From an uncultured Anaerolineae bacterium (GTDB lineage Bacteria; Chloroflexota; Anaerolineae; CG2-30-64-16), in assembly GCA_937124585.1 (NCBI GenBank), contig CAKZKT010000098.1:1-55622 (forward strand): DNA of 55,622 nucleotides, in the 5' to 3' direction. How positions within the stretch are numbered: the first letter of the stretch is position 1; every line of letters begins with the position of its first letter. Made by a program: the position numbers and the translations under genes. Below the pieces are notes generated by a model. That model searched no databases and was not told the DNA's origin. It was given only the letters and a program-made list of their open reading frames with translations. Positions 1 to 55,622 of this stretch are shown here, in pieces.

Positions 1-294
1 ATACTGGCTAACAAAGTGAGTGCGTTGATCGATCGAGAGGAACCCAAAGATCTGGCTGATATCTGGGGTTTCTGTTGTCGTTACGGGTTATCGCTCAATG
101 ACGCAATTACCGGTGCGCAGGGTAAGGCCGCTGGCATCTTCCCGGCTGATCTTGCGCGAGTGTTGTGTTCGGTCACGAGTGATGACTGGAATCTTGTCCG
201 TTGGATCGAGGCGCCGCCCGTCGAAGTATTCATTCAGGATCTGAAGACACTGGGCGAGCGCCTCATTCTTGGAACGATTACACATGGGAGATAG
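1..294 (+). CDS. C-terminal fragment of AbiEii-like nucleotidyl transferase family protein (5' end outside window)
   Basis: The reading frame is open from base 1 to the stop at 292-294, so the gene starts upstream of the window. The first visible residues (ILANKVSALIDREEPKDLAD) match the place in AbiEii/AbiGii-type nucleotidyl transferase proteins where a conserved Lys is followed by an R-x-x-P-[KR]-D-x-x-D segment. The catalytic G-S and D-x-D part would lie upstream and is not seen. A GTG at 16 is an internal codon, not the likely start. Members may be toxins of type IV toxin-antitoxin systems, but many are solitary and uncharacterised, and no antitoxin gene is visible here. The family call rests only on the C-terminal fragment. 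Confidence 0.5.
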   Translation: MLANKVSALIDREEPKDLADIWGFCCRYGLSLNDAITGAQGKAAGIFPADLARVLCSVTSDDWNLVRWIEAPPVEVFIQDLKTLGERLILGTITHGR

Positions 295-1099
295 TCTGCG
301 CAGAACAGACAGTGCCAGGGATTATCTGGTCGAACAACTCCGCGATATGGCCCCCCACCGGGCGATTTTACGCGCAGTGGAGTGCAAGTTCATGGGCCGT
401 GTGCCGCTGAGGCCGCCCGTCCTGGATGTCGGTTGCGGCGACGGGCATTTTGCGTCCATCGCCTATGCGCAGCTGCCGCTCGATGTGGGGATTGATGTGT
501 TCCCCCGGGACTTGCACGAGGCTGCGCGGCGAGCCGGCGTGTATCGCAAGGTGATGTTCGCCAGCGCGACCGCTCTGCCGTTTGCTGATGCCAGCTTCAA
601 TACGGTGGTCAGCAACTGCGTGATCGAGCACATCCCGGACAACGCGGCTGTGCTGCACGAGATCTATCGCGTGTTGCGGCCGGGCGGCGTTTTCGCTACG
701 ACGCTGCCCAGCGAGCACTTCCCGGACTTTCTCCTCGGCGCCACGGCCTTGCGCAAGCTGGGGCTGGGGGGCCTGGGGCGAGCCTATGGCCGTTTTTTTA
801 ACCGCATCTCCAATCACCATCATGTCTGCGCGCCCGAGGAGTGGCGCCGGCGGTTCACCGCGGTCGGCTTCGTGGTGGTCGAGCAGACGTACTATTTCTC
901 GGTCGCTGCGCATCGCCGGTTCGACCTGAGCCACTACCTGGGCGTGCCGAACCTGATCAGCAAGCGGCTGGGCGGCCGCTGGATGTTGTTTGACTGGCAG
1001 CGCAAGCTATTCGAGCGCTGGCTGCGGCCGTATTATGAGGAGCCACTGCCGGCTGCAGGCGCGTATCAGTTCGTGCGCTGCGAGAAACCACGCCTGTAA
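284..1099 (+). CDS. Class I SAM-dependent methyltransferase (Methyltransf_11 type)
   Basis: About 271 residues from the ATG at 284, overlapping the end of the preceding gene by 11 bp; a TTG at 269 is an alternative start. SAM-binding motif I (VLDVGCGDG) is at residues 46-54. The acidic motif II region (GIDVFPRDL) and the post-motif segment VLRPGGVFATTLP follow as expected for Methyltransf_11. A hydrophobic region and an FxxVGF segment near the C terminus resemble methyltransferases of glycan and polyketide clusters. Substrate cannot be read from sequence. Its place directly upstream of six giant glycosyltransferase-like membrane proteins suggests methylation of a glycan or lipid carrier, but that is inference. 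Confidence 0.85.
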   Translation: MGDSLRRTDSARDYLVEQLRDMAPHRAILRAVECKFMGRVPLRPPVLDVGCGDGHFASIAYAQLPLDVGIDVFPRDLHEAARRAGVYRKVMFASATALPFADASFNTVVSNCVIEHIPDNAAVLHEIYRVLRPGGVFATTLPSEHFPDFLLGATALRKLGLGGLGRAYGRFFNRISNHHHVCAPEEWRRRFTAVGFVVVEQTYYFSVAAHRRFDLSHYLGVPNLISKRLGGRWMLFDWQRKLFERWLRPYYEEPLPAAGAYQFVRCEKPRL

Positions 1100-1138
1100 T
1101 CACGACGGATTTGTCTGTCTCGTCTGCGAGGATCCTCC

Positions 1139-4100
1139 ATGATGGCCGACGATAGCATGATCCCTGAGCCCGCATCCGTGTCCACGTCCGCTCCCGTGGC
1201 GCCATCGCGCGCGGCCCGGCGTTTCTGGCCGGATGCACGGTTGGAGCTGTTCGTCCCTCGTGGCGCGGATGGCGGCCTGGGCTTGCCGTGGCACAGCGTC
1301 CTCGCGGATTGGGCGCTGCTGGCGCTCTTGGTCTTCGCTTTTTGTGCCGTCTTCTTGGGCTTCGACGACGCGCGCACATTGCCGGGCAACGAAGCGGATG
1401 TCGTGCAGGCGTTGGATTGGACGTTGATCCACAGCCTGACCCACTTCGGCCAGTTCCCGCTGTGGAATCCGTATCTGCGCACCGGCTTCCCGTTCATCGC
1501 CGATCCCTTCCTCCATGTCTACAACCCGGTGGCGACCCTGCCCGTGCTGCTTTTTGGCGTCTGGTCTGGGTTCAAGATCGCATTGTTTCTTTCGTTTCTG
1601 GCCGCCGCGGTGGGCATGTGGTGGCTGGGCGTTGCCCTCGGACTGGGACGGCCGACGCGCCTCTGGATGGGCCTCATGTATGCGTTCACCGGCCAGGCGG
1701 TGGCGCGTTTCTTCCAGGGCGAATACGATTTCGTCCTGGGCTTTGCCTGGATCCCGTGGACGCTGGCGTTCATCTTGCTGGCGGTGCGCACCAGGCGGCG
1801 CAGTCATGCGCTTGTCGCCGCGTTTGCCCTGGCCCTTCTCTTCTTTTCCGGCAACGTTTACTACACGTTCTACATGATCCTCGTGCTTCCCCTGGCCGCG
1901 CTGGTGAGCGCGGCAGAGGTGGATTGGCCTGGTCGTCGCCTGCGCTGGCAGGTCCGGCCGCTGCTGATCATTGCCGTCATCGTGTTGTTGGCGATCGGAT
2001 TGACCGCAATCCAATGGCTGCCGTTGCTGGACTATTGGGGAAGCTACACCAAGATGCCCGATCCGGAGCTGATCGGCTCGCACAGCCTGCGCCAGATCTG
2101 GCTGGACTATGTGTCGAAGGACCCGCAGCGGCCGGATGCCTTCGCAAAATTGCCCTCCGAAGAATTCTACGCCTACACTGGCGTCTGGCCTTTTCTGTTT
2201 TTGGCTTTTGTGCCCCTGGCATATCGTCGCGGCCGACGACGGGAGATCGTTTTCCTGCTGCTTTTGGCGCTGCTGGTGGTTGCCTATGTGGCGACCAGGG
2301 ATATGCCCTGGGCGGGGCTCTACAAAGCGTCTCCGCTGCTGAACCAGTTCCGCTATCAGACGCGGATGCTCATTTACGGCGCGGTGGCGTTGATCGGGCT
2401 TGCCGGCTGTGGGCTCGACGCGATTTGGGCGCGCGTGGGCGCCAGGCCGCGGCTCAGCCTGGTGTCGGTGCCGGCCCTGGCGCGTGGGGCCGGCGCCTGG
2501 CTCGCCGCCATCGTGCTTGTCGCCTGTATGGTCTGGTCGGTGGGCGATGTGTACAGTGCCAACCGGCAATACATGCGGTCGCGCGAGCGGTATCTGCCAC
2601 CATACGAGCTGATGGAATGGCTGCGCCGGCATGATGCTTCGGTTTTCTATCTGGGCGCGCAGCAGGCCAGCTGGCATGGCCCGATCGTTGCGAACGGCAT
2701 CCGCTATCTGGACGCCTGGTATGGAATAACGCCGTTGATGCCCGTCCAGGGGGCCCTGAACACGCGGCCGGTGGTCGCTCGGCCCCACTACATGGCGCTC
2801 GGTAACGATCAGACGCCCGACCGTCCTCACGAGCTGGTGCGTCGTTTTGCGGCGCATAGCATCTGGCGGCTGCCGGACAGCTTGCCCTTTGCCCTCACCG
2901 TGGCCGAGGCCGTGCTGATGAACCCGGCCCTGCGCACCGAGCTGATGGCGTCCGAGGTCAGACCTGTAGCGCCGACGCTGGTCAGCCCCAATCGGATTGC
3001 CGTGCAGACCGACGGGACGGAGGGTGATTGGCTGGTCGTCCTGACCAGCGCCTACCACGGCTGGCGATTGACCGTAGACGGCGGCCCGGCGCGGCTGCGC
3101 AATGTCGGCGGCTACCTGGCCGTGCCGCTTCAGGCCGGTGTGCATCGGTATGAGTTCAGCTTCAGCCCGGCCTCGTTTTGGGTTGGCCTCATCGTGAGTC
3201 TGGCGACGGTGGGCGGACTGGTTGTGTTGGCCGTCGTGCAGGGCAGGCCACGGCGCAGGCGTTTCCGCGTGCAGGCGATGTACGCGCACGGCGTGTTGCA
3301 TCTGGCGCAGCCGTTGGAGCTGGCGGATGAGATGCCGGTGCGCGTCACCGTCGAGCCCATCGAGCAGCCCCAGCCCGAGGCCGAGGTGTGGAACGAGGCA
3401 GACGCCGGCGCAGAGTCGCCCCGGCTGGCGCGGCTGGGCTGGGCCCTGTTTGCCCTGGGCCTGTTCGTCTATCTCGTGACCAGGCTGTGGCAAATTGATC
3501 GGTTCCCGATCAACTTCTTCGCCGACGAGGCGACTTTCGCCCTGCTGGCGCAAGATTTGCTGGTGCACGGCCTGCGGGACAACTATCGTACATTCCTGCC
3601 AGTCTATTTCGAGGTTGCCAGCAACCGCTGGACGCCCGTTCTCGCTGTCTACACCCATTTGCCCGCAGTGGCGATGTTCGGCAAATCCATCGTCGCCGTG
3701 CGGGCGACCTCGGCGCTGGTCACGTTTCTGGTGCCCATTGCGGTCGCTCTGGTCTTGCGGCTGATCTTCCGCGCGCGTTTCTGGTGGGCGGGAGCGCTGA
3801 TCGTTGCCGTCGTCCCGACGTGGTTCATGCATTCCCGGACCGCGTTCGAATGGCTGACGATGGCGTCGTGCTATGCGGGCTTCATCCTGTTCTACCTGCT
3901 CTATCGCACCCGGGCACCGAAGTTTCTCTTCCCGGCCATCCTCTTCGGCGCGGCCACTTTCTACAATCATGCCTCCGGACAGCTGGTTATGGCGGCCGCG
4001 TTCCTTTTCCTGGGACTCTCGGACATTCGTTATCACCTGAAGCACTGGCGCACGATCCTGGTCGGGCTGCTCCTGGTCGCGTTTCTGGCCGTGCCGCTGC

Positions 4101-5491
4101 TGCGGTTCCAGCGTGCCCAGCCCGACGCGATGACGCGTCATCTGCGCGTCATCAATTCTTATTGGTTCCAGGATGTTCCGCTGACAGACAAGCTGCGTCA
4201 ATTCGTAGCCACCTATGCCTATGGGCTGAGCCCTCGATACTGGTTCCTGCCGAATGAGCAAGACTTGATCCGCCATCGCATGCAGGGTTACGGCAATCTC
4301 GGCTGGATCCTGCTGCCGTTGGTGGTGGCCGGAGTTGTAGTCTGTCTGCGCCGTGTGCGTTCGGCACCGCATCGGGCCGTGTTGCTGGCTGCGCTGGCAG
4401 CGCCCGCCGGCGCAGCGACCGCCGAAGTGGCAATCACGCGCATGATGGCCTTCATCCCTCCCCTTTGCATCCTCGCCGGCCTGGGCCTGGACGCCATGTT
4501 GGAAGGGACGCGCCGCGCCGTTCAGGCGATGCGCATGGGTGCGGGCCGGCCTGCATGGAGATCCTCCTCTGTTTATCGGGCTTTGGCGATCATCACCGCG
4601 GTCGGTCTGTCGGGTGCCAGCCTGTGGATGCTGCGGGATGCGCTGGTGAACGGGCCGACCTGGTACACGGACTACGGCATGTACGGGATGCAGTACGGCG
4701 CCCGTGAACTTTTTGCCGAGGCGATTCCCAAATACCTGAAGGAAAATCCCGGCGCAACGGTCATCGTCAGCCCGAACTGGGCCAACGGCACTGATACGTT
4801 TGTGCGCTTCTTCCTGCCGCCTGATCAACAGTTCACGCGCGTTCGGATGCACGACATCCGCTATTTCCTGGAGAAGCGCCGCGAGTTGACGTCCGACATG
4901 GTGCTGGTGATACCGGCCGATGAATATCACCAGGCCAAGGCCAGCCCGAAGTTCGCAGCCGCGGATGTGGCGCAGATGCTCCCATATCCTGACGGTCGGC
5001 CCGGCTTCTACTTCGTGCATCTGACCTACGCGGACAACGTGGATCAGCTTCTGGAGAGCGAGCGCGCCGCGCGCACCCGGCCCGTCGTGGGCGTGATAGA
5101 TCTGGCCGGACAGCAGGTGCAGGTCAGCCACTCGCAGTTTGACATGGGCCAGCTGCGCGATGTTTTTGACGGCGATCCCTTCTCGCTGGCGCGCGGGCTG
5201 GAGGCGAACCCGCTGGTGTTTGATTTTGCGTTCCCGACCCCACGCACAATCAGCGGGCTGCGCATCCGGCTGGGCACGATGGCGTTCAAGCTCACTGCGC
5301 AGCTCTGGGCCGACGGCGCGGCGACGCCGGAGGTGTACGAGCACACATCTCGCGACGACCGGCCCGATCCGGTTGCCGATTTGTCGTTCGATCGCGGCCC
5401 ACAGGCTGTTTCCCGGCTGCGCCTGGAGGTGTTGCATCTGAACGCGGGCGAAGAGGTCCACATTCATGTCAGGGAGATCGAATTCCGATGA
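1139..5491 (+). CDS. Giant membrane protein: YfhO-like domain + ArnT/GT39-like domain + discoidin-like C terminus
   Basis: About 1450 residues; ATG ATG at 1139/1142 with a GAGGA element about 7 bases upstream. Residues about 60-705 look like YfhO-type membrane proteins: many hydrophobic helices, an early FPLWNPYLRTGFPF segment, and a periplasmic finish around YHGWRLTVDGG (about 640) with a last helix near 680-700. A second multi-helix block begins near 760 with FFADEATFALLAQDL, the acidic pair typical of GT-C enzymes such as ArnT and PMT, and continues to about 1200. Residues about 1315-1450 (SQFDMGQLRDVFDGD, then LRIRLGTM and LRLEVLHL) resemble an F5/8 type C carbohydrate-binding domain. Thus it reads as two GT-C-like units and a probable sugar-binding domain in one chain. 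Donor and acceptor are unknown. Confidence 0.8.
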   Translation: MMADDSMIPEPASVSTSAPVAPSRAARRFWPDARLELFVPRGADGGLGLPWHSVLADWALLALLVFAFCAVFLGFDDARTLPGNEADVVQALDWTLIHSLTHFGQFPLWNPYLRTGFPFIADPFLHVYNPVATLPVLLFGVWSGFKIALFLSFLAAAVGMWWLGVALGLGRPTRLWMGLMYAFTGQAVARFFQGEYDFVLGFAWIPWTLAFILLAVRTRRRSHALVAAFALALLFFSGNVYYTFYMILVLPLAALVSAAEVDWPGRRLRWQVRPLLIIAVIVLLAIGLTAIQWLPLLDYWGSYTKMPDPELIGSHSLRQIWLDYVSKDPQRPDAFAKLPSEEFYAYTGVWPFLFLAFVPLAYRRGRRREIVFLLLLALLVVAYVATRDMPWAGLYKASPLLNQFRYQTRMLIYGAVALIGLAGCGLDAIWARVGARPRLSLVSVPALARGAGAWLAAIVLVACMVWSVGDVYSANRQYMRSRERYLPPYELMEWLRRHDASVFYLGAQQASWHGPIVANGIRYLDAWYGITPLMPVQGALNTRPVVARPHYMALGNDQTPDRPHELVRRFAAHSIWRLPDSLPFALTVAEAVLMNPALRTELMASEVRPVAPTLVSPNRIAVQTDGTEGDWLVVLTSAYHGWRLTVDGGPARLRNVGGYLAVPLQAGVHRYEFSFSPASFWVGLIVSLATVGGLVVLAVVQGRPRRRRFRVQAMYAHGVLHLAQPLELADEMPVRVTVEPIEQPQPEAEVWNEADAGAESPRLARLGWALFALGLFVYLVTRLWQIDRFPINFFADEATFALLAQDLLVHGLRDNYRTFLPVYFEVASNRWTPVLAVYTHLPAVAMFGKSIVAVRATSALVTFLVPIAVALVLRLIFRARFWWAGALIVAVVPTWFMHSRTAFEWLTMASCYAGFILFYLLYRTRAPKFLFPAILFGAATFYNHASGQLVMAAAFLFLGLSDIRYHLKHWRTILVGLLLVAFLAVPLLRFQRAQPDAMTRHLRVINSYWFQDVPLTDKLRQFVATYAYGLSPRYWFLPNEQDLIRHRMQGYGNLGWILLPLVVAGVVVCLRRVRSAPHRAVLLAALAAPAGAATAEVAITRMMAFIPPLCILAGLGLDAMLEGTRRAVQAMRMGAGRPAWRSSSVYRALAIITAVGLSGASLWMLRDALVNGPTWYTDYGMYGMQYGARELFAEAIPKYLKENPGATVIVSPNWANGTDTFVRFFLPPDQQFTRVRMHDIRYFLEKRRELTSDMVLVIPADEYHQAKASPKFAAADVAQMLPYPDGRPGFYFVHLTYADNVDQLLESERAARTRPVVGVIDLAGQQVQVSHSQFDMGQLRDVFDGDPFSLARGLEANPLVFDFAFPTPRTISGLRIRLGTMAFKLTAQLWADGAATPEVYEHTSRDDRPDPVADLSFDRGPQAVSRLRLEVLHLNAGEEVHIHVREIEFR

Positions 5492-5524
5492 TGCCCGGTA
5501 GAATCTGTCTGCAGCGAGGTGCAC

Positions 5525-8500
5525 ATGACTGACCTGGCGACGAATGCGGTTGCGAGGCGGCGAGAATCTCTGGCGCGGTTTTGGCGCCAGGCGCAGGCCT
5601 GGCTGGCCACCGACGTCGCGACGCGCTGGTTACTGGTCCTGATCCTTCTCGTCGGTGCCTATCTGCGGCTCACTCACCTTAACTGGGATCAGGGCACGCA
5701 CATCCACCCCGACGAGCGCTTCCTGACGATGGTGTCGGATGCCATGCGGCTGCCGCAGAGCCTGGGCGAGTTCTTCGACAGCACGAAGTCGCCCATGAGC
5801 CCGTACAACAAGGGCTACAACTTCTTCGTCTACGGGACGTTGCCCCTCTTCATCGTGAAGGTTGTAGCTGAGGTGGCCAACGAGTTCAACCAGGCCGTTC
5901 AGCTGTGGGTGAACGAGGGGGGCGCGGCGCTTTATTTGACCGGTTATGATGGCATTCACTTCGTGGGTCGCGCGCTGTCGGGCATCTTCGACCTCGGCTG
6001 CGTTTTGCTCGCGTTCGTGATCGGCCGGCGGCTGTACGGCCGCCGGGTGGGGCTGCTGGCCGCCGCGCTCTACGCGTTCGCGGTGTTGCCGTTGCAGCAG
6101 TCCCATTTCTACACGGTGGATACCTTCGGTTCTTTCTTTGCGCTGCTGGCGTTCTATTTCGCGGTGCGCGTGGCGCAGGGAGGCGAACATGGCCGTCGCG
6201 ATGGCGGCTGGGAGAGCTATGTGGGCCTGGGCGCCAGTCTGGGAGCCAGCCTGGCCTGCCGCATCAACCTGGCGCCGCTCGCCGGCATCGCGGTGCTGGC
6301 CGCCGGCATCCGCCTGTGGGATGACTGGCACAGCATGGCGGCTTTTGCGAACGCAAACGGGTCGGACAATGGCCGGCGCCGGCAGAGCGCTTGGCTCGGC
6401 ACGTTGATGCAGGCCACCCTCTTTCGGCTGCTGCTGATGGGCTTCATCACGATTGCTGTCTTCCGCATCGCACAGCCCTACGCATTCGGCGGCACGTCGT
6501 TGCTCGATTTCAGCCTGGCGCCCAAGTTCCGCGACAACATGGCGCAGATCAGCCTGCTCATCCGCGGGGATGCCGACTATCCGCCCGGCCACCAGTGGGC
6601 CAGCCGCACCCCGTTTGTTTTTCCGTTCGTCAACATGGTCGTTTGGGGCCTGGGCCTGCCGCTTGGCCTGGCCGCCTGGGCGAGTTGGGCCGCGGCCGCA
6701 TTCCAGGTAACGGCGGGATTGACCAGGAAAAAAGTAGACAAGGAGACAAAGCAACAGGGCGCCTTGGCGCCCGATCACCGTACCGCGGTTTCATCCCCAC
6801 ATTGGCGCGCCCACCTGCTTCCTGTCGCCTGGATCGGCGGCATGTTCCTCTGGCAGGGGTTGCAATATGTGCAGTCCATGCGCTATCTGCTGCCGATCTA
6901 TCCGCACCTGACGATCATGGCCGCATGGGGGCTGTGGGGGATGGTGGCGTGGACGCACGGGCAGATCGGCAGATCGGCAGATCGGCAAATCGGCAAATCG
7001 GCAATCGGACCGGTGGATGAAGTGGGGGAGGCTGAGCCTGTTCGAACGCCGTTCGTCGCCCGCATGCCGGATTCGGGATTCCGCATTTTGTATTTCACGC
7101 TGCGCATTTTGCGAGGCGCATCGCATGCGTTGTCTATCGTCGTGCGCAGCGTGGAACGTGTGGTGCGCACGCGTCGGTTTGCGTATGGGCTGCTGGCAGC
7201 CGTGACCATCCTGACGATGCTGTGGGGCTGGGGGTTCCTGGCGATCTATCGCCGACCATTGAGCCGGGTGACCGCCTCCCGCTGGATCTATGACAATGTG
7301 CCGCGCGGCAGTGTGATCGCCAACGAGCATTGGGACGACGGCCTGCCCCTGCGCATAGACGGCAAGGACGGTTTTGGCGGCTGGGGCTATCGCGGGCTCA
7401 GCTCCTCCAGCGACGGCTCGATGCAGATGTACATGGAGGATACGCCGGAAAAACGCGAGCTGCTCTACCGTTGGCTCAACGAGGCGGACTACCTCGTCTT
7501 CTCCAGCAACCGGCTGTGGGGCTCGATTCCGCGGCTGCCCATGCGCTACCCGATGACCACGTTGTACTACAAGCTGGTCTTCTCCGGCGAGCTCGGCTTC
7601 GAGCTGGCGGCGCACTTCACGTCTTTTCCGACCATCTTCGGCATCCAGTTCAACGATACGTGGGCCGAAGAGGCATTCAGCGTTTACGATCATCCGGAAG
7701 TGTACATCTTTCGGAAGACGCCGGCCTACAGCGAGGCGCTGGCGCGGTCGTTTTTCGATCCGATTGACCTGGAGCACGTGATCCAGATGTGGCCCAAGCA
7801 GGTGAGCGCGGCGCCGACCGCCCTGCGTTTCACCCCGGAGAAGGCCCAGATCCAGCAGGCGGGCGGCACGTGGAGCGCGCTGTTCAGCGAAGATAGCCTG
7901 CTGAACCGTTCGCCTGTGTTGTCTGTCGTCGCCTGGCTGCTGCTGATCGAACTGCTCGGCCTGGTGGCCTTCCCCATTGCCTTTGTGCTGATGCGCGGCC
8001 TGGCCGACCGCGGCTACGGCGTCAGCAAAATCCTCGGCATCCTCCTGCTGGCCTGGCTGAGCTGGTTCGGCCCCAGCATTGTCGGGACGTTAGTAGAGAC
8101 GTTGCATGCAACGTCTCTACAGATCCCGTATGCGCGCTGGTGGATCGCGCTGATGTTGGGGCTGCTGATCGGCGTGTCGGCGGGCCTGGCCTGGCGCAGG
8201 CGTCACGCGTTCCTGGCCTTTGTCCGCGCACGGCGGAGCCTGCTGCTGACCAGCGAGGCGGTTTTTCTGATCCTGTTCGCCCTGTTTTTGCTGATCCGCA
8301 TCGGCAACCCCGACCTCTGGCATCCGGCGCGCGGGGGCGAGAAGCCGATGGACTTCGCCTACCTGAACGCGGTCATCCGCTCCACGATCTTCCCGCCAAT
8401 TGACCCGTGGCAGTCGGGCGGTTTCATGAACTATTACTACTTCGGCTTCGTCATCGTCGGCACGCCGGTAAAACTGATCAGCATTTTGCCGTGGGTGGCG

Positions 8501-10519
8501 TACAATCTGATCGTGCCTACCCTCTTCGGGCTGACCGGTGTCGCCGCGTTCTCGGTGGCCTTCAACCTGGCCGACGGCGACCGGGACACGGTATTCCCGG
8601 CCGAGGAGGCGCCTTTCGAGGGCCTGCGCATCGGCTCGCTGTTCGCCGGGCTGGCCGGCGTCTTTTTCGTCACCATCGTCGGCAACTTCGGCACGGTCAA
8701 GCTGCTGTTCGATCAGTTTGCGGTGCTCTCGACCCTCGAGATGCAGGGGGCGCTGGGGCTGGGCAAGCTGGCCCGCGTGCTGGACGGCCTGCTGAATTGG
8801 CTTCTCGGCAGGCAGCCGCTGAACTTCCCGAATGACTGGTGGTTCTGGAATCCGTCGCGAGTGATTCCCGATACCATCAACGAGTTTCCGTTCTTCACCT
8901 TTACCTATGCCGACCTGCACGCGCACATGATCGCGCTGCCGTTGACGTTGCTGGCGCTGGCAGTTGCCGTGGCGCTCGTGCGACGGGCAGAGGGCGGCGA
9001 GCCGGGCGAGGTGAGCCATCAGACACAGCCTGAGGAGCCCAGTCCGTGGCGTATCGAACGACGTGAGCTGGAGCTGTTGCTCCTGAGCGGCCTCGTGATC
9101 GGTGCGCTGCGGGCGACGAACACGTGGGACTTCCCCACCTATCTGCTGGCAAGCCTGGCGGCGATTGGGGTGATGGAGGCGACCCGACGGCTGGCACTGC
9201 CCTTCCCGACCGGCCTGGACGAGCGGCTGGGATTTCTGCTGCGCGCTGCCGTGGCCGTCCTCTGGCGGCTGATCGTCGTTGTGGTGGTGAGCAGTCTGAC
9301 GTTTTATCCGTACACCCGCTACTACGCCACAGCTTATGCCGGCTTGCAGCTGTGGCAGGAGAAGACGACCGGCCTGGCCGACTATCTCACCGTGTGGGGC
9401 TTCTTCCTGGCTCTGGCGATCATCTATCTGCTGAGTGAATGGGTCGTGCAGGCGCGCGCGCGTCAGCGGCCGCACTGGCTCGACGAGCTGCTGCCGATCA
9501 TTGTGGCGGCGGCAGTCGTGCTGATGGGCGCCGGTTTGCTGCTGAAGCTCCATGTGTGGCTCGTCGCGGTGCCGCTGTTCGCGCTGGCCGGGGTGCTGGC
9601 GCTGGGCCGCGATCTGCCGCCCACCCGACGGCTGGCCCTGCTTCTGCTCTGCCTGGCGCTGGCGATCACGATGGGGGTCGAGGTAGTGCGCCAGAAAGAC
9701 GACATCGGCCGGATGAACACGGTCTTCAAGTTTTACATGCAGGCGTGGGTGCTGTTCGGCGTGGCGACGGCGTTCGGGCTGGCGAACTGGGCGGCACGGG
9801 CGATGACCTGGCGACGAGACTGGCGTCGGCTGGCGTGGGGCGTCACGGCCGTTTTCTTCGCCGGCGTCATGCTCTACCCGGTCACCGCGGCGCCGGCCAA
9901 GATCCGGGACCGCTTCTCGGCCGAGGCGTCTCCGCGCGGCCTCGACGGCATGGCCTACATGGAGCGGGCGAAGTATTTCGACAACAATCGCGACCTCAGG
10001 CTGGATCAGGATAAAGATGCCATCCTGTGGCTGCTCCGCAACGTCGAAGGCTCGCCGGTGATCCTGGAGGCGCAGACGCCCGAATACCGGTGGGGCAGCC
10101 GCTTCAGCATTTACACCGGCCTGCCCACGGTGCAGGGCTGGAACTGGCATCAGAAGCAGCAGCGCAGCGTGGTGCCGGGCACCGTGATTGACCGCCGGGT
10201 GGCGCACGTGCGCGAGATCTACGAGACGACCGATCTGGCTCGGGCCCGCAAGCTGTTGAACTACTACGACGTGAGCTACATCATTGTCGGTGAGCTGGAG
10301 CGGGCCTATTACAATCCGGCCGGCCTGGCGAAGTTCGACATCTGGGCGCAAGAGGGCTATCTGGAACGCGTGTACGCGGGCGGCGTCGTGACGATTTATC
10401 GGGTGTCCCGGCCCGGCACCGCGGTCGCGGGCACCGCGCCCGCCTCCGGCATCGGCCCGCGGCCCGTGCCCACACCGACGCCGCTCGCGGCGCAGCCGTT
10501 CACCTCGCCGCAGCGGTGA
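5525..10519 (+). CDS. PMT-like glycosyltransferase fused to Chlor_Arch_YYY (DUF2298) domain
   Basis: About 1664 residues from ATG 5525 (a GTG at 5519 is also possible). The N-terminal half is a PMT/ArnT-like GT-C unit with the first luminal acidic pair in HPDERF (D63-E64). The C-terminal half is the Chlor_Arch_YYY domain, with GGEKPMDFAYLNAVIRS and the name-giving YYY motif at Y970-Y972, followed by INEFPFFTFTYADLHAHM and, near the end, MNTVFKFYMQAW. Compared with the paralogue at 10554-15197, it carries extra segments exactly where short repeats lie: about residues 400-425, about 475-545, and 857-866 (palindrome). YYY proteins are known mostly from Chloroflexi and archaea and have no proven activity; a role in glycan transfer or lipid-linked sugar handling is inferred from the GT-C half and neighbours. 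Confidence 0.85.
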   Translation: MTDLATNAVARRRESLARFWRQAQAWLATDVATRWLLVLILLVGAYLRLTHLNWDQGTHIHPDERFLTMVSDAMRLPQSLGEFFDSTKSPMSPYNKGYNFFVYGTLPLFIVKVVAEVANEFNQAVQLWVNEGGAALYLTGYDGIHFVGRALSGIFDLGCVLLAFVIGRRLYGRRVGLLAAALYAFAVLPLQQSHFYTVDTFGSFFALLAFYFAVRVAQGGEHGRRDGGWESYVGLGASLGASLACRINLAPLAGIAVLAAGIRLWDDWHSMAAFANANGSDNGRRRQSAWLGTLMQATLFRLLLMGFITIAVFRIAQPYAFGGTSLLDFSLAPKFRDNMAQISLLIRGDADYPPGHQWASRTPFVFPFVNMVVWGLGLPLGLAAWASWAAAAFQVTAGLTRKKVDKETKQQGALAPDHRTAVSSPHWRAHLLPVAWIGGMFLWQGLQYVQSMRYLLPIYPHLTIMAAWGLWGMVAWTHGQIGRSADRQIGKSAIGPVDEVGEAEPVRTPFVARMPDSGFRILYFTLRILRGASHALSIVVRSVERVVRTRRFAYGLLAAVTILTMLWGWGFLAIYRRPLSRVTASRWIYDNVPRGSVIANEHWDDGLPLRIDGKDGFGGWGYRGLSSSSDGSMQMYMEDTPEKRELLYRWLNEADYLVFSSNRLWGSIPRLPMRYPMTTLYYKLVFSGELGFELAAHFTSFPTIFGIQFNDTWAEEAFSVYDHPEVYIFRKTPAYSEALARSFFDPIDLEHVIQMWPKQVSAAPTALRFTPEKAQIQQAGGTWSALFSEDSLLNRSPVLSVVAWLLLIELLGLVAFPIAFVLMRGLADRGYGVSKILGILLLAWLSWFGPSIVGTLVETLHATSLQIPYARWWIALMLGLLIGVSAGLAWRRRHAFLAFVRARRSLLLTSEAVFLILFALFLLIRIGNPDLWHPARGGEKPMDFAYLNAVIRSTIFPPIDPWQSGGFMNYYYFGFVIVGTPVKLISILPWVAYNLIVPTLFGLTGVAAFSVAFNLADGDRDTVFPAEEAPFEGLRIGSLFAGLAGVFFVTIVGNFGTVKLLFDQFAVLSTLEMQGALGLGKLARVLDGLLNWLLGRQPLNFPNDWWFWNPSRVIPDTINEFPFFTFTYADLHAHMIALPLTLLALAVAVALVRRAEGGEPGEVSHQTQPEEPSPWRIERRELELLLLSGLVIGALRATNTWDFPTYLLASLAAIGVMEATRRLALPFPTGLDERLGFLLRAAVAVLWRLIVVVVVSSLTFYPYTRYYATAYAGLQLWQEKTTGLADYLTVWGFFLALAIIYLLSEWVVQARARQRPHWLDELLPIIVAAAVVLMGAGLLLKLHVWLVAVPLFALAGVLALGRDLPPTRRLALLLLCLALAITMGVEVVRQKDDIGRMNTVFKFYMQAWVLFGVATAFGLANWAARAMTWRRDWRRLAWGVTAVFFAGVMLYPVTAAPAKIRDRFSAEASPRGLDGMAYMERAKYFDNNRDLRLDQDKDAILWLLRNVEGSPVILEAQTPEYRWGSRFSIYTGLPTVQGWNWHQKQQRSVVPGTVIDRRVAHVREIYETTDLARARKLLNYYDVSYIIVGELERAYYNPAGLAKFDIWAQEGYLERVYAGGVVTIYRVSRPGTAVAGTAPASGIGPRPVPTPTPLAAQPFTSPQR
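6734..6749 (+). repeat. Octamer tandem repeat, family A, inside a coding region
   Basis: Two adjacent 8-bp units, GTAGACAA and GGAGACAA, followed by AGCAAC. The same unit type fills the intergenic tract at 46379-46458, and a degenerate relative (GGAAGACAAAGCAA) lies near 34117 in the RluB-Cmk linker. Here the repeat encodes VDKET inside a loop of the PMT-YYY protein that its paralogue lacks. Confidence 0.75.
6961..7007 (+). repeat. Octamer tandem repeat, family B (GCAGATCG), inside a coding region
   Basis: Three units of GCAGATCG followed by two of GCAAATCG and a degraded GCAATCGG. It encodes the low-complexity segment IGRSADRQIGKSAIG in the large PMT-YYY protein. The reading frame stays open even though the 8-bp unit is not a multiple of three. 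The flanking protein aligns with the paralogue only outside this tract. Confidence 0.8.
7058..7130 (+). repeat. Degenerate repeat tract with GCATTTTG words inside a coding region
   Basis: The words GATTCGGGATTCCGCATTTTG, in two pieces, and CGCTGCGCATTTTGCG recur within about 70 bp, with TATTTCACGCTGCG shared in part with the tract at 10600-10630. It encodes the RILYFTLRILRG segment of the PMT-YYY protein, which the paralogue lacks. Boundaries are approximate. Confidence 0.5.
8093..8120. repeat. Perfect 28-bp palindrome inside a coding region
   Basis: GTAGAGACGTTGCA is followed at once by its exact reverse complement TGCAACGTCTCTAC. It lies in frame in the PMT-YYY gene and encodes VETLHATSLQ (residues about 857-866), between WFGPSIVGT and IPYARWW. 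The two paralogues at 10554 and 15331 have no such residues at the equivalent place, so it looks like a 30-bp insertion of a repetitive extragenic palindrome-like element. Similar palindromes are, from memory, frequent in some cyanobacterial and Chloroflexi genomes. Confidence 0.9.
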
Positions 10520-10529
10520 AGCGGGAAGC

Positions 10530-10725
10530 GTCAGATGTCAGGGGGCAAGAGCGATGCGTGATATGAGCGGACGGGAAATTCCGTGCCTGCCCGCGCGCGT
10601 CTTGCGCTTTCGCATTTCACGCGCTGCGTCCGCGCCACGCCCGACATCCGACGCGTCCTGTGTCATGTCTCGTGCTTCACGTCTCACGCCCGACGCGTCA
10701 TGCCTGATGTTTGACGCATTACGTT
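10530..10725. repeat. Mosaic of degenerate ~8-bp words (family C: GACGCGTC, TCACGCC, CGTCAGAT)
   Basis: The stretch holds CGTCAGATGTCAGG, GATGCGTGATATGA, CGCATTTCACGCGCTGCG, CGACGCGTCCTG, TCACGTCTCACGCCCGA and CGACGCGTCATGCCTGATG: related words on both strands, about 8-9 bp apart. It spans the gap after the first PMT-YYY gene and the start of the second. Matching words recur at 15985-16040, 44471-44502 and 45482-45560. No protein-level conservation is visible across it. Confidence 0.55.
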
Positions 10726-13700
10726 TGGCGTTTCTCGTCCTGCTCTTCCTCGTTGCCGCCACGTTGCGGCTATGGAACATCAACTGGGACCGCTTCCAGC
10801 ACGTCCATCCCGATGAGCGGTTCATCGTCTGGGTGGCGGACAGCATGACGCCGCCCGCCGATCTGTCCTCGGCGCTCGATCCGCTTCGCTCGACGCTGAA
10901 CCCGTTTCGCTGGCCGCCCGGCCACGGCGATGAAGCCGGGAAGCCGCGCAGCTATCCTTATGGCCATTTCCCGCTCTACCTGTTGGTGGCGGTCGCGCAC
11001 GCCGGACAGGCGGTCGGTGAGTGGTTGGGCGAGACGACGTTGGCCTTTCCGGCCGCGCTCCAGCCGCTGCACACGGTGGGCCGGCGCCTGACCGAATATA
11101 ATTACCTGGCGCTGGTCGGCCGGGCCATTTCCGCAGTCTGTGATCTGGCGACATTGGCGCTGGTGTACGGCCTGGCGCGGCGCATCTACGGCGGGGCGGC
11201 CGGCCTGGCCGCGGCGGCTGCCTACGCGTTCGCCGTGCTGCCGATTCAACTCAGCCATTTCTATGCCGTGGATATGGTGCTGACGTGCTGCGTGATGGCG
11301 ACGCTCGTCGCGGCCGTGCGCTGGGCCGAGCGCGGCGGCTGGCTCGCGGCGCTGGTTGCCGGCGCATTCGCCGGCCTGGCGGTCGGCTCGAAGTTCAGCG
11401 CCATTCTCCTGGCGTTGCCCCTGGCGATGGGGGCGTGGCTCGGGCACGCCGGCCGCGCGAACCGGGCGGCTGATGCGCACGACGGCGCGCACCGGCGAGC
11501 GATGGCCGGCGGCAGGCCACGCAACAGGTCGGCGGCCGTGGCAGTCGGCCAGGCCGTTGCCGCGGCTGCCGCGGCTGCGTTCATCTTCGCGCTGACCAAC
11601 CCGTTCGCGTTGATCGAGCTGCGGGCCTATGTGTCGAACATCGCCGCACAGAACGCTATGGTCAGCGGGATCATGGACGCGCCGTATACCCGCCAGTACA
11701 TCGGCACGTTGCCCTACTGGTATTTCATCCAGCAGCTCAGCCAGTGGGGTCTGGGCTGGCCATTGGGCCTGCTGGCCTGGGGCGGTTTTGTCTGGGCGAT
11801 CGTGCGCTTCGGGCAGGGCCGGGCCGGTCGGGCCGAAATGGTGTTGCTGGCCTGGGCGTTGCCCTATTTCGCGCTGACGGGTGTCTTTCACGCCAAATTC
11901 CTGCGCTACATGGCGCCGCTGCTTCCTGTGCTGCTGATCTTCGCTGTGGGCGCGGCGGCAGCGGCGTATCGCTGGCTGGCCGACCGATGGGGCCGACGCG
12001 GCCGTGTGGTGTGGGGCGTGGCCGCGTTGACCGCGGCGTGTATCACGGTCGGCTGGGCGCTGGCCTTCCTCGGCGTCTATCGCCAGGAGCACCCCTGGAT
12101 CCGGGCTTCTCGCTGGATCTTCGCCAACATCCCGGATGGCAGTACACTCCTGACCGAACATTGGGACGATGCCCTGCCGTTGCTGATGGATGAGATCTCC
12201 GATCGGCCGCCTCGCCGCGACTATCGCCGGGTCGAGCTGCCGCTCTATGATCCCGATACGCCGGACAAGCTCGACACGCTGGCCGATGCGCTGAGCCGCG
12301 CCGACTACTTGATCCTGGCGAGCAATCGGCTGGCCGCGCCGATCGCGCGGCTGCGCAGCCGCTACCCGATGACGAGCAACTACTATCGCCTGCTCTTCGC
12401 GGGCGAGCTTGGCTATGTGAAGGTCGCCGAATTTACGGCCTATCCGCAGCTCTTCGGCATCGTCATCGCAGACGATCGGGCCGATGAGAGTTTCACGGTC
12501 TATGATCACCCGCGCGCGCTGATCTTCCAGAACAGCGATCGGCTGAGCGCCGGCCTGCTGCGCGCGCGGCTGGGGAGATATCTGCCGCGCGAATCGGGGC
12601 TGAGCATGACGCCGATGCGCAGTCGACATGTCGTGGATGCCTGGAACGCGCCGCTGCTGGCGGCCGGTCGGCGCGAGGTTCCCTCGTCTCTGGCGACCTC
12701 GGTCGCAGGGCACGGGAAGCCGGCCGGCCACGCCCGTTTTGCGCCGCAGCCGCCCGCTCCGGATGCGCCGCTGACGCTTGCGCAGCCGGTGGACACTCTG
12801 CCCGTGGTCGCCGATTTCCGTTGGAATGCCCTGGCGAGCAGCCGGCCGCCAGTGGCGGTTCTGCTCTGGTGGCTGGCCATCGCTGCGATAGGATGGGCGG
12901 CCTGGCCGTTGCTTTTCGCGCTGCTGCACGGCCTGCCCGATCGCGGCTTCGGCCTGGCGCGGCCTGCCGGGTGGCTGCTGATCGGCTGGGTGCACTGGAT
13001 CGGCGTGAGCCTGGGCTTGTGGCAGAACCGGCTGGCTGCAATCGCGGCGGTCGGCGGCGCCCTGCTTGTCTCCGGCATCGTCGCCGGCCGGATTCAGCGC
13101 CGAGAGCTCCGAGCTTTCTGGGCGAGCCGCCGCCATCTGCTTCTGACCGAAGAGGCCGTCTTTGCTGCCGCGTTTCTGGCGTTCGTCGGCATCCGGCTGC
13201 TGAATCCCGATCTGTGGCAGCCCTGGAACGGCGGCGAGAAGTTCATGGAGTCCGCATTCCTGAACGCAATTCTGCGCAGCGCACATTTCCCGCCCTATGA
13301 TCCGTATTTTGCCGGCGGCGTGCTCAACTATTACTACTATGGCCTCTATCTGGTCTCGCTGCCGATCAAGCTTACGGGAATTGTCCCGGAGGTGGCGTTC
13401 AACCTGGCCGTGCCGGCGCTGTTTGCCCTGACTGCGCTGAGCATCTTCAGCGTGGGCTATGCTTTGGCGAGCAGGGGCCGGCTCGGGGATGATGTCCGCC
13501 AGAAGGCATGGGCCGGCGCCGGCCTGGCGGTCGTGCTGGCGCTGTTGATGGGGAACCTGAATGCGCTGGATCAGTTCATCGGTCATCTGCGGCAGTTTGT
13601 TGCCGGCGTTCAGCCGTCGGGATTTGACTATTGGGCCTCCAGCCGGGTCATCCCGGAGACGATCAACGAGTTTCCGTTTTGGACGTTTCTGTTCGCCGAC

Positions 13701-15197
13701 CTGCATCCGCACCTGATCGCCATGCCGTTCGGAATGCTCGTGGTGGGCCTGGCGGCCAACTGGGTGCTGGCGGCCGGCAGCCACGTGCCAGGCACTCTGG
13801 CCACCATCCTGCTCCTGATCCTGTCTCTCGGCGCGCTGGGCGCCATCAACACGTGGGACCTGCCCACCTACTCGCTGCTGGTCGCTGCCGCGCTCTTTAT
13901 CGTCGCGTGGCGCGCGCAGCGTATCGTTGGCCTGTTTGCCGCGGCCATGACTGCCGCGGGCGTGATGGCGGCCGCCGTCGCCGCGTACTGGCCGTTCTAT
14001 GCCCACTACCAGTCGCAGATTGGTCGCGGCGAGGGAATCCTGCTGGCCCGCTACCTGGGCTGGGTGCGCAGAGCGAGCCCGCTCTCGGCCTGGCTGACCG
14101 TCTGGGGCATCCTGCTGGCCCTGAGCCTGATCGTGCTGGTCGGCCTCTGGTTGGAGGCCAGGGCGGCGCAGCAGCCCATGATCAAGATGCCGGCCGGGGA
14201 TGACGCGAGCCGACCACGACCGGGCGGCCGGTTCATGGTGGCCCTGGCGCTGATCGCGGCCCTGATCACCCTCATCGTGCTGGAGCGGCCGACCGCCGCA
14301 CTGATGGCGCTGCCGGTGGGCCTGGCGCTACCGCTGGCCTTCCGCCGTCGCAGCGCGGTGGCCGATAATTTTGCGGCGCTGCTGCTGGCGTTGGGCGCTG
14401 CTGTGGTGGCCGGGACCGAGCTCCTCTACCTGCGCGATTTTCTGGAAGGCGGCGATTGGTACCGCATGAACACGTTATTCAAATTCTCGGTGCCGGCCTG
14501 GTTGCTGCTTGGGTTGGGATGCGGCGCGATGCTGCCCCGCTTGTGGCGCGGGGTTGGCCGCCTGTCAGGGGCCGGCCTGGCCGGCCGCGCGGCCGTTGTC
14601 GGTCTGATCGCGGCCGGGCTGCTCTTCGTACCGCTGGGGACACAGGCGCGCGTGCGCGATCGCTTCCCGGAGCGCCGGCCGGCCATCGGCACGCTGAACG
14701 GCATGGATTACATGAGCGTCGGTGTGCTCTATTGGCCCAACCCCGCGCATCCGCTTGACCTGGCGCACGATTACCTCGCCATTCGCTGGCTGCTCGAGCA
14801 CGTGTCGGGCACGCCGATCATCGCAGAGGCGCCGGCGGGCAGCTACCTGGTGGCAGGTGAGACGGTCACCGCCGACTATTACCGGGCGGGTGGCCTGCGG
14901 ATCGCCAGCTTCACCGGCTTTCCGACACTGGTCGGCCAGCACCAGTACGAGCAGCGGCCGGCCGATCAGGTGGCGACGCGCACGCGGCTGGGCCAGGAGC
15001 TGTTCCGCACGACCGACCGCGAGCGCACGCGCGAATTGCTGGCCGAGTTGCGGGTCAGCGCGGTGTACGTGGGGCCGCTGGAGCGAGTTCTGTTCGACGA
15101 GAAAGCCCTGGACAAGTTTGAGGCTCTGGCCGCGCTCGGCGAGCTGGAGATGGTGTATCGCACGGCGCAGGCCACGATATATTGGGTCAGACGGTGA
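10554..15197 (+). CDS. Second PMT-like + Chlor_Arch_YYY (DUF2298) fusion protein
   Basis: 1547 residues from the ATG at 10554, which has an AGGGGG element nine bases upstream. The next in-frame ATG candidates are 10665 and 10707; the last gives MFDALRLAFLVLLFLV, directly at the first membrane helix, but has no ribosome site. The first 51 residues are encoded by repeat-like DNA and are probably not functional. The PMT-like half has HPDERF with the acidic pair at D87-E88. The YYY half has GGEKFMESAFLNAILRS and a four-Tyr motif at 926-929 (LNYYYYGLYL), then INEFPFWTFLFADLHPHL and MNTLFKFSVPAW. It is collinear with the preceding gene and probably arose by tandem duplication. Activity is unproven. 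Confidence 0.85.
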   Translation: MRDMSGREIPCLPARVLRFRISRAASAPRPTSDASCVMSRASRLTPDASCLMFDALRLAFLVLLFLVAATLRLWNINWDRFQHVHPDERFIVWVADSMTPPADLSSALDPLRSTLNPFRWPPGHGDEAGKPRSYPYGHFPLYLLVAVAHAGQAVGEWLGETTLAFPAALQPLHTVGRRLTEYNYLALVGRAISAVCDLATLALVYGLARRIYGGAAGLAAAAAYAFAVLPIQLSHFYAVDMVLTCCVMATLVAAVRWAERGGWLAALVAGAFAGLAVGSKFSAILLALPLAMGAWLGHAGRANRAADAHDGAHRRAMAGGRPRNRSAAVAVGQAVAAAAAAAFIFALTNPFALIELRAYVSNIAAQNAMVSGIMDAPYTRQYIGTLPYWYFIQQLSQWGLGWPLGLLAWGGFVWAIVRFGQGRAGRAEMVLLAWALPYFALTGVFHAKFLRYMAPLLPVLLIFAVGAAAAAYRWLADRWGRRGRVVWGVAALTAACITVGWALAFLGVYRQEHPWIRASRWIFANIPDGSTLLTEHWDDALPLLMDEISDRPPRRDYRRVELPLYDPDTPDKLDTLADALSRADYLILASNRLAAPIARLRSRYPMTSNYYRLLFAGELGYVKVAEFTAYPQLFGIVIADDRADESFTVYDHPRALIFQNSDRLSAGLLRARLGRYLPRESGLSMTPMRSRHVVDAWNAPLLAAGRREVPSSLATSVAGHGKPAGHARFAPQPPAPDAPLTLAQPVDTLPVVADFRWNALASSRPPVAVLLWWLAIAAIGWAAWPLLFALLHGLPDRGFGLARPAGWLLIGWVHWIGVSLGLWQNRLAAIAAVGGALLVSGIVAGRIQRRELRAFWASRRHLLLTEEAVFAAAFLAFVGIRLLNPDLWQPWNGGEKFMESAFLNAILRSAHFPPYDPYFAGGVLNYYYYGLYLVSLPIKLTGIVPEVAFNLAVPALFALTALSIFSVGYALASRGRLGDDVRQKAWAGAGLAVVLALLMGNLNALDQFIGHLRQFVAGVQPSGFDYWASSRVIPETINEFPFWTFLFADLHPHLIAMPFGMLVVGLAANWVLAAGSHVPGTLATILLLILSLGALGAINTWDLPTYSLLVAAALFIVAWRAQRIVGLFAAAMTAAGVMAAAVAAYWPFYAHYQSQIGRGEGILLARYLGWVRRASPLSAWLTVWGILLALSLIVLVGLWLEARAAQQPMIKMPAGDDASRPRPGGRFMVALALIAALITLIVLERPTAALMALPVGLALPLAFRRRSAVADNFAALLLALGAAVVAGTELLYLRDFLEGGDWYRMNTLFKFSVPAWLLLGLGCGAMLPRLWRGVGRLSGAGLAGRAAVVGLIAAGLLFVPLGTQARVRDRFPERRPAIGTLNGMDYMSVGVLYWPNPAHPLDLAHDYLAIRWLLEHVSGTPIIAEAPAGSYLVAGETVTADYYRAGGLRIASFTGFPTLVGQHQYEQRPADQVATRTRLGQELFRTTDRERTRELLAELRVSAVYVGPLERVLFDEKALDKFEALAALGELEMVYRTAQATIYWVRR

Positions 15198-15219
15198 GCG
15201 CGGCGCGGCAGGGCGGTTT

Positions 15220-15247
15220 TTGCAGCCGTGCCGCCTCATGCTAAAAT
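15220..15247 (+). promoter_or_regulatory. Possible sigma70 promoter for the stand-alone YYY gene
   Basis: TTGCAG at 15220-15225 and TAAAAT at 15242-15247 are separated by 16 bases, in the 133-bp gap before the next coding region. The match is reasonable but not perfect. It would give a leader of about 75 bases to the ATG at 15331. Confidence 0.4.
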
Positions 15248-15330
15248 TGAGGGCCGTATGATGGCTGTGGCCCGATGCAGGGCCGGTGGCCGCGGCCCTC
15301 GACATCCAGACAGGGTGGCAAAGTAACCTG

Positions 15331-17964
15331 ATGTTCGCTGCTTTTTCCTGGTGGGTGGTCATCCAGCTTCTTTCGCTGGCAGCTTTGCCCCTGGCCTGGC
15401 GGCTGTTCGGCCGATTGCCGGGCCACGGTTATGCGCTGAGCAAAGCCCTGGGGCTGTTGTTGACCTCGTATATTCTCTGGATCGGGGCTATCGTGCGCTT
15501 GTTGCCGAACACGTTGGGCGGCGCCGCCGTCGCGCTTCTGTTGATGACGGCCGCATCGTTCTGGTTCGGTCGTGACGGGCTGCGTCGGTCCGATGGCGAC
15601 GGCGCAGCCCCGCCTCTTGTCGCCTGGTTGCGCCGATATTGGCCGTTGATCCTGGCGACCGAGCTTCTCTTTGCGCTGGTGTTTTTTGGCTGGACGTTCT
15701 TCCGCGCCTACAATCCGGAGATCGCCGGCACCGAGAAACCGATGGAGTTTGCCTTCATCAACGGCGTCCTGCGCAGCCGCTTTTTCCCGCCCCAAGATCC
15801 CTGGCTGTCCGGTTACGCGATCAGCTACTACTATTTCGGTTATGTGATGCTCGGCGTGTTGATCCGTCTGACCGGCGTGGATCCTGCTGTGGGCTTCAAT
15901 CTCGGCGTCGCGCTCTGGTATGCGCTGACGATGGTCGGCGCGTTTGGGGTGGTGTATGCGCTGGTGGGGCTGGCGACATCGGACGGAAAACGGGACGCGT
16001 CAGGCGTGAAGCAGGAAACATCGGGCGCCAGGCGGAAGGGAATCGGGTTCGGCGTGTTGGCCGCCTTGTTCGTGGGTTTCGTCGGGAATCTGGAAGGGGT
16101 TGTCGAGGTGGCCTACCAGCGGGGGCTGGTGCCTCTGACCTGGATTCAGTGGCTGGACATCAAGCAATTGACCGATGCGCCGCCTACGGGCGGCTGGACA
16201 GGCGGGTTTTGGTGGTGGTGGCGCGCCTCACGGGTGATCCACGACCGCGATCTGCTCGGCAACTCGGTGGAAGTGATAGACGAGTTCCCGTTCTTCAGCT
16301 TTCTTCTGGGTGACATGCATCCACATGTGCTGGCGCTGCCGTTCGTGCTCGTGGCCATCGCCGCCGCGCTGAGCCTGCTGGTGGCGGCGGCCGGCCGCGC
16401 TGCCGATGCGCCGCGCCGCGGCGGCCCGGCCGACGAAGCGTGGCCGTCGAATTCGGGTTCCCTGGCCAGCCGGCTGGGGCGTCTCGCTGTGGGCTTTGGC
16501 CGATCGGTCATTCGCGTCGCCGACCTGACCGGGATGGGCATGGCCGGGCTGGCGATCTACGCGCTGGTCTTCGGCGCGCTCGGCTTCCTGAATACCTGGG
16601 ACTTCCCGATCTACGTTGCGCTGGCGACCACCGCGGTGGCCGCGGGTCTGGCGCTGGCCGATGGTCTGACGCGGGCGGCGATCCGGCAAGCGGTCGCCGT
16701 GGGCCTGATGCTGGCCGTCGTGGGCTGGCTGCTCTATCTGCCGTTTTACATCGGCTTTCAGTCGCAGCTGGGCGGCGTTTTGCCCAACCTGCTCTTCCCA
16801 TCCCGTTTCAGCCAGTTCTTCGTCATGTTCGGCCTTTTCCTGGTGATCGCCGTTGCCTATCTGGCCCTGCTGACTCGTTCTGCGCCGCTGGCGGCCCTGC
16901 GTCGGGCTACGCTTCTGGCCCTGCCCTGGTTCATCGTCGTGCCGCTGGCGCTCCTGGCGCTCTTCCTGTTGTTTTTCATCGTGCTGCCGCCGGGTCAGGC
17001 CTTCATGCAGACGATCCTGGACAGTCCGGCCGTGCGTTCGGCGGTGGGCGATCGGTCGGTCGGCCAGCTGGCGGGCCTGATCCTCTCGCTGCGCATCGGG
17101 AATCCGTGGACCTATCTGATTCTGGCCGGCCTGCTGAGCTGGGTGGTCGGCACCCTGGCCGCGCTTTTGCGCGATCGGCCCGTGGTTGCATCTCGGGCGT
17201 CGGACGAGACGAAGCCATCTCGCCTGCCCGATCTTTTCGCCGTGCTGATGATCGGCCTGGCGCTTTTGCTTGCTTTCAGCGTCGAGTTCGTGTATTTACG
17301 CGATCTGTTCGGCACGCGCATGAACACCGTCTTCAAATTTTACTATCAGGCCTGGGTGATGCTGGCGCTGGCTGCCGCGTTTGCCCTCAGCCGGCTCACC
17401 GGCCGGCACATCCCAGGGGGTTTCAAAGGGCCGTTCCTCGCAGTGATCCTGGCCCTGGTCGCCGGATCGCTCATCTATCCGGTGCTGGCCATTCCCAGCA
17501 AGGCCGGCGATTTCCGCGGTCGGCCGACGCTGGACGGGCTGGCTTTCCTGAGGGAGGGCAGTCCGGCCGACGTGGCCGCCATCGAGTGGCTGCGGGCGCA
17601 TGTCCCCCCCGATGCCGTGGTGCTCGAGGCCAGTGGTGGCTCCTACAGCCCTGAGGGCGCGGGCCGTATCTCGATGTCCACCGGCAATCCGACGCTGCTC
17701 GGCTGGGATTTTCACGAGCGGCAATGGCGCGGCGCCGCCTACGACCGGTTGGTGGCAGGCCGACCCGAGGCGCTTGACCAGATCTATCGCACCGCGCGGG
17801 CAGAGGACCTGCCGGCGCTGCTGGAGCGTTGGGGGGTGGACTACGTGGTGATCGGTTCGCTCGAACGGCGCAAGTTCGGGATCAGCGAGGCGGCACTCGT
17901 CCGGTTCGATCGCGGCCTGCGCCGCGTGTATGACGAAGATGGCGTGCGGGTGTACGCACGGTAG
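15331..17964 (+). CDS. Stand-alone Chlor_Arch_YYY (DUF2298) membrane protein
   Basis: About 877 residues from the ATG at 15331 (MFAAFSWWVVIQLLSLAALP), where family members usually begin; a GTG at 15286 would add 15 residues. This is the single-domain class of the YYY family. It has GTEKPMEFAFINGVLRSRFF, the YYY motif at Y166-Y168 (ISYYYFGY), VIDEFPFFSFLLGDMHPH, a FLNTWDFPIY segment and MNTVFKFYYQAW. The region about 218-240 (SDGKRDASGVKQETSG) is hydrophilic and encoded by family C repeat words at 15985-16040, so it looks like an insertion. It ends 16 bases before the next start, within the same transcriptional run. Function is unknown; probably part of a glycan-handling membrane system. Confidence 0.85.
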   Translation: MFAAFSWWVVIQLLSLAALPLAWRLFGRLPGHGYALSKALGLLLTSYILWIGAIVRLLPNTLGGAAVALLLMTAASFWFGRDGLRRSDGDGAAPPLVAWLRRYWPLILATELLFALVFFGWTFFRAYNPEIAGTEKPMEFAFINGVLRSRFFPPQDPWLSGYAISYYYFGYVMLGVLIRLTGVDPAVGFNLGVALWYALTMVGAFGVVYALVGLATSDGKRDASGVKQETSGARRKGIGFGVLAALFVGFVGNLEGVVEVAYQRGLVPLTWIQWLDIKQLTDAPPTGGWTGGFWWWWRASRVIHDRDLLGNSVEVIDEFPFFSFLLGDMHPHVLALPFVLVAIAAALSLLVAAAGRAADAPRRGGPADEAWPSNSGSLASRLGRLAVGFGRSVIRVADLTGMGMAGLAIYALVFGALGFLNTWDFPIYVALATTAVAAGLALADGLTRAAIRQAVAVGLMLAVVGWLLYLPFYIGFQSQLGGVLPNLLFPSRFSQFFVMFGLFLVIAVAYLALLTRSAPLAALRRATLLALPWFIVVPLALLALFLLFFIVLPPGQAFMQTILDSPAVRSAVGDRSVGQLAGLILSLRIGNPWTYLILAGLLSWVVGTLAALLRDRPVVASRASDETKPSRLPDLFAVLMIGLALLLAFSVEFVYLRDLFGTRMNTVFKFYYQAWVMLALAAAFALSRLTGRHIPGGFKGPFLAVILALVAGSLIYPVLAIPSKAGDFRGRPTLDGLAFLREGSPADVAAIEWLRAHVPPDAVVLEASGGSYSPEGAGRISMSTGNPTLLGWDFHERQWRGAAYDRLVAGRPEALDQIYRTARAEDLPALLERWGVDYVVIGSLERRKFGISEAALVRFDRGLRRVYDEDGVRVYAR

Positions 17965-17980
17965 GGAGCGGAGATGGCGG

Positions 17981-19777
17981 ATGGTTGAAGTGAAGCTCGA
18001 TCGGCCGGGGCGCAGCATCGCGCTGGCAGAGGCGCTTACTTTGGAGCATGTGGCCTACGGCCTGCTGATCCTGGCGGCGGTGGTTTTGCGGGGGCTCGGG
18101 CTGGGATGGCAGCCGCTCGGCCCGGCCGAAGCGTGGCAGGCGCTGCCTGCGTTGGCCGCTGCTCGAGGACAGCCCTATGATCTGACCGGGACCAGCCCGC
18201 TGCTTGGGACGTTGCAGCACCTGACGTTTGCCCTGTTCGGCGCCAACGAGGTGTTGGCGCGGCTGTGGTCGGCGCTGCTGGGCGGGCTGGCGGTGCTCTG
18301 TTTCTACGCGCTGCGCGATCGGCTGACGCGCGAGGGTGCACTGGCTGCGGCGGTGCTGTGGGCATTCTCGCCGCTGGCGGTATTCACTGCCCGCCAGGGA
18401 ACGGGGGATGCCCTGGTGCCGGCGCTGGCACTGGCGTTCCTGGCGGCCGTCAATCTGGCTGTGGCCCCGCCGACTGCCCCACGCGCCGAGGGGCCATCGG
18501 CCACGCCGCGCAGCCTGGCCTGGCTCATCGTTGCCGCGGTTGTGGCCGGCCTTCTTTTGACGGCCGGACCGGCGGCTTACACAGTCGTTGTGATCGGGAT
18601 CGCTGCCGCGTTCTTTTGGCGGACTGACCTGGTCTCGCTGTTGGCGTTGGCGCGCCAGGGCTGGCGCGGCCTGGTCGCAGCGTTCTTCGCAGCGCTGGTT
18701 TTTGGCGCCACTTGCTTTTTCCTGGCGCCGACCGGCCTGGCCGCAGCGGCCGATCTGCTCGGTGCATGGCTGGCCGGGCTGATGCCGACGTCCGGCGAGT
18801 ACGGCGCCTGGGACATCGCGCGGCGATTGCTCATTAGCGAGCCGCTGCTGCTCGGCTTTGCCGGCGCGGGTGTGGCGCGGGCAGCGCAGCGGCGGGATCG
18901 CTTCGGGCTCTTCGTCGGCATCGCGGCCGGGATCGCGTTGTTCATCGCGATGGTGGGACAGGGGCGCCATCCCATGGCGCTGGGCCTGGTCGCTTTGGCA
19001 TTGGTGCTGCTCGCCGGGCCTGCGGTCGCCGATACCCTGCGCCATCTGTTCGGGTGGCGTGACCAGTCCGATCCCTGGTTTCTGGTGGCGCTCGAACTGG
19101 TGCTGATCGCCACAGCTGCGCAGTGCCTGCCGGGTGCGCTCAATTCTGCCAACAAAGCGGACTGGCTGCTGCTGTACACAGTCCTGGGCATCATCACGTT
19201 CACCCTGGCGGTGCTGCTGTGGCTGGTCTACGGCGTATTTGCCAGCTGGCGCACAGTGGCCGAGGCGCTGCCGGTCGTGTTACTGGTCGTCGGGCTGTTG
19301 TGGAGCGTGAGCCAGCTGACGGCGGCCAATTACGACCGGGGGGCCGGCCGAAATGCCGCGATCCTCATCGTGACGGCTGATGAGGGCGGCCTGACCGACC
19401 TGCGCCGCGCGCTGCGCGAGCTCACCGCGCTGAAAGGCACCGGCGCTCGGGAGGCCCGCCTCGACCTGATGTTGCCGCCGACCATGCGCACCACCATCGC
19501 GCCGATTCTGCGCTGGGAATTGCGTGATCTGCCGCACTTGCGTGTAGTTAACACGCTTGCGGCCGATTTGCCGCCCCTGGTGATCACGGCCGCCGACGCC
19601 ACCGCCGTGCCCGGCGAGACGTATGGCGGCGCGGAATTCACGGTCCTGCGCTGGTGGCGGCCGGAGAGCCTGACCGGCGTGGAGGCCTGGGTGCGCTGGC
19701 TGATTTATCGTGAGACGCGCGGCAACGCGCTGACTCAGAGCGTCGTATTGTGGGTCAATCGGGCGACATCTAAATGA
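17981..19777 (+). CDS. PMT/ArnT-like GT-C family membrane protein
   Basis: About 598 residues. The ATG at 17981 lies 8 bases after a GGAGCGGAG ribosome site that follows the upstream stop directly; upstream in-frame starts would overlap the YYY gene. It is highly hydrophobic with roughly ten helices. The N terminus shows a weakened GT-C pattern: WQPLGPAEAWQALPAL in place of the usual D-E pair, so the catalytic Asp may be missing. A soluble C-terminal part of about 150 residues (NRGAGRNAAILIVTADEGGL region onward) follows the last helix. It may be a non-catalytic partner of the neighbouring transferases. The GT39-like assignment is from overall pattern only. Confidence 0.65.
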   Translation: MVEVKLDRPGRSIALAEALTLEHVAYGLLILAAVVLRGLGLGWQPLGPAEAWQALPALAAARGQPYDLTGTSPLLGTLQHLTFALFGANEVLARLWSALLGGLAVLCFYALRDRLTREGALAAAVLWAFSPLAVFTARQGTGDALVPALALAFLAAVNLAVAPPTAPRAEGPSATPRSLAWLIVAAVVAGLLLTAGPAAYTVVVIGIAAAFFWRTDLVSLLALARQGWRGLVAAFFAALVFGATCFFLAPTGLAAAADLLGAWLAGLMPTSGEYGAWDIARRLLISEPLLLGFAGAGVARAAQRRDRFGLFVGIAAGIALFIAMVGQGRHPMALGLVALALVLLAGPAVADTLRHLFGWRDQSDPWFLVALELVLIATAAQCLPGALNSANKADWLLLYTVLGIITFTLAVLLWLVYGVFASWRTVAEALPVVLLVVGLLWSVSQLTAANYDRGAGRNAAILIVTADEGGLTDLRRALRELTALKGTGAREARLDLMLPPTMRTTIAPILRWELRDLPHLRVVNTLAADLPPLVITAADATAVPGETYGGAEFTVLRWWRPESLTGVEAWVRWLIYRETRGNALTQSVVLWVNRATSK

Positions 19778-19799
19778 GATCGTTGGGAGATACGTGCGC

Positions 19800-22700
19800 A
19801 TGCAGAACGTCGAAGCCAAATCACCGAGTGCGCTTGAGCGGCCTTTTGCCGCGTTGATGCGCTGGGACATCGAAAAGACGTTGTGGGCCGTGCTGCTGAT
19901 CGTGGCGTTTTTCAGCCGGGTGATCGGGCTGGGCGACCGGGCGATGAGCCACGACGAGAGCCTGCACACGGTCTATTCCTGGCAATTGTATGACGGGCGG
20001 GGCTATCAGCATCAGCCGATGATGCACGGCCCGCTCAAGTTCATCCTCAACGCCGTGATCTATTTCCTGCTCGGCGTGGACGATTGGACCTCGCGCATTC
20101 AGGTGGCGCTGTTCGGCGTGGCGATGGTAGGGCTGGCGTGGGGATTCCGCCTCTGGCTGGGCAAGACCGGCGCGTTCGCGGTCGGCCTGATGTTCGCCAT
20201 CTCGCCCGCTTTGCTCTACTACAGTCGCTATATTCGCGACGAAGTGATGTTGTGCAGCTTGCTGGTGCTGCTGGCGCTGTGCCTGTTCCGCTACCTGGAG
20301 TCGCGCAGCACCGCCTGGCTGATCGGCACGGCCGTGACGCTGGCATTTGCCTTCCTGACCATGGAGGCGTCGTTCATCTTCGGCGGCGTGTTCGGCGGCT
20401 TCCTGGTGCTGGCGCTCGCCGCGCAGCTGTGGGCCATCCAGTGGCCGGCCGCGGACGGATCGCTCGCCGTGTCTGAAAGCCGACGAGCCTCCTACCGAAT
20501 CGTGTTGGTGGTGGCGCTCGCCGCGCTATCGGTCGGCGTGTTGTTCTACGTGTTTCGGGTCAAGCCGTTTGATCTGATCTTCCTGGCCATCGGCGCGTTC
20601 GCCGTAGCCCTGCTGATCATTCTGGTGGTGGTCACCTGGCGCATGAAGCTGCGCCTCTTCGCCGAGCTCGACCTGATCTTCCTGCTGGCGACTCTGGTGT
20701 TGCCGTTCCTCTCGGCTGTGGTGCTGAAGGTCTTGGGCTGGCAGATCAGCCAGTTCAACAATCCGGGCCAGATCACCCTCCAGATGGTGTGGCAGGGCTT
20801 CACCGTGCTGGTCGTTATGTTCGTGATCAGCGGCCTGTTCGGCTGGTTCTGGCTGCAGAAACGCTGGTTCTACGCGGCCGGCATCTTCTGGGCCATCGAG
20901 ATCCTCTTCTTCACCACCTTTCTGACGAACGGCCAGGGGATCGGCACGGGGCTGATCGGCTCCATCGGTTACTGGATTGACCAGCAGGCGGTGATGCGCG
21001 GCGGTCAACCCTGGTATTACTTCTGGGGCCTCACCCCACTGTACGAGTATCTGCCCTTCGTGTTGAGCCTCGGCGGCACGATTGCCTGGCTGATCTGGTT
21101 TGCGCAGGGGAGATATCATACCGCGGCGATGCCTGCGCCTGCTGATCTTGAACCGGTGCGGCCCAGGAAGGCGGCCGCCGCGGCTCGGGCCGTCGGCGAG
21201 GCGAAGGCGACCGCGATGCCCCGGCCGGCCGAGCTGCCGACCCCGGTCTTCGGCGTCCAGGCCCTCTTCGAGGCGTTTCTGGTGGTCTGGTTTCTTGGCA
21301 CATGGGCCGTCTTTACCTATGTGGGCGAAAAGATGGCCTGGCATGTAACGTACTTTGCCACCTCGATGGCGCTCCTGGGCGGGCTGTGGTTCGGCCGCCT
21401 GTTCGACGGCATCGTCTGGTCAGAGGTGCGGCGTCGCAGCGGTTGGTGGCTCATCGTGATGACGCCGCTGGCGCTTCTGGTGCTCAAAGCAGTCTTTCCC
21501 GTCGCCAAGAAGAAGCCGTTCGTGGACGTGACGATCGAGGGTCTGAGCAACACGGTCCAATGGCTCGTGGCGCTCGTAGCGGCGCTGGCGTTGATCTACC
21601 TGATCTATGACCGCGTGATCGTGCTGGGCGGACGGCAGAGCCTCCGTGTCGTCGCGCTGACGCTCGTGGGGCTGCTGGCTCTCGCCACAGCGGCCACCGC
21701 CTATCGCTTCGCGTTCATCAACTATGATTACGCGACCGAGCCGATGGTCTACGCGCACGCGACGCCCGACATCAAGCTGGCGATGTCGCAGATCGAGGAG
21801 ATCTCGCGCAAGACGGTGGGCGATCATTCGATCAAGGTCGCCTACGACGACGATTCCACCTGGCCGCTGGAGTGGTATCTGCGCGACTATCCCCAAAAGG
21901 CCTACTACGGTGCCAGTCCCAGCCGCGAGGCTGTGGACGCGCCGATCGTGCTGGTGGGCGACAAAAACCTGGCCAAAGTGAAGCCCTATCTGGGTGACCG
22001 CTACTACGAGTTCAACTATCGCCTGATCTGGTGGCCGCGGGAAACATACAAAGGCCTGTCGCTGGAGCGTTTACGACAGATCCTCGGCGACCCCAAGCAG
22101 CGTGGGTTGATCTGGGACGTCATCATCCATCGGCGCTACACCACGCCCACGTCACAGTGGGATCCGGTGCATCGCTTCAGCCTGTTCGTCCGCAAAGATG
22201 TCGCGGCCCAGGTGTGGGATTGGGGCGCACCGGCCGCTGCCGGCCCTGTTGCCGAGGTGAAGGAGCCCTACGTCAGTCGGATCATCGCGGCCAACCAGCA
22301 GATCGGGACCGTGGGCGTGCCGGGCCAGGCGCCGGGCCAGTTCTCCTATCCGCGCGCGGTGACGGTAGATGCCAGGGGCCGCATCTACGTGGCTGACTCG
22401 GGCAACAACCGGGTGCAAGTGTTCAATCCGGATGGTTCCTTCCTGCGTCAGTTCGGCAGCACATGTAAACTGGATACTCGCGAGGGCTGCCAGGGCGATG
22501 GCCGCGGTCAGTTCAATGAGCCATGGGGCATCGCGGTGGATGCGGCAGGCAATATCTACGTGGCCGATACCTGGAATCATCGCGTGCAGAAGTTCGACAA
22601 GGACGGCAATTTCATCAACATGTGGGGCGTGTTCGAGTCCACGGCCGGCGAGCTGGGCAAGCCGTTCGCATTTTATGGCCCGCGGCAGATGACCGTAGAT

Positions 22701-23195
22701 CGGGAGGACCGCCTCTATGTGATGGACACCGGCAACAAGCGCGTCCAGGTGTTCAATCCGGACGGTTCGTTCTTCACCCAGTTCGGCGGCGGCGGCGTGG
22801 TGGATGGCCGCTTCGACGAGCCGACCGGCATCGCGCAGGACGCTGCGGGCGCCTGGTACATCGCCGATACCTGGAACCGTCGCATTCAGAAATTCGGTCC
22901 CGATCAGGAGTATCTGACCCAGTGGTCGATCTTCGGCTGGGCAGGCAACTCGGTCGTCAACAAACCACAGCTGGCGGCCGATCAGCAGCGCAATATCATC
23001 TACGCCACCGACCCGGAGAACTATCGGGTGCTGGCGTTCGGTCCGGACGGCAGCCCGCGCTTTGCTTTCGGCCAGTACGGCAACGATGCCCAGTCTTTCA
23101 CTTTGCCGGTCGGCATTGCGGTGGGGCCCGATGGCCGCATCTATGTGGCCGACAGCGACGCGCATCGCATCATGGTCTTCCCGGCGCAGCAGTAG
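19800..23195 (+). CDS. Agl23-like (TIGR03663) membrane protein with C-terminal NHL repeats
   Basis: About 1131 residues from ATG 19800 (a GTG at 19794 is an alternative). The N-terminal membrane part carries the invariant residues of TIGR03663: the D-E pair at D52-E53 (MSHDESLH), H-G-P at 76-78 (MMHGPLKF), and R-x-x-R type residues in YSRYIRDE. In Haloferax the family is termed flippase activity-associated protein Agl23. Residues from about 833 to the end form five or six NHL-type repeats (for example [20 protein letters not shown]), predicted as an extracytoplasmic beta-propeller. The family is known to occur in genomes that also hold YYY proteins, as here. The propeller may bind glycan, protein or cell wall; that is inference. 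Confidence 0.88.
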
Positions 23196-23220
23196 CGCGC
23201 CAGCGAAAGGAGGCAGCGCC

Positions 23221-24357
23221 TTGAACCTGCAGGAATTTCAGGCAAAACGGATCTTCGGGCAATATGGCATTCCGGTGCCGCAGGGTGAAGTCGCCACCAC
23301 GCCGGCCGAGGCGGCTGCCATCGCCGCGCGGATGGGCGGGCCGGTCGTGGTTAAGGCGCAGGTGCTCGTCGGCGGCCGTGGCAAGGCGGGCGGCATCAAG
23401 CTGGCCCACACGCCGGCCGAGGCGGAAGAGGTCACCGGTCGCATCCTCGGTATGAGCATCAAAGGCCTCACCGTGAAGAAGACCCTCGTAGATCCGGCCG
23501 CGGACATCCGCAAGGAGCTCTATCTCGGCCTGGTGCTCGACCGCGGCCGGCGTCGGGTGGTCATGATGGCTTCCAGCGAGGGCGGAGTGGACATCGAGGA
23601 GGTGGCCGCGCGCACGCCCGAGAAGATCCTGACCGTGGCGGTGGATCCATTCCTGGGCCTGCGGGAATATCAGGCCCGCGACCTGGCGCTGGGGCTCGGT
23701 TTGCCGAAGGAACAATGGGGCGCGTTCACCCGCATCTGTCAGGGTCTGTACGAATGTTATCTGGGCTGCGACGCCAGCCTCGCCGAGATCAATCCGCTGG
23801 CGGTGCTGGGCGATGGGGCGTTGAAGGCGCTCGACGGCAAGATGGTGCTCGATGACAGCGCGCTCTTCCGCCATCCCGACCTGGCTGCGCTGCGAGACGA
23901 GGACGATGAGACGCCGGAAGAACGCACCGCGCGCCTCAACGATCTGAGCTACGTGAAGCTTGACGGCGAGATCGGATGCATGGTGAACGGCGCGGGCCTG
24001 GCCATGGCCACCATGGACATCATCAAATTCTATGGCGGCGCGCCGGCCAACTTCCTGGATGTGGGCGGGGGCGCCCGGGCCGACAAGGTGGCCGCCGCGC
24101 TGCGCATCATCCTGAGCGATCCCAATGTGAAGGCCGTGCTCTTCAACATCTTCGGCGGCATCACCCGCGGCGACGAGGTCGCGCGCGGTATCCTGGCCGC
24201 GCTCGCTGAGGTGCCGACCCGCGTGCCGATGGTGGTGCGCCTGGTGGGCACAAACGCCGCCGAGGGCCGGGCGATCCTGGCGCAGGCCAACATGATCACG
24301 GCCGAGACGCTGGCCGAGGCCGCGCAGAAAGCCGTGGCTGCGGCGAAGGGGGCGTAA
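23221..24357 (+). CDS. sucC: Succinyl-CoA synthetase (ADP-forming) beta subunit
   Basis: 378 residues from TTG 23221, chosen because AAAGGAGG lies eight bases upstream and the product begins [20 protein letters not shown] as in other SucC proteins. An in-frame extension to 23062 overlaps the NHL-protein gene and is not used. ATP-grasp domain in the N-terminal half ([18 protein letters not shown]), CoA-ligase domain in the C-terminal half ([35 protein letters not shown]). It makes succinate and ATP from succinyl-CoA in the TCA cycle. It is followed without a gap by sucD. Confidence 0.97.
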
Positions 24358-25227
24358 ATGAGCATTCTGGTCAATCGAGACACGCGCCTGCTCGTTCAGG
24401 GCATCACCGGCCGCGAAGGCGCCTTTCACACCGAGCAGATGATCAGCTACGGCACGCGCGTCGTCGCCGGCGTGACGCCCGGCAAGGGCGGCTCGTGGGG
24501 CGTCGGCAATACACCGATCTTCGACACCGTGCAGGAAGCGGTCCACGCCACCGGTGCCAATGTCAGCATCATCTACGTGCCGGCGCGTTTCGCGCCGGAC
24601 GCCATCCTGGAGGCTGCGGATGCCGGCATCCCGCTCATCGTCTGCATCACCGAGGGAATTCCGGCGCTTGACATGCTCAAGGTGCGTGCCTATTTGGACA
24701 CCACCGGCTCGCGGCTGATCGGGCCGAACTGCCCCGGTTTGATCACCCCCGGCGAAGCCAAAGTGGGCATCATGCCCGGTTACATCCACGCGCGCGGGCC
24801 GGTAGGCGTGGTCAGCCGTTCGGGCACGCTGACGTACGAGGTGGTCTACGCGCTGACGTTGCGCGGTATCGGCCAGTCCACCGCGGTCGGCATCGGCGGC
24901 GACCCGATCAACGGCACGAGCTTTGTGGATGTTCTGAAGATGTTCGAGGAAGACCCCGAGACCGAGCAGGTGGTGATGATCGGGGAGATCGGCGGTACCG
25001 ACGAGGAACGGGCGGCCGAGTTCATCCGCACGAAGATGACCAAGCCGGTCACGGCGTTCATTGCCGGTCAGACGGCACCTCCGGGCAAGCGCATGGGCCA
25101 CGCCGGCGCGATCATCAGCGGCGGCAAAGGCACCGCCGCCGATAAGATCGCTGCGCTTCAGGCTGCCAATGTGCAGGTTGCCCGTCATCCGGGCGAGATC
25201 GCCGAGATCGTGGCCGCGCGGCTGTAG
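24358..25227 (+). CDS. sucD: Succinyl-CoA synthetase alpha subunit
   Basis: 289 residues; the ATG directly follows the sucC stop (TAAATG), so the pair is translationally coupled. CoA-binding Rossmann domain at the N terminus ([19 protein letters not shown]). The phosphohistidine is predicted at H248 in [17 protein letters not shown]. Length and motifs are typical. Works with SucC as the phosphorylated subunit of the TCA cycle enzyme in the cytoplasm. Confidence 0.97.
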
Positions 25228-25277
25228 GCCGGCCTTGCGGCCCGGTGGGAGCGACGAGCTGCGGCGAGAGGCACGCG

Positions 25278-25487
25278 GTGAAGACGAGCGGCCAGTCCCC
25301 GACCGAACCTGGGCCAGAGGTCGACCTCAGCCCCTACGAGGGTTGTTGGGTGGCGCTGGTGCGCGGGCACGTCGTGGGGATCGGTCGCTCTGCCGAAGCA
25401 GCGCGGATGGCTGCCAAACGGTCGCGGCCGCGCGAAGAGCCGCAGGTGATCCTTGTGTTGCTCACGTCGGCCGCCCCGAAAGAATAG
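25278..25487 (+). CDS. Small DUF5678-like protein
   Basis: 69 residues from GTG 25278, with GAGAGG seven bases upstream; a GTG at 25245 lacks a good site. The segment LSPYEGCWVALVRGHVVG followed by IGRSAEAARMAAKRSRP and VILVLL matches the short DUF5678 type (W-V-A-L ... V-V-G-x-G). The function of this family is unknown. It sits between sucD and the CCA-adding enzyme gene. Confidence 0.65.
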   Translation: MKTSGQSPTEPGPEVDLSPYEGCWVALVRGHVVGIGRSAEAARMAAKRSRPREEPQVILVLLTSAAPKE

Positions 25488-25524
25488 AGGCGACCCGCTG
25501 TCGCCGCCACGTGGGGACACGGTG

Positions 25525-25546
25525 GGGCGGGCACGGAGGCCTGCCC
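25525..25546. repeat. Small palindromic hairpin element
   Basis: GGGCGGGC, loop ACGGAG, then GCCTGCCC: an 8-bp stem with one G-T wobble, in the 128-bp gap before the CCA-adding enzyme gene. No T run follows, so it is not a typical terminator. It resembles a degenerate REP-like element rather than a regulatory site. Confidence 0.45.
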
Positions 25547-25615
25547 ATACGTCGGAGCGACCACAGAGGGTTGCCTCCCAGGGTCGGAGATCGGCCCGAG
25601 CGAGAGAGAAAACAG

Positions 25616-27127
25616 ATGGTATTGTTCGACGCGGTCATCAAGTTCATCGCCGCGCAGGGGCAGCCGGCCTGGCTGGTCGGCGGCTGCGTGCGCGACCGGC
25701 TCCTGCATCGTCCCACGCACGACCTGGATGTGATCGTGCCGCAGGGCGGTATCCGTCTCGCGCGCGCGATCGCTCAGGCCTTCGACGGCGCCAGTTTTAT
25801 CCTCGACGAGGAGCGCGATGTGGGCCGGGCTATCCTGCGCGACCACACCGGCCAGACCATGGAGGTGGACGTGGCTCGCCTGCGCGTGCCCGACCTGGCG
25901 GCGGACTTAAGCCTGCGCGACTTCACCATCAACGCAATGGCGCAGGCGATCACGTCAGAGGGCGCGGCAGCCGACATCGTTGACCCATTTGGTGGTCAGG
26001 ATGACCTGCAGAAGAGGCTGGTGCGGGCAGTCACCGAGAGCTCGCTGCGCGATGACCCGTTGCGCTGTCTGCGCGCGGTGCGTCAGGCAGTCGAGCTCGG
26101 CTTTGCCATCGAAGGTGCCACGTTCAGCCTGATCCGTCGCGACGCGCCGTTGCTGGCGGTCGTGGCCGGCGAGCGCGTGCGCGATGAGCTCGGGCGCATT
26201 GTGGCCGTGCCTGGCGCCTGGCAGCATGTGCGCCTTCTGGCCGATCTGATGATCCTGCCGGTCGTCCTGCCCGAAGCGGCCGCCCTCATCGGCGTCACGC
26301 AGAGCGCACCGCACTACCAGGATGTCTTCGACCATACGCGTTCCGTCATGGCCCATCTCGAAGGCCTGTTTGCGCTTCTTTGGTCTGATCGGTGGGCCAT
26401 CCCCTCCGCAGTTGCAGGCGACGCCACGATCATTGCGCCCGCCGACCAGTGGACAGACCTGGCTGAGTTGTGCGCTGCCTACGGCGATGATCTGCGGCCG
26501 CATCTGCTTCAGCCGCTGGCAGCCGGCCGTGCCCGTCGCGAGGCGCTCATGTGGGCGGCCCTGGCGCACGATTGGGGCAAGCCGGCCATGCGCACGGTGG
26601 ACGCCGACGGTGCGGCACATTTCTACGAGCATGAGCATTGGGGCGCCGTCCTCGTCCAACACCGCGGTGAGGTGCTGCGGCTGGCCTCCGATGAGATCGC
26701 CTATTTGTCCCGTCTGGTGCACGAGCATATGCGGCCTACCCATCTGGCGCGCGATAGCGCCGGTGTGCTCAGTCGCCGGGCCATCTATCGTTACTACGTG
26801 GCGCTCGGCGATGCCGGGCCGGATTGCGCGCTCCTCAGCCTGGCCGACAGCATGGCGACCCGCGCCAGCCGGCCCGATCCGGAGCGCTGGCGCCAGCGCC
26901 TGCGCATGACCGAGACGTTGTGGCAGGCTTATTTTCGTGAGCGCGCAGCCCGGCTGGAGCCGCCCGCGCTGCTGAACGGCCATCAGCTGATGGCCGAGTT
27001 TGGCCTGACCGGCGGCCCCCAGATCGGCAAGCTGCTGGAAGGACTGCGCGAAGCACAGGCGATCGGCGACATCTCGACCCCCGAAGAGGCGCGCGCCTGG
27101 GTGGCCGAACGTCTGCGATCGCACTGA
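25616..27127 (+). CDS. cca: CCA-adding tRNA nucleotidyltransferase with HD domain
   Basis: About 503 residues from ATG 25616 (GAGAGAGAA upstream); longer in-frame extensions to 25061 overlap sucD and are rejected. The class II nucleotidyltransferase core is clear: WLVGGCVRDRLL with G22-G23, then HDLDVIV giving catalytic D36 and D38. RDFTINAMA and a DPLRCLRAVRQAVELGF segment complete the head and neck. A later HD-type region has ALAHDWGKP and HEHWGA, so it may also have phosphohydrolase activity. It adds or repairs the tRNA 3' CCA end; a poly(A) polymerase role cannot be excluded from sequence alone. Confidence 0.92.
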   Translation: MVLFDAVIKFIAAQGQPAWLVGGCVRDRLLHRPTHDLDVIVPQGGIRLARAIAQAFDGASFILDEERDVGRAILRDHTGQTMEVDVARLRVPDLAADLSLRDFTINAMAQAITSEGAAADIVDPFGGQDDLQKRLVRAVTESSLRDDPLRCLRAVRQAVELGFAIEGATFSLIRRDAPLLAVVAGERVRDELGRIVAVPGAWQHVRLLADLMILPVVLPEAAALIGVTQSAPHYQDVFDHTRSVMAHLEGLFALLWSDRWAIPSAVAGDATIIAPADQWTDLAELCAAYGDDLRPHLLQPLAAGRARREALMWAALAHDWGKPAMRTVDADGAAHFYEHEHWGAVLVQHRGEVLRLASDEIAYLSRLVHEHMRPTHLARDSAGVLSRRAIYRYYVALGDAGPDCALLSLADSMATRASRPDPERWRQRLRMTETLWQAYFRERAARLEPPALLNGHQLMAEFGLTGGPQIGKLLEGLREAQAIGDISTPEEARAWVAERLRSH

Positions 27128-27136
27128 AGAGGACAC

Positions 27137-27859
27137 ATGTTGACCGTGCATATTGCCGTGGCAAAGGCGCCCAAATATGCCGTGCGCGAGAGCGGCGACT
27201 CGGTCGAGGTGGTCGAGAGGCCGCGCGGCGGCCTCTCGCTGATCATGGCCGATGGTCAGCGCAGCGGACAAAGCGCCAAGGCCATCAGCAACATGGCCGT
27301 GCGCAAGGCGATGAGCCTGCTCTCGGAGGGCGTGCGCGATGGCGCTGTGGCGCGCGCGGCGCATGATTATCTCCGCACCCAGCGTCGCGGTCAGGTCTCG
27401 GCCGAACTCACGATCATCTCGATAGACCTGGAAACACGCACCCTTGTCATCTCGCGCAACAGCCAGTGTCCGGTTCTCGTATGCGAAGCAGCGGGCTGGC
27501 GTGCCCTGGATGAGCCGTCCGAGAGCGTCGGCATTCGGGAACGCATCCGGCCGGTGATCGTGGAGCTGCCCCTGGCTGCCGGCCAGATGGCCGTGGCTTA
27601 TACCGATGGCATCCTGCACGCCGGAGAACGCCACGGCCGTCAGCTCGATCCGCTGGCAACGGTGCAGGCGCTGTGCCGGGAATCGTCTTGCACTGCACAG
27701 AGGCTCGCCGATGGTTTGCTTGCGGCCGCGCTGGCTGCTGACGATGGCCGTCCCGGTGACGATGTAACCGTCGCGGTCGTGCATGTCGTCGAACGGCCCG
27801 CGGGCGAGGAATTGGAAATTCGGCGGATGACCGTCTCGTTTCCGGTGCCGCCGATCTAG
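27137..27859 (+). CDS. SpoIIE/PP2C-like serine phosphatase domain protein
   Basis: 240 residues, ATG 27137 with AGAGG seven bases upstream. The three metal-binding stretches of SpoIIE-type PP2C phosphatases are present: IMADGQRSGQSAKAIS, VAYTDGILHAGE and GRPGDDVTVAVVHV. There is no sensor or response-regulator domain, so it is a stand-alone catalytic domain. It likely dephosphorylates a Ser/Thr-phosphorylated regulator such as an anti-anti-sigma factor; none is encoded nearby. It begins nine bases after the cca stop, so the two are probably cotranscribed. Confidence 0.82.
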   Translation: MLTVHIAVAKAPKYAVRESGDSVEVVERPRGGLSLIMADGQRSGQSAKAISNMAVRKAMSLLSEGVRDGAVARAAHDYLRTQRRGQVSAELTIISIDLETRTLVISRNSQCPVLVCEAAGWRALDEPSESVGIRERIRPVIVELPLAAGQMAVAYTDGILHAGERHGRQLDPLATVQALCRESSCTAQRLADGLLAAALAADDGRPGDDVTVAVVHVVERPAGEELEIRRMTVSFPVPPI

Positions 27860-27881
27860 CGTACCGGCCGAGGGACATGTC

Positions 27882-28250
27882 GTGGGGGCGACCGATCCGT
27901 GTGTGGCAGTGGTGGGCGTGTGCGCAGCGGGGAAGACGACCCTGGTGATGGGGCTGCGCGCGCGTGGCTGGAATGCCCGTCAGGTGGCACAGGAGCACTC
28001 CTACGTCCCCCATATGTGGCAGCGCATCACCCGCCCCGACGTCCTGGTCTACCTGGATGCACAGCTGGAGACGATCCGCCGGCGTCGCCATGACCCGGAT
28101 TTTCCCGCCGCCATCCTGGAGGAAGAGCGTCACCGCCTGCGCCATGCACGGCAACACTGCGACATCTACCTGGCCACGGATGACCTGTCGCCCGCCGAGG
28201 TGCTGGCGCATGTCGTCGCCAGGCTGGCGACCTGGCGCGAGCAGGCCTGA
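27882..28250 (+). CDS. Small P-loop NTPase-like protein
   Basis: 122 residues from GTG 27882 with GAGGGA six bases upstream. The Walker A motif GVCAAGKTT is at residues about 12-20, and a VLVYLDAQLETIRRRR segment resembles the LID or base-recognition part of small nucleoside or shikimate kinases. No clear Walker B Asp is seen. Substrate unknown. It follows the phosphatase gene by 22 bases and precedes the secD promoter. Confidence 0.65.
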   Translation: MGATDPCVAVVGVCAAGKTTLVMGLRARGWNARQVAQEHSYVPHMWQRITRPDVLVYLDAQLETIRRRRHDPDFPAAILEEERHRLRHARQHCDIYLATDDLSPAEVLAHVVARLATWREQA

Positions 28251-28272
28251 CGTGTGGCCAACAGGCTGACTT

Positions 28273-28301
28273 TTGACAGCCCTTTCCGGCGGCGGTATAA
28301 T
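28273..28301 (+). promoter_or_regulatory. Consensus sigma70 promoter for secD-secF
   Basis: TTGACA at 28273-28278 and TATAAT at 28296-28301 with an exact 17-base spacer: a full match to the housekeeping consensus. It sits 81 bases before the secD start. Confidence 0.9.
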
Positions 28302-28382
28302 CGTTACGTTTGTCTTCAAGAGGCTATACAGAAACCCAAAGGGGCTCTCTAATCATATCATCCCGCAGGGGGAGAAGAACGC

Positions 28383-29789
28383 ATGCGAAGTCGCAATATA
28401 TTGGTGTTGGGGTTCATCATCCTGTTGGCGCTGGTTGCGGTCTATATTGCCGCGCCGATCGAGCATCCGACATGGGTGAAGAACCTGTTGTTCTGGCAGC
28501 AGCCACCAGAGTACCGCAGCCTGGAGTTCAAACAGGGCCTTGATCTGCGCGGCGGCACTCAGGTGCTCCTGCAGGCCAAACCCGCGGCCGGTCAGCGCAT
28601 CACGGCAGCCGACATGGAGGCCGCACGCGTGATCGTGGAGCGCCGTGTGAATGCGCTTGGTCTGACCGAACCGTTGGTGCAAATCCAGGGCGAGAATCGC
28701 ATCATCGTCGAGATGCCCGGGGTGGATAACCCCGATCAGGCCGTCCAGACGCTGAAGAACACCGGCCAGCTCGAATTCGTCGAGATCGGCCCGTCGGTGA
28801 ACTCGCCCTATCCGAGGATTGAACAGGGTTCGTATGTGCGGACGACCAACAACGACCGCGTGCCTGCGGAGGAGGAGCTCGGCAAGACCTCTCATCCGTA
28901 CCCCGATGTGGTCTTCAAGACGGTGATGACGGGCCGTGAGCTGAAGAATGCCACGGTGATCCTGGATCAGTACGGCAAGCCGGGCATCGGCTTCGAGTTG
29001 ACCGACGCCGGCGCGAAGATCTTCGGCGATTACACGCGGGAGCACGTCGGCGACATCCTGGCCATCGTCCTGGACAATGTTGTCTTGTCGGCTCCCCGCA
29101 TCCAGACGGCCATCACCGAGGGCCGCGGGGAGATCACCGGCCAGTTCGCGCGCGCCGAGGCGGAGAGCCTGGCCGTGCAGATGCGCTACGGCGCGTTGCC
29201 CGTGCCGCTGGAGGTGGTCAACCGGCGCACCATCGGCGCCACGCTCGGCGCCGACTCGGTGCAGGCCAGCATCACCGCCGGCCTGATCGGCCTGGTCACG
29301 GTCCTCTTCTTCATGACCGTCTACTATCGCCTGCCCGGCCTGATGGCCGCGCTGGCCCTGTTGATCTACGCCACGCTGAACCTGGCCATCTACAAGCTGG
29401 TGCCGATCACCCTGACCCTGCCCGGTATTGCCGGTTTTCTGTTGTCCACCGGCATGGCCGTAGACGCCAACATCCTGATCTTCGAGCGCATGAAGGAGGA
29501 GCTGCGCTGGGGCCGACCGCTGCGGTCGGCGCTGGAGGCCGGCTTCACGCGCGCCTGGACTTCTATTTTCGACTCGAACTTCTCCACCCTGATCACCTGC
29601 GCCATTCTGATCATGTTCGGCCGCACGTTCGGCGCGCAGGCAGTGCTCGGCTTTGCCCTCAACCTGGCCATCGGCGTGACCGTCAGCATGTTCACCGCGG
29701 TGATCGTCACGCGCACGTTCCTGCGGGCCATTTTCCAGGGCGAGCGCAGCGAGGCGTTGCGCGAGAAACGCTGGGTGTTGGGATTCTAG
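28383..29789 (+). CDS. secD: Protein translocase subunit SecD
   Basis: 468 residues; ATG 28383 follows GGGGGAGAAG. One N-terminal helix, then the periplasmic P1 region with GLDLRGGTQVLLQ and VERRVNALGLTEPLVQ, then a cluster of five helices at the C terminus with TGMAVDANILIFERMKEEL, the conserved SecD/RND motif. Works with SecF to drive late steps of Sec secretion, using the proton or sodium gradient. Cotranscribed with secF from the consensus promoter upstream; an 18-base gap separates them. Confidence 0.97.
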   Translation: MRSRNILVLGFIILLALVAVYIAAPIEHPTWVKNLLFWQQPPEYRSLEFKQGLDLRGGTQVLLQAKPAAGQRITAADMEAARVIVERRVNALGLTEPLVQIQGENRIIVEMPGVDNPDQAVQTLKNTGQLEFVEIGPSVNSPYPRIEQGSYVRTTNNDRVPAEEELGKTSHPYPDVVFKTVMTGRELKNATVILDQYGKPGIGFELTDAGAKIFGDYTREHVGDILAIVLDNVVLSAPRIQTAITEGRGEITGQFARAEAESLAVQMRYGALPVPLEVVNRRTIGATLGADSVQASITAGLIGLVTVLFFMTVYYRLPGLMAALALLIYATLNLAIYKLVPITLTLPGIAGFLLSTGMAVDANILIFERMKEELRWGRPLRSALEAGFTRAWTSIFDSNFSTLITCAILIMFGRTFGAQAVLGFALNLAIGVTVSMFTAVIVTRTFLRAIFQGERSEALREKRWVLGF

Positions 29790-29807
29790 GAGAGGGGGAG
29801 CGCAGCC

Positions 29808-30740
29808 ATGTTCCGTATCGTCGAACACCGCAGGTGGTATTTCCTGCTTTCGTTGTTGATCATCGTGCCCGGCCTGATCGCGATGATCTATTCGACGGCG
29901 ACCGTCGGCAGGCCCTTCAAAGTGGCCATTGACTTCACCGGCGGCGCAATCTGGGAGTTGAGTTTCGATCAGCCGATCCTGCCGACCGACCTGCGCGAGA
30001 TCTTCGTGAATGCCGGGCTCACCGACACAGATGTCACCACTGTGGGCGACGGCAAGACCGCCCAGGTTCGCCTCAAGCCGATTGACGAGGACCAGAAGGT
30101 CGCGCTGATGGCCGCGATCAAGGCGAAGTATGGGGCCAATGTCAGCGAGGTGCAGTTCGCGCTGGTCGGCCCGGCCATCGGCAGCGAGGTGACACAGGCC
30201 GCTATCCTGGCCGTCTTCGCCGCTTCGATCGCCATCACGATCTTCCTGGTAATCGCCTTCCGCAAGGTGCCCCACCCGGTGCGCTACGGCGTCTCCGCCG
30301 TTATCGGCATGGTGCACGACATCCTGGTGACGCTGGGCATCTTCAGTGTGCTCAGCATCCTGTTGGGCTGGGAGGCGGATGCCTTGCTGTTGACCGCGCT
30401 GCTGACCGTCATCAGCTTCTCGGTGCAGGACAAGATCGTTGTCTTCGATCGCATCCGGGAGAATACCGCCAAGTATCGCGGCGAGTTGTTCAGGGTGATC
30501 GTCAATCGCAGCCTGCTGGAGACGCTGCATCGGTCATTGGCGACGCAGCTCAACGCGCTGTTTATCATGGCCGCCCTGCTCATCTTCGGCGGCGCGACGA
30601 TCCGCCAGTTCATCGCGGTGATGTTCATCGGGTTGATCAGCGGCACCTACTCCTCCATCTTCAACGCCGTGCCGATCCTGGTCAGCTGGGAAGAACGCGA
30701 TCTCTTGGGGACGAAAAACGTCGGCGCCACGTCCGCATGA
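29808..30740 (+). CDS. secF: Protein translocase subunit SecF
   Basis: 310 residues, ATG 29808 after AGGAGAGGGGGAG. Has the SecF signature AIDFTGGAIWEL early, an extracytoplasmic region, and VQDKIVVFDRIRENTAKYRG in the membrane-embedded half. Partner of SecD. The operon ends at the strong terminator 17 bases downstream. Confidence 0.97.
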   Translation: MFRIVEHRRWYFLLSLLIIVPGLIAMIYSTATVGRPFKVAIDFTGGAIWELSFDQPILPTDLREIFVNAGLTDTDVTTVGDGKTAQVRLKPIDEDQKVALMAAIKAKYGANVSEVQFALVGPAIGSEVTQAAILAVFAASIAITIFLVIAFRKVPHPVRYGVSAVIGMVHDILVTLGIFSVLSILLGWEADALLLTALLTVISFSVQDKIVVFDRIRENTAKYRGELFRVIVNRSLLETLHRSLATQLNALFIMAALLIFGGATIRQFIAVMFIGLISGTYSSIFNAVPILVSWEERDLLGTKNVGATSA

Positions 30741-30756
30741 TCTGGCCCGGCACGTG

Positions 30757-30827
30757 GAACGGGGGAACCAGGGCTGCGGCGGCCGATGACCCCGGCCGTC
30801 GCAGCGGTGTTCTCCCGTTCTGTTTTT
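30757..30827 (+). terminator. Rho-independent terminator after secF
   Basis: A nested stem: outer arms GAACGGG (30757-30763) and CCCGTTC (30814-30820), inner arms GCTGCGGCGGCC and GGCCGTCGCAGC with one G-T wobble, followed at once by TGTTTTT. It abuts the ribosome site of the next gene. Confidence 0.9.
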
Positions 30828-30838
30828 GAGGTGATTTG

Positions 30839-31792
30839 GTGCGCGCACTACTGTTCGATCATGAACTGCGCTACGATCCGGCCTATCCGACGCCGCAGCC
30901 GCCGCCGGGCGAAGCACTGGTGAAAGTGCGGCTGGCCGGCATCTGCACGACCGACCGCGAGCTTTTGCGCGGCTACATGGGGTTTCGCGGGGTCTTGGGC
31001 CATGAATTCGTCGGCGAGGTCGTGCAGGCCGACGATCCGGCCTGGCTGGGCCAACGCGTCGTGGGCGACATCAACGCAGCATGTTATCGCTGCCCGACCT
31101 GTCTGGCCGGACGCCATACCCACTGCCCGAACCGAACGACGCTCGGCATCATGGGCCGCGATGGGGCCTTTGCGGACTTTCTCTGCCTGCCTCTGTCCAA
31201 TCTGCATCGCGTTCCGGACGGCGTTCCCGACGAAACGGCCGTTTTTACCGAACCGCTGGCTGCTGCTTGCGAGATCCTGGAACAGGTCGCCATCCGGCCG
31301 ACCGAGCGGGTGATCGTGATCGGCGCCGGCAAGCTCGGCTTGCTCGTGGCGGCGGTGCTGCGGCTGACCGGCGCCGATCTGTTGTTGATCGGCCGACACC
31401 GCGGCCAGCTGGCCATCGCCGAGTCGTGGGGCATTGCCACGGCGCTCGCCGAGGAGAAGCTCGCCGCCACGCAAGCCGACGTGGTGGTGGAGTGCTCCGG
31501 TCAGCCGACCGGCTTTGCCCTGGCATCCCACTTGCTGCGTCCGGCCGGCACCCTGGTGATGAAGAGCACCTACCACGGCAGCCAGGAGATGGACATGAGC
31601 GCGCTCGTAGTGAACGAAGTGACGCTCGTCGGGTCGCGCTGCGGGCCTTTCGCGCCAGCCCTGCGCCTGCTGGCCGGTGGCCTCGTAGATCCGACGCCGC
31701 TGATCTCAGCCCGGTATCCGCTTGCGGAAGGCGTCGCCGCGCTGCATTATGCGATGACGCCGGGAGTGTTGAAGGTGCTGCTGGTGCCGTAA
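30839..31792 (+). CDS. Zinc-dependent medium-chain dehydrogenase (alcohol/polyol type)
   Basis: About 317 residues from GTG 30839, with GAGGTGA upstream; TTG 30836 is the alternative. MDR fold: catalytic zinc ligands C36 (GICTTD) and H55-E56 (GHEFVG), a structural zinc loop CYRCPTCLAGRHTHC with four Cys, and the third catalytic ligand as Glu in EPLAAACE, typical of sorbitol and threonine dehydrogenase-like enzymes. A nucleotide-binding IGAGKLGLLVAAV segment follows. Substrate unknown. It lies directly after a terminator with no room for a promoter, so it may be read through at low level. Confidence 0.87.
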   Translation: MRALLFDHELRYDPAYPTPQPPPGEALVKVRLAGICTTDRELLRGYMGFRGVLGHEFVGEVVQADDPAWLGQRVVGDINAACYRCPTCLAGRHTHCPNRTTLGIMGRDGAFADFLCLPLSNLHRVPDGVPDETAVFTEPLAAACEILEQVAIRPTERVIVIGAGKLGLLVAAVLRLTGADLLLIGRHRGQLAIAESWGIATALAEEKLAATQADVVVECSGQPTGFALASHLLRPAGTLVMKSTYHGSQEMDMSALVVNEVTLVGSRCGPFAPALRLLAGGLVDPTPLISARYPLAEGVAALHYAMTPGVLKVLLVP

Positions 31793-31802
31793 ACGCGCGC
31801 TC

Positions 31803-31836
31803 AAAAAGAAAAACGGAGGGTGCTGGCGCCCTCCGT
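31803..31836 (-). terminator. Rho-independent terminator for fmdB (minus strand)
   Basis: Perfect 8-bp stem ACGGAGGG/CCCTCCGT (31813-31820 and 31829-31836); read on the minus strand it is followed by TTTTTCTTTTTG. The plus strand lacks a good T run, so it serves fmdB mainly, though it sits between convergent genes. Confidence 0.85.
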
Positions 31837-31860
31837 CGTTTCCGGTCGCATGGTCAGATA

Positions 31861-32103
31861 TCAGTGGCCGCACGTCGAGCAATGGCCGCCTGCGCAGGAG
31901 CTGCAGCTGGCGGCACTGCTGCCCGCAACCAGACGGCTGCCGCCTCCTCCATCCTTGCTGACCGCAGCGAAGAGGGAGATCGTGCGACGGACGGCCGGTG
32001 CCGCGCAGTACGGACAGGCCGCGACGCTATCAGCCTGGCTCATGGGGCGCAGCAGCTCGAAGCGTCGTTCACAATTATCGCAACGGTACTCATAGAGTGG
32101 CAT
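31861..32103 (-). CDS. FmdB-family zinc ribbon protein
   Basis: 80 residues. Starts MPLYEYRCDNCERRFELL, the standard beginning of the FmdB regulatory-type zinc ribbon, with C-x2-C at 8-11 and CPYC further on. The C-terminal part is Gly/Ser/Cys-rich (CSSCAGGHCSTCGH), as in many members. The ribosome site GAGGTAAAGCG precedes the ATG. Role unproven; possibly nucleic-acid or metal binding. Confidence 0.92.
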   Translation of the reverse strand: MPLYEYRCDNCERRFELLRPMSQADSVAACPYCAAPAVRRTISLFAAVSKDGGGGSRLVAGSSAASCSSCAGGHCSTCGH

Positions 32104-32132
32104 CGCTTTACCTCGATCGAGTATTCGCGTGA

Positions 32133-32161
32133 ATTGTACTCGATGCTTGACCGGCCGTCAA
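32133..32161 (-). promoter_or_regulatory. Sigma70 promoter for fmdB
   Basis: On the minus strand TTGACG (32161-32156) and TACAAT (32138-32133) with a 17-base spacer, giving a leader of about 23 bases to the ATG at 32103. It lies in the 58-bp gap between divergent genes. Confidence 0.7.
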
Positions 32162-33274
32162 ATGCTTGAGCGGTGGCGTCGCACTGCAATCTTGTTGATC
32201 CTGACCGGCCTGATCAGCCTGGGATTCGGGCCGCCTGTCATCACCGATGGCCGGCAGGGCGGGATGCGGCTCTATCCGGAGCACGTGCAGGCGGCCTATC
32301 GCCTGACGCGTTGGCCTTCCCTCACTGCCGAGGCCGCCCTGGTCGTAGACCTCGATGCTGACCAGGTGCTCTATTCCCGACGCGCCGAAGCACCGCTTCC
32401 GCCGGCCAGCACCGTCAAGCTGATGACCGCGCTGCTGACCGTGCGCCATGCCGGGCTGAGCCAGCGCGTCGCGGTCTCGGCTCGCGCCGCAGCCACGTCG
32501 GGCAGCCGGATGGGGCTGATCGCCGGTGAGACGCTGACCGTGCGCGAGCTGCTATATGGCCTGCTTCTGCCCTCGGGCAACGATGCCGCGGTCGCCCTGG
32601 CCGAGCATATGGCCGGCAGTGAGACGGCGTTCGTCCAGATGATGAACGAAACGGCCGCCGCGTTGGGGCTGCGGGCAACGCGCTTCGCCAACGCCCACGG
32701 CAGCGATGCGCCGGGCCAGACGACCTCGGCCGCCGACCTCGTCATCATGGCAAAGGCGGTGCTGGCGCATCCTGTCCTGGCGCAGATTGTCGCCACTTCG
32801 CGGGCGCAGGTCGGTGATCGCATGCTGGTGAACACCAATCAGCTGCTCGGCGTCTATCAGGGCGCCGATGGGGTGAAAACCGGCACCTCGGATGCGGCCG
32901 GAGAATGCCTGGTGGCCTCGGTGACACGCGACGGCCATCGCCTGCTCACCGTCGTGTTGGGCAGCCAGGATCGGTACGCCGATACGCGCGCCCTGCTCGA
33001 TTTTGTGGAAAACGGCTGGCAGTGGCACAATGTGGGATTGCCAGACAATGCATTGGCGTGGACCGATGGTGCGGACGGTGCTCTCTATCGGCTGCGCGCT
33101 GAGGAACAACTGGCGCTTTTTTTGCCCCGCTGGCAGTGGTCGCTTGTCCAACCTGTGCGCGAGCTCGCCACGGCTGTGCCGCTGACGAGCACGCTGCCGG
33201 TGGGCACGCTGACCTTGACTTTTGCCGGCCGGCCGCTGGCTGCTCTTCCGCTCACGATCTGGCCGGGGCCGTGA
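32162..33274 (+). CDS. dacA: D-alanyl-D-alanine carboxypeptidase (PBP5/DacA-type)
   Basis: About 370 residues from ATG 32162; a GTG at 32129 is less likely. A signal peptide (RRTAILLILTGLISLGFG) is followed by the peptidase S11 domain with all three motifs: S-x-x-K at S83-K86 (PASTVK), S-G-N at S138-N140, and K-T-G at K239 (GVKTGTS). It trims the terminal D-Ala of peptidoglycan stem peptides outside the membrane. The C-terminal part is shorter than in E. coli PBP5 and ends without an obvious amphipathic anchor. No strong ribosome site is seen, so a leaderless or weak start is possible. Confidence 0.92.
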   Translation: MLERWRRTAILLILTGLISLGFGPPVITDGRQGGMRLYPEHVQAAYRLTRWPSLTAEAALVVDLDADQVLYSRRAEAPLPPASTVKLMTALLTVRHAGLSQRVAVSARAAATSGSRMGLIAGETLTVRELLYGLLLPSGNDAAVALAEHMAGSETAFVQMMNETAAALGLRATRFANAHGSDAPGQTTSAADLVIMAKAVLAHPVLAQIVATSRAQVGDRMLVNTNQLLGVYQGADGVKTGTSDAAGECLVASVTRDGHRLLTVVLGSQDRYADTRALLDFVENGWQWHNVGLPDNALAWTDGADGALYRLRAEEQLALFLPRWQWSLVQPVRELATAVPLTSTLPVGTLTLTFAGRPLAALPLTIWPGP

Positions 33275-33292
33275 GCAAACGAGTGTTTACAC

Positions 33293-34816
33293 ATGGCTGA
33301 GGAACGTCTGCAGAAAGTCCTGGCGCAGGCCGGATTCGGCTCTCGTCGCGCCTGCGAGGAGCTGATTCGGGCCGGCCGCGTTGCCGTGGACGGCCGCATC
33401 GTCACGGAACTGGGGACGAAGGTGGACCCGGAGACGGCAGAGATTCGGGTGGATCAGCAGCCGATTCGACGCCAGCCGCTGCGCTATGTCATGCTGCATA
33501 AGCCGACCGGCTACCTGTCCACCGAGGACGTGCGTGCCGAATATCCGTCGTGGAAGGAGCTGGTGCAGACGCCGGAGCGTCTTTTCGTGGTGGGCCGGCT
33601 GGATCACGACAGCGAGGGATTGTTGTTGTTGACGAATGACGGCGAGCTGGCACAACGTTTGATGCATCCGCGGCACGAGCATCCGAAGACCTACCTGGTG
33701 GAGGTCGTGGGGATACCCGATGCCCGCAAGATCCGCCGTCTGCAGCACGGCATCATGCTGGATGATGGGCCCACGGCGCCTGCGCGCGCCGAGCTGTTGA
33801 GCGAGCTGCCGCAGGAATACCGCAGGCTGCAGAGCCGCCGCGTCACGGCGGCGGGCGAGGATGCTGCCCGATCACGGCCCACGCGATGGCTGCGCATCAC
33901 TTTGTACGAGGGGCGCAAGCGTCAGCTGCGGCGCATGGTGGCTTTGTTGGGCCACCCGGCGTTGCGGGTGATCCGCATCGGCCTGGGCCCGTTGACGCTG
34001 GGCGACCTGCGGCCGGGCAAGTGGCGCGATTTAACGCCGGGCGAGGTGCGCGCGCTGCGCGACGCGGCCGGGGGGCAGGAGACAGGTCAGTCATCTCGCC
34101 AGGATGGAAGAGAGAGGAAGACAAAGCAATTGTTGCCAGGAATGATTGCGATAGACGGGCCGGCGGCCTCCGGCAAGAGCACCATCGGCAGGCGCCTGGC
34201 GCAGAAATACGGCTATCTCTACCTGGATACCGGAGTGATGTACCGCGCGGTGGCTGCTGTCGCATTGGCGCGCGGCATCGCCATCTCCGATGAAGCGGCT
34301 GTGACGGCCCTGGCCAGGCAGATCGAGATCCAGGTGCTGGCACCGACGGTGGCCGATGGCCGCGACGTGACGGTTTTGGTAGATGGCGCCGATTTGAGCT
34401 GGGAAATCCGCAAGCCAGAGGTTGACCGAGTGGTTTCGCCGGTCTCGGCCTACGAAGGGGTGCGGCAGGCGCTGGTGCCGCAACAACGTCGGATCGCCGG
34501 CCAGGGGCCAATCGTGATGGTGGGTCGCGATATCGGTACCGCCGTGCTCCCGGACGCCGACTTGAAGATCTATCTCGACGCCACGCTGCACGAGCGGGCC
34601 ATGCGACGCTATCGGGAACGCCTGGATCGGGGCGAGCAGGCTGATTTCGACCAGGTCCTGGCCGATCTGCGTCGCCGCGACGAGATAGACTCGGGGCGCA
34701 AGCATTCACCGTTGATGCCGGCAGCCGACGCCATCATGATTGACAGCACGCGTTTGACTGCCGATGAAGTGATGAAGCTGGTTCAGGGCTTGATCGAGCG
34801 TTGGCGCCGACCATAA
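33293..34816 (+). CDS. RluB/RsuA-type pseudouridine synthase fused to cytidylate kinase
   Basis: 507 residues in one open frame. Residues 1-60 form an S4 RNA-binding domain, then a pseudouridine synthase core with catalytic D104 in VGRLDHDSEGLLLLTND. A polar linker (about 255-283: GGQETGQSSRQDGRERKTKQ) leads into cytidylate kinase, beginning at M284 with MIAIDGPAASGKSTIGRRLA (P-loop) and later GRDIGTAVLPDADLKIYLDA. Separate rluB and cmk genes are often neighbours in bacteria; here no stop separates them. Internal initiation at TTG 34130 or ATG 34142 after AGAGAGGAAG could also make free Cmk. The linker DNA contains a word (GACAAAGCAA) shared with the repeat tract at 6740. Confidence 0.9.
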   Translation: MAEERLQKVLAQAGFGSRRACEELIRAGRVAVDGRIVTELGTKVDPETAEIRVDQQPIRRQPLRYVMLHKPTGYLSTEDVRAEYPSWKELVQTPERLFVVGRLDHDSEGLLLLTNDGELAQRLMHPRHEHPKTYLVEVVGIPDARKIRRLQHGIMLDDGPTAPARAELLSELPQEYRRLQSRRVTAAGEDAARSRPTRWLRITLYEGRKRQLRRMVALLGHPALRVIRIGLGPLTLGDLRPGKWRDLTPGEVRALRDAAGGQETGQSSRQDGRERKTKQLLPGMIAIDGPAASGKSTIGRRLAQKYGYLYLDTGVMYRAVAAVALARGIAISDEAAVTALARQIEIQVLAPTVADGRDVTVLVDGADLSWEIRKPEVDRVVSPVSAYEGVRQALVPQQRRIAGQGPIVMVGRDIGTAVLPDADLKIYLDATLHERAMRRYRERLDRGEQADFDQVLADLRRRDEIDSGRKHSPLMPAADAIMIDSTRLTADEVMKLVQGLIERWRRP

Positions 34817-34839
34817 CCAGGGTTGCACAGGGTGGTGTT

Positions 34840-35547
34840 GTGACAAGACGTAAACGAAGGATTCCGCTCGGCCGTTATTTTTGGGGCGTCGTGCTGCGTT
34901 TTTTGATCTGGCTCTTCGTGGATCTGCGCATCGTGGGCCTGGAGCACGTGCCGCGCACCGGTGCCGGGATCATCTACTACAACCACATTCACTGGCTGGA
35001 TCCGGTGCTGATCAGCGGCCGGTTGCCGCGCTACAACGTGCCTTTGACCAAGATCGAGGCCGCCTCCTGGCCGTTGGTCGGCTTCCTGCTCAAAGGCTAT
35101 CACGTGATCTTCATCACGCGCGGGACGGTGGATCGGACGGCGCTCAACGCGACCTGGGAGGTATTGTCGGCGGGCGATATCTCGGTCATCTCGCCAGAAG
35201 GCACGCGCAGCCCGGACGGCACGCTGAAGGCAGCCAAGGAGGGCCTGGCCTATGTCGGCCGCCGCGCGCCGGATGCCTGGTGGCTGCCGTGCGCGGTCAC
35301 CGGGACGCCGAAATTTAAGTTTTCGATCCCGCTGCTGCGACGTACGCCGGTCGTGCTCACCTTCGGCCGGCCTTTCCGAGTGCGTTGGCCTGGTGGTCAG
35401 CCGCAGACGGCCGGCCGGGAAGAGCTCCGGCAGATCACCGACGAGGCCATGGCCCAGCTGGCAGCCCTGTTGCCGGTCGCCATGCGCGGCGATTACGCCG
35501 GGGCCGATCCGACGGAGCGCCGGTGGATCGAGTTGTGGGATGCATGA
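34840..35547 (+). CDS. plsC: 1-acyl-sn-glycerol-3-phosphate acyltransferase (PlsC family)
   Basis: About 235 residues from GTG 34840, with AGGGTGG upstream; an earlier TTG at 34801 overlaps the previous gene. Has the acyltransferase motif H-x4-D in NHIHWLDPVL, a hydrophobic N-terminal segment (FWGVVLRFLIWLFVDLRI), and FITRGTVDRTALNA and ISPEGTRSPDGTL as motifs II and III. Adds the second acyl chain in phospholipid synthesis at the membrane. Confidence 0.88.
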   Translation: MTRRKRRIPLGRYFWGVVLRFLIWLFVDLRIVGLEHVPRTGAGIIYYNHIHWLDPVLISGRLPRYNVPLTKIEAASWPLVGFLLKGYHVIFITRGTVDRTALNATWEVLSAGDISVISPEGTRSPDGTLKAAKEGLAYVGRRAPDAWWLPCAVTGTPKFKFSIPLLRRTPVVLTFGRPFRVRWPGGQPQTAGREELRQITDEAMAQLAALLPVAMRGDYAGADPTERRWIELWDA

Positions 35548-35644
35548 GGTGTGCGGTTCAAAGGTCGGTCTGGCGACCACGCGGTCGGGCATCGTTGATT
35601 GCACGAGAGGAGGTGACATAACGGCAAATTGATTCGTGGGGAGA

Positions 35645-35860
35645 GAGCGCCTGGCCCCGGCGTGACCCAGTAGCCGGGGTGACGAGGTGGAGGTTCCCTG
35701 CCGCGAGGCGGGCGCTAACGAAGCGCGGCATCCTGTCGGCGAACTCAGAGCGACGCCGCGTTTCGGAAAATCGAACAGATCGGCGGATGCCTCCAGGGGT
35801 CACACCGGCCCCTTTTCTCCCCCTCCGTGCGGAAACTGGCGTTTCTCGAGCCAGCCATAT
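35645..35860 (+). ncRNA. glmS ribozyme (GlcN6P-responsive), with large helical insertion
   Basis: This 368-bp gap before glmS holds the glmS ribozyme core in order: AGCGCC (35646-35651, predicted cleavage between A35646 and G35647), the P1 arms CCCCGGC and GCCGGGG, TGACGAGGTGGAGGTT, ATCGAACAGATCGGCGGATG and CCTCC. A P3-like stem AGGGG/CCCCT follows, then a CTGGC/GCCAG hairpin. Between GGAGGTT and ATCGAA an extra ~70 bases (35697-35768) form GC-rich hairpins, including CCTGCC-GCGA-GGCGGG and CGCGGC/GCCGCG. Binding of glucosamine-6-phosphate should trigger self-cleavage and lower glmS expression. The region from 35548 to 35644 shows no clear gene; a promoter there is not obvious. Confidence 0.9.
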
Positions 35861-35915
35861 CTTTGCGCGCCGGCTTCCGCATTCAGCATCCAGCATCCAG
35901 TCAGGAGGGGTTACC

Positions 35916-37763
35916 ATGTGTGGCATTGTCGGCTACATCGGCCCGCGCAACGCGGCCCAGATCATTATGGAGGGCCTAGCGCGGCTTGAATATCGTGGCT
36001 ACGATTCGGCGGGCATCGCCGTCATCCAGGACGGCCAGATCGCCATCCGTCGCGATGTGGGCAAGTTGAGCAATCTGGCGGCCAAACTGGCCCAGGTGCC
36101 GGTGACAGGCCAGATCGGCATCGGGCATACGCGCTGGGCGACGCACGGCAAGCCCAGCGAGCACAACGCGCATCCCCACGCCGATTTCTCCGGTCGCCTG
36201 GTCGTTGTTCAGAACGGCATCGTGGAAAATTTCCGTCAGTTGCGCGCTGAACTGGAAGCCGAGGGGATCGTGTTCCGATCGGATACCGACACCGAGGTCA
36301 TCGCGCACCTGGTGGGATTGCATTATCGAGACGGCCGGTCACTGCCGGACGCCGTGCGTCTGGCGCTGGGTCACCTGCGCGGTCCCAGCGCCATCGTCGT
36401 GCTTGCGCTCGATCAGCCCGACATGTTGGTGACCGCGCGGCTGGGCAATGCGGGCGGGGTCACGATCGGTTTCGGGGATGGCGAGATGTTCGTTGCTTCG
36501 GACATGCCTGCCATCCTGGAGCACACGCGGCGCATGGCCTTCCTGGAGAACCGGCAGCTGGCTGTGGTGACGCGCGAGGGCGCCGTCTTCAGCACGCTCG
36601 ACGGCCAGGAGGTGCGGTCGGTGGTGCATACCATCCCCTGGGACCCCGTTCGCGCAGCCAAGGGCGCCTACAAACACTTCATGCAGAAGGAGATCTACGA
36701 GCAAGCCAATTCGCTGACCGACACCATTCGCGGTCGGGTAGATCTGGCAGCCGGCGAAGTCTACCTGGAGCAGCTGACGCTGACCGCGGAGCGGGCACGT
36801 GGCTTGGCCCAGATCGTCAGCGTGGCGTGTGGGACGTCGTATCATTCGGAGCTGGTGGGCGCGTTCATGTTCGAGCAGCTGGCGCGGCTGCCGGTGCGGG
36901 TGGAATATGCGTCGGAGTTTCGCTACCGCGATCCGGTCATCGGGCCGGACACGTTGCTGCTGGCGATCACCCAGTCGGGCGAGACGGTGGACACGCTGGC
37001 CGCGATGGAGGAGGGGCGGATAAAAGGCGCGCATCTGGCAACGATCGTGAACGTGATCGGCAGCCAGGCCGCGCGCATCAGCGACAGCGTGATCTACATG
37101 CACACCGGGCCGGAGATCGGCGTCGCTTCGACCAAAGCGTTCACCGCGTCGCTGGTAGATCAATATCTGCTTGCCGTCGCTCTGGCCAGCTTGCGCGGCG
37201 TTCTCTCATCTGAACGGCGTCGCGTGCTGCTCGACGAGCTGGCTGCGCTGCCTGCGCTCGTCGGCCAGCTGCTCGATCCGGCCACACACAGACAGTACGA
37301 GGAACTGGCCCAGCGCTTTTTCCAGTATACGAATTTCCTCTATCTGGGCCGGGGCATCAACTATCCGATTGCGTTGGAGGGTGCACTTAAGCTCAAGGAG
37401 ATCAGCTACATTCATGCCGAGGGCTATGCGGCCGGCGAGATGAAGCATGGCCCCATCGCGCTGATTGACGAGCACATGCCGGTCGTGGCCATTTGTCCGC
37501 AGGACGGGGTCTACGACAAGATGATCAGCCAGATCGAGCAGGTGAAAGCGCGCGGGGGCATCGTGATCGCGGTGGCGACCGCCGGCGATGAATTCATCCG
37601 GTCGAAGGCGGACTATGTGCTATCCGTTCCGGCCGCCTCGCCCCTGCTCACCCCGGTGCTGACGGTGATCCCGCTACAGTTGCTGGCCTATCACATTGCG
37701 GTGCGCCGCGGGGCCGACGTGGATCAGCCGCGCAACCTGGCGAAGAGCGTGACGGTTGAGTGA
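35916..37763 (+). CDS. glmS: Glutamine-fructose-6-phosphate aminotransferase (isomerizing)
   Basis: 615 residues. ATG 35916 is chosen because MCGIVGYIG places the catalytic Cys at position 2 and AGGAGGGG precedes it; longer frames run into the ribozyme. N-terminal glutaminase domain (HTRWATHGKPSEHNAHPH), two SIS domains (CGTSYHSELVGAF; GRGINYPIALEGALKLKE), and the C-terminal AKSVTVE. Makes glucosamine-6-phosphate for peptidoglycan and glycan synthesis. The upstream ribozyme suggests product feedback. Confidence 0.97.
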   Translation: MCGIVGYIGPRNAAQIIMEGLARLEYRGYDSAGIAVIQDGQIAIRRDVGKLSNLAAKLAQVPVTGQIGIGHTRWATHGKPSEHNAHPHADFSGRLVVVQNGIVENFRQLRAELEAEGIVFRSDTDTEVIAHLVGLHYRDGRSLPDAVRLALGHLRGPSAIVVLALDQPDMLVTARLGNAGGVTIGFGDGEMFVASDMPAILEHTRRMAFLENRQLAVVTREGAVFSTLDGQEVRSVVHTIPWDPVRAAKGAYKHFMQKEIYEQANSLTDTIRGRVDLAAGEVYLEQLTLTAERARGLAQIVSVACGTSYHSELVGAFMFEQLARLPVRVEYASEFRYRDPVIGPDTLLLAITQSGETVDTLAAMEEGRIKGAHLATIVNVIGSQAARISDSVIYMHTGPEIGVASTKAFTASLVDQYLLAVALASLRGVLSSERRRVLLDELAALPALVGQLLDPATHRQYEELAQRFFQYTNFLYLGRGINYPIALEGALKLKEISYIHAEGYAAGEMKHGPIALIDEHMPVVAICPQDGVYDKMISQIEQVKARGGIVIAVATAGDEFIRSKADYVLSVPAASPLLTPVLTVIPLQLLAYHIAVRRGADVDQPRNLAKSVTVE

Positions 37764-37777
37764 GCAGTATCAGGCCG

Positions 37778-38749
37778 TCATTCTCCCAGCAAATGCTCCG
37801 TGATGATCTGACGGCGGCCGTGCGTCTCGCCACGCAGGATGAGCGAGTTGGAGGTGGCACGGTCGCCCAGATAGTGAACGCCGCGCAGCAGGGGGCCGTC
37901 GGTGATGCCGGTGGCGGCGAAGAAGACCTGGTTGCTGCTGACGAGGCGCTCGTCGTCGAGGATCTGGCGGGTGTCGAGCCCGGCGGCGAGCAATGCCTCG
38001 CGCTCGGCGGCCGATTGAGGCGCCAGCCGGCCGAGCATGGCGCCGCCGGCCGCGCGCACCGCGCATGCCGCGATCACGCCTTCAGGCACGCCGCCGATGC
38101 CCATCAGCAGATCCACGCCGCTGTTCGGGGTGATCGCCAGCAATGCGCCGAGGACGTCACCGTCCGGACTGAGCATCACGCGCGCCCCGGCGCGACGAAT
38201 CTCGGCGACCAGCGCATCGTGGCGAGGCCGCGCCAATACGAAGACCACCAGGTCGCCGACCCGTTTGCCGACAGCTCGCGCCACCAGTGCCAGCGTCCAG
38301 GCCGCAGGCGCATCCAGACATTCGGGCACCAGTGCCGCGCCGACTGCCTTGCCCACGATGATCTTGTCCATGTAGATGGCCGGCACGGGCGCCCAGAGCG
38401 TACCGCGCGGCGCAGCTGCGGCCACCGATACAGCCGTGCCATGTCCCTGCGCCAGCAGGCGACAGCCGTCTATGGCGTCGGCCACGATGTCCACGGCCGG
38501 GCCGCGGCCCGTGCCCAGCGCCTGACCGCTGTGCAGGGGGATGTCGGGGCCGAGCTTGGCATCCTCGCCGATCACCAGCCGACCGTCTATTTCGAGCGTG
38601 CTGAACATCTGTTGCATGGCCAGGCTTGCCGCGCGATCGGCCGCCTCTGGTTGGTTGAGTCCCATCCAGCGACCAGCCGCCAACGCAGCCTGTTCGGTCA
38701 CGCGCATCAGCTCAAAGCCGAGATGACGAGGCAAGACAGGGGTTGTCAT
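37778..38749 (-). CDS. GlpX-like class II fructose-1,6-bisphosphatase homologue with altered active site
   Basis: 323 residues; the ATG overlaps the stop of the upstream sulP gene by 4 bp (ATGA) and is preceded by AGGAGGTCCG. Overall clear similarity to GlpX (RVTEQAALAAGRWMG, GKRVGDLVVFVLARPRHDAL, SGVDLLMGIGGVPEGV, ATGITDGPLLRGV). But aligned to E. coli GlpX, Lys29 is Pro, the GEGE motif is GEDA, Glu88 is Asp and Thr90 is Cys (DPIEGT becomes DAIDGC), while Asp33, Glu57, Asp85 and Glu213 remain. It could be a bisphosphatase with changed substrate, or inactive. It converges on glmS with 14 bases between stops. Confidence 0.82.
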   Translation of the reverse strand: MTTPVLPRHLGFELMRVTEQAALAAGRWMGLNQPEAADRAASLAMQQMFSTLEIDGRLVIGEDAKLGPDIPLHSGQALGTGRGPAVDIVADAIDGCRLLAQGHGTAVSVAAAAPRGTLWAPVPAIYMDKIIVGKAVGAALVPECLDAPAAWTLALVARAVGKRVGDLVVFVLARPRHDALVAEIRRAGARVMLSPDGDVLGALLAITPNSGVDLLMGIGGVPEGVIAACAVRAAGGAMLGRLAPQSAAEREALLAAGLDTRQILDDERLVSSNQVFFAATGITDGPLLRGVHYLGDRATSNSLILRGETHGRRQIITEHLLGE

Positions 38750-40980
38750 CGGACCTCCTGACCGATTTCATCCACAGCTTGTAGCAGTCGCGCGGCTTCC
38801 CATGCCAGCATCCCGCCGCGCAGGACGGCGATGTGCCTTCCCCCGCGCGCAACGGCCAGGGCCGCCACCCGACTGCTACGCCGGCCGCCGCGGCAGACGA
38901 ACACCACCAGACGCTCCTCGCGCGCCAGTCTGGTGAGGCTGTCGAGATTGGGCTCGGCCAGCAAAGCGGAAAGCGGCAGCGACTGCGCGCCCGGCACGTG
39001 GCCGCGTCTGAATTCGCGCGGCTCCCGCACGTCTACCACCAGCGGCGGAGACGATGTGTGCAGGGCATCCCATACTGCTTCCGGCCCTACGTAGACCAAT
39101 GATGCTTCGATCTCTTTGGCCACAGGAGGCAATCGCGGCGCGATCGTTGCACCGTTGCTCTCGTCCGGCAGGCTTTTCGGCAGATTCTGACATTCCCGGA
39201 AGGCCCGCAGCGGACACTCGTAAATACAGATGGCCGGGTCGAGCTCGCGATAAAACAGATGGCTGATTGCCGTGTCGTGTACCAGGAAATGGTCTGGGCC
39301 GAGACGCCGCTCGAACCCGCTCGCGCGCATCAGCTGGGCGACCGGCGCATGCACGCGCGTCAGGAAGAGATCGCCCCCGCGTTCACGGTACAGGCGCAGG
39401 ATATTTTCCAGGGCATGGATGCCGCTGATGTCTATCTGTCCCACGCTTTGCATCCGCAGGAGCAGAAAACGCTGGCTCGGGTTTTCGGCCAGATTGCGCT
39501 CGATGCACTCCTCGACGTGATGCACTGCGCCGAAGTAAAGATCGCCCAGGATCTCGATGATCCCCAGTTGTGGGCAGTCCGGCTTCCCCGGCTGATGCAC
39601 CAGGTGCTCAAAGTGTTCGTCGGGCAATACAGTGCGGACGCGTGGGGTGCTGGTTTTGAGCACATAGGCGGCAAGCGACATCAGGATGCTGGTCAGGACG
39701 GCGAATTGCAGCGGCAGCATGAGAGTCGCCAGCAGCGTCACCATCATGATGACGCGGTCGCTGCCGTCGCTCTGCCAGATGCGCGTCATCTCGCGATGAT
39801 CCACCAGCCCGATCGCGGTGATGATCAGGACGCCGGCCAGCGCGCTCATCGGGATATACGCGGCCAGCGGCGCAAAGACGAGCATCAGCAGCAACGTGAA
39901 GATCCCCGAGAAGACGCTGGCCAGTGGTGTCCGGCCCCCGACTTTGAAGATCATCGCGGAGCGGATAAACGACCCGGAACAGGTGTAACCTGAGAAGAGC
40001 GCGCTGGCAATGTTGGCCAGGCCCTGGCCGATGAATTCCTGATTGCTATCCAGGCGCTGACGGGTCTGGCTGGCGATGCCGCGCGCAATGGACATCGCCT
40101 CCACGAGGCCGATGGCGGCGATCGCGAGCGCGCCCGATGCCAGGTTGCCGATCAGCCGATAGTCGGTCAGGGGAATGTGTGCCAGCGGGGGCAATGATCG
40201 GGGGATCACGCCCACTACTTTGATCTCCCAGCCGGCCAGTTGCATGAGCACGGCCAGGACGCCGGCGGCGATAAGCGCGATCAGCGGGCCGGGGAGGGGC
40301 AGTTTGTCCGCGCGCCATGTCCGGTTGATCCGCTGGATCGCCAGGACAGTCCCGATCGTGATCAGGCCCAGGAGCAGGCTCGGCCAATGCATCTGGCCGA
40401 TCGTGCGCACCGTATCTGCAATGGTGTCGGCCAGGTCGGGATCGGAGGGGAACGAGAGGCGCAGCAGATGGCGCAGCTGATTGATGCCGATGAGCACGCC
40501 GGCGCCCGCGGTGAAGCCCACGATCACCGAATCGGAGACGAAGTTGACCAACATGCCCAGCCTGGCCAGCCCCAAGCCGGCGCGCAAAATCCCTACCATG
40601 AAGGTTAACAGGCCGGCCGCTGCCAGGTATTCCGGCGTGCCCGGCGTGGCCAGCGGCAACAACACCGAAAGCACGAGCAGTGACGCTGCATTGGTCGGCC
40701 CGGTCTGGAGATGGTTGGAGGAGCCCCACAGGGCGCCGACAATGGCGCCGATGATGGCGGCATAAAGGCCCATTTGCGGCGGCAGCTCGGCGATCAGGGC
40801 ATAGGCGATGGCCTGCGGGATGATGATGAGCGCTACGGTCAACCCGGCCAGGGCGTCGGGCCGCAGGTCGGTAGTCGGACGGTAGCCGCGCAGGAGGATG
40901 GCGGGTCGCGCCAGAAGGACGAGCAAAGTCTGCAGGTGACGAACGAGAGACGTAGATCGTCGCTGCAACATAGTCTCCAT
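38746..40980 (-). CDS. SulP-family anion transporter with STAS and rhodanese domains
   Basis: 744 residues. N-terminal SulP core (LAGLTVALIIIPQAIAYALI, then many helices and a GYTCSGSFIRSAM segment) to about residue 425; STAS domain about 470-580 (MQSVGQIDISGIHALENI); C-terminal rhodanese domain about 640-740 with LVVDVREPREFRRGHVPGA and the active-site loop FVCRGGRRSSRVA (Cys present). The family moves sulfate, bicarbonate or other anions. A joined rhodanese suggests sulfur chemistry on the cytoplasmic side, but substrate is not readable. It overlaps the GlpX-like gene by 4 bp. Confidence 0.92.
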   Translation of the reverse strand: METMLQRRSTSLVRHLQTLLVLLARPAILLRGYRPTTDLRPDALAGLTVALIIIPQAIAYALIAELPPQMGLYAAIIGAIVGALWGSSNHLQTGPTNAASLLVLSVLLPLATPGTPEYLAAAGLLTFMVGILRAGLGLARLGMLVNFVSDSVIVGFTAGAGVLIGINQLRHLLRLSFPSDPDLADTIADTVRTIGQMHWPSLLLGLITIGTVLAIQRINRTWRADKLPLPGPLIALIAAGVLAVLMQLAGWEIKVVGVIPRSLPPLAHIPLTDYRLIGNLASGALAIAAIGLVEAMSIARGIASQTRQRLDSNQEFIGQGLANIASALFSGYTCSGSFIRSAMIFKVGGRTPLASVFSGIFTLLLMLVFAPLAAYIPMSALAGVLIITAIGLVDHREMTRIWQSDGSDRVIMMVTLLATLMLPLQFAVLTSILMSLAAYVLKTSTPRVRTVLPDEHFEHLVHQPGKPDCPQLGIIEILGDLYFGAVHHVEECIERNLAENPSQRFLLLRMQSVGQIDISGIHALENILRLYRERGGDLFLTRVHAPVAQLMRASGFERRLGPDHFLVHDTAISHLFYRELDPAICIYECPLRAFRECQNLPKSLPDESNGATIAPRLPPVAKEIEASLVYVGPEAVWDALHTSSPPLVVDVREPREFRRGHVPGAQSLPLSALLAEPNLDSLTRLAREERLVVFVCRGGRRSSRVAALAVARGGRHIAVLRGGMLAWEAARLLQAVDEIGQEVR

Positions 40981-40987
40981 GGGGCAA

Positions 40988-41016
40988 ATTATACTCCAAA
41001 ACCACGACGGTGCCTA
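40988..41016 (-). promoter_or_regulatory. Possible promoter for sulP giving a leaderless mRNA
   Basis: On the minus strand TATAAT at 40993-40988 is preceded 17 bases away by TAGGCA (41016-41011). The -10 box ends only 7 bases from the ATG at 40980, so transcription would start at or next to the start codon. No normal ribosome site is seen. Confidence 0.45.
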
Positions 41017-41065
41017 TTGACAATCGTCCATCGGCGCCCCAGTGCGCATGCGGCGGCTGCCGGCA

Positions 41066-41095
41066 TTCGCAAATCGGGCAAATTCGTGTTATGAT
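41066..41095 (+). promoter_or_regulatory. Possible promoter for the DUF2270 gene
   Basis: TTCGCA at 41066-41071 and TATGAT at 41090-41095, 18 bases apart, in the divergent gap. Confidence 0.45.
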
Positions 41096-41150
41096 TTTCA
41101 GGCTGCCCGTCAGGGCCATGCTTTGCCGTATGAATATGCAATGAGGATAG

Positions 41151-42227
41151 ATGTTTATGGCGGAGACAAAAGGGACACCCCACACCGATGCAGCGGTCGA
41201 GCCGGTGTGGAGCTATCGGGGCTACAATCTGCGGCCGTCAGAGTTCACCACGGCGATGGTCCATTTCTATCGTGCGGAGATCCAGCGCAGCAATACCTGG
41301 CGCAATCGCCTGGACAACACGACGAACTGGGCTGTCGTAGCTGCCGGCGCCGCGATCTCATTCGCGCTGTCCAGCCCCCAGAATCATTATGGCGTGATCG
41401 TCCTTGACACCCTGTTGGTCACGCTGTTTTTGTGGATCGAAGCGCGGCGCTATCGTTATTATGAGTTGTGGAGCTACCGTGCCCGTCTGATGGAGACCGA
41501 TTTGTTTGCGGCCATGCTGGTGCCGCCGTTCAAGCCGAATCCGGAATGGGCCGAGAGCCTGGCCAGCTCGTTGTTACAGCCCGAATTTCCCATCACGATG
41601 TGGGAAGCGCTTGGCCGGCGTTTCCGGCGCAATTATTTCTGGATTTTTCTGGTGCTCGGTTTGGCCTGGGCGCTGAAGAGCTTTATTCATCCGGCGCCGG
41701 CCGCGTCCTGGGCCGAGTTCATCGCTCGTTCGGCGATCGGCAGTATCCCGGGCGAAATCATGGTCGGACTGGGGTTGCTTTACAACGGCGTGCTCTGCGT
41801 GATCGGCCTGCTCACCGCCGGGCTGCACGATGCCACCGGCGAAGTGTTGCCCAAGTTCGGCGCGGTGGCGCGTTTCGCCGATTTGCTGTGGGGCAACGGC
41901 TCCGAGGAGAAAACGGCGCAGCCGAAGGCCCGGTTTTTCTCGCGTTTGCGTCCTCGCCGCAGGCAGCAGGCGTTGGCCCTGGTCATCACTACTCAGCCGG
42001 AGGCGATCAAGGAGAAAATCCTCCAGCAGATGCGACGCGGGGCCACGGTATTGCACGGCCAGGGCGGGTATTCGGGTCAGATGCGCGTCGTGTTACTGGT
42101 CGCGATCACCGTCACGGAGATTGCCCAACTCAAGACGCTGGTGCGCGAGCAAGACTCAGGTGCCTTCGTCATCGTGACCCCGGCCCAGAACGTCTTTGGT
42201 CGGGGCTTTCAGCCGCTGAACGAATGA
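41151..42227 (+). CDS. DUF2270 membrane protein with C-terminal DUF2179-like domain
   Basis: 358 residues from ATG 41151 (356 from ATG 41157; GAGG upstream fits either). The N terminus has NLRPSEFTTAMVHFYRAEI and TWRNRLDNTTNWAVVAAGAA, then two helices and IEARRYRYYELWSYRARLME, which mark DUF2270. Two more helices follow near 170-225. Residues about 280-355 (VITTQPEAIKEKILQQM, GATVLHGQGGYSGQ, AFVIVTPAQNVFGRGF) match the DUF2179 domain that ends YitT proteins. Both are of unknown function; the C-terminal domain may be a ligand-binding regulatory module. Confidence 0.75.
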   Translation: MFMAETKGTPHTDAAVEPVWSYRGYNLRPSEFTTAMVHFYRAEIQRSNTWRNRLDNTTNWAVVAAGAAISFALSSPQNHYGVIVLDTLLVTLFLWIEARRYRYYELWSYRARLMETDLFAAMLVPPFKPNPEWAESLASSLLQPEFPITMWEALGRRFRRNYFWIFLVLGLAWALKSFIHPAPAASWAEFIARSAIGSIPGEIMVGLGLLYNGVLCVIGLLTAGLHDATGEVLPKFGAVARFADLLWGNGSEEKTAQPKARFFSRLRPRRRQQALALVITTQPEAIKEKILQQMRRGATVLHGQGGYSGQMRVVLLVAITVTEIAQLKTLVREQDSGAFVIVTPAQNVFGRGFQPLNE

Positions 42228-42260
42228 TGCGGCGCGTAGGCAGTCCGTTGCGCCTTCCCG

Positions 42261-43379
42261 CTATAGCGCACCGGCGAGCAGCCTGGCTTTGCTGTGCATA
42301 TAGTGCAGGAAATTGGCCCAGCTCACATCGGGCGGCACGGTGTGATCTAGGCTCGGGATGAAGCCGCCCTCTTCGATCAGCGGCCGCAAGTCGCGGAGAT
42401 GTGCGTCGATCGCTGCCGGCCCCTCGGCCAGGACGCGTTTGTCTACGCCACCCCACAGCCGCAGGCTTTTGCCGAACTTTTTGCGCAGTCGCACCGGATC
42501 CTGGTCGGCGGCGCGTTCCAATGGCCAGAGGACATCTACGCCCGCGTCCATGAAGAGCGGCACGATCGCCTCGGGGTTGCCGTCGGTGTCAATGGCGACG
42601 TAGCGGCAGCCGTGCGATTTGTAGAATTCGACAACCCGCCGGAGCCGGGGGAAGATGAACGTCTTGTACAGCTTGGGGCTGATCAGCGGGCCGTTCTTCA
42701 TCGAGAGATCTTCGTTGAAGCAAACGTACTCGACTGTGGTCTGTGCCAGGATCGGCCGCGCCGCCTCGATGAGGAAGTCGGCGTGGAACTCCATGATGTC
42801 GTGCACCAGCCTCGGCTGATCGAAGAACGCGTACGAAAGCGGCTCGGTGCCCATCAGGTCGCGCGCGAACCAGTAGAAGCCCAGGGTGGTGCAGTTCGGC
42901 CCGAAGATCAACGGGTGCTGTCGCGTCTGCCAGCCGGCCACGCGCGTCACCGACCAGTTGGGCTCGTACCGTTCCGGGCCGAGGCGCAGTCGGTGCTTGT
43001 AAGCCTGCCAGCTCGCCATATCGGTCACCGGGAAGCCGATGTAGGTGTCCATGGACATGCGGCCGCCGCGCACGGTGCCCTCCTTCAGCGCCCGACGGGT
43101 GCGGCCCCAGTTGTCCCGGAAGGTGACGGTGCGTTCGTCCTCGGCGAGGGTCTCTGTCTCGAAGGGAGGGAGCGGATCACCGCGGAAGCGGATAAACTCC
43201 CGGGGATCCATCCCCAGCGCAGCCTCGCCGGAGAACCAATCCCAGTGATAGAGGGTGGGGTCGAGTCCTTCGGCCTCCCAGCGATCCCGTGTTTGCGGCC
43301 AGACGCCCAGCTCCCAGTTGGGCACGCGATCCACGGGCCGGTATTCCATGACGGCGAGAAAGCGTTCGCGGTGGTTCAT
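42261..43379 (-). CDS. Uroporphyrinogen decarboxylase (URO-D) family protein
   Basis: 372 residues, starting MNHRERFLAVMEYRPVDRVP, the usual beginning of this barrel family. Includes FGPNCTTLGFYWFARDLMGTE, VCFNEDLSMKNGPLISPKLY, YVAIDTDGNPEAIVPLFMDAG and WGGVDKRVLAEGP. Such members outside the heme cluster are thought to be MtaA/CmuA-like methyltransferases or other barrel enzymes, not heme enzymes. The gene lies 20 bases downstream of a Gfo/Idh dehydrogenase, so the pair is probably cotranscribed with a sugar-related role. Substrate unknown. Confidence 0.85.
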   Translation of the reverse strand: MNHRERFLAVMEYRPVDRVPNWELGVWPQTRDRWEAEGLDPTLYHWDWFSGEAALGMDPREFIRFRGDPLPPFETETLAEDERTVTFRDNWGRTRRALKEGTVRGGRMSMDTYIGFPVTDMASWQAYKHRLRLGPERYEPNWSVTRVAGWQTRQHPLIFGPNCTTLGFYWFARDLMGTEPLSYAFFDQPRLVHDIMEFHADFLIEAARPILAQTTVEYVCFNEDLSMKNGPLISPKLYKTFIFPRLRRVVEFYKSHGCRYVAIDTDGNPEAIVPLFMDAGVDVLWPLERAADQDPVRLRKKFGKSLRLWGGVDKRVLAEGPAAIDAHLRDLRPLIEEGGFIPSLDHTVPPDVSWANFLHYMHSKARLLAGAL

Positions 43380-43399
43380 GGCAGGGCCAGGGGTGCCGA

Positions 43400-44458
43400 T
43401 TACACCGATGCAATCGCCGGATCATCCAGCCGCACGCGACGGCCTTCGCGCGCCGAGACATAGGTAGCCAGCACCATGCGCAACGCGGTGCGGCCCTCTT
43501 CGGCTGTGGCGATGGGGCCGGTCCGGCCATGGCAGAAATCGGAGAGCGATTTGGCGAGCGCGACGATGCGCGTGCCGTGGCTGGTCGGGCTGGGGATGGC
43601 GCTCGGCGTCCAATCTTTTTTGTCGAGCGTATACCATTTCTGGCCCACGGCGCCAGCCGGTCGGGGCACGTTGCAGCTCGGCACATCGCCGTAGTTCTGG
43701 ATGATGCTGCCTCGCTCGCCGATCACCTCGACCGTGTTTTCGGCGGCAACACAAGTGAAGGAGCAGACCACTTCGGCCAGTGTCCCATCGGCATAGCGGA
43801 AGATGGCAATGCCGTTGTCGTTTGGCGCCAGTGGGTTCAGCAGCGAGGAGATCTCGGCGGTCACCGTTTCCGGCTCGCCGAGCAACCAGAGGATAAAATC
43901 CACGGGATGCGCCGCATCGTCGGCCCAGATGTCGCGATTCAGCTCAGGGCTGAAATGCCACATGCTGGGGATGTCCCAAAGTTGTGTGGGCAGCCCATGG
44001 CGGCGCCGTACCATGAAGATTTTGCCGAGCGCGCCGCTTGCGATGAGTTGCTTGATCTCGATGTTCTGCGGGTCGACGCGCATCTGCCAGGCCAGCGTGA
44101 ACGGCACAGCATGGCGTTCGACCGCCGCGACGATGCGGTCGGCTTGGGACATGGTGAGCGCCAGCGGCTTCTGCAGGACGATCATCTTGCCCGCGACGGC
44201 CGCCTTTTCGACTACGTCGGCGTGCATCGAAGTCTCGACGCCGATCACCACTGCCGGCATGTCGGGCCGGGCCAGGAATGCGTCCAGGTCGGCGTAGCCT
44301 TGCATGCCGAAGTTGTCGCAGTTTTTCTGCAGCCGGGCAGCGTCGTGATCCCAGCCGGCGACGAGGTTGATCTCCAGCGCCGGGTTCTGTTTCCATTGGG
44401 TGCAATACATGCCCACGTGGCCGTGCGCGAAGCCGAGGATACCGATATTGATGGTCAT
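43400..44458 (-). CDS. Gfo/Idh/MocA family oxidoreductase
   Basis: 352 residues from ATG 44458 (GGAG nine bases upstream); an in-frame extension to 44569 runs through the promoter region. Rossmann start MTINIGILGFAHGHVGMY, then the family's EKP motif as Q-K-P (VLQKPLALTMSQAD), and the C-terminal domain with DDAAHPVDFILWLLGEPE, where the catalytic His-Asp lies. The Glu-to-Gln change in EKP occurs in some members. Probably NAD(P)-dependent oxidation of a sugar, inositol or derivative. Confidence 0.9.
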   Translation of the reverse strand: MTINIGILGFAHGHVGMYCTQWKQNPALEINLVAGWDHDAARLQKNCDNFGMQGYADLDAFLARPDMPAVVIGVETSMHADVVEKAAVAGKMIVLQKPLALTMSQADRIVAAVERHAVPFTLAWQMRVDPQNIEIKQLIASGALGKIFMVRRRHGLPTQLWDIPSMWHFSPELNRDIWADDAAHPVDFILWLLGEPETVTAEISSLLNPLAPNDNGIAIFRYADGTLAEVVCSFTCVAAENTVEVIGERGSIIQNYGDVPSCNVPRPAGAVGQKWYTLDKKDWTPSAIPSPTSHGTRIVALAKSLSDFCHGRTGPIATAEEGRTALRMVLATYVSAREGRRVRLDDPAIASV

Positions 44459-44470
44459 GATGTTTGCTCC

Positions 44471-44502
44471 GTGAAATGTGAGGCGTGAAACGTGCCGATG
44501 TC
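44471..44502. repeat. Degenerate family C repeat words in an intergenic region
   Basis: GTGAAATGTGAGGCGTGAAACG carries two related 8-10 bp words (GTGAAATG, GCGTGAAACG) matching words in the tracts at 10530-10725 (reverse strand) and 15985-16040. Confidence 0.4.
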
Positions 44503-44519
44503 TATGGTCTGTTGGCCGC

Positions 44520-44525
44520 ATTATA
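44520..44525 (-). promoter_or_regulatory. Possible -10 box for the Gfo/Idh gene
   Basis: TATAAT on the minus strand about 62 bases before the ATG at 44458; no good -35 partner is seen at the usual distance. Confidence 0.35.
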
Positions 44526-44599
44526 CTACAAGGTGCCAGAATGGGTGCATCGGAATCATCGCGATCCACATGCGTAAATCGTCCGATTTGCCGCGTGTG

Positions 44600-44608
44600 T
44601 GGTATGAT
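44600..44608 (+). promoter_or_regulatory. Possible extended -10 promoter for the SDR gene
   Basis: TGGTATGAT fits an extended -10 (TGn plus TATAAT-like hexamer), about 78 bases before the SDR start. No clear -35. Confidence 0.4.
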
Positions 44609-44685
44609 ATTGTCCCGGCATTTTGTTCGGGCAGTGGTTCAGGGTGAAGCGGCCGGCTGCCCATCATTGCTACGGAGGATGACTC

Positions 44686-45480
44686 ATGTATATTGTGAAA
44701 CGTTTCGAGGAGCGGGTGGTAGTCGTCACGGGCGGCGCGAAGGGAATCGGCCGGGCGTGTTGTCTGCGTTTCGCCGAGGAAGGCGCCAAAGTGGCGGTCT
44801 TGGATCTGGCTATGGAGCAGGCCGCTCAGGTTGCGGCCGAGTGCGAACGGCTGAGCGGTCGGCCTGCACTGGCGTGCCATTGCAACGTGGCCGACCCGGC
44901 CAGCGTGGACGCGGCGTTCAAGACGGTTGTGGAGGCCTGGGGCAGCCTCGATGTGGTGGTGGCATCGGCCGGCATCTATTCGGGCCAGCCATTGATCGAG
45001 GTGCCGCTCGCGGCCTGGCAGAAGGTCATTGACGTGGATCTGACCGGCGTCTTTCTGACGAACAAGGCTGCGGCGACGATCATGATGAATCAGCATTGCG
45101 GCGCTGCGATCATCAACATCTCCTCGATGGCGGGGAAGACCTCCTGGCCGGCGAGCGCCCAGTACAGCGCGGCCAAAGCCGGTGTGATCGGCCTGACACG
45201 CAGCGTCGCGATGGAGCTGGCGCCCTATGGCATCACCGTGAACGCGGTCTGCCCCGGCAATACCATGACCGAGATGGTCGAAGGTGTGGCCGAGACAATC
45301 GCCGCGCGCGAAGGCATCTCGGCCGACGAATGGCTTCGACGCCGCGCCCAGGATTGCCCGATGAAGCGTTTTGCCTCGCCGGAGGAGATCGCCGGTGTCG
45401 TCGCCTTCCTGGCCTCTCCCGATGCGGCCTATATCACCGGCCAGGCGATCGAAGTAGATGGGGGGATGGTGATGACGTGA
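44686..45480 (+). CDS. Short-chain dehydrogenase/reductase (SDR)
   Basis: 264 residues, ATG 44686 after ACGGAGGATGACTC. Classical SDR: cofactor motif TGGAKGIGRA, the NAG-type motif as ASAGI, catalytic Ser in INISSMAGK, and Y160-x3-K164 (YSAAK). C-terminal ITGQAIEVDGGMVMT is typical. A cofactor-site Asp (VLDLA) suggests NAD. First gene of the plus-strand sugar island; likely oxidises a polyol or sugar acid. Confidence 0.92.
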   Translation: MYIVKRFEERVVVVTGGAKGIGRACCLRFAEEGAKVAVLDLAMEQAAQVAAECERLSGRPALACHCNVADPASVDAAFKTVVEAWGSLDVVVASAGIYSGQPLIEVPLAAWQKVIDVDLTGVFLTNKAAATIMMNQHCGAAIINISSMAGKTSWPASAQYSAAKAGVIGLTRSVAMELAPYGITVNAVCPGNTMTEMVEGVAETIAAREGISADEWLRRRAQDCPMKRFASPEEIAGVVAFLASPDAAYITGQAIEVDGGMVMT

Positions 45481-45481
45481 A

Positions 45482-45560
45482 ACGCGCGCCGTCAGACGTC
45501 AAACTCAACAGGGTCGTGCCGACGGCTCATGGACGCATGACGCGTGATACCACAGGGCAC
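45482..45560. repeat. Degenerate family C repeat words in an intergenic region
   Basis: CGTCAGACGTCAAAC and CATGGACGCATGACGCGTGA, part of the gap between the SDR and isomerase genes, share words with the tract at 10530-10725. No gene is seen in this 94-bp gap. Confidence 0.4.
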
Positions 45561-45574
45561 CCAGGAGCGCTGCC

Positions 45575-46378
45575 ATGGAACTCACCGGCTATGTGGATTT
45601 TTGGTTTCGTGATCTGCCCATCGTCGAGCGGATTCAGCATTTTGAGCGATTGGGCATCCGTCGGCTGGATGTATGGCTCTGGCGCGAGCGGCCGATGGCC
45701 GAGATCTACGCCGAGTGCAAAGCGCGCGGCATGATCATCAACTCGACTTTCGATGGCGAATGCGGCAACCTGGTGGACGCCACCGATCACGACCGGGTGC
45801 TGCGCGCCTGGAACGAATCGCTCGAAATGGCGGTTCGCTACGAAATTCCTCATCTGTTCATTTTCTCCAATCAGATAGAGGTCACGCCGCGGGGAGAGTG
45901 GGTACAGCGTCTGAATCGCGACTACACGCCGGCCGAGATGTACGCCAACTTGCTGGATGGCGTGGAGAAGGTGATGAAGCTGGTCAAGCAGACCACCGTG
46001 CAGCTCTGGTTCGAGGCGTTGAACACGTTCCACATCCACGGCGGCGTCTTCGTCTGTACGCACGATCTGGCCGCCGATGTCGTGCGGCGTTTCGATGACC
46101 CGCAGCTGCGGTTATCGTTCGACTGCTATCACCAGCAGCGCACCGCGGGCAACCTGATCTGGGGCATGGAGCAGTACTTCGGCCTCTATCCCACCTTCCA
46201 CATCGGCGACTGTCCGACGCGGCAGGAGCCGGGCACCGGTGAGATCAACTTCACCAACATCTCGAAGAAGCTGGATGAACTGGGCTACGACGGCCTGATC
46301 GGCATGGAGTGCTACCCGAGCACGACGGAGGAAGAGGCGCTGGCACGGATCCGGAGCTACTTCCCGCGGGCGAGGTAG
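45575..46378 (+). CDS. Hydroxypyruvate isomerase-like sugar isomerase/epimerase
   Basis: 267 residues, ATG 45575 with AGGAG upstream. TIM-barrel of the Hyi/IolE type: metal and catalytic regions LWFEALNTFH, LSFDCYHQQRTAGNL and the highly characteristic IGDCPTRQEPGTGEINF, then LGYDGLIGMECYPS. Hyi converts hydroxypyruvate and tartronate semialdehyde; relatives act on ketoses. With the kinase and aldolases downstream it may isomerise an aldose or keto-sugar before phosphorylation. Confidence 0.87.
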   Translation: MELTGYVDFWFRDLPIVERIQHFERLGIRRLDVWLWRERPMAEIYAECKARGMIINSTFDGECGNLVDATDHDRVLRAWNESLEMAVRYEIPHLFIFSNQIEVTPRGEWVQRLNRDYTPAEMYANLLDGVEKVMKLVKQTTVQLWFEALNTFHIHGGVFVCTHDLAADVVRRFDDPQLRLSFDCYHQQRTAGNLIWGMEQYFGLYPTFHIGDCPTRQEPGTGEINFTNISKKLDELGYDGLIGMECYPSTTEEEALARIRSYFPRAR

Positions 46379-46458
46379 GTAGACAAGGAGACAAGGAGAC
46401 AAGGAAACAAGTCCCCTTGTCTACCTGTCTACCTGTCTACTTGTCTACTTGTCTACTT
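46379..46458. repeat. Inverted arrays of an 8-bp unit (family A)
   Basis: Starts right after the isomerase stop. Left arm: four units GTAGACAA, GGAGACAA, GGAGACAA, GGAAACAA. Right arm: five units in reverse orientation (revcomp GTAGACAA or GTAGACAG). The arms can pair imperfectly around TCCC. It is not a CRISPR (no spacers) nor a normal terminator (no T run). Confidence 0.85.
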
Positions 46459-46481
46459 CCCCCTAACCACGAGAGAACAAC

Positions 46482-47255
46482 ATGAACAAAACTCGACGAC
46501 TCAATCGTATTCTTGGCCCTGATGGGCGGACGCTCATTGTGGCGATGGATCATGGCGCGATCCAGGGGCCGGCCGGGCTGGAACGGCCGGGCGAGGTGAT
46601 CCGGCAGGTGATCGCCGGCGGCGCGGATGCTATCCTGACGACCTACGGCATTGCCCGGGCTTTCGGCAAGGAGCTGGCGCCGGTCGGCCTGATCCTGCGC
46701 ACCGACGGCGGCGCGAGCACTATCGGCCCAGACGTCAGCGAAAGCTCCGGGCTGTACACCGTGGAGGATGCCCTGCGCCTGGCCGCGGATGGCGTGGTCG
46801 CCAACGCGGGGCCTGGACATCGCAACGAGGTGCGGCACATGGAATGGCTGTCCGAGCTGGCCTCTGATTGCGACGAGTGGGGCGTGGTGCTGGTGGCCGA
46901 GATGGTGCCCGGCGGCTTCGACAGCGGGCCGGAGTTCCGCACCCTGGCGAACCATCAGCTTGCCGCGCGCTTCGGCTCGGAGTACGGCGCTGATCTGCTC
47001 AAGACGCCCTACTGTGATCGCTTCGAGGAGGTCGTGCGCTCCTGTTTCACCCCCATCGTCGTGCCCGGCGGCAGCAAGATGACCGCAAAGCAACTCCTCA
47101 CGATGGTTTACAACGCCATGCGTGCCGGCGCGATCGGTTGCGCGGTGGGCCGCAACATCTGGGGTGCGGCCGATCCGACGAAGATGACCGCGGCTCTGGC
47201 CGCCATCATCCACGGCGCTGCCGGTGTGGATGAGGCGATGCGGATGTTGGAGTGA
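46482..47255 (+). CDS. Class I aldolase of the DhnA/LsrF/FbaB family (copy 1)
   Basis: 257 residues. N terminus RTLIVAMDHGAIQGPAGL is the family's substrate-loop motif; [14 protein letters not shown], then the Schiff-base Lys predicted at K174 in GADLLKTPY, and a phosphate-binding PGGSKM and GAIGCAVGRNIW at the end. Enzymes of this family cleave or form sugar phosphates (fructose-bisphosphate, LsrF substrate, DhnA products). The C terminus follows family length. Next to an FGGY kinase it likely cleaves the kinase product. Confidence 0.88.
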   Translation: MNKTRRLNRILGPDGRTLIVAMDHGAIQGPAGLERPGEVIRQVIAGGADAILTTYGIARAFGKELAPVGLILRTDGGASTIGPDVSESSGLYTVEDALRLAADGVVANAGPGHRNEVRHMEWLSELASDCDEWGVVLVAEMVPGGFDSGPEFRTLANHQLAARFGSEYGADLLKTPYCDRFEEVVRSCFTPIVVPGGSKMTAKQLLTMVYNAMRAGAIGCAVGRNIWGAADPTKMTAALAAIIHGAAGVDEAMRMLE

Positions 47256-47279
47256 GGGGGCTGGCGCAGGGGACTGTGT

Positions 47280-48803
47280 ATGGGAGATGTAGTTCTCGGC
47301 ATTGATATTGGTACGGCCTCGACTAAAGTCATTGCTTTCGACGAGACCGGCATGGAGGTCGCCGCGGCCAGCCGACCCTACGCATTGTTGACGCCGCGGC
47401 CGGGCTGGGTGGAGCAGGATGCCGAAGAGGTGTGGCGCGCGCTGCTGGAGGCACTGCGCGAGATCAGCGATCGTTGTGGCTCTGGATATCGCATCCGTGC
47501 TCTGGCCCTGGCCGCTCAGGCCGGCTCGATCATCCCTGCGGACGAGCGCGGCGATCCTGTCCACCCGATGATCACCTGGCTCGACCGCCGCACCGACGAT
47601 CTGGTGGCGGCCTGGCAGCGCGATGGCACAGCCGAGCGCATTCGCCAGCTCAGCGGTTGGCATCCGTTTCCCGGCTTGCCACTGCCAGTGATTGCCTGGC
47701 TGCGTCGCGAGCGCCCCGACGTCCATGCGGCTGCCCGACGCTACCTGGGGCCGGCCGATTTTTTGATCCATCGCCTGACCGGGCAGTTTGCCACCGACCT
47801 GTCAGCCGCGTGCGAGATGTTGCTGGTGGATGCGCAGACCGGCGAGTGGAGCGTCGAACTGTGCGCCATCGGTGGCGTCGTCCCCGAGATGCAGGCCGCG
47901 CTAGGCTGGGCCGGCCGCCCCCTGGGCCCCATCACCGCAGAGGTGGCTGCGCACACGGGTCTGCTGGCCGACACGCTGGTCGTCGCCGGTGGCGGCGATC
48001 AGCCGTGTGCCTGCCTGGGCATGGGCATGTTCGAGCCCGGCAAAGTGGCGCTCGCTACCGGCACTGCCTGGGTGATTACCGGCGTGACGCTGGATCGCCG
48101 CGTGGAACAGGCGCCGCCAACCATGGATCTCGGTTTTCACGCCGCGCCGCATCGCTGGACGGTCTCCCAGTTTTTGGGCGGGTTCGGCGCCACCGTGGAC
48201 TGGTGGTTGGCGCAGACCTGGCAGCCGCCCGACTTGACCCAGGCACTGCCGGTCAAGGAACTGTATCGTTACTTGAATGCCGGGCTGGCCGACAGCGTGC
48301 CCGGAAGCCACGGCCTCCTCTTCACCCCGCTGAGCGGGCCGTCACAGCTGCCCGGATCGGCCCCAGGCGGGGTTATGGCCGGCCTGCAGCTGGCACATAC
48401 GCGCGCGGACATGGCGCGCGCCATCCTGGAAGGATGTGCTTTTGAGGTGCGCTGGGCGCTCGATCATCTGACGGGCGGGCGCAGGGGCGAGATCACCTCG
48501 GCCCTGCGCGCGACTGAGGTGTGGATTGCAGGCGGCGCGGCTGCCAGCCCCGTCTGGCCGCAGATTCTGGCCGATATCAGTGGCGCGTTGATCGTGCTGG
48601 CCGATTATGCCAACTGGGCCGCGCTGGGCGGCGCGGCGCTTGCGGGCTGGGGCGCCGGTCTTTTCTCGACGCTGGAAGAGGGCATCACCCGACTGCAACC
48701 GCCGGTTCGCCGACTGGCGCCAGACGAAGCACTGGCCGAGCTCTACGCAGAGCGATACGCGGCGTATCGGCGGCTTGCAGAGATCACGCGGGCGGCTCGG
48801 TAA
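47280..48803 (+). CDS. FGGY-family carbohydrate kinase (xylulokinase-like)
   Basis: 507 residues, starting MGDVVLGIDIGTASTKVIAFD (ATP and Mg site, first FGGY motif). DERGDPVHPMITWLDRRTDDL is typical of the sugar-binding half. The C-terminal ATPase part has GGGDQPCACLGMGMFEPGKV, GTAWVITG, and a WIAGGAAASPVWPQILADI motif near the end. Phosphorylates a ketose, polyol or related substrate; specificity unknown. It is flanked by two paralogous aldolase genes. Confidence 0.93.
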   Translation: MGDVVLGIDIGTASTKVIAFDETGMEVAAASRPYALLTPRPGWVEQDAEEVWRALLEALREISDRCGSGYRIRALALAAQAGSIIPADERGDPVHPMITWLDRRTDDLVAAWQRDGTAERIRQLSGWHPFPGLPLPVIAWLRRERPDVHAAARRYLGPADFLIHRLTGQFATDLSAACEMLLVDAQTGEWSVELCAIGGVVPEMQAALGWAGRPLGPITAEVAAHTGLLADTLVVAGGGDQPCACLGMGMFEPGKVALATGTAWVITGVTLDRRVEQAPPTMDLGFHAAPHRWTVSQFLGGFGATVDWWLAQTWQPPDLTQALPVKELYRYLNAGLADSVPGSHGLLFTPLSGPSQLPGSAPGGVMAGLQLAHTRADMARAILEGCAFEVRWALDHLTGGRRGEITSALRATEVWIAGGAAASPVWPQILADISGALIVLADYANWAALGGAALAGWGAGLFSTLEEGITRLQPPVRRLAPDEALAELYAERYAAYRRLAEITRAAR

Positions 48804-48823
48804 CCCGGTAAAGGAGGTCCTCT

Positions 48824-49624
48824 TTGATCAAACGCCGGCTCCGACGCATCTTTCGGCCCGATGGCCATGCGCTGATCGTGGCTTGTGACCACGGCATGAT
48901 CTCCGGCCCAGATCGGGGCATCGAGCGGCTGGAAGAGACACTGGTCCGCGTCATTCGCGGTGGTGCCGATGCGGTGATGGCTAGCTACGGTACCGCCTGT
49001 CGGTTCGAGGATCTATTGGCCGATGTGGGGTTGGTGCTGCGCATAGACGGCGCGGGCACCGTCCTGGGACCGATGGACGGGCCGGGCGCGCAGTTCTACA
49101 CCGTGGAGGATGCACTGCGCCTGGGCGCCGATGCGCTCTGCGTGACCGCCTTTCCCGGAGCGCGTCACGAGGAGGCCACTCTGGAGGTGCTGGCCCGCGT
49201 GATCCGCCAGGCCCATGCCTGGGGTTTGCCGGTTATGGCCGAGATGGTGCCGGGCGGCTTCGACAGCGGGCCAGAATTTCGCACGCTGCGCAGCGTCAGT
49301 GTGGCGGCGCGCGTGGCGGCCGAGCTGGGCGCGGACTGGGTCAAGACCTCCTACGTGCCCGGCTTCGAGCAGGTGATCGCGACATGCTACGTGCCTGTCG
49401 TCGTGCTCGGCGGCCCGGCGCAGGCTGAACCACGGACAACTTTGGAGATGGTGCGCGCAGCGATGGACGCCGGCGCAGCCGGGGCAACGGTGGGTCGCAA
49501 CATCTGGAAAGCCGACGATCCGGCAGGCATGACGGCGGCGCTCGCCGCGCTCATCCACGAAAATGCAACCGTAGACGCCGCGCTGGCGCGACTGGGAAAG
49601 GCGCCGGAGACCGCGGATGTCTGA
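48824..49624 (+). CDS. Class I aldolase of the DhnA/LsrF/FbaB family (copy 2)
   Basis: 266 residues from TTG 48824 with AAAGGAGG seven bases upstream. Collinear with the copy at 46482: [15 protein letters not shown], the shared [17 protein letters not shown], Schiff-base Lys again at K174 (GADWVKTSY), LGGPAQAEP and [12 protein letters not shown]. The first copy has PGGSKM where this has LGGPAQ, so phosphate or substrate handling may differ. Its stop overlaps the start of the HAD pseudogene by 8 bp. Confidence 0.88.
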
Positions 49625-50199
49625 CGCGGTCGCCCTCCTCCGTCCCATTCGCGCGCTCATCAGTGACCTGGACGGTACGCTGATCGCGGGCAGCCGCCCA
49701 CAGCCCGGCCTGCTTCCCTTTCTGGCATTGCTTCGGCGTCGGCGCGTGGCGCTGACGATCGTTACTAACAACACGGTGCGCACGCCAGAGCAGTATGCCC
49801 GGAAACTGATGTGCCTCGGCGCAACTATCGGCCCGGAGCAGGTGATCACCGCGGCACAGGCTACCGCTGCCTATCTCCCGGCCGAACTGCCTGCCGGCGC
49901 GCCGGTCTTCGTGGTCGGTGAGCATGGGCTGCGCAGCGTACTGGCCGAAGCAGGCTTCACGCTGGTGGACGACAGCGCCGGCCCTGCAGCCGCCGTGGTC
50001 GTGGGCGGCGATCGCACCGTGACGTACGAGAAGTTGAAGCATGCCATTCGCCACGTCCGTCACGGCGCGCGTTTCATCGGATCAAACCCCGACCTGCTGG
50101 TGCCCACAGAACATCGCCGCAATCCAGGCAAAAGAGATCACGCCCGATCTCGTGGTGAGAAGCCTGGATGAACTTGCCGCCTGTTGGGCCGAGGCGTGA
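49617..50199 (+). pseudogene. NagD-like HAD phosphatase pseudogene (internal deletion with frame change)
   Basis: Frame 1 starts at ATG 49617 with the HAD motif I SDLDGTLIAG (D17, D19), VTNNTVRTPEQYA (motif II) and VGGDRTVTYEKLKHAI, then GSNPDLLVPTE. NagD relatives of about 260-275 residues continue with motif III (K-P) and motif IV (GD-D). Here the frame instead runs into unrelated residues and stops at 50171. In the +1 frame from 50110 to 50199 there is a typical family C terminus, PDLVVRSLDELAACW. So roughly 70-80 residues with motifs III and IV are deleted and the frame is shifted. A functional protein is unlikely. Confidence 0.8.
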
Positions 50200-50257
50200 A
50201 TCCTCGAGATGTAACACGGCGATGAACCGCCGGCCGCCGCCAGCCCGGCGGCCTCGA

Positions 50258-51304
50258 TCAGCTTCCTTGCATCGCCCTGACTACGTCCTCCAGGAACTCC
50301 GTCACTTTTTCCTCACGCGTGGCCCACGATGTCACCAGACGGACAACAGAGTGGCCCGTGTCTGCCCGACGCCAGATGTAGAACCCGTAATCTCGCTGCA
50401 ATGCAGCGATCAGCGGGTCAGGAAGGATGGGGAAGATCTGGTTGGTGGTCGAACGAGTGAGAAAGGAGAAGCCCAGCGCGGCCAGGCCGTTCGACAGCTT
50501 CGCAGCCATCGCGTTGGCATGGCGGGCCAGCGCGAAGTAAAGCCCATCCCGGAAGAGCCCGATGAACTGAAGCCCCAGCACGCGGCCCTTTGCGAGCAGG
50601 GCGCCGCGCTGCTTGAGGTGATAGCGAAAATCGGGCTGCAACGCCGGATTGTTGATGACAATCGCCTCGCCCAACAGCGCGCCATTTTTTGTGCCGCCGA
50701 TGTAGTAGACATCCACCAGCGATGCCAGGTCGGTCAATGCCAGATCGGCGCCCTCGCTGACGAGGGCCGACCCCAGCCGTGCGCCATCCAGGTAGAGATA
50801 GAGCCGATTGGCCCGACAGCACTGGGCCAGGCCGACTAGCTCTTCGCGCGTGTAGGCCGTGCCCACCTCGGTGGAATTGGAGATGTAGACCACGCGCGGC
50901 CTGACCATGTGTTCGTCGGTGTGCTGATCCACGACCTCCTGCACCTGGGCCGGCGTCAGCTTGCCGTCGGCAGTCTCCACGGTCACGATCTTGTGGCCGG
51001 TGGCCTCGACTGCGCCGGCCTCGTGGACCGCGACGTGGCCGGTCGTCGCCGCGATCACCGCCTCGAAGGGCTTGAGCAGCGAGGCCAGCACGATCAGATT
51101 GGCCTGGGTGCCGCCGGAGACGAAGTGCACCGCGGCGGCCGGGCTGCCGGTCGCCTGGCGCAGCAGGTCGGCCGCCTGCCGCGAGAAGAGATCCTCGCCG
51201 TAGCCGTCTTCCTGCGCCAGATTGGTCTGTGTCAGCAGTTCGAGGATTGCGGGATATGCGCCCTCGGAATAGTCGTTGAAGAAGCAGTACTTGTACACAG
51301 TCAC
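50258..51304 (-). CDS. Threonine aldolase-like PLP enzyme
   Basis: 348 residues from GTG 51304, which overlaps the AOR stop by 4 bp (GTGA); a GTG at 51298 is also possible. Fold-type I aldolase group: GGTQANLIVLASL, the NSTEVGTAYT segment, YLDGARLG, and the PLP Lys at about K206 in YIGGTKNG. This matches the low-specificity threonine aldolase branch with GGTKNG. Expected reaction: threonine to glycine and acetaldehyde, though other beta-hydroxy amino acids are possible. Confidence 0.88.
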   Translation of the reverse strand: MTVYKYCFFNDYSEGAYPAILELLTQTNLAQEDGYGEDLFSRQAADLLRQATGSPAAAVHFVSGGTQANLIVLASLLKPFEAVIAATTGHVAVHEAGAVEATGHKIVTVETADGKLTPAQVQEVVDQHTDEHMVRPRVVYISNSTEVGTAYTREELVGLAQCCRANRLYLYLDGARLGSALVSEGADLALTDLASLVDVYYIGGTKNGALLGEAIVINNPALQPDFRYHLKQRGALLAKGRVLGLQFIGLFRDGLYFALARHANAMAAKLSNGLAALGFSFLTRSTTNQIFPILPDPLIAALQRDYGFYIWRRADTGHSVVRLVTSWATREEKVTEFLEDVVRAMQGS

Positions 51305-53052
51305 TCCCAGATTGCGTCCAGCGCCTCATCGCTCACGTCGAAGATGGCGCCGGTAGATGCCAGTGGTTCTTCCCGGAAGAAGGCGGGCAGCCGGTCGTCG
51401 GCCGGGGTGAAGCCGGCAGCCCGGTTGAAGCTGCGCTCCAGGTCAATCACGCGGCGGCCAAGCTCATTCAGCCAGGTCGGGGTCAACGCCAGCCCGTAGG
51501 CGGCATTCAGCATCGCCACGATCACGTCGGGCCGCGAGCCGGTGGCGCCCAGGTTGAAGACGCATAGCCCCAACGCGTCGTAGGCCGCGCGCTGGATCTG
51601 CACCGCGCGCGAGAGCGCGACTGCACCGCTCGGGTCCAGGTGGTTGACCGGCGCGAAGACGGTCAGCCCGGCGGTGTGGTCGGCGCCCTGGGGCGAGGTG
51701 GCGTAGGTGACGCCGGTGCCCTTGATCGCGCGGGGATCATACGCGCTGATCGCCTGGCCTTTGACCGCAGGAATCCGTCGTACGCCGAGCGCCCGGCCCA
51801 CGGCCACGGTCCCCTGGCCCAGCAGCATTCCCAGCGCGCCTCCCCGGCCGATCTCCGCCACGGTCTCGGCCGCCCGTTCGCCATCCCCGAAGCGCGGCAG
51901 CGCAGGGGTGGATGGCCGTCCATCCCTGCGCAGGTTCGGGCCGGTCTCCGACCGGCCCAGCTCTGCCGCCTCCATCATCACCCCCAGCGCCGCACCGATC
52001 TCGATGGTGTCCAGTCCCAGGTCGTTGCACAGCCGGTTGAGGCGGGCGATGGCGTCGAGCGAGCCGATCCCCAGGTTCGAGCCGCACAGCCCCAACGTCT
52101 CGAACTCCAGCGGTGCGACCGCCAGCTCGCCCTCTGGGGTGGGCACGACGTTGCTGCACTGGATCACGCAGCCGGCCATGCACGCTTCGGTGGGCGTGCC
52201 GACGCCCCCGCGGGCCAGGATCAGGTCGCGCAGCGCCTCGCCGCTGATCGCCTCGGCAGCCTCGAAGCGACCGGCGCTGAAGTTGCGCGTGGGCAGCCCG
52301 CCCAGGTGCTGCGTCAGCATGACGGTGGAGGCAGTGCCGTAGGCGCGCAGCACCCGGATGCGCTCGCTGGTCGCGACCAGCTTGTGGAAGCCGGTGATCG
52401 CGTCGCGCGCGGCGGCAGGCGGTTTGAGCGAGCCGGGGACTCGTCGGATCAGGATCGCCTTCAGCCCCTTGCTGCCCATGACCGCGCCGAGCCCACCGCG
52501 CGCGGCCAGGCGGAACGGCCGATCGTTGGCGTCGGTCACCGCGATCCCCGCAGCCGCCAGCCGCGCCTCGCCCGCCGGCCCGATGCTGACCACGACGTAG
52601 TCGGAGCCGAAGTCGCGGCGCAGCGCATCGGCCGCAGCCTCGCTGCCCAGGCCCCAGTAGGGCCGGCCATCGGCCAGTCGCGGCCCGGCCTCGTCCAGGA
52701 TCAGGACGGCGGGCTGATCGACCGGCCTGGCGCCCCGCACGACCACTGCCCGATAGCCCAGCGCGGCCAGGCTGTCGGCGGCCATGCCGCCGGCGTTCGA
52801 CTCCTTGATGCCGCGTGTCAGCGGGCTCCTGCCGCCGACCGAGAGCCGGCCGCCGGTGGAGACGCGCATCCCCGCCAGTGGCCCGGCCGCGCAGACGAGG
52901 ATGTTCTCCGGCCCCAGCGGATCGGCGGTCGGCGGCACCAGCTCCGTCACCAGTTGCGCAGTCAGCAGCCGGCCGCCGGCCAGGGGATCGGCCAGGGGCT
53001 GCCGCTCGGCCGTGGCAGTCGTCAGGTCGAAGAAGAGGATAGAGGGGCTCAT
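51301..53052 (-). CDS. Aldehyde:ferredoxin oxidoreductase (tungsten/molybdenum AOR family)
   Basis: 583 residues from ATG 53052, with GAGGAGG eleven bases upstream; an in-frame extension to 53862 overlaps the permease gene and is rejected. N-terminal pterin region RLSVGGRSPLTRGIKESNAGG; [4Fe-4S] ligands C291, C295, C299 (ACMAGCVIQC) and C497 (LGLC); metallopterin motifs NDLGLDTIEIG and DALGLC. The layout matches Pyrococcus AOR (C288, C291, C295, C494), apart from a C-x3-C-x3-C spacing. Oxidises aldehydes to acids, reducing ferredoxin; needs a tungsten or molybdenum pterin cofactor whose genes are not in view. Confidence 0.92.
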   Translation of the reverse strand: MSPSILFFDLTTATAERQPLADPLAGGRLLTAQLVTELVPPTADPLGPENILVCAAGPLAGMRVSTGGRLSVGGRSPLTRGIKESNAGGMAADSLAALGYRAVVVRGARPVDQPAVLILDEAGPRLADGRPYWGLGSEAAADALRRDFGSDYVVVSIGPAGEARLAAAGIAVTDANDRPFRLAARGGLGAVMGSKGLKAILIRRVPGSLKPPAAARDAITGFHKLVATSERIRVLRAYGTASTVMLTQHLGGLPTRNFSAGRFEAAEAISGEALRDLILARGGVGTPTEACMAGCVIQCSNVVPTPEGELAVAPLEFETLGLCGSNLGIGSLDAIARLNRLCNDLGLDTIEIGAALGVMMEAAELGRSETGPNLRRDGRPSTPALPRFGDGERAAETVAEIGRGGALGMLLGQGTVAVGRALGVRRIPAVKGQAISAYDPRAIKGTGVTYATSPQGADHTAGLTVFAPVNHLDPSGAVALSRAVQIQRAAYDALGLCVFNLGATGSRPDVIVAMLNAAYGLALTPTWLNELGRRVIDLERSFNRAAGFTPADDRLPAFFREEPLASTGAIFDVSDEALDAIWE

Positions 53053-53071
53053 GTCGGCAATTGCCTCCTCG

Positions 53072-53119
53072 ACGCGCCGGGCACCCCCGGCCCGACCGAG
53101 CCGGGGGTACCCGGCGCGT
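53072..53119. other. Long GC hairpin between permease and AOR genes
   Basis: Arms ACGCGCCGGG-CA-CCCCCGGC (53072-53091) and GCCGGGGG-TA-CCCGGCGCGT (53100-53119), 20 bp of pairing with one wobble on the minus-strand RNA, around an 8-base loop. No T run follows, so it is not a classical terminator. It may stabilise or separate the two halves of an operon transcript, or be a REP-like element. Confidence 0.75.
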
Positions 53120-53135
53120 GAGCGACTCACATCCC

Positions 53136-54212
53136 TCACGCCGGGTTCAGCGCGCCCTCGGTCTCCGGCGCGCGGCGCACCAGGAAGGCGATGACCGCCA
53201 CCAGGATCACGTCCAGCGCGACCAGCACGGCCAGCTCCGCCGCGACGTCGGCCCACTTGCCGCCCTGCTGCGTGATCTCGATGGCCGGCTGGATGATGTA
53301 GTAGGTGGGGAAGATGCGGCCGATCCACTGCGGGATCTCCGGGAACATGTAGATGATGCCCGGCGCGTAGAGGAAGATGCCGCTGCCCTTCAGCACGGTC
53401 ATCAGCATGTTCATGTCCTTGACGAACGCGCCGATCAGAAGCCCGATGCTCGCTGCCATCACCGCGCCCAGCGCCAGGCAGAGCAGCAGCAGCCCCGGCT
53501 CGGGCCCCCAGGCCCGGTTCAGCACCAGGGTGATGACCGCCATGACCAGGCAGACGATGCCGCCCATCAGCCCTTTCGCCGTGAACACCTCGCCCAGCGA
53601 AGCCGTGGTGGTGGTGAGCGCAGCCAGGGTGCGCTTCTGCTTCTCCTCCACGATCAGCGCGGCCGGCACGACGCCCCCGCCCAGGATCACCGCCATCAAC
53701 ACGATGAAGGGCAGCAGTCGCTTCTCCCAAGGCACGTTGGACCCGCTGCCCACCGTGTCGGCCACGATCTCCACCGGCGCCTCCTGGCCGATGAGGTCGC
53801 GGAGCGCGTTGGTGAAGGCGGTGGCCGCCACTGCCCGGTTCCGCAAGCCGCTTTCGCCCCACACGTAGGCCGTGAGGGCGGTCTTCTCCCCACGGCGGAT
53901 GTGGTCGTCGAAGCCGGCCGGCAACACGATGCCGATGTCCACCATGCCGTCGGCCGCGGCCGCGCGCAACGCCTGGGGCGAGTCGTAGAGCCGCACGTCC
54001 AGCGAGGCCAGCCCGGCCATCTGGCCCACGATGGCCGAGCTGCCCTGGTCAACCAGCCCCAGCCGCGCCTTGCCCGAGAAGACCGTGCCGAACAGCAGCG
54101 AAACCAGGATGGTGATGACGATGGGCATCACCACCGCGAAGATGAACATGATGTTGCGCCACCCCTGGCGCAACTCCTTGCCCAGGAGCACGCCCACCCG
54201 TCGGATGCTCAT
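53136..54212 (-). CDS. ABC-2 type transporter permease (second)
   Basis: 358 residues from ATG 54212, which overlaps the upstream permease stop by 4 bp (ATGA) and has GGAGG before it. One N-terminal helix (IMFIFAVVMPIVITILVSLLFG), a large extracytoplasmic domain, then five helices with ALIVEEKQKRTLAALTTT, typical of ABC2_membrane_3/NatB-like permeases. Exports an unknown substrate with the neighbouring ATPase. Confidence 0.9.
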   Translation of the reverse strand: MSIRRVGVLLGKELRQGWRNIMFIFAVVMPIVITILVSLLFGTVFSGKARLGLVDQGSSAIVGQMAGLASLDVRLYDSPQALRAAAADGMVDIGIVLPAGFDDHIRRGEKTALTAYVWGESGLRNRAVAATAFTNALRDLIGQEAPVEIVADTVGSGSNVPWEKRLLPFIVLMAVILGGGVVPAALIVEEKQKRTLAALTTTTASLGEVFTAKGLMGGIVCLVMAVITLVLNRAWGPEPGLLLLCLALGAVMAASIGLLIGAFVKDMNMLMTVLKGSGIFLYAPGIIYMFPEIPQWIGRIFPTYYIIQPAIEITQQGGKWADVAAELAVLVALDVILVAVIAFLVRRAPETEGALNPA

Positions 54213-55288
54213 GCGAACCTCCTCCGCAGCGCCAGGATGCCCAGCGCCACGAACAGCGCGGCGAACCCCGCCAGCGCGACCAGGTTGAAGCCCACGTCGG
54301 CCCACCCCGCCTCGAAGTTGATCACCCGATGCACCGCGTCCACCAGGTAGTACGACGGCAGGCCGCGCACCCAGCCGCTGATGAAGCCGGGCAGCGCCAC
54401 CGCCACGCCGGGGATGGCCAATGCGATCAGCGCCAGCATGCCGTAGCCGATGACCGACATGAAATCGCGCGCCACCGATGCCACCAGGAACGCCAGGCCG
54501 GTGACCATGGCCGCACCGAGCAGCAGCGCCAGCAGGATGATCAGCGGCTGCCGGCTCAGCCCACCGGTGATGGCGATCAGGATCACCGCCTGGCCGAACG
54601 CCAGCCCCACCCCCACGATCCCCTTGCTCAGGAACAGGTCGGGCACGCGCACCGGCGTCACCAGCAGGGCGCGCAGGGTGCCGGTCTCTATCTCGTTGCT
54701 GATCAGGCTGGCCAGCCCTAGCGTCTCCATCAGCAGGACGAAGACCGCCAGCAGCGGCAACATGCGCTGCCGCGGGGCCAGCGGCCGGCCGGCCAGGTCT
54801 GGCCCCAGCACGTCGGTCTGCGTCTCGATCTCCAGCGACCGGCCGCCGATCAGGAACGCCAGCTCGCGCACCACGAGGGGGTACATGTCGCGCAGCTCCG
54901 GCGGCAGCCCGGCGGTCAGATAGAGGCGCACCTGGGGCTTCTTGCCGGCCATGATCTGTTGGGTCAGGTCGGCGGGGAAGACGAGGCCGGCCTGCACGTC
55001 GCCGGCCGCCACGGCTGCCCGCAGCGCGTCCTCCGACGGCCACGCTTGCAGCACCACCCCCTCGTCGGCCAGCACCTGGGCCAACCGCGACGGCATGACC
55101 GGCGCGTAGATGCCGAGGGTCAGCGTGTCCTCGGCGGTGCGCGGCAGCAGGAAGTAGACGGCGACAAAGAAGACCATCGTCAGGACCGTGATGAACGCGT
55201 AGAAGCGATCCCGGAAGTAGAGGTTCACGTCCTTGGCGACCAGGGTCCCGATGCGGTTCAGGCTGAAAGGCTGCGCGACGTCGCTCAT
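54209..55288 (-). CDS. ABC-2 type transporter permease (first)
   Basis: 359 residues; ATG 55288 overlaps the ATPase stop by 4 bp. Same layout as its partner: N-terminal helix (FYAFITVLTMVFFVAVYFLL), extracytoplasmic domain, then helices with SLISNEIETGTLRALLVTPVR. The two permeases form a heterodimer with the ATPase, an inference from coupling and architecture. Confidence 0.9.
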   Translation of the reverse strand: MSDVAQPFSLNRIGTLVAKDVNLYFRDRFYAFITVLTMVFFVAVYFLLPRTAEDTLTLGIYAPVMPSRLAQVLADEGVVLQAWPSEDALRAAVAAGDVQAGLVFPADLTQQIMAGKKPQVRLYLTAGLPPELRDMYPLVVRELAFLIGGRSLEIETQTDVLGPDLAGRPLAPRQRMLPLLAVFVLLMETLGLASLISNEIETGTLRALLVTPVRVPDLFLSKGIVGVGLAFGQAVILIAITGGLSRQPLIILLALLLGAAMVTGLAFLVASVARDFMSVIGYGMLALIALAIPGVAVALPGFISGWVRGLPSYYLVDAVHRVINFEAGWADVGFNLVALAGFAALFVALGILALRRRFA

Positions 55289-55622
55289 GTCAGCCCTCGT
55301 CCCGTGATGTCAATGAAGATGTCCTCCAGCGTCGCCTCTTCGCTATGGACGGTGATCACCTGCTCCTGGGCGAAGAGCGCCTGCATCTCGGCGGCGGTCT
55401 CGGGCCGGTCGAGCACGATCTCGCGCGTGGCCAGGCTGCCGTCGGCCGTGGCCACCTGGGCGCGCAGGCGGCGCTGGCCATAGCGCTGCTTCAGCGCGTG
55501 GGGGGTGTCCAGCGCCACGATCACCCCCTGGTTGATGAACGCCACCCGGTCCGAGAGCTTGTCGGCCTCCATCATGTCGTGGGTGGTCAGGAACACGGTC
55601 GCGCCTCGCGCGCGTTCCTCCA
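55285..55622 (-). CDS. ABC transporter ATP-binding protein (5' part outside window)
   Basis: Only the C-terminal part is present. The frame is open to the window edge, with EERARGATVFLTTHDMMEADKLSDR (in two pieces EERARGATVFLTT and HDMMEADKLSDR), containing the switch His after Walker B, and then a C-terminal regulatory region ending TLEDIFIDITGRGLT as in exporters of the CcmA/NatA type. A GTG at 55596 is internal, not the start. Walker A and signature motif lie beyond the edge. Confidence 0.9.
   Translation of the reverse strand, partial: EERARGATVFLTTHDMMEADKLSDRVAFINQGVIVALDTPHALKQRYGQRRLRAQVATADGSLATREIVLDRPETAAEMQALFAQEQVITVHSEEATLEDIFIDITGRGLT

Follow-up and report, generated by a model that had tools for sequence, protein, structure and literature searches.

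The GTAG REP superfamily comprises short dispersed palindromes that are mostly extragenic and carry GTAG at one end outside the base pairing; REPs inside palindromic targets and intragenic REPs have already been reported (PMC3733652). A RAYT flanked by its own REPs constitutes a REPtron (PMC2817692; Nunvar 2010), and CT is the reported cleavage site of TnpAREP enzymes (PMC8266576). Among the Rickettsia palindromic elements (RPE), RPE-4 and RPE-6 are CGTC REPs and RPE-1 is longer (PMC3733652). Here, we analyzed a palindrome in a 55,622-nucleotide contig (CAKZKT010000098.1, the window) of an uncultured Anaerolineae bacterium. Dispersed copies, empty sites, in-frame genic copies, patchiness, and flanks together indicate that it is very probably a copy of a very small nonautonomous mobile repeat, a fully paired 28-bp GTAG...CTAC palindrome, inserted in frame. 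This high confidence applies to its identity (mobile dispersed palindrome and in-frame insertion) and excludes the enzyme. The locus comprises the following features.

5519 to 10519, plus strand: host gene for a 1,666-aa membrane protein with PMT_2-like and DUF2298 domains (open reading frame and domain search).
8093 to 8120, no strand: 28-bp perfect palindrome GTAGAGACGTTGCATGCAACGTCTCTAC, copy of a dispersed element (sequence, genome copies, and fold).
8088 to 8123, plus strand: approximate 36-bp insertion relative to seven orthologues; this placement leaves CGGGA directly joined to TCCCG at the junction.
8081 to 8092, plus strand: GTCGGGACGTTA, candidate decayed extra 12-bp arm, inferred from 9 of 12 matches to GTAGAGACGTTG.
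8083 to 8087, plus strand: CGGGA, left half of a candidate short inverted target; the 5-bp pairing with 8124 to 8128 is weak and near chance.
8124 to 8128, plus strand: TCCCG, right half of the candidate inverted target, likewise weak.

A preliminary description had noted a perfect 28-bp palindrome at 8093 to 8120, in frame in a membrane-protein gene. Sequence and open reading frame confirmed this, and translation of the ORF at 5519 to 10519, in which DUF2298 was detected with an E value of 1.7e-115 (domain search), yielded the described peptide VETLHATSLQ. Folding of GTAGAGACGTTGCATGCAACGTCTCTAC as single-stranded DNA resulted in a 12-bp stem with a CATG loop. Two of the three reading frames of the palindrome lack a stop. 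By chance, the window should contain no match at three or fewer mismatches (0 of 100 shuffles). The empty site was found in every same-family orthologue examined: all seven, 64 to 73% identical to the host protein, lacked 12 residues (36 bp) at the palindrome, reading GPSLK-xxPY (one GPALK) where the host protein has GPSIVGTLVETLHATSLQIPY. The VETLHATSLQ residues were also missing from both paralogues in the window, as previously described; the insertion measures 36 bp rather than 30 bp, since the orthologues are shorter by that amount. Divergence of the orthologues around the site leaves the exact edges of the insertion ambiguous and not fixable to the base. The approximately 8 bp beyond the 28-mer may represent the decayed arm GTCGGGACGTTA, for which an intact arm-plus-palindrome compound at C121:26491-26530 provides a model, or ordinary divergence. 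Hydropathy placed the insertion in a short stretch separating two hydrophobic segments, consistent with the proposed tolerance in a loop; judged from the sequence, the copy appears to have entered in frame the turn between two transmembrane segments of the DUF2298 protein. A recent insertion is plausible, since the window copy bears no mutation and sister genera lack it. The same gene contains, at window positions 6960 to 7008, an in-frame 8-bp tandem repeat (GGCAGATC, six units) that encodes GQIGRSADRQIGKSAIG and is probably one more decorative linker repeat. At positions 46377 to 46458, an inverted pair of 8-bp tandem repeats (AGACAAGG / CTTGTCTA) was observed, and similar residues, likewise coded by repeats, are located at the upstream ends of ORFs in two loci of the same genome (L045 and L048).

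The 28-mer occurred 20 times in the host genome (4.83 Mb, 164 contigs) when up to three mismatches were allowed, and 14 of these copies were exact; a reversed-pattern control gave none. These copies and the seven orthologues with an empty site support the initial reading as an in-frame insertion of a mobile palindromic repeat; the palindrome is neither unique in the genome nor conserved as protein in the orthologues. Two pairs of copies were spaced 14 and 17 bp apart, one copy (C121:26491) was directly preceded by the exact 12-bp arm GTAGAGACGTTG, and rows of degenerate arms followed other copies. About 8 of the 20 copies were located inside genes, all in frame, as judged by spanning open frames and domain searches. 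These genes encode the DUF2298 protein, a PMT-type membrane protein, PurH, RsmF, rhamnulokinase, a molybdenum hydroxylase, dihydropyrimidinase and, less certainly, an oligopeptide ABC ATPase with a copy near its N terminus; at least six copies besides that in the window are in frame in conserved genes. Domains flank the copy on both sides in RsmF and other cases, and solved homologues are gapped at the palindrome site for four genic copies, including those in rhamnulokinase and molybdenum hydroxylase. For dihydropyrimidinase, six of the more distant aligned orthologues lacked exactly 14 residues; this gap of 42 bp is close to the 40 bp of the arm-plus-palindrome compound. The copy on contig C125 has an 8-bp mirrored flank, with orthologues too diverged to show whether the mirror predated the insertion. 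This copy may have replaced some sequence, because the net difference in length from the orthologues is small.

Other palindromes occupied the same loops in sister genera. The purH linker carried a 52-bp perfect palindrome (GTAGGGGCGGG...CCCGCCCCTAC) in relative G005 and another repeat-like stretch in G006 (loci L238 and L255), while the dihydropyrimidinase linker contained GACCTGTCAGGTTTCGAAAACCTGACAGGTC in G004 and a C/G-rich inverted repeat in G009 (loci L260 and L261). These differing inserts suggest that permissive loops in the family of the host have been filled repeatedly by unrelated repeats.

Beyond this genome, the exact 28-mer was present in at least 116 contig stretches of a species-level genome set. 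Among the matches listed, it occurred in isolates and metagenome-assembled genomes (MAGs) of more than 10 phyla, with carrier groups taken from record titles: cyanobacteria, Chloroflexota, Bacteroidota, Gammaproteobacteria, Desulfuromonas, Desulfamplus, Spirochaetaceae (one), Calditrichia, Fibrobacter, a Gemmatimonadetes, Chlorobiota, Stygiobacter, and an actinobacterium. Named carriers include Runella defluvii DSM 17976, Taibaiella helva F-4, Desulfamplus magnetovallimortis, and many cultured cyanobacteria. The distribution was patchy, with 5 of 99 relatives, 3 of 399 other Chloroflexota, and 11 of 117 cyanobacteria carrying the 28-mer, the last with up to 94 copies. Twenty-one of 111 copies in other genomes lay inside open frames of at least 150 aa, and domain searches supported real host genes for SMC, two Mfd proteins, MenC, UbiA, LanM, and histidine kinases. 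The two genes for Mfd (transcription-repair coupling factor), from a Tannerella MAG and a Coleofasciculus MAG (L071:546-4013 and L061:172-3702), contain the 28-mer in frame at different positions. A search for phage carriage found the 28-mer in none of 50,697 phage records, in three viral contigs, and in three cyanobacterial plasmids. A literature search with the exact 28-mer and its halves returned no relevant paper.

In the flanks, mirrored runs of at least 5 bp were found at 11 of 136 copies, compared to 0.7 expected from shuffles (maximum of 4); the longest extended over 18 bp, and at L136 the flanks resembled a diverged copy of the element itself. CT adjoined GTAG at 51 of 276 flanks, a 3.5-fold enrichment over the 14.7 expected. 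TT and AT were enriched beside GTAG as well, less strongly than CT, whose excess belongs to a general preference for YT/AT; the insertion side favored by the 28-mer is YT immediately followed by GTAG. Near-palindromes with GTAG...CTAC ends in all DNA fetched to that point measured 28 bp in 163 of 167 cases, of which 139 were the 28-mer by construction, as the loci had been chosen for it. Among the other 28, 24 were also 28 bp, including some single-base variants of the 28-mer; their interiors differed, yet were nearly or fully self-complementary, and their ends usually read GTAG(A/G)G(A/G)C. Control GATG...CATC palindromes of 28 bp were absent from the same DNA. A fixed length combined with differing self-complementary interiors suggests that the 28-mer belongs to a larger family of fully paired palindromes of this length. 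A far-reaching version, which we consider possible but doubtful, is a single superfamily of strictly 28-bp fully paired GTAG-RGRC...GYCY-CTAC palindromes with free self-complementary interiors. Such elements would cross phyla by means of a yet-unrecognized hairpin-specific single-strand enzyme, without target duplication and often at the centers of inverted repeats, and would repeatedly lengthen loops of essential proteins in frame.

One recognizable RAYT was detected in the genome (NF047646, 87 bits versus a cutoff of 80), and the palindrome bracketing it on both sides was a different one, GCGGGGACAYGTCCCCGC. The gene is located at L273:6424-6951 (G000:C102), with repeated copies of the GGATTGCGGGGACAYGTCCCCGCTTTGGA palindrome at about 6140 to 6290 and 6967 to 7105; this arrangement is a Chloroflexota REPtron that has a repeat of its own. 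Mobilization of the 28-mer in cis by the RAYT of its own genome was rejected, as that RAYT carries another palindrome. Y1-type transposases occurred in most carriers of the 28-mer and RAYT-type genes in many, but of the 29 Y1-transposase loci initially drawn from carriers, only 1 had the 28-mer nearby, a comparison restricted by contig breaks. One RAYT-like gene in a gammaproteobacterium had the 28-mer about 120 bp away. The local RAYT had its four closest relatives, at 29 to 34% identity, in three cyanobacterial carriers and a Calditrichota carrier; this kinship, from a comparison among carriers, is only a lead. A Calditrichaceae RAYT-like gene (L287, around 1370 to 3080) lies amid several GTGCAAAACT...AGTTTTGCAC palindromes, which appear to be the REP family of that gene. 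We propose that the 28-mer, as single-stranded DNA, would fold into its 12-bp hairpin, and that a hairpin-recognizing single-strand enzyme would cleave next to YT. The same candidate enzyme would then paste the hairpin without target duplication, sometimes at the center of a preexisting inverted repeat, and insertions that keep the frame and fall in loops would survive selection. A tentative candidate for this enzyme is a trans-acting HUH transposase of the RAYT/TnpAREP type, which might come from another replicon; we place its chance somewhat below even.

The nearest rival holds that the 28-mer is a classical GTAG REP and forms a REPtron with its own RAYT, which would move it in cis. Its length, GTAG start, dispersal, doublets 14 and 17 bp apart, and YT preference would all fit, as would the many carriers with RAYT-type genes. 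However, the tag that is unpaired in GTAG REPs (PMC3733652) is here paired with CTAC, the RAYT of this genome is bracketed by another palindrome, and neighboring GTAG...CTAC palindromes are strictly 28 bp, whereas REP stems and loops vary in length; we regard this explanation as unlikely. Dispersal and inverted-repeat structure would also suit a tiny MITE whose terminal inverted repeats are the 14-bp arms and which depends on a conventional DDE transposase. The target duplication for which the preliminary description had proposed a check did not materialize: over 136 copies, direct-repeat flanks matched the shuffled control. Moreover, nothing lies between the arms, and the size is strictly 28 bp with an interior that is variable but self-complementary. 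The MITE reading is already disfavored and very improbable.

That the 28-mer is exactly the same in different phyla suggests strong sequence constraint, as expected if it were a conserved regulatory or protein-binding operator or a selected coding peptide that only seems mobile. Against this, the genes containing copies are unrelated, the frames read differ (VETLHATSL and RDVACNVST), orthologues lack the copies, relatives carry them patchily, and positional conservation beside orthologous genes in several genera has not been seen so far; we give this explanation a slim chance, even below that of a MITE. An assembly or contamination artifact might be suspected from the 164-contig assembly and the many MAGs among the carriers, but the palindrome lies within continuous ORFs with homology on either side, and named strains, Runella defluvii DSM 17976 among them, also carry it, as do many cultured cyanobacteria, which leaves this possibility negligible. 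A mobile dispersed palindrome inserted in frame remains our preferred reading. Of known mobile DNAs that have exact copies in more than 10 phyla, the 28-mer may be one of the smallest. The purH and dihydropyrimidinase loops, with their different palindromes in sister genera, offer natural experiments on the tolerance of proteins to sudden in-frame insertions, and the fixed size, ends, and flank rule make the hunt for the mobilizing enzyme concrete.

Compared to described systems, the 28-mer works like a REP or an RPE. It shares with GTAG REPs (Di Nocera 2013, PMC3733652; Nunvar 2010, PMC2817692; PMC8266576) dispersal as a short palindrome within the 20- to 40-bp range, the GTAG start, some intragenic in-frame copies, some copies in palindromic targets, and a CT-type flank. 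It differs in that GTAG lies within the 12-bp stem, wholly paired with CTAC, so that perfect symmetry makes both ends identical, as well as in its strict 28 bp and in the occurrence of the same exact sequence in more than 10 phyla. Because GTAG is paired and the local RAYT, with its own GCGGGGACAYGTCCCCGC, is not flanked by the 28-mer, it is not a standard GTAG REP. Direct target-site duplications, characteristic of DDE MITEs, were not found among the 136 copies. Like RPE, the 28-mer is a palindromic repeat in frame at tolerant places in unrelated protein genes (DUF2298, dihydropyrimidinase, purH, rhamnulokinase, RsmF, and others); its GTAG ends and many phyla set it apart from the RPE descriptions. 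Elhai is said to have described, in 2008, small dispersed repeats (SDR) of Nostoc and its relatives that are 21 to 27 nt long, hairpin forming, and self-nesting. By description, the likeness extends to the hosts, as cyanobacteria are the richest hosts of the 28-mer seen here too, but the reach of the 28-mer extends far past cyanobacteria.
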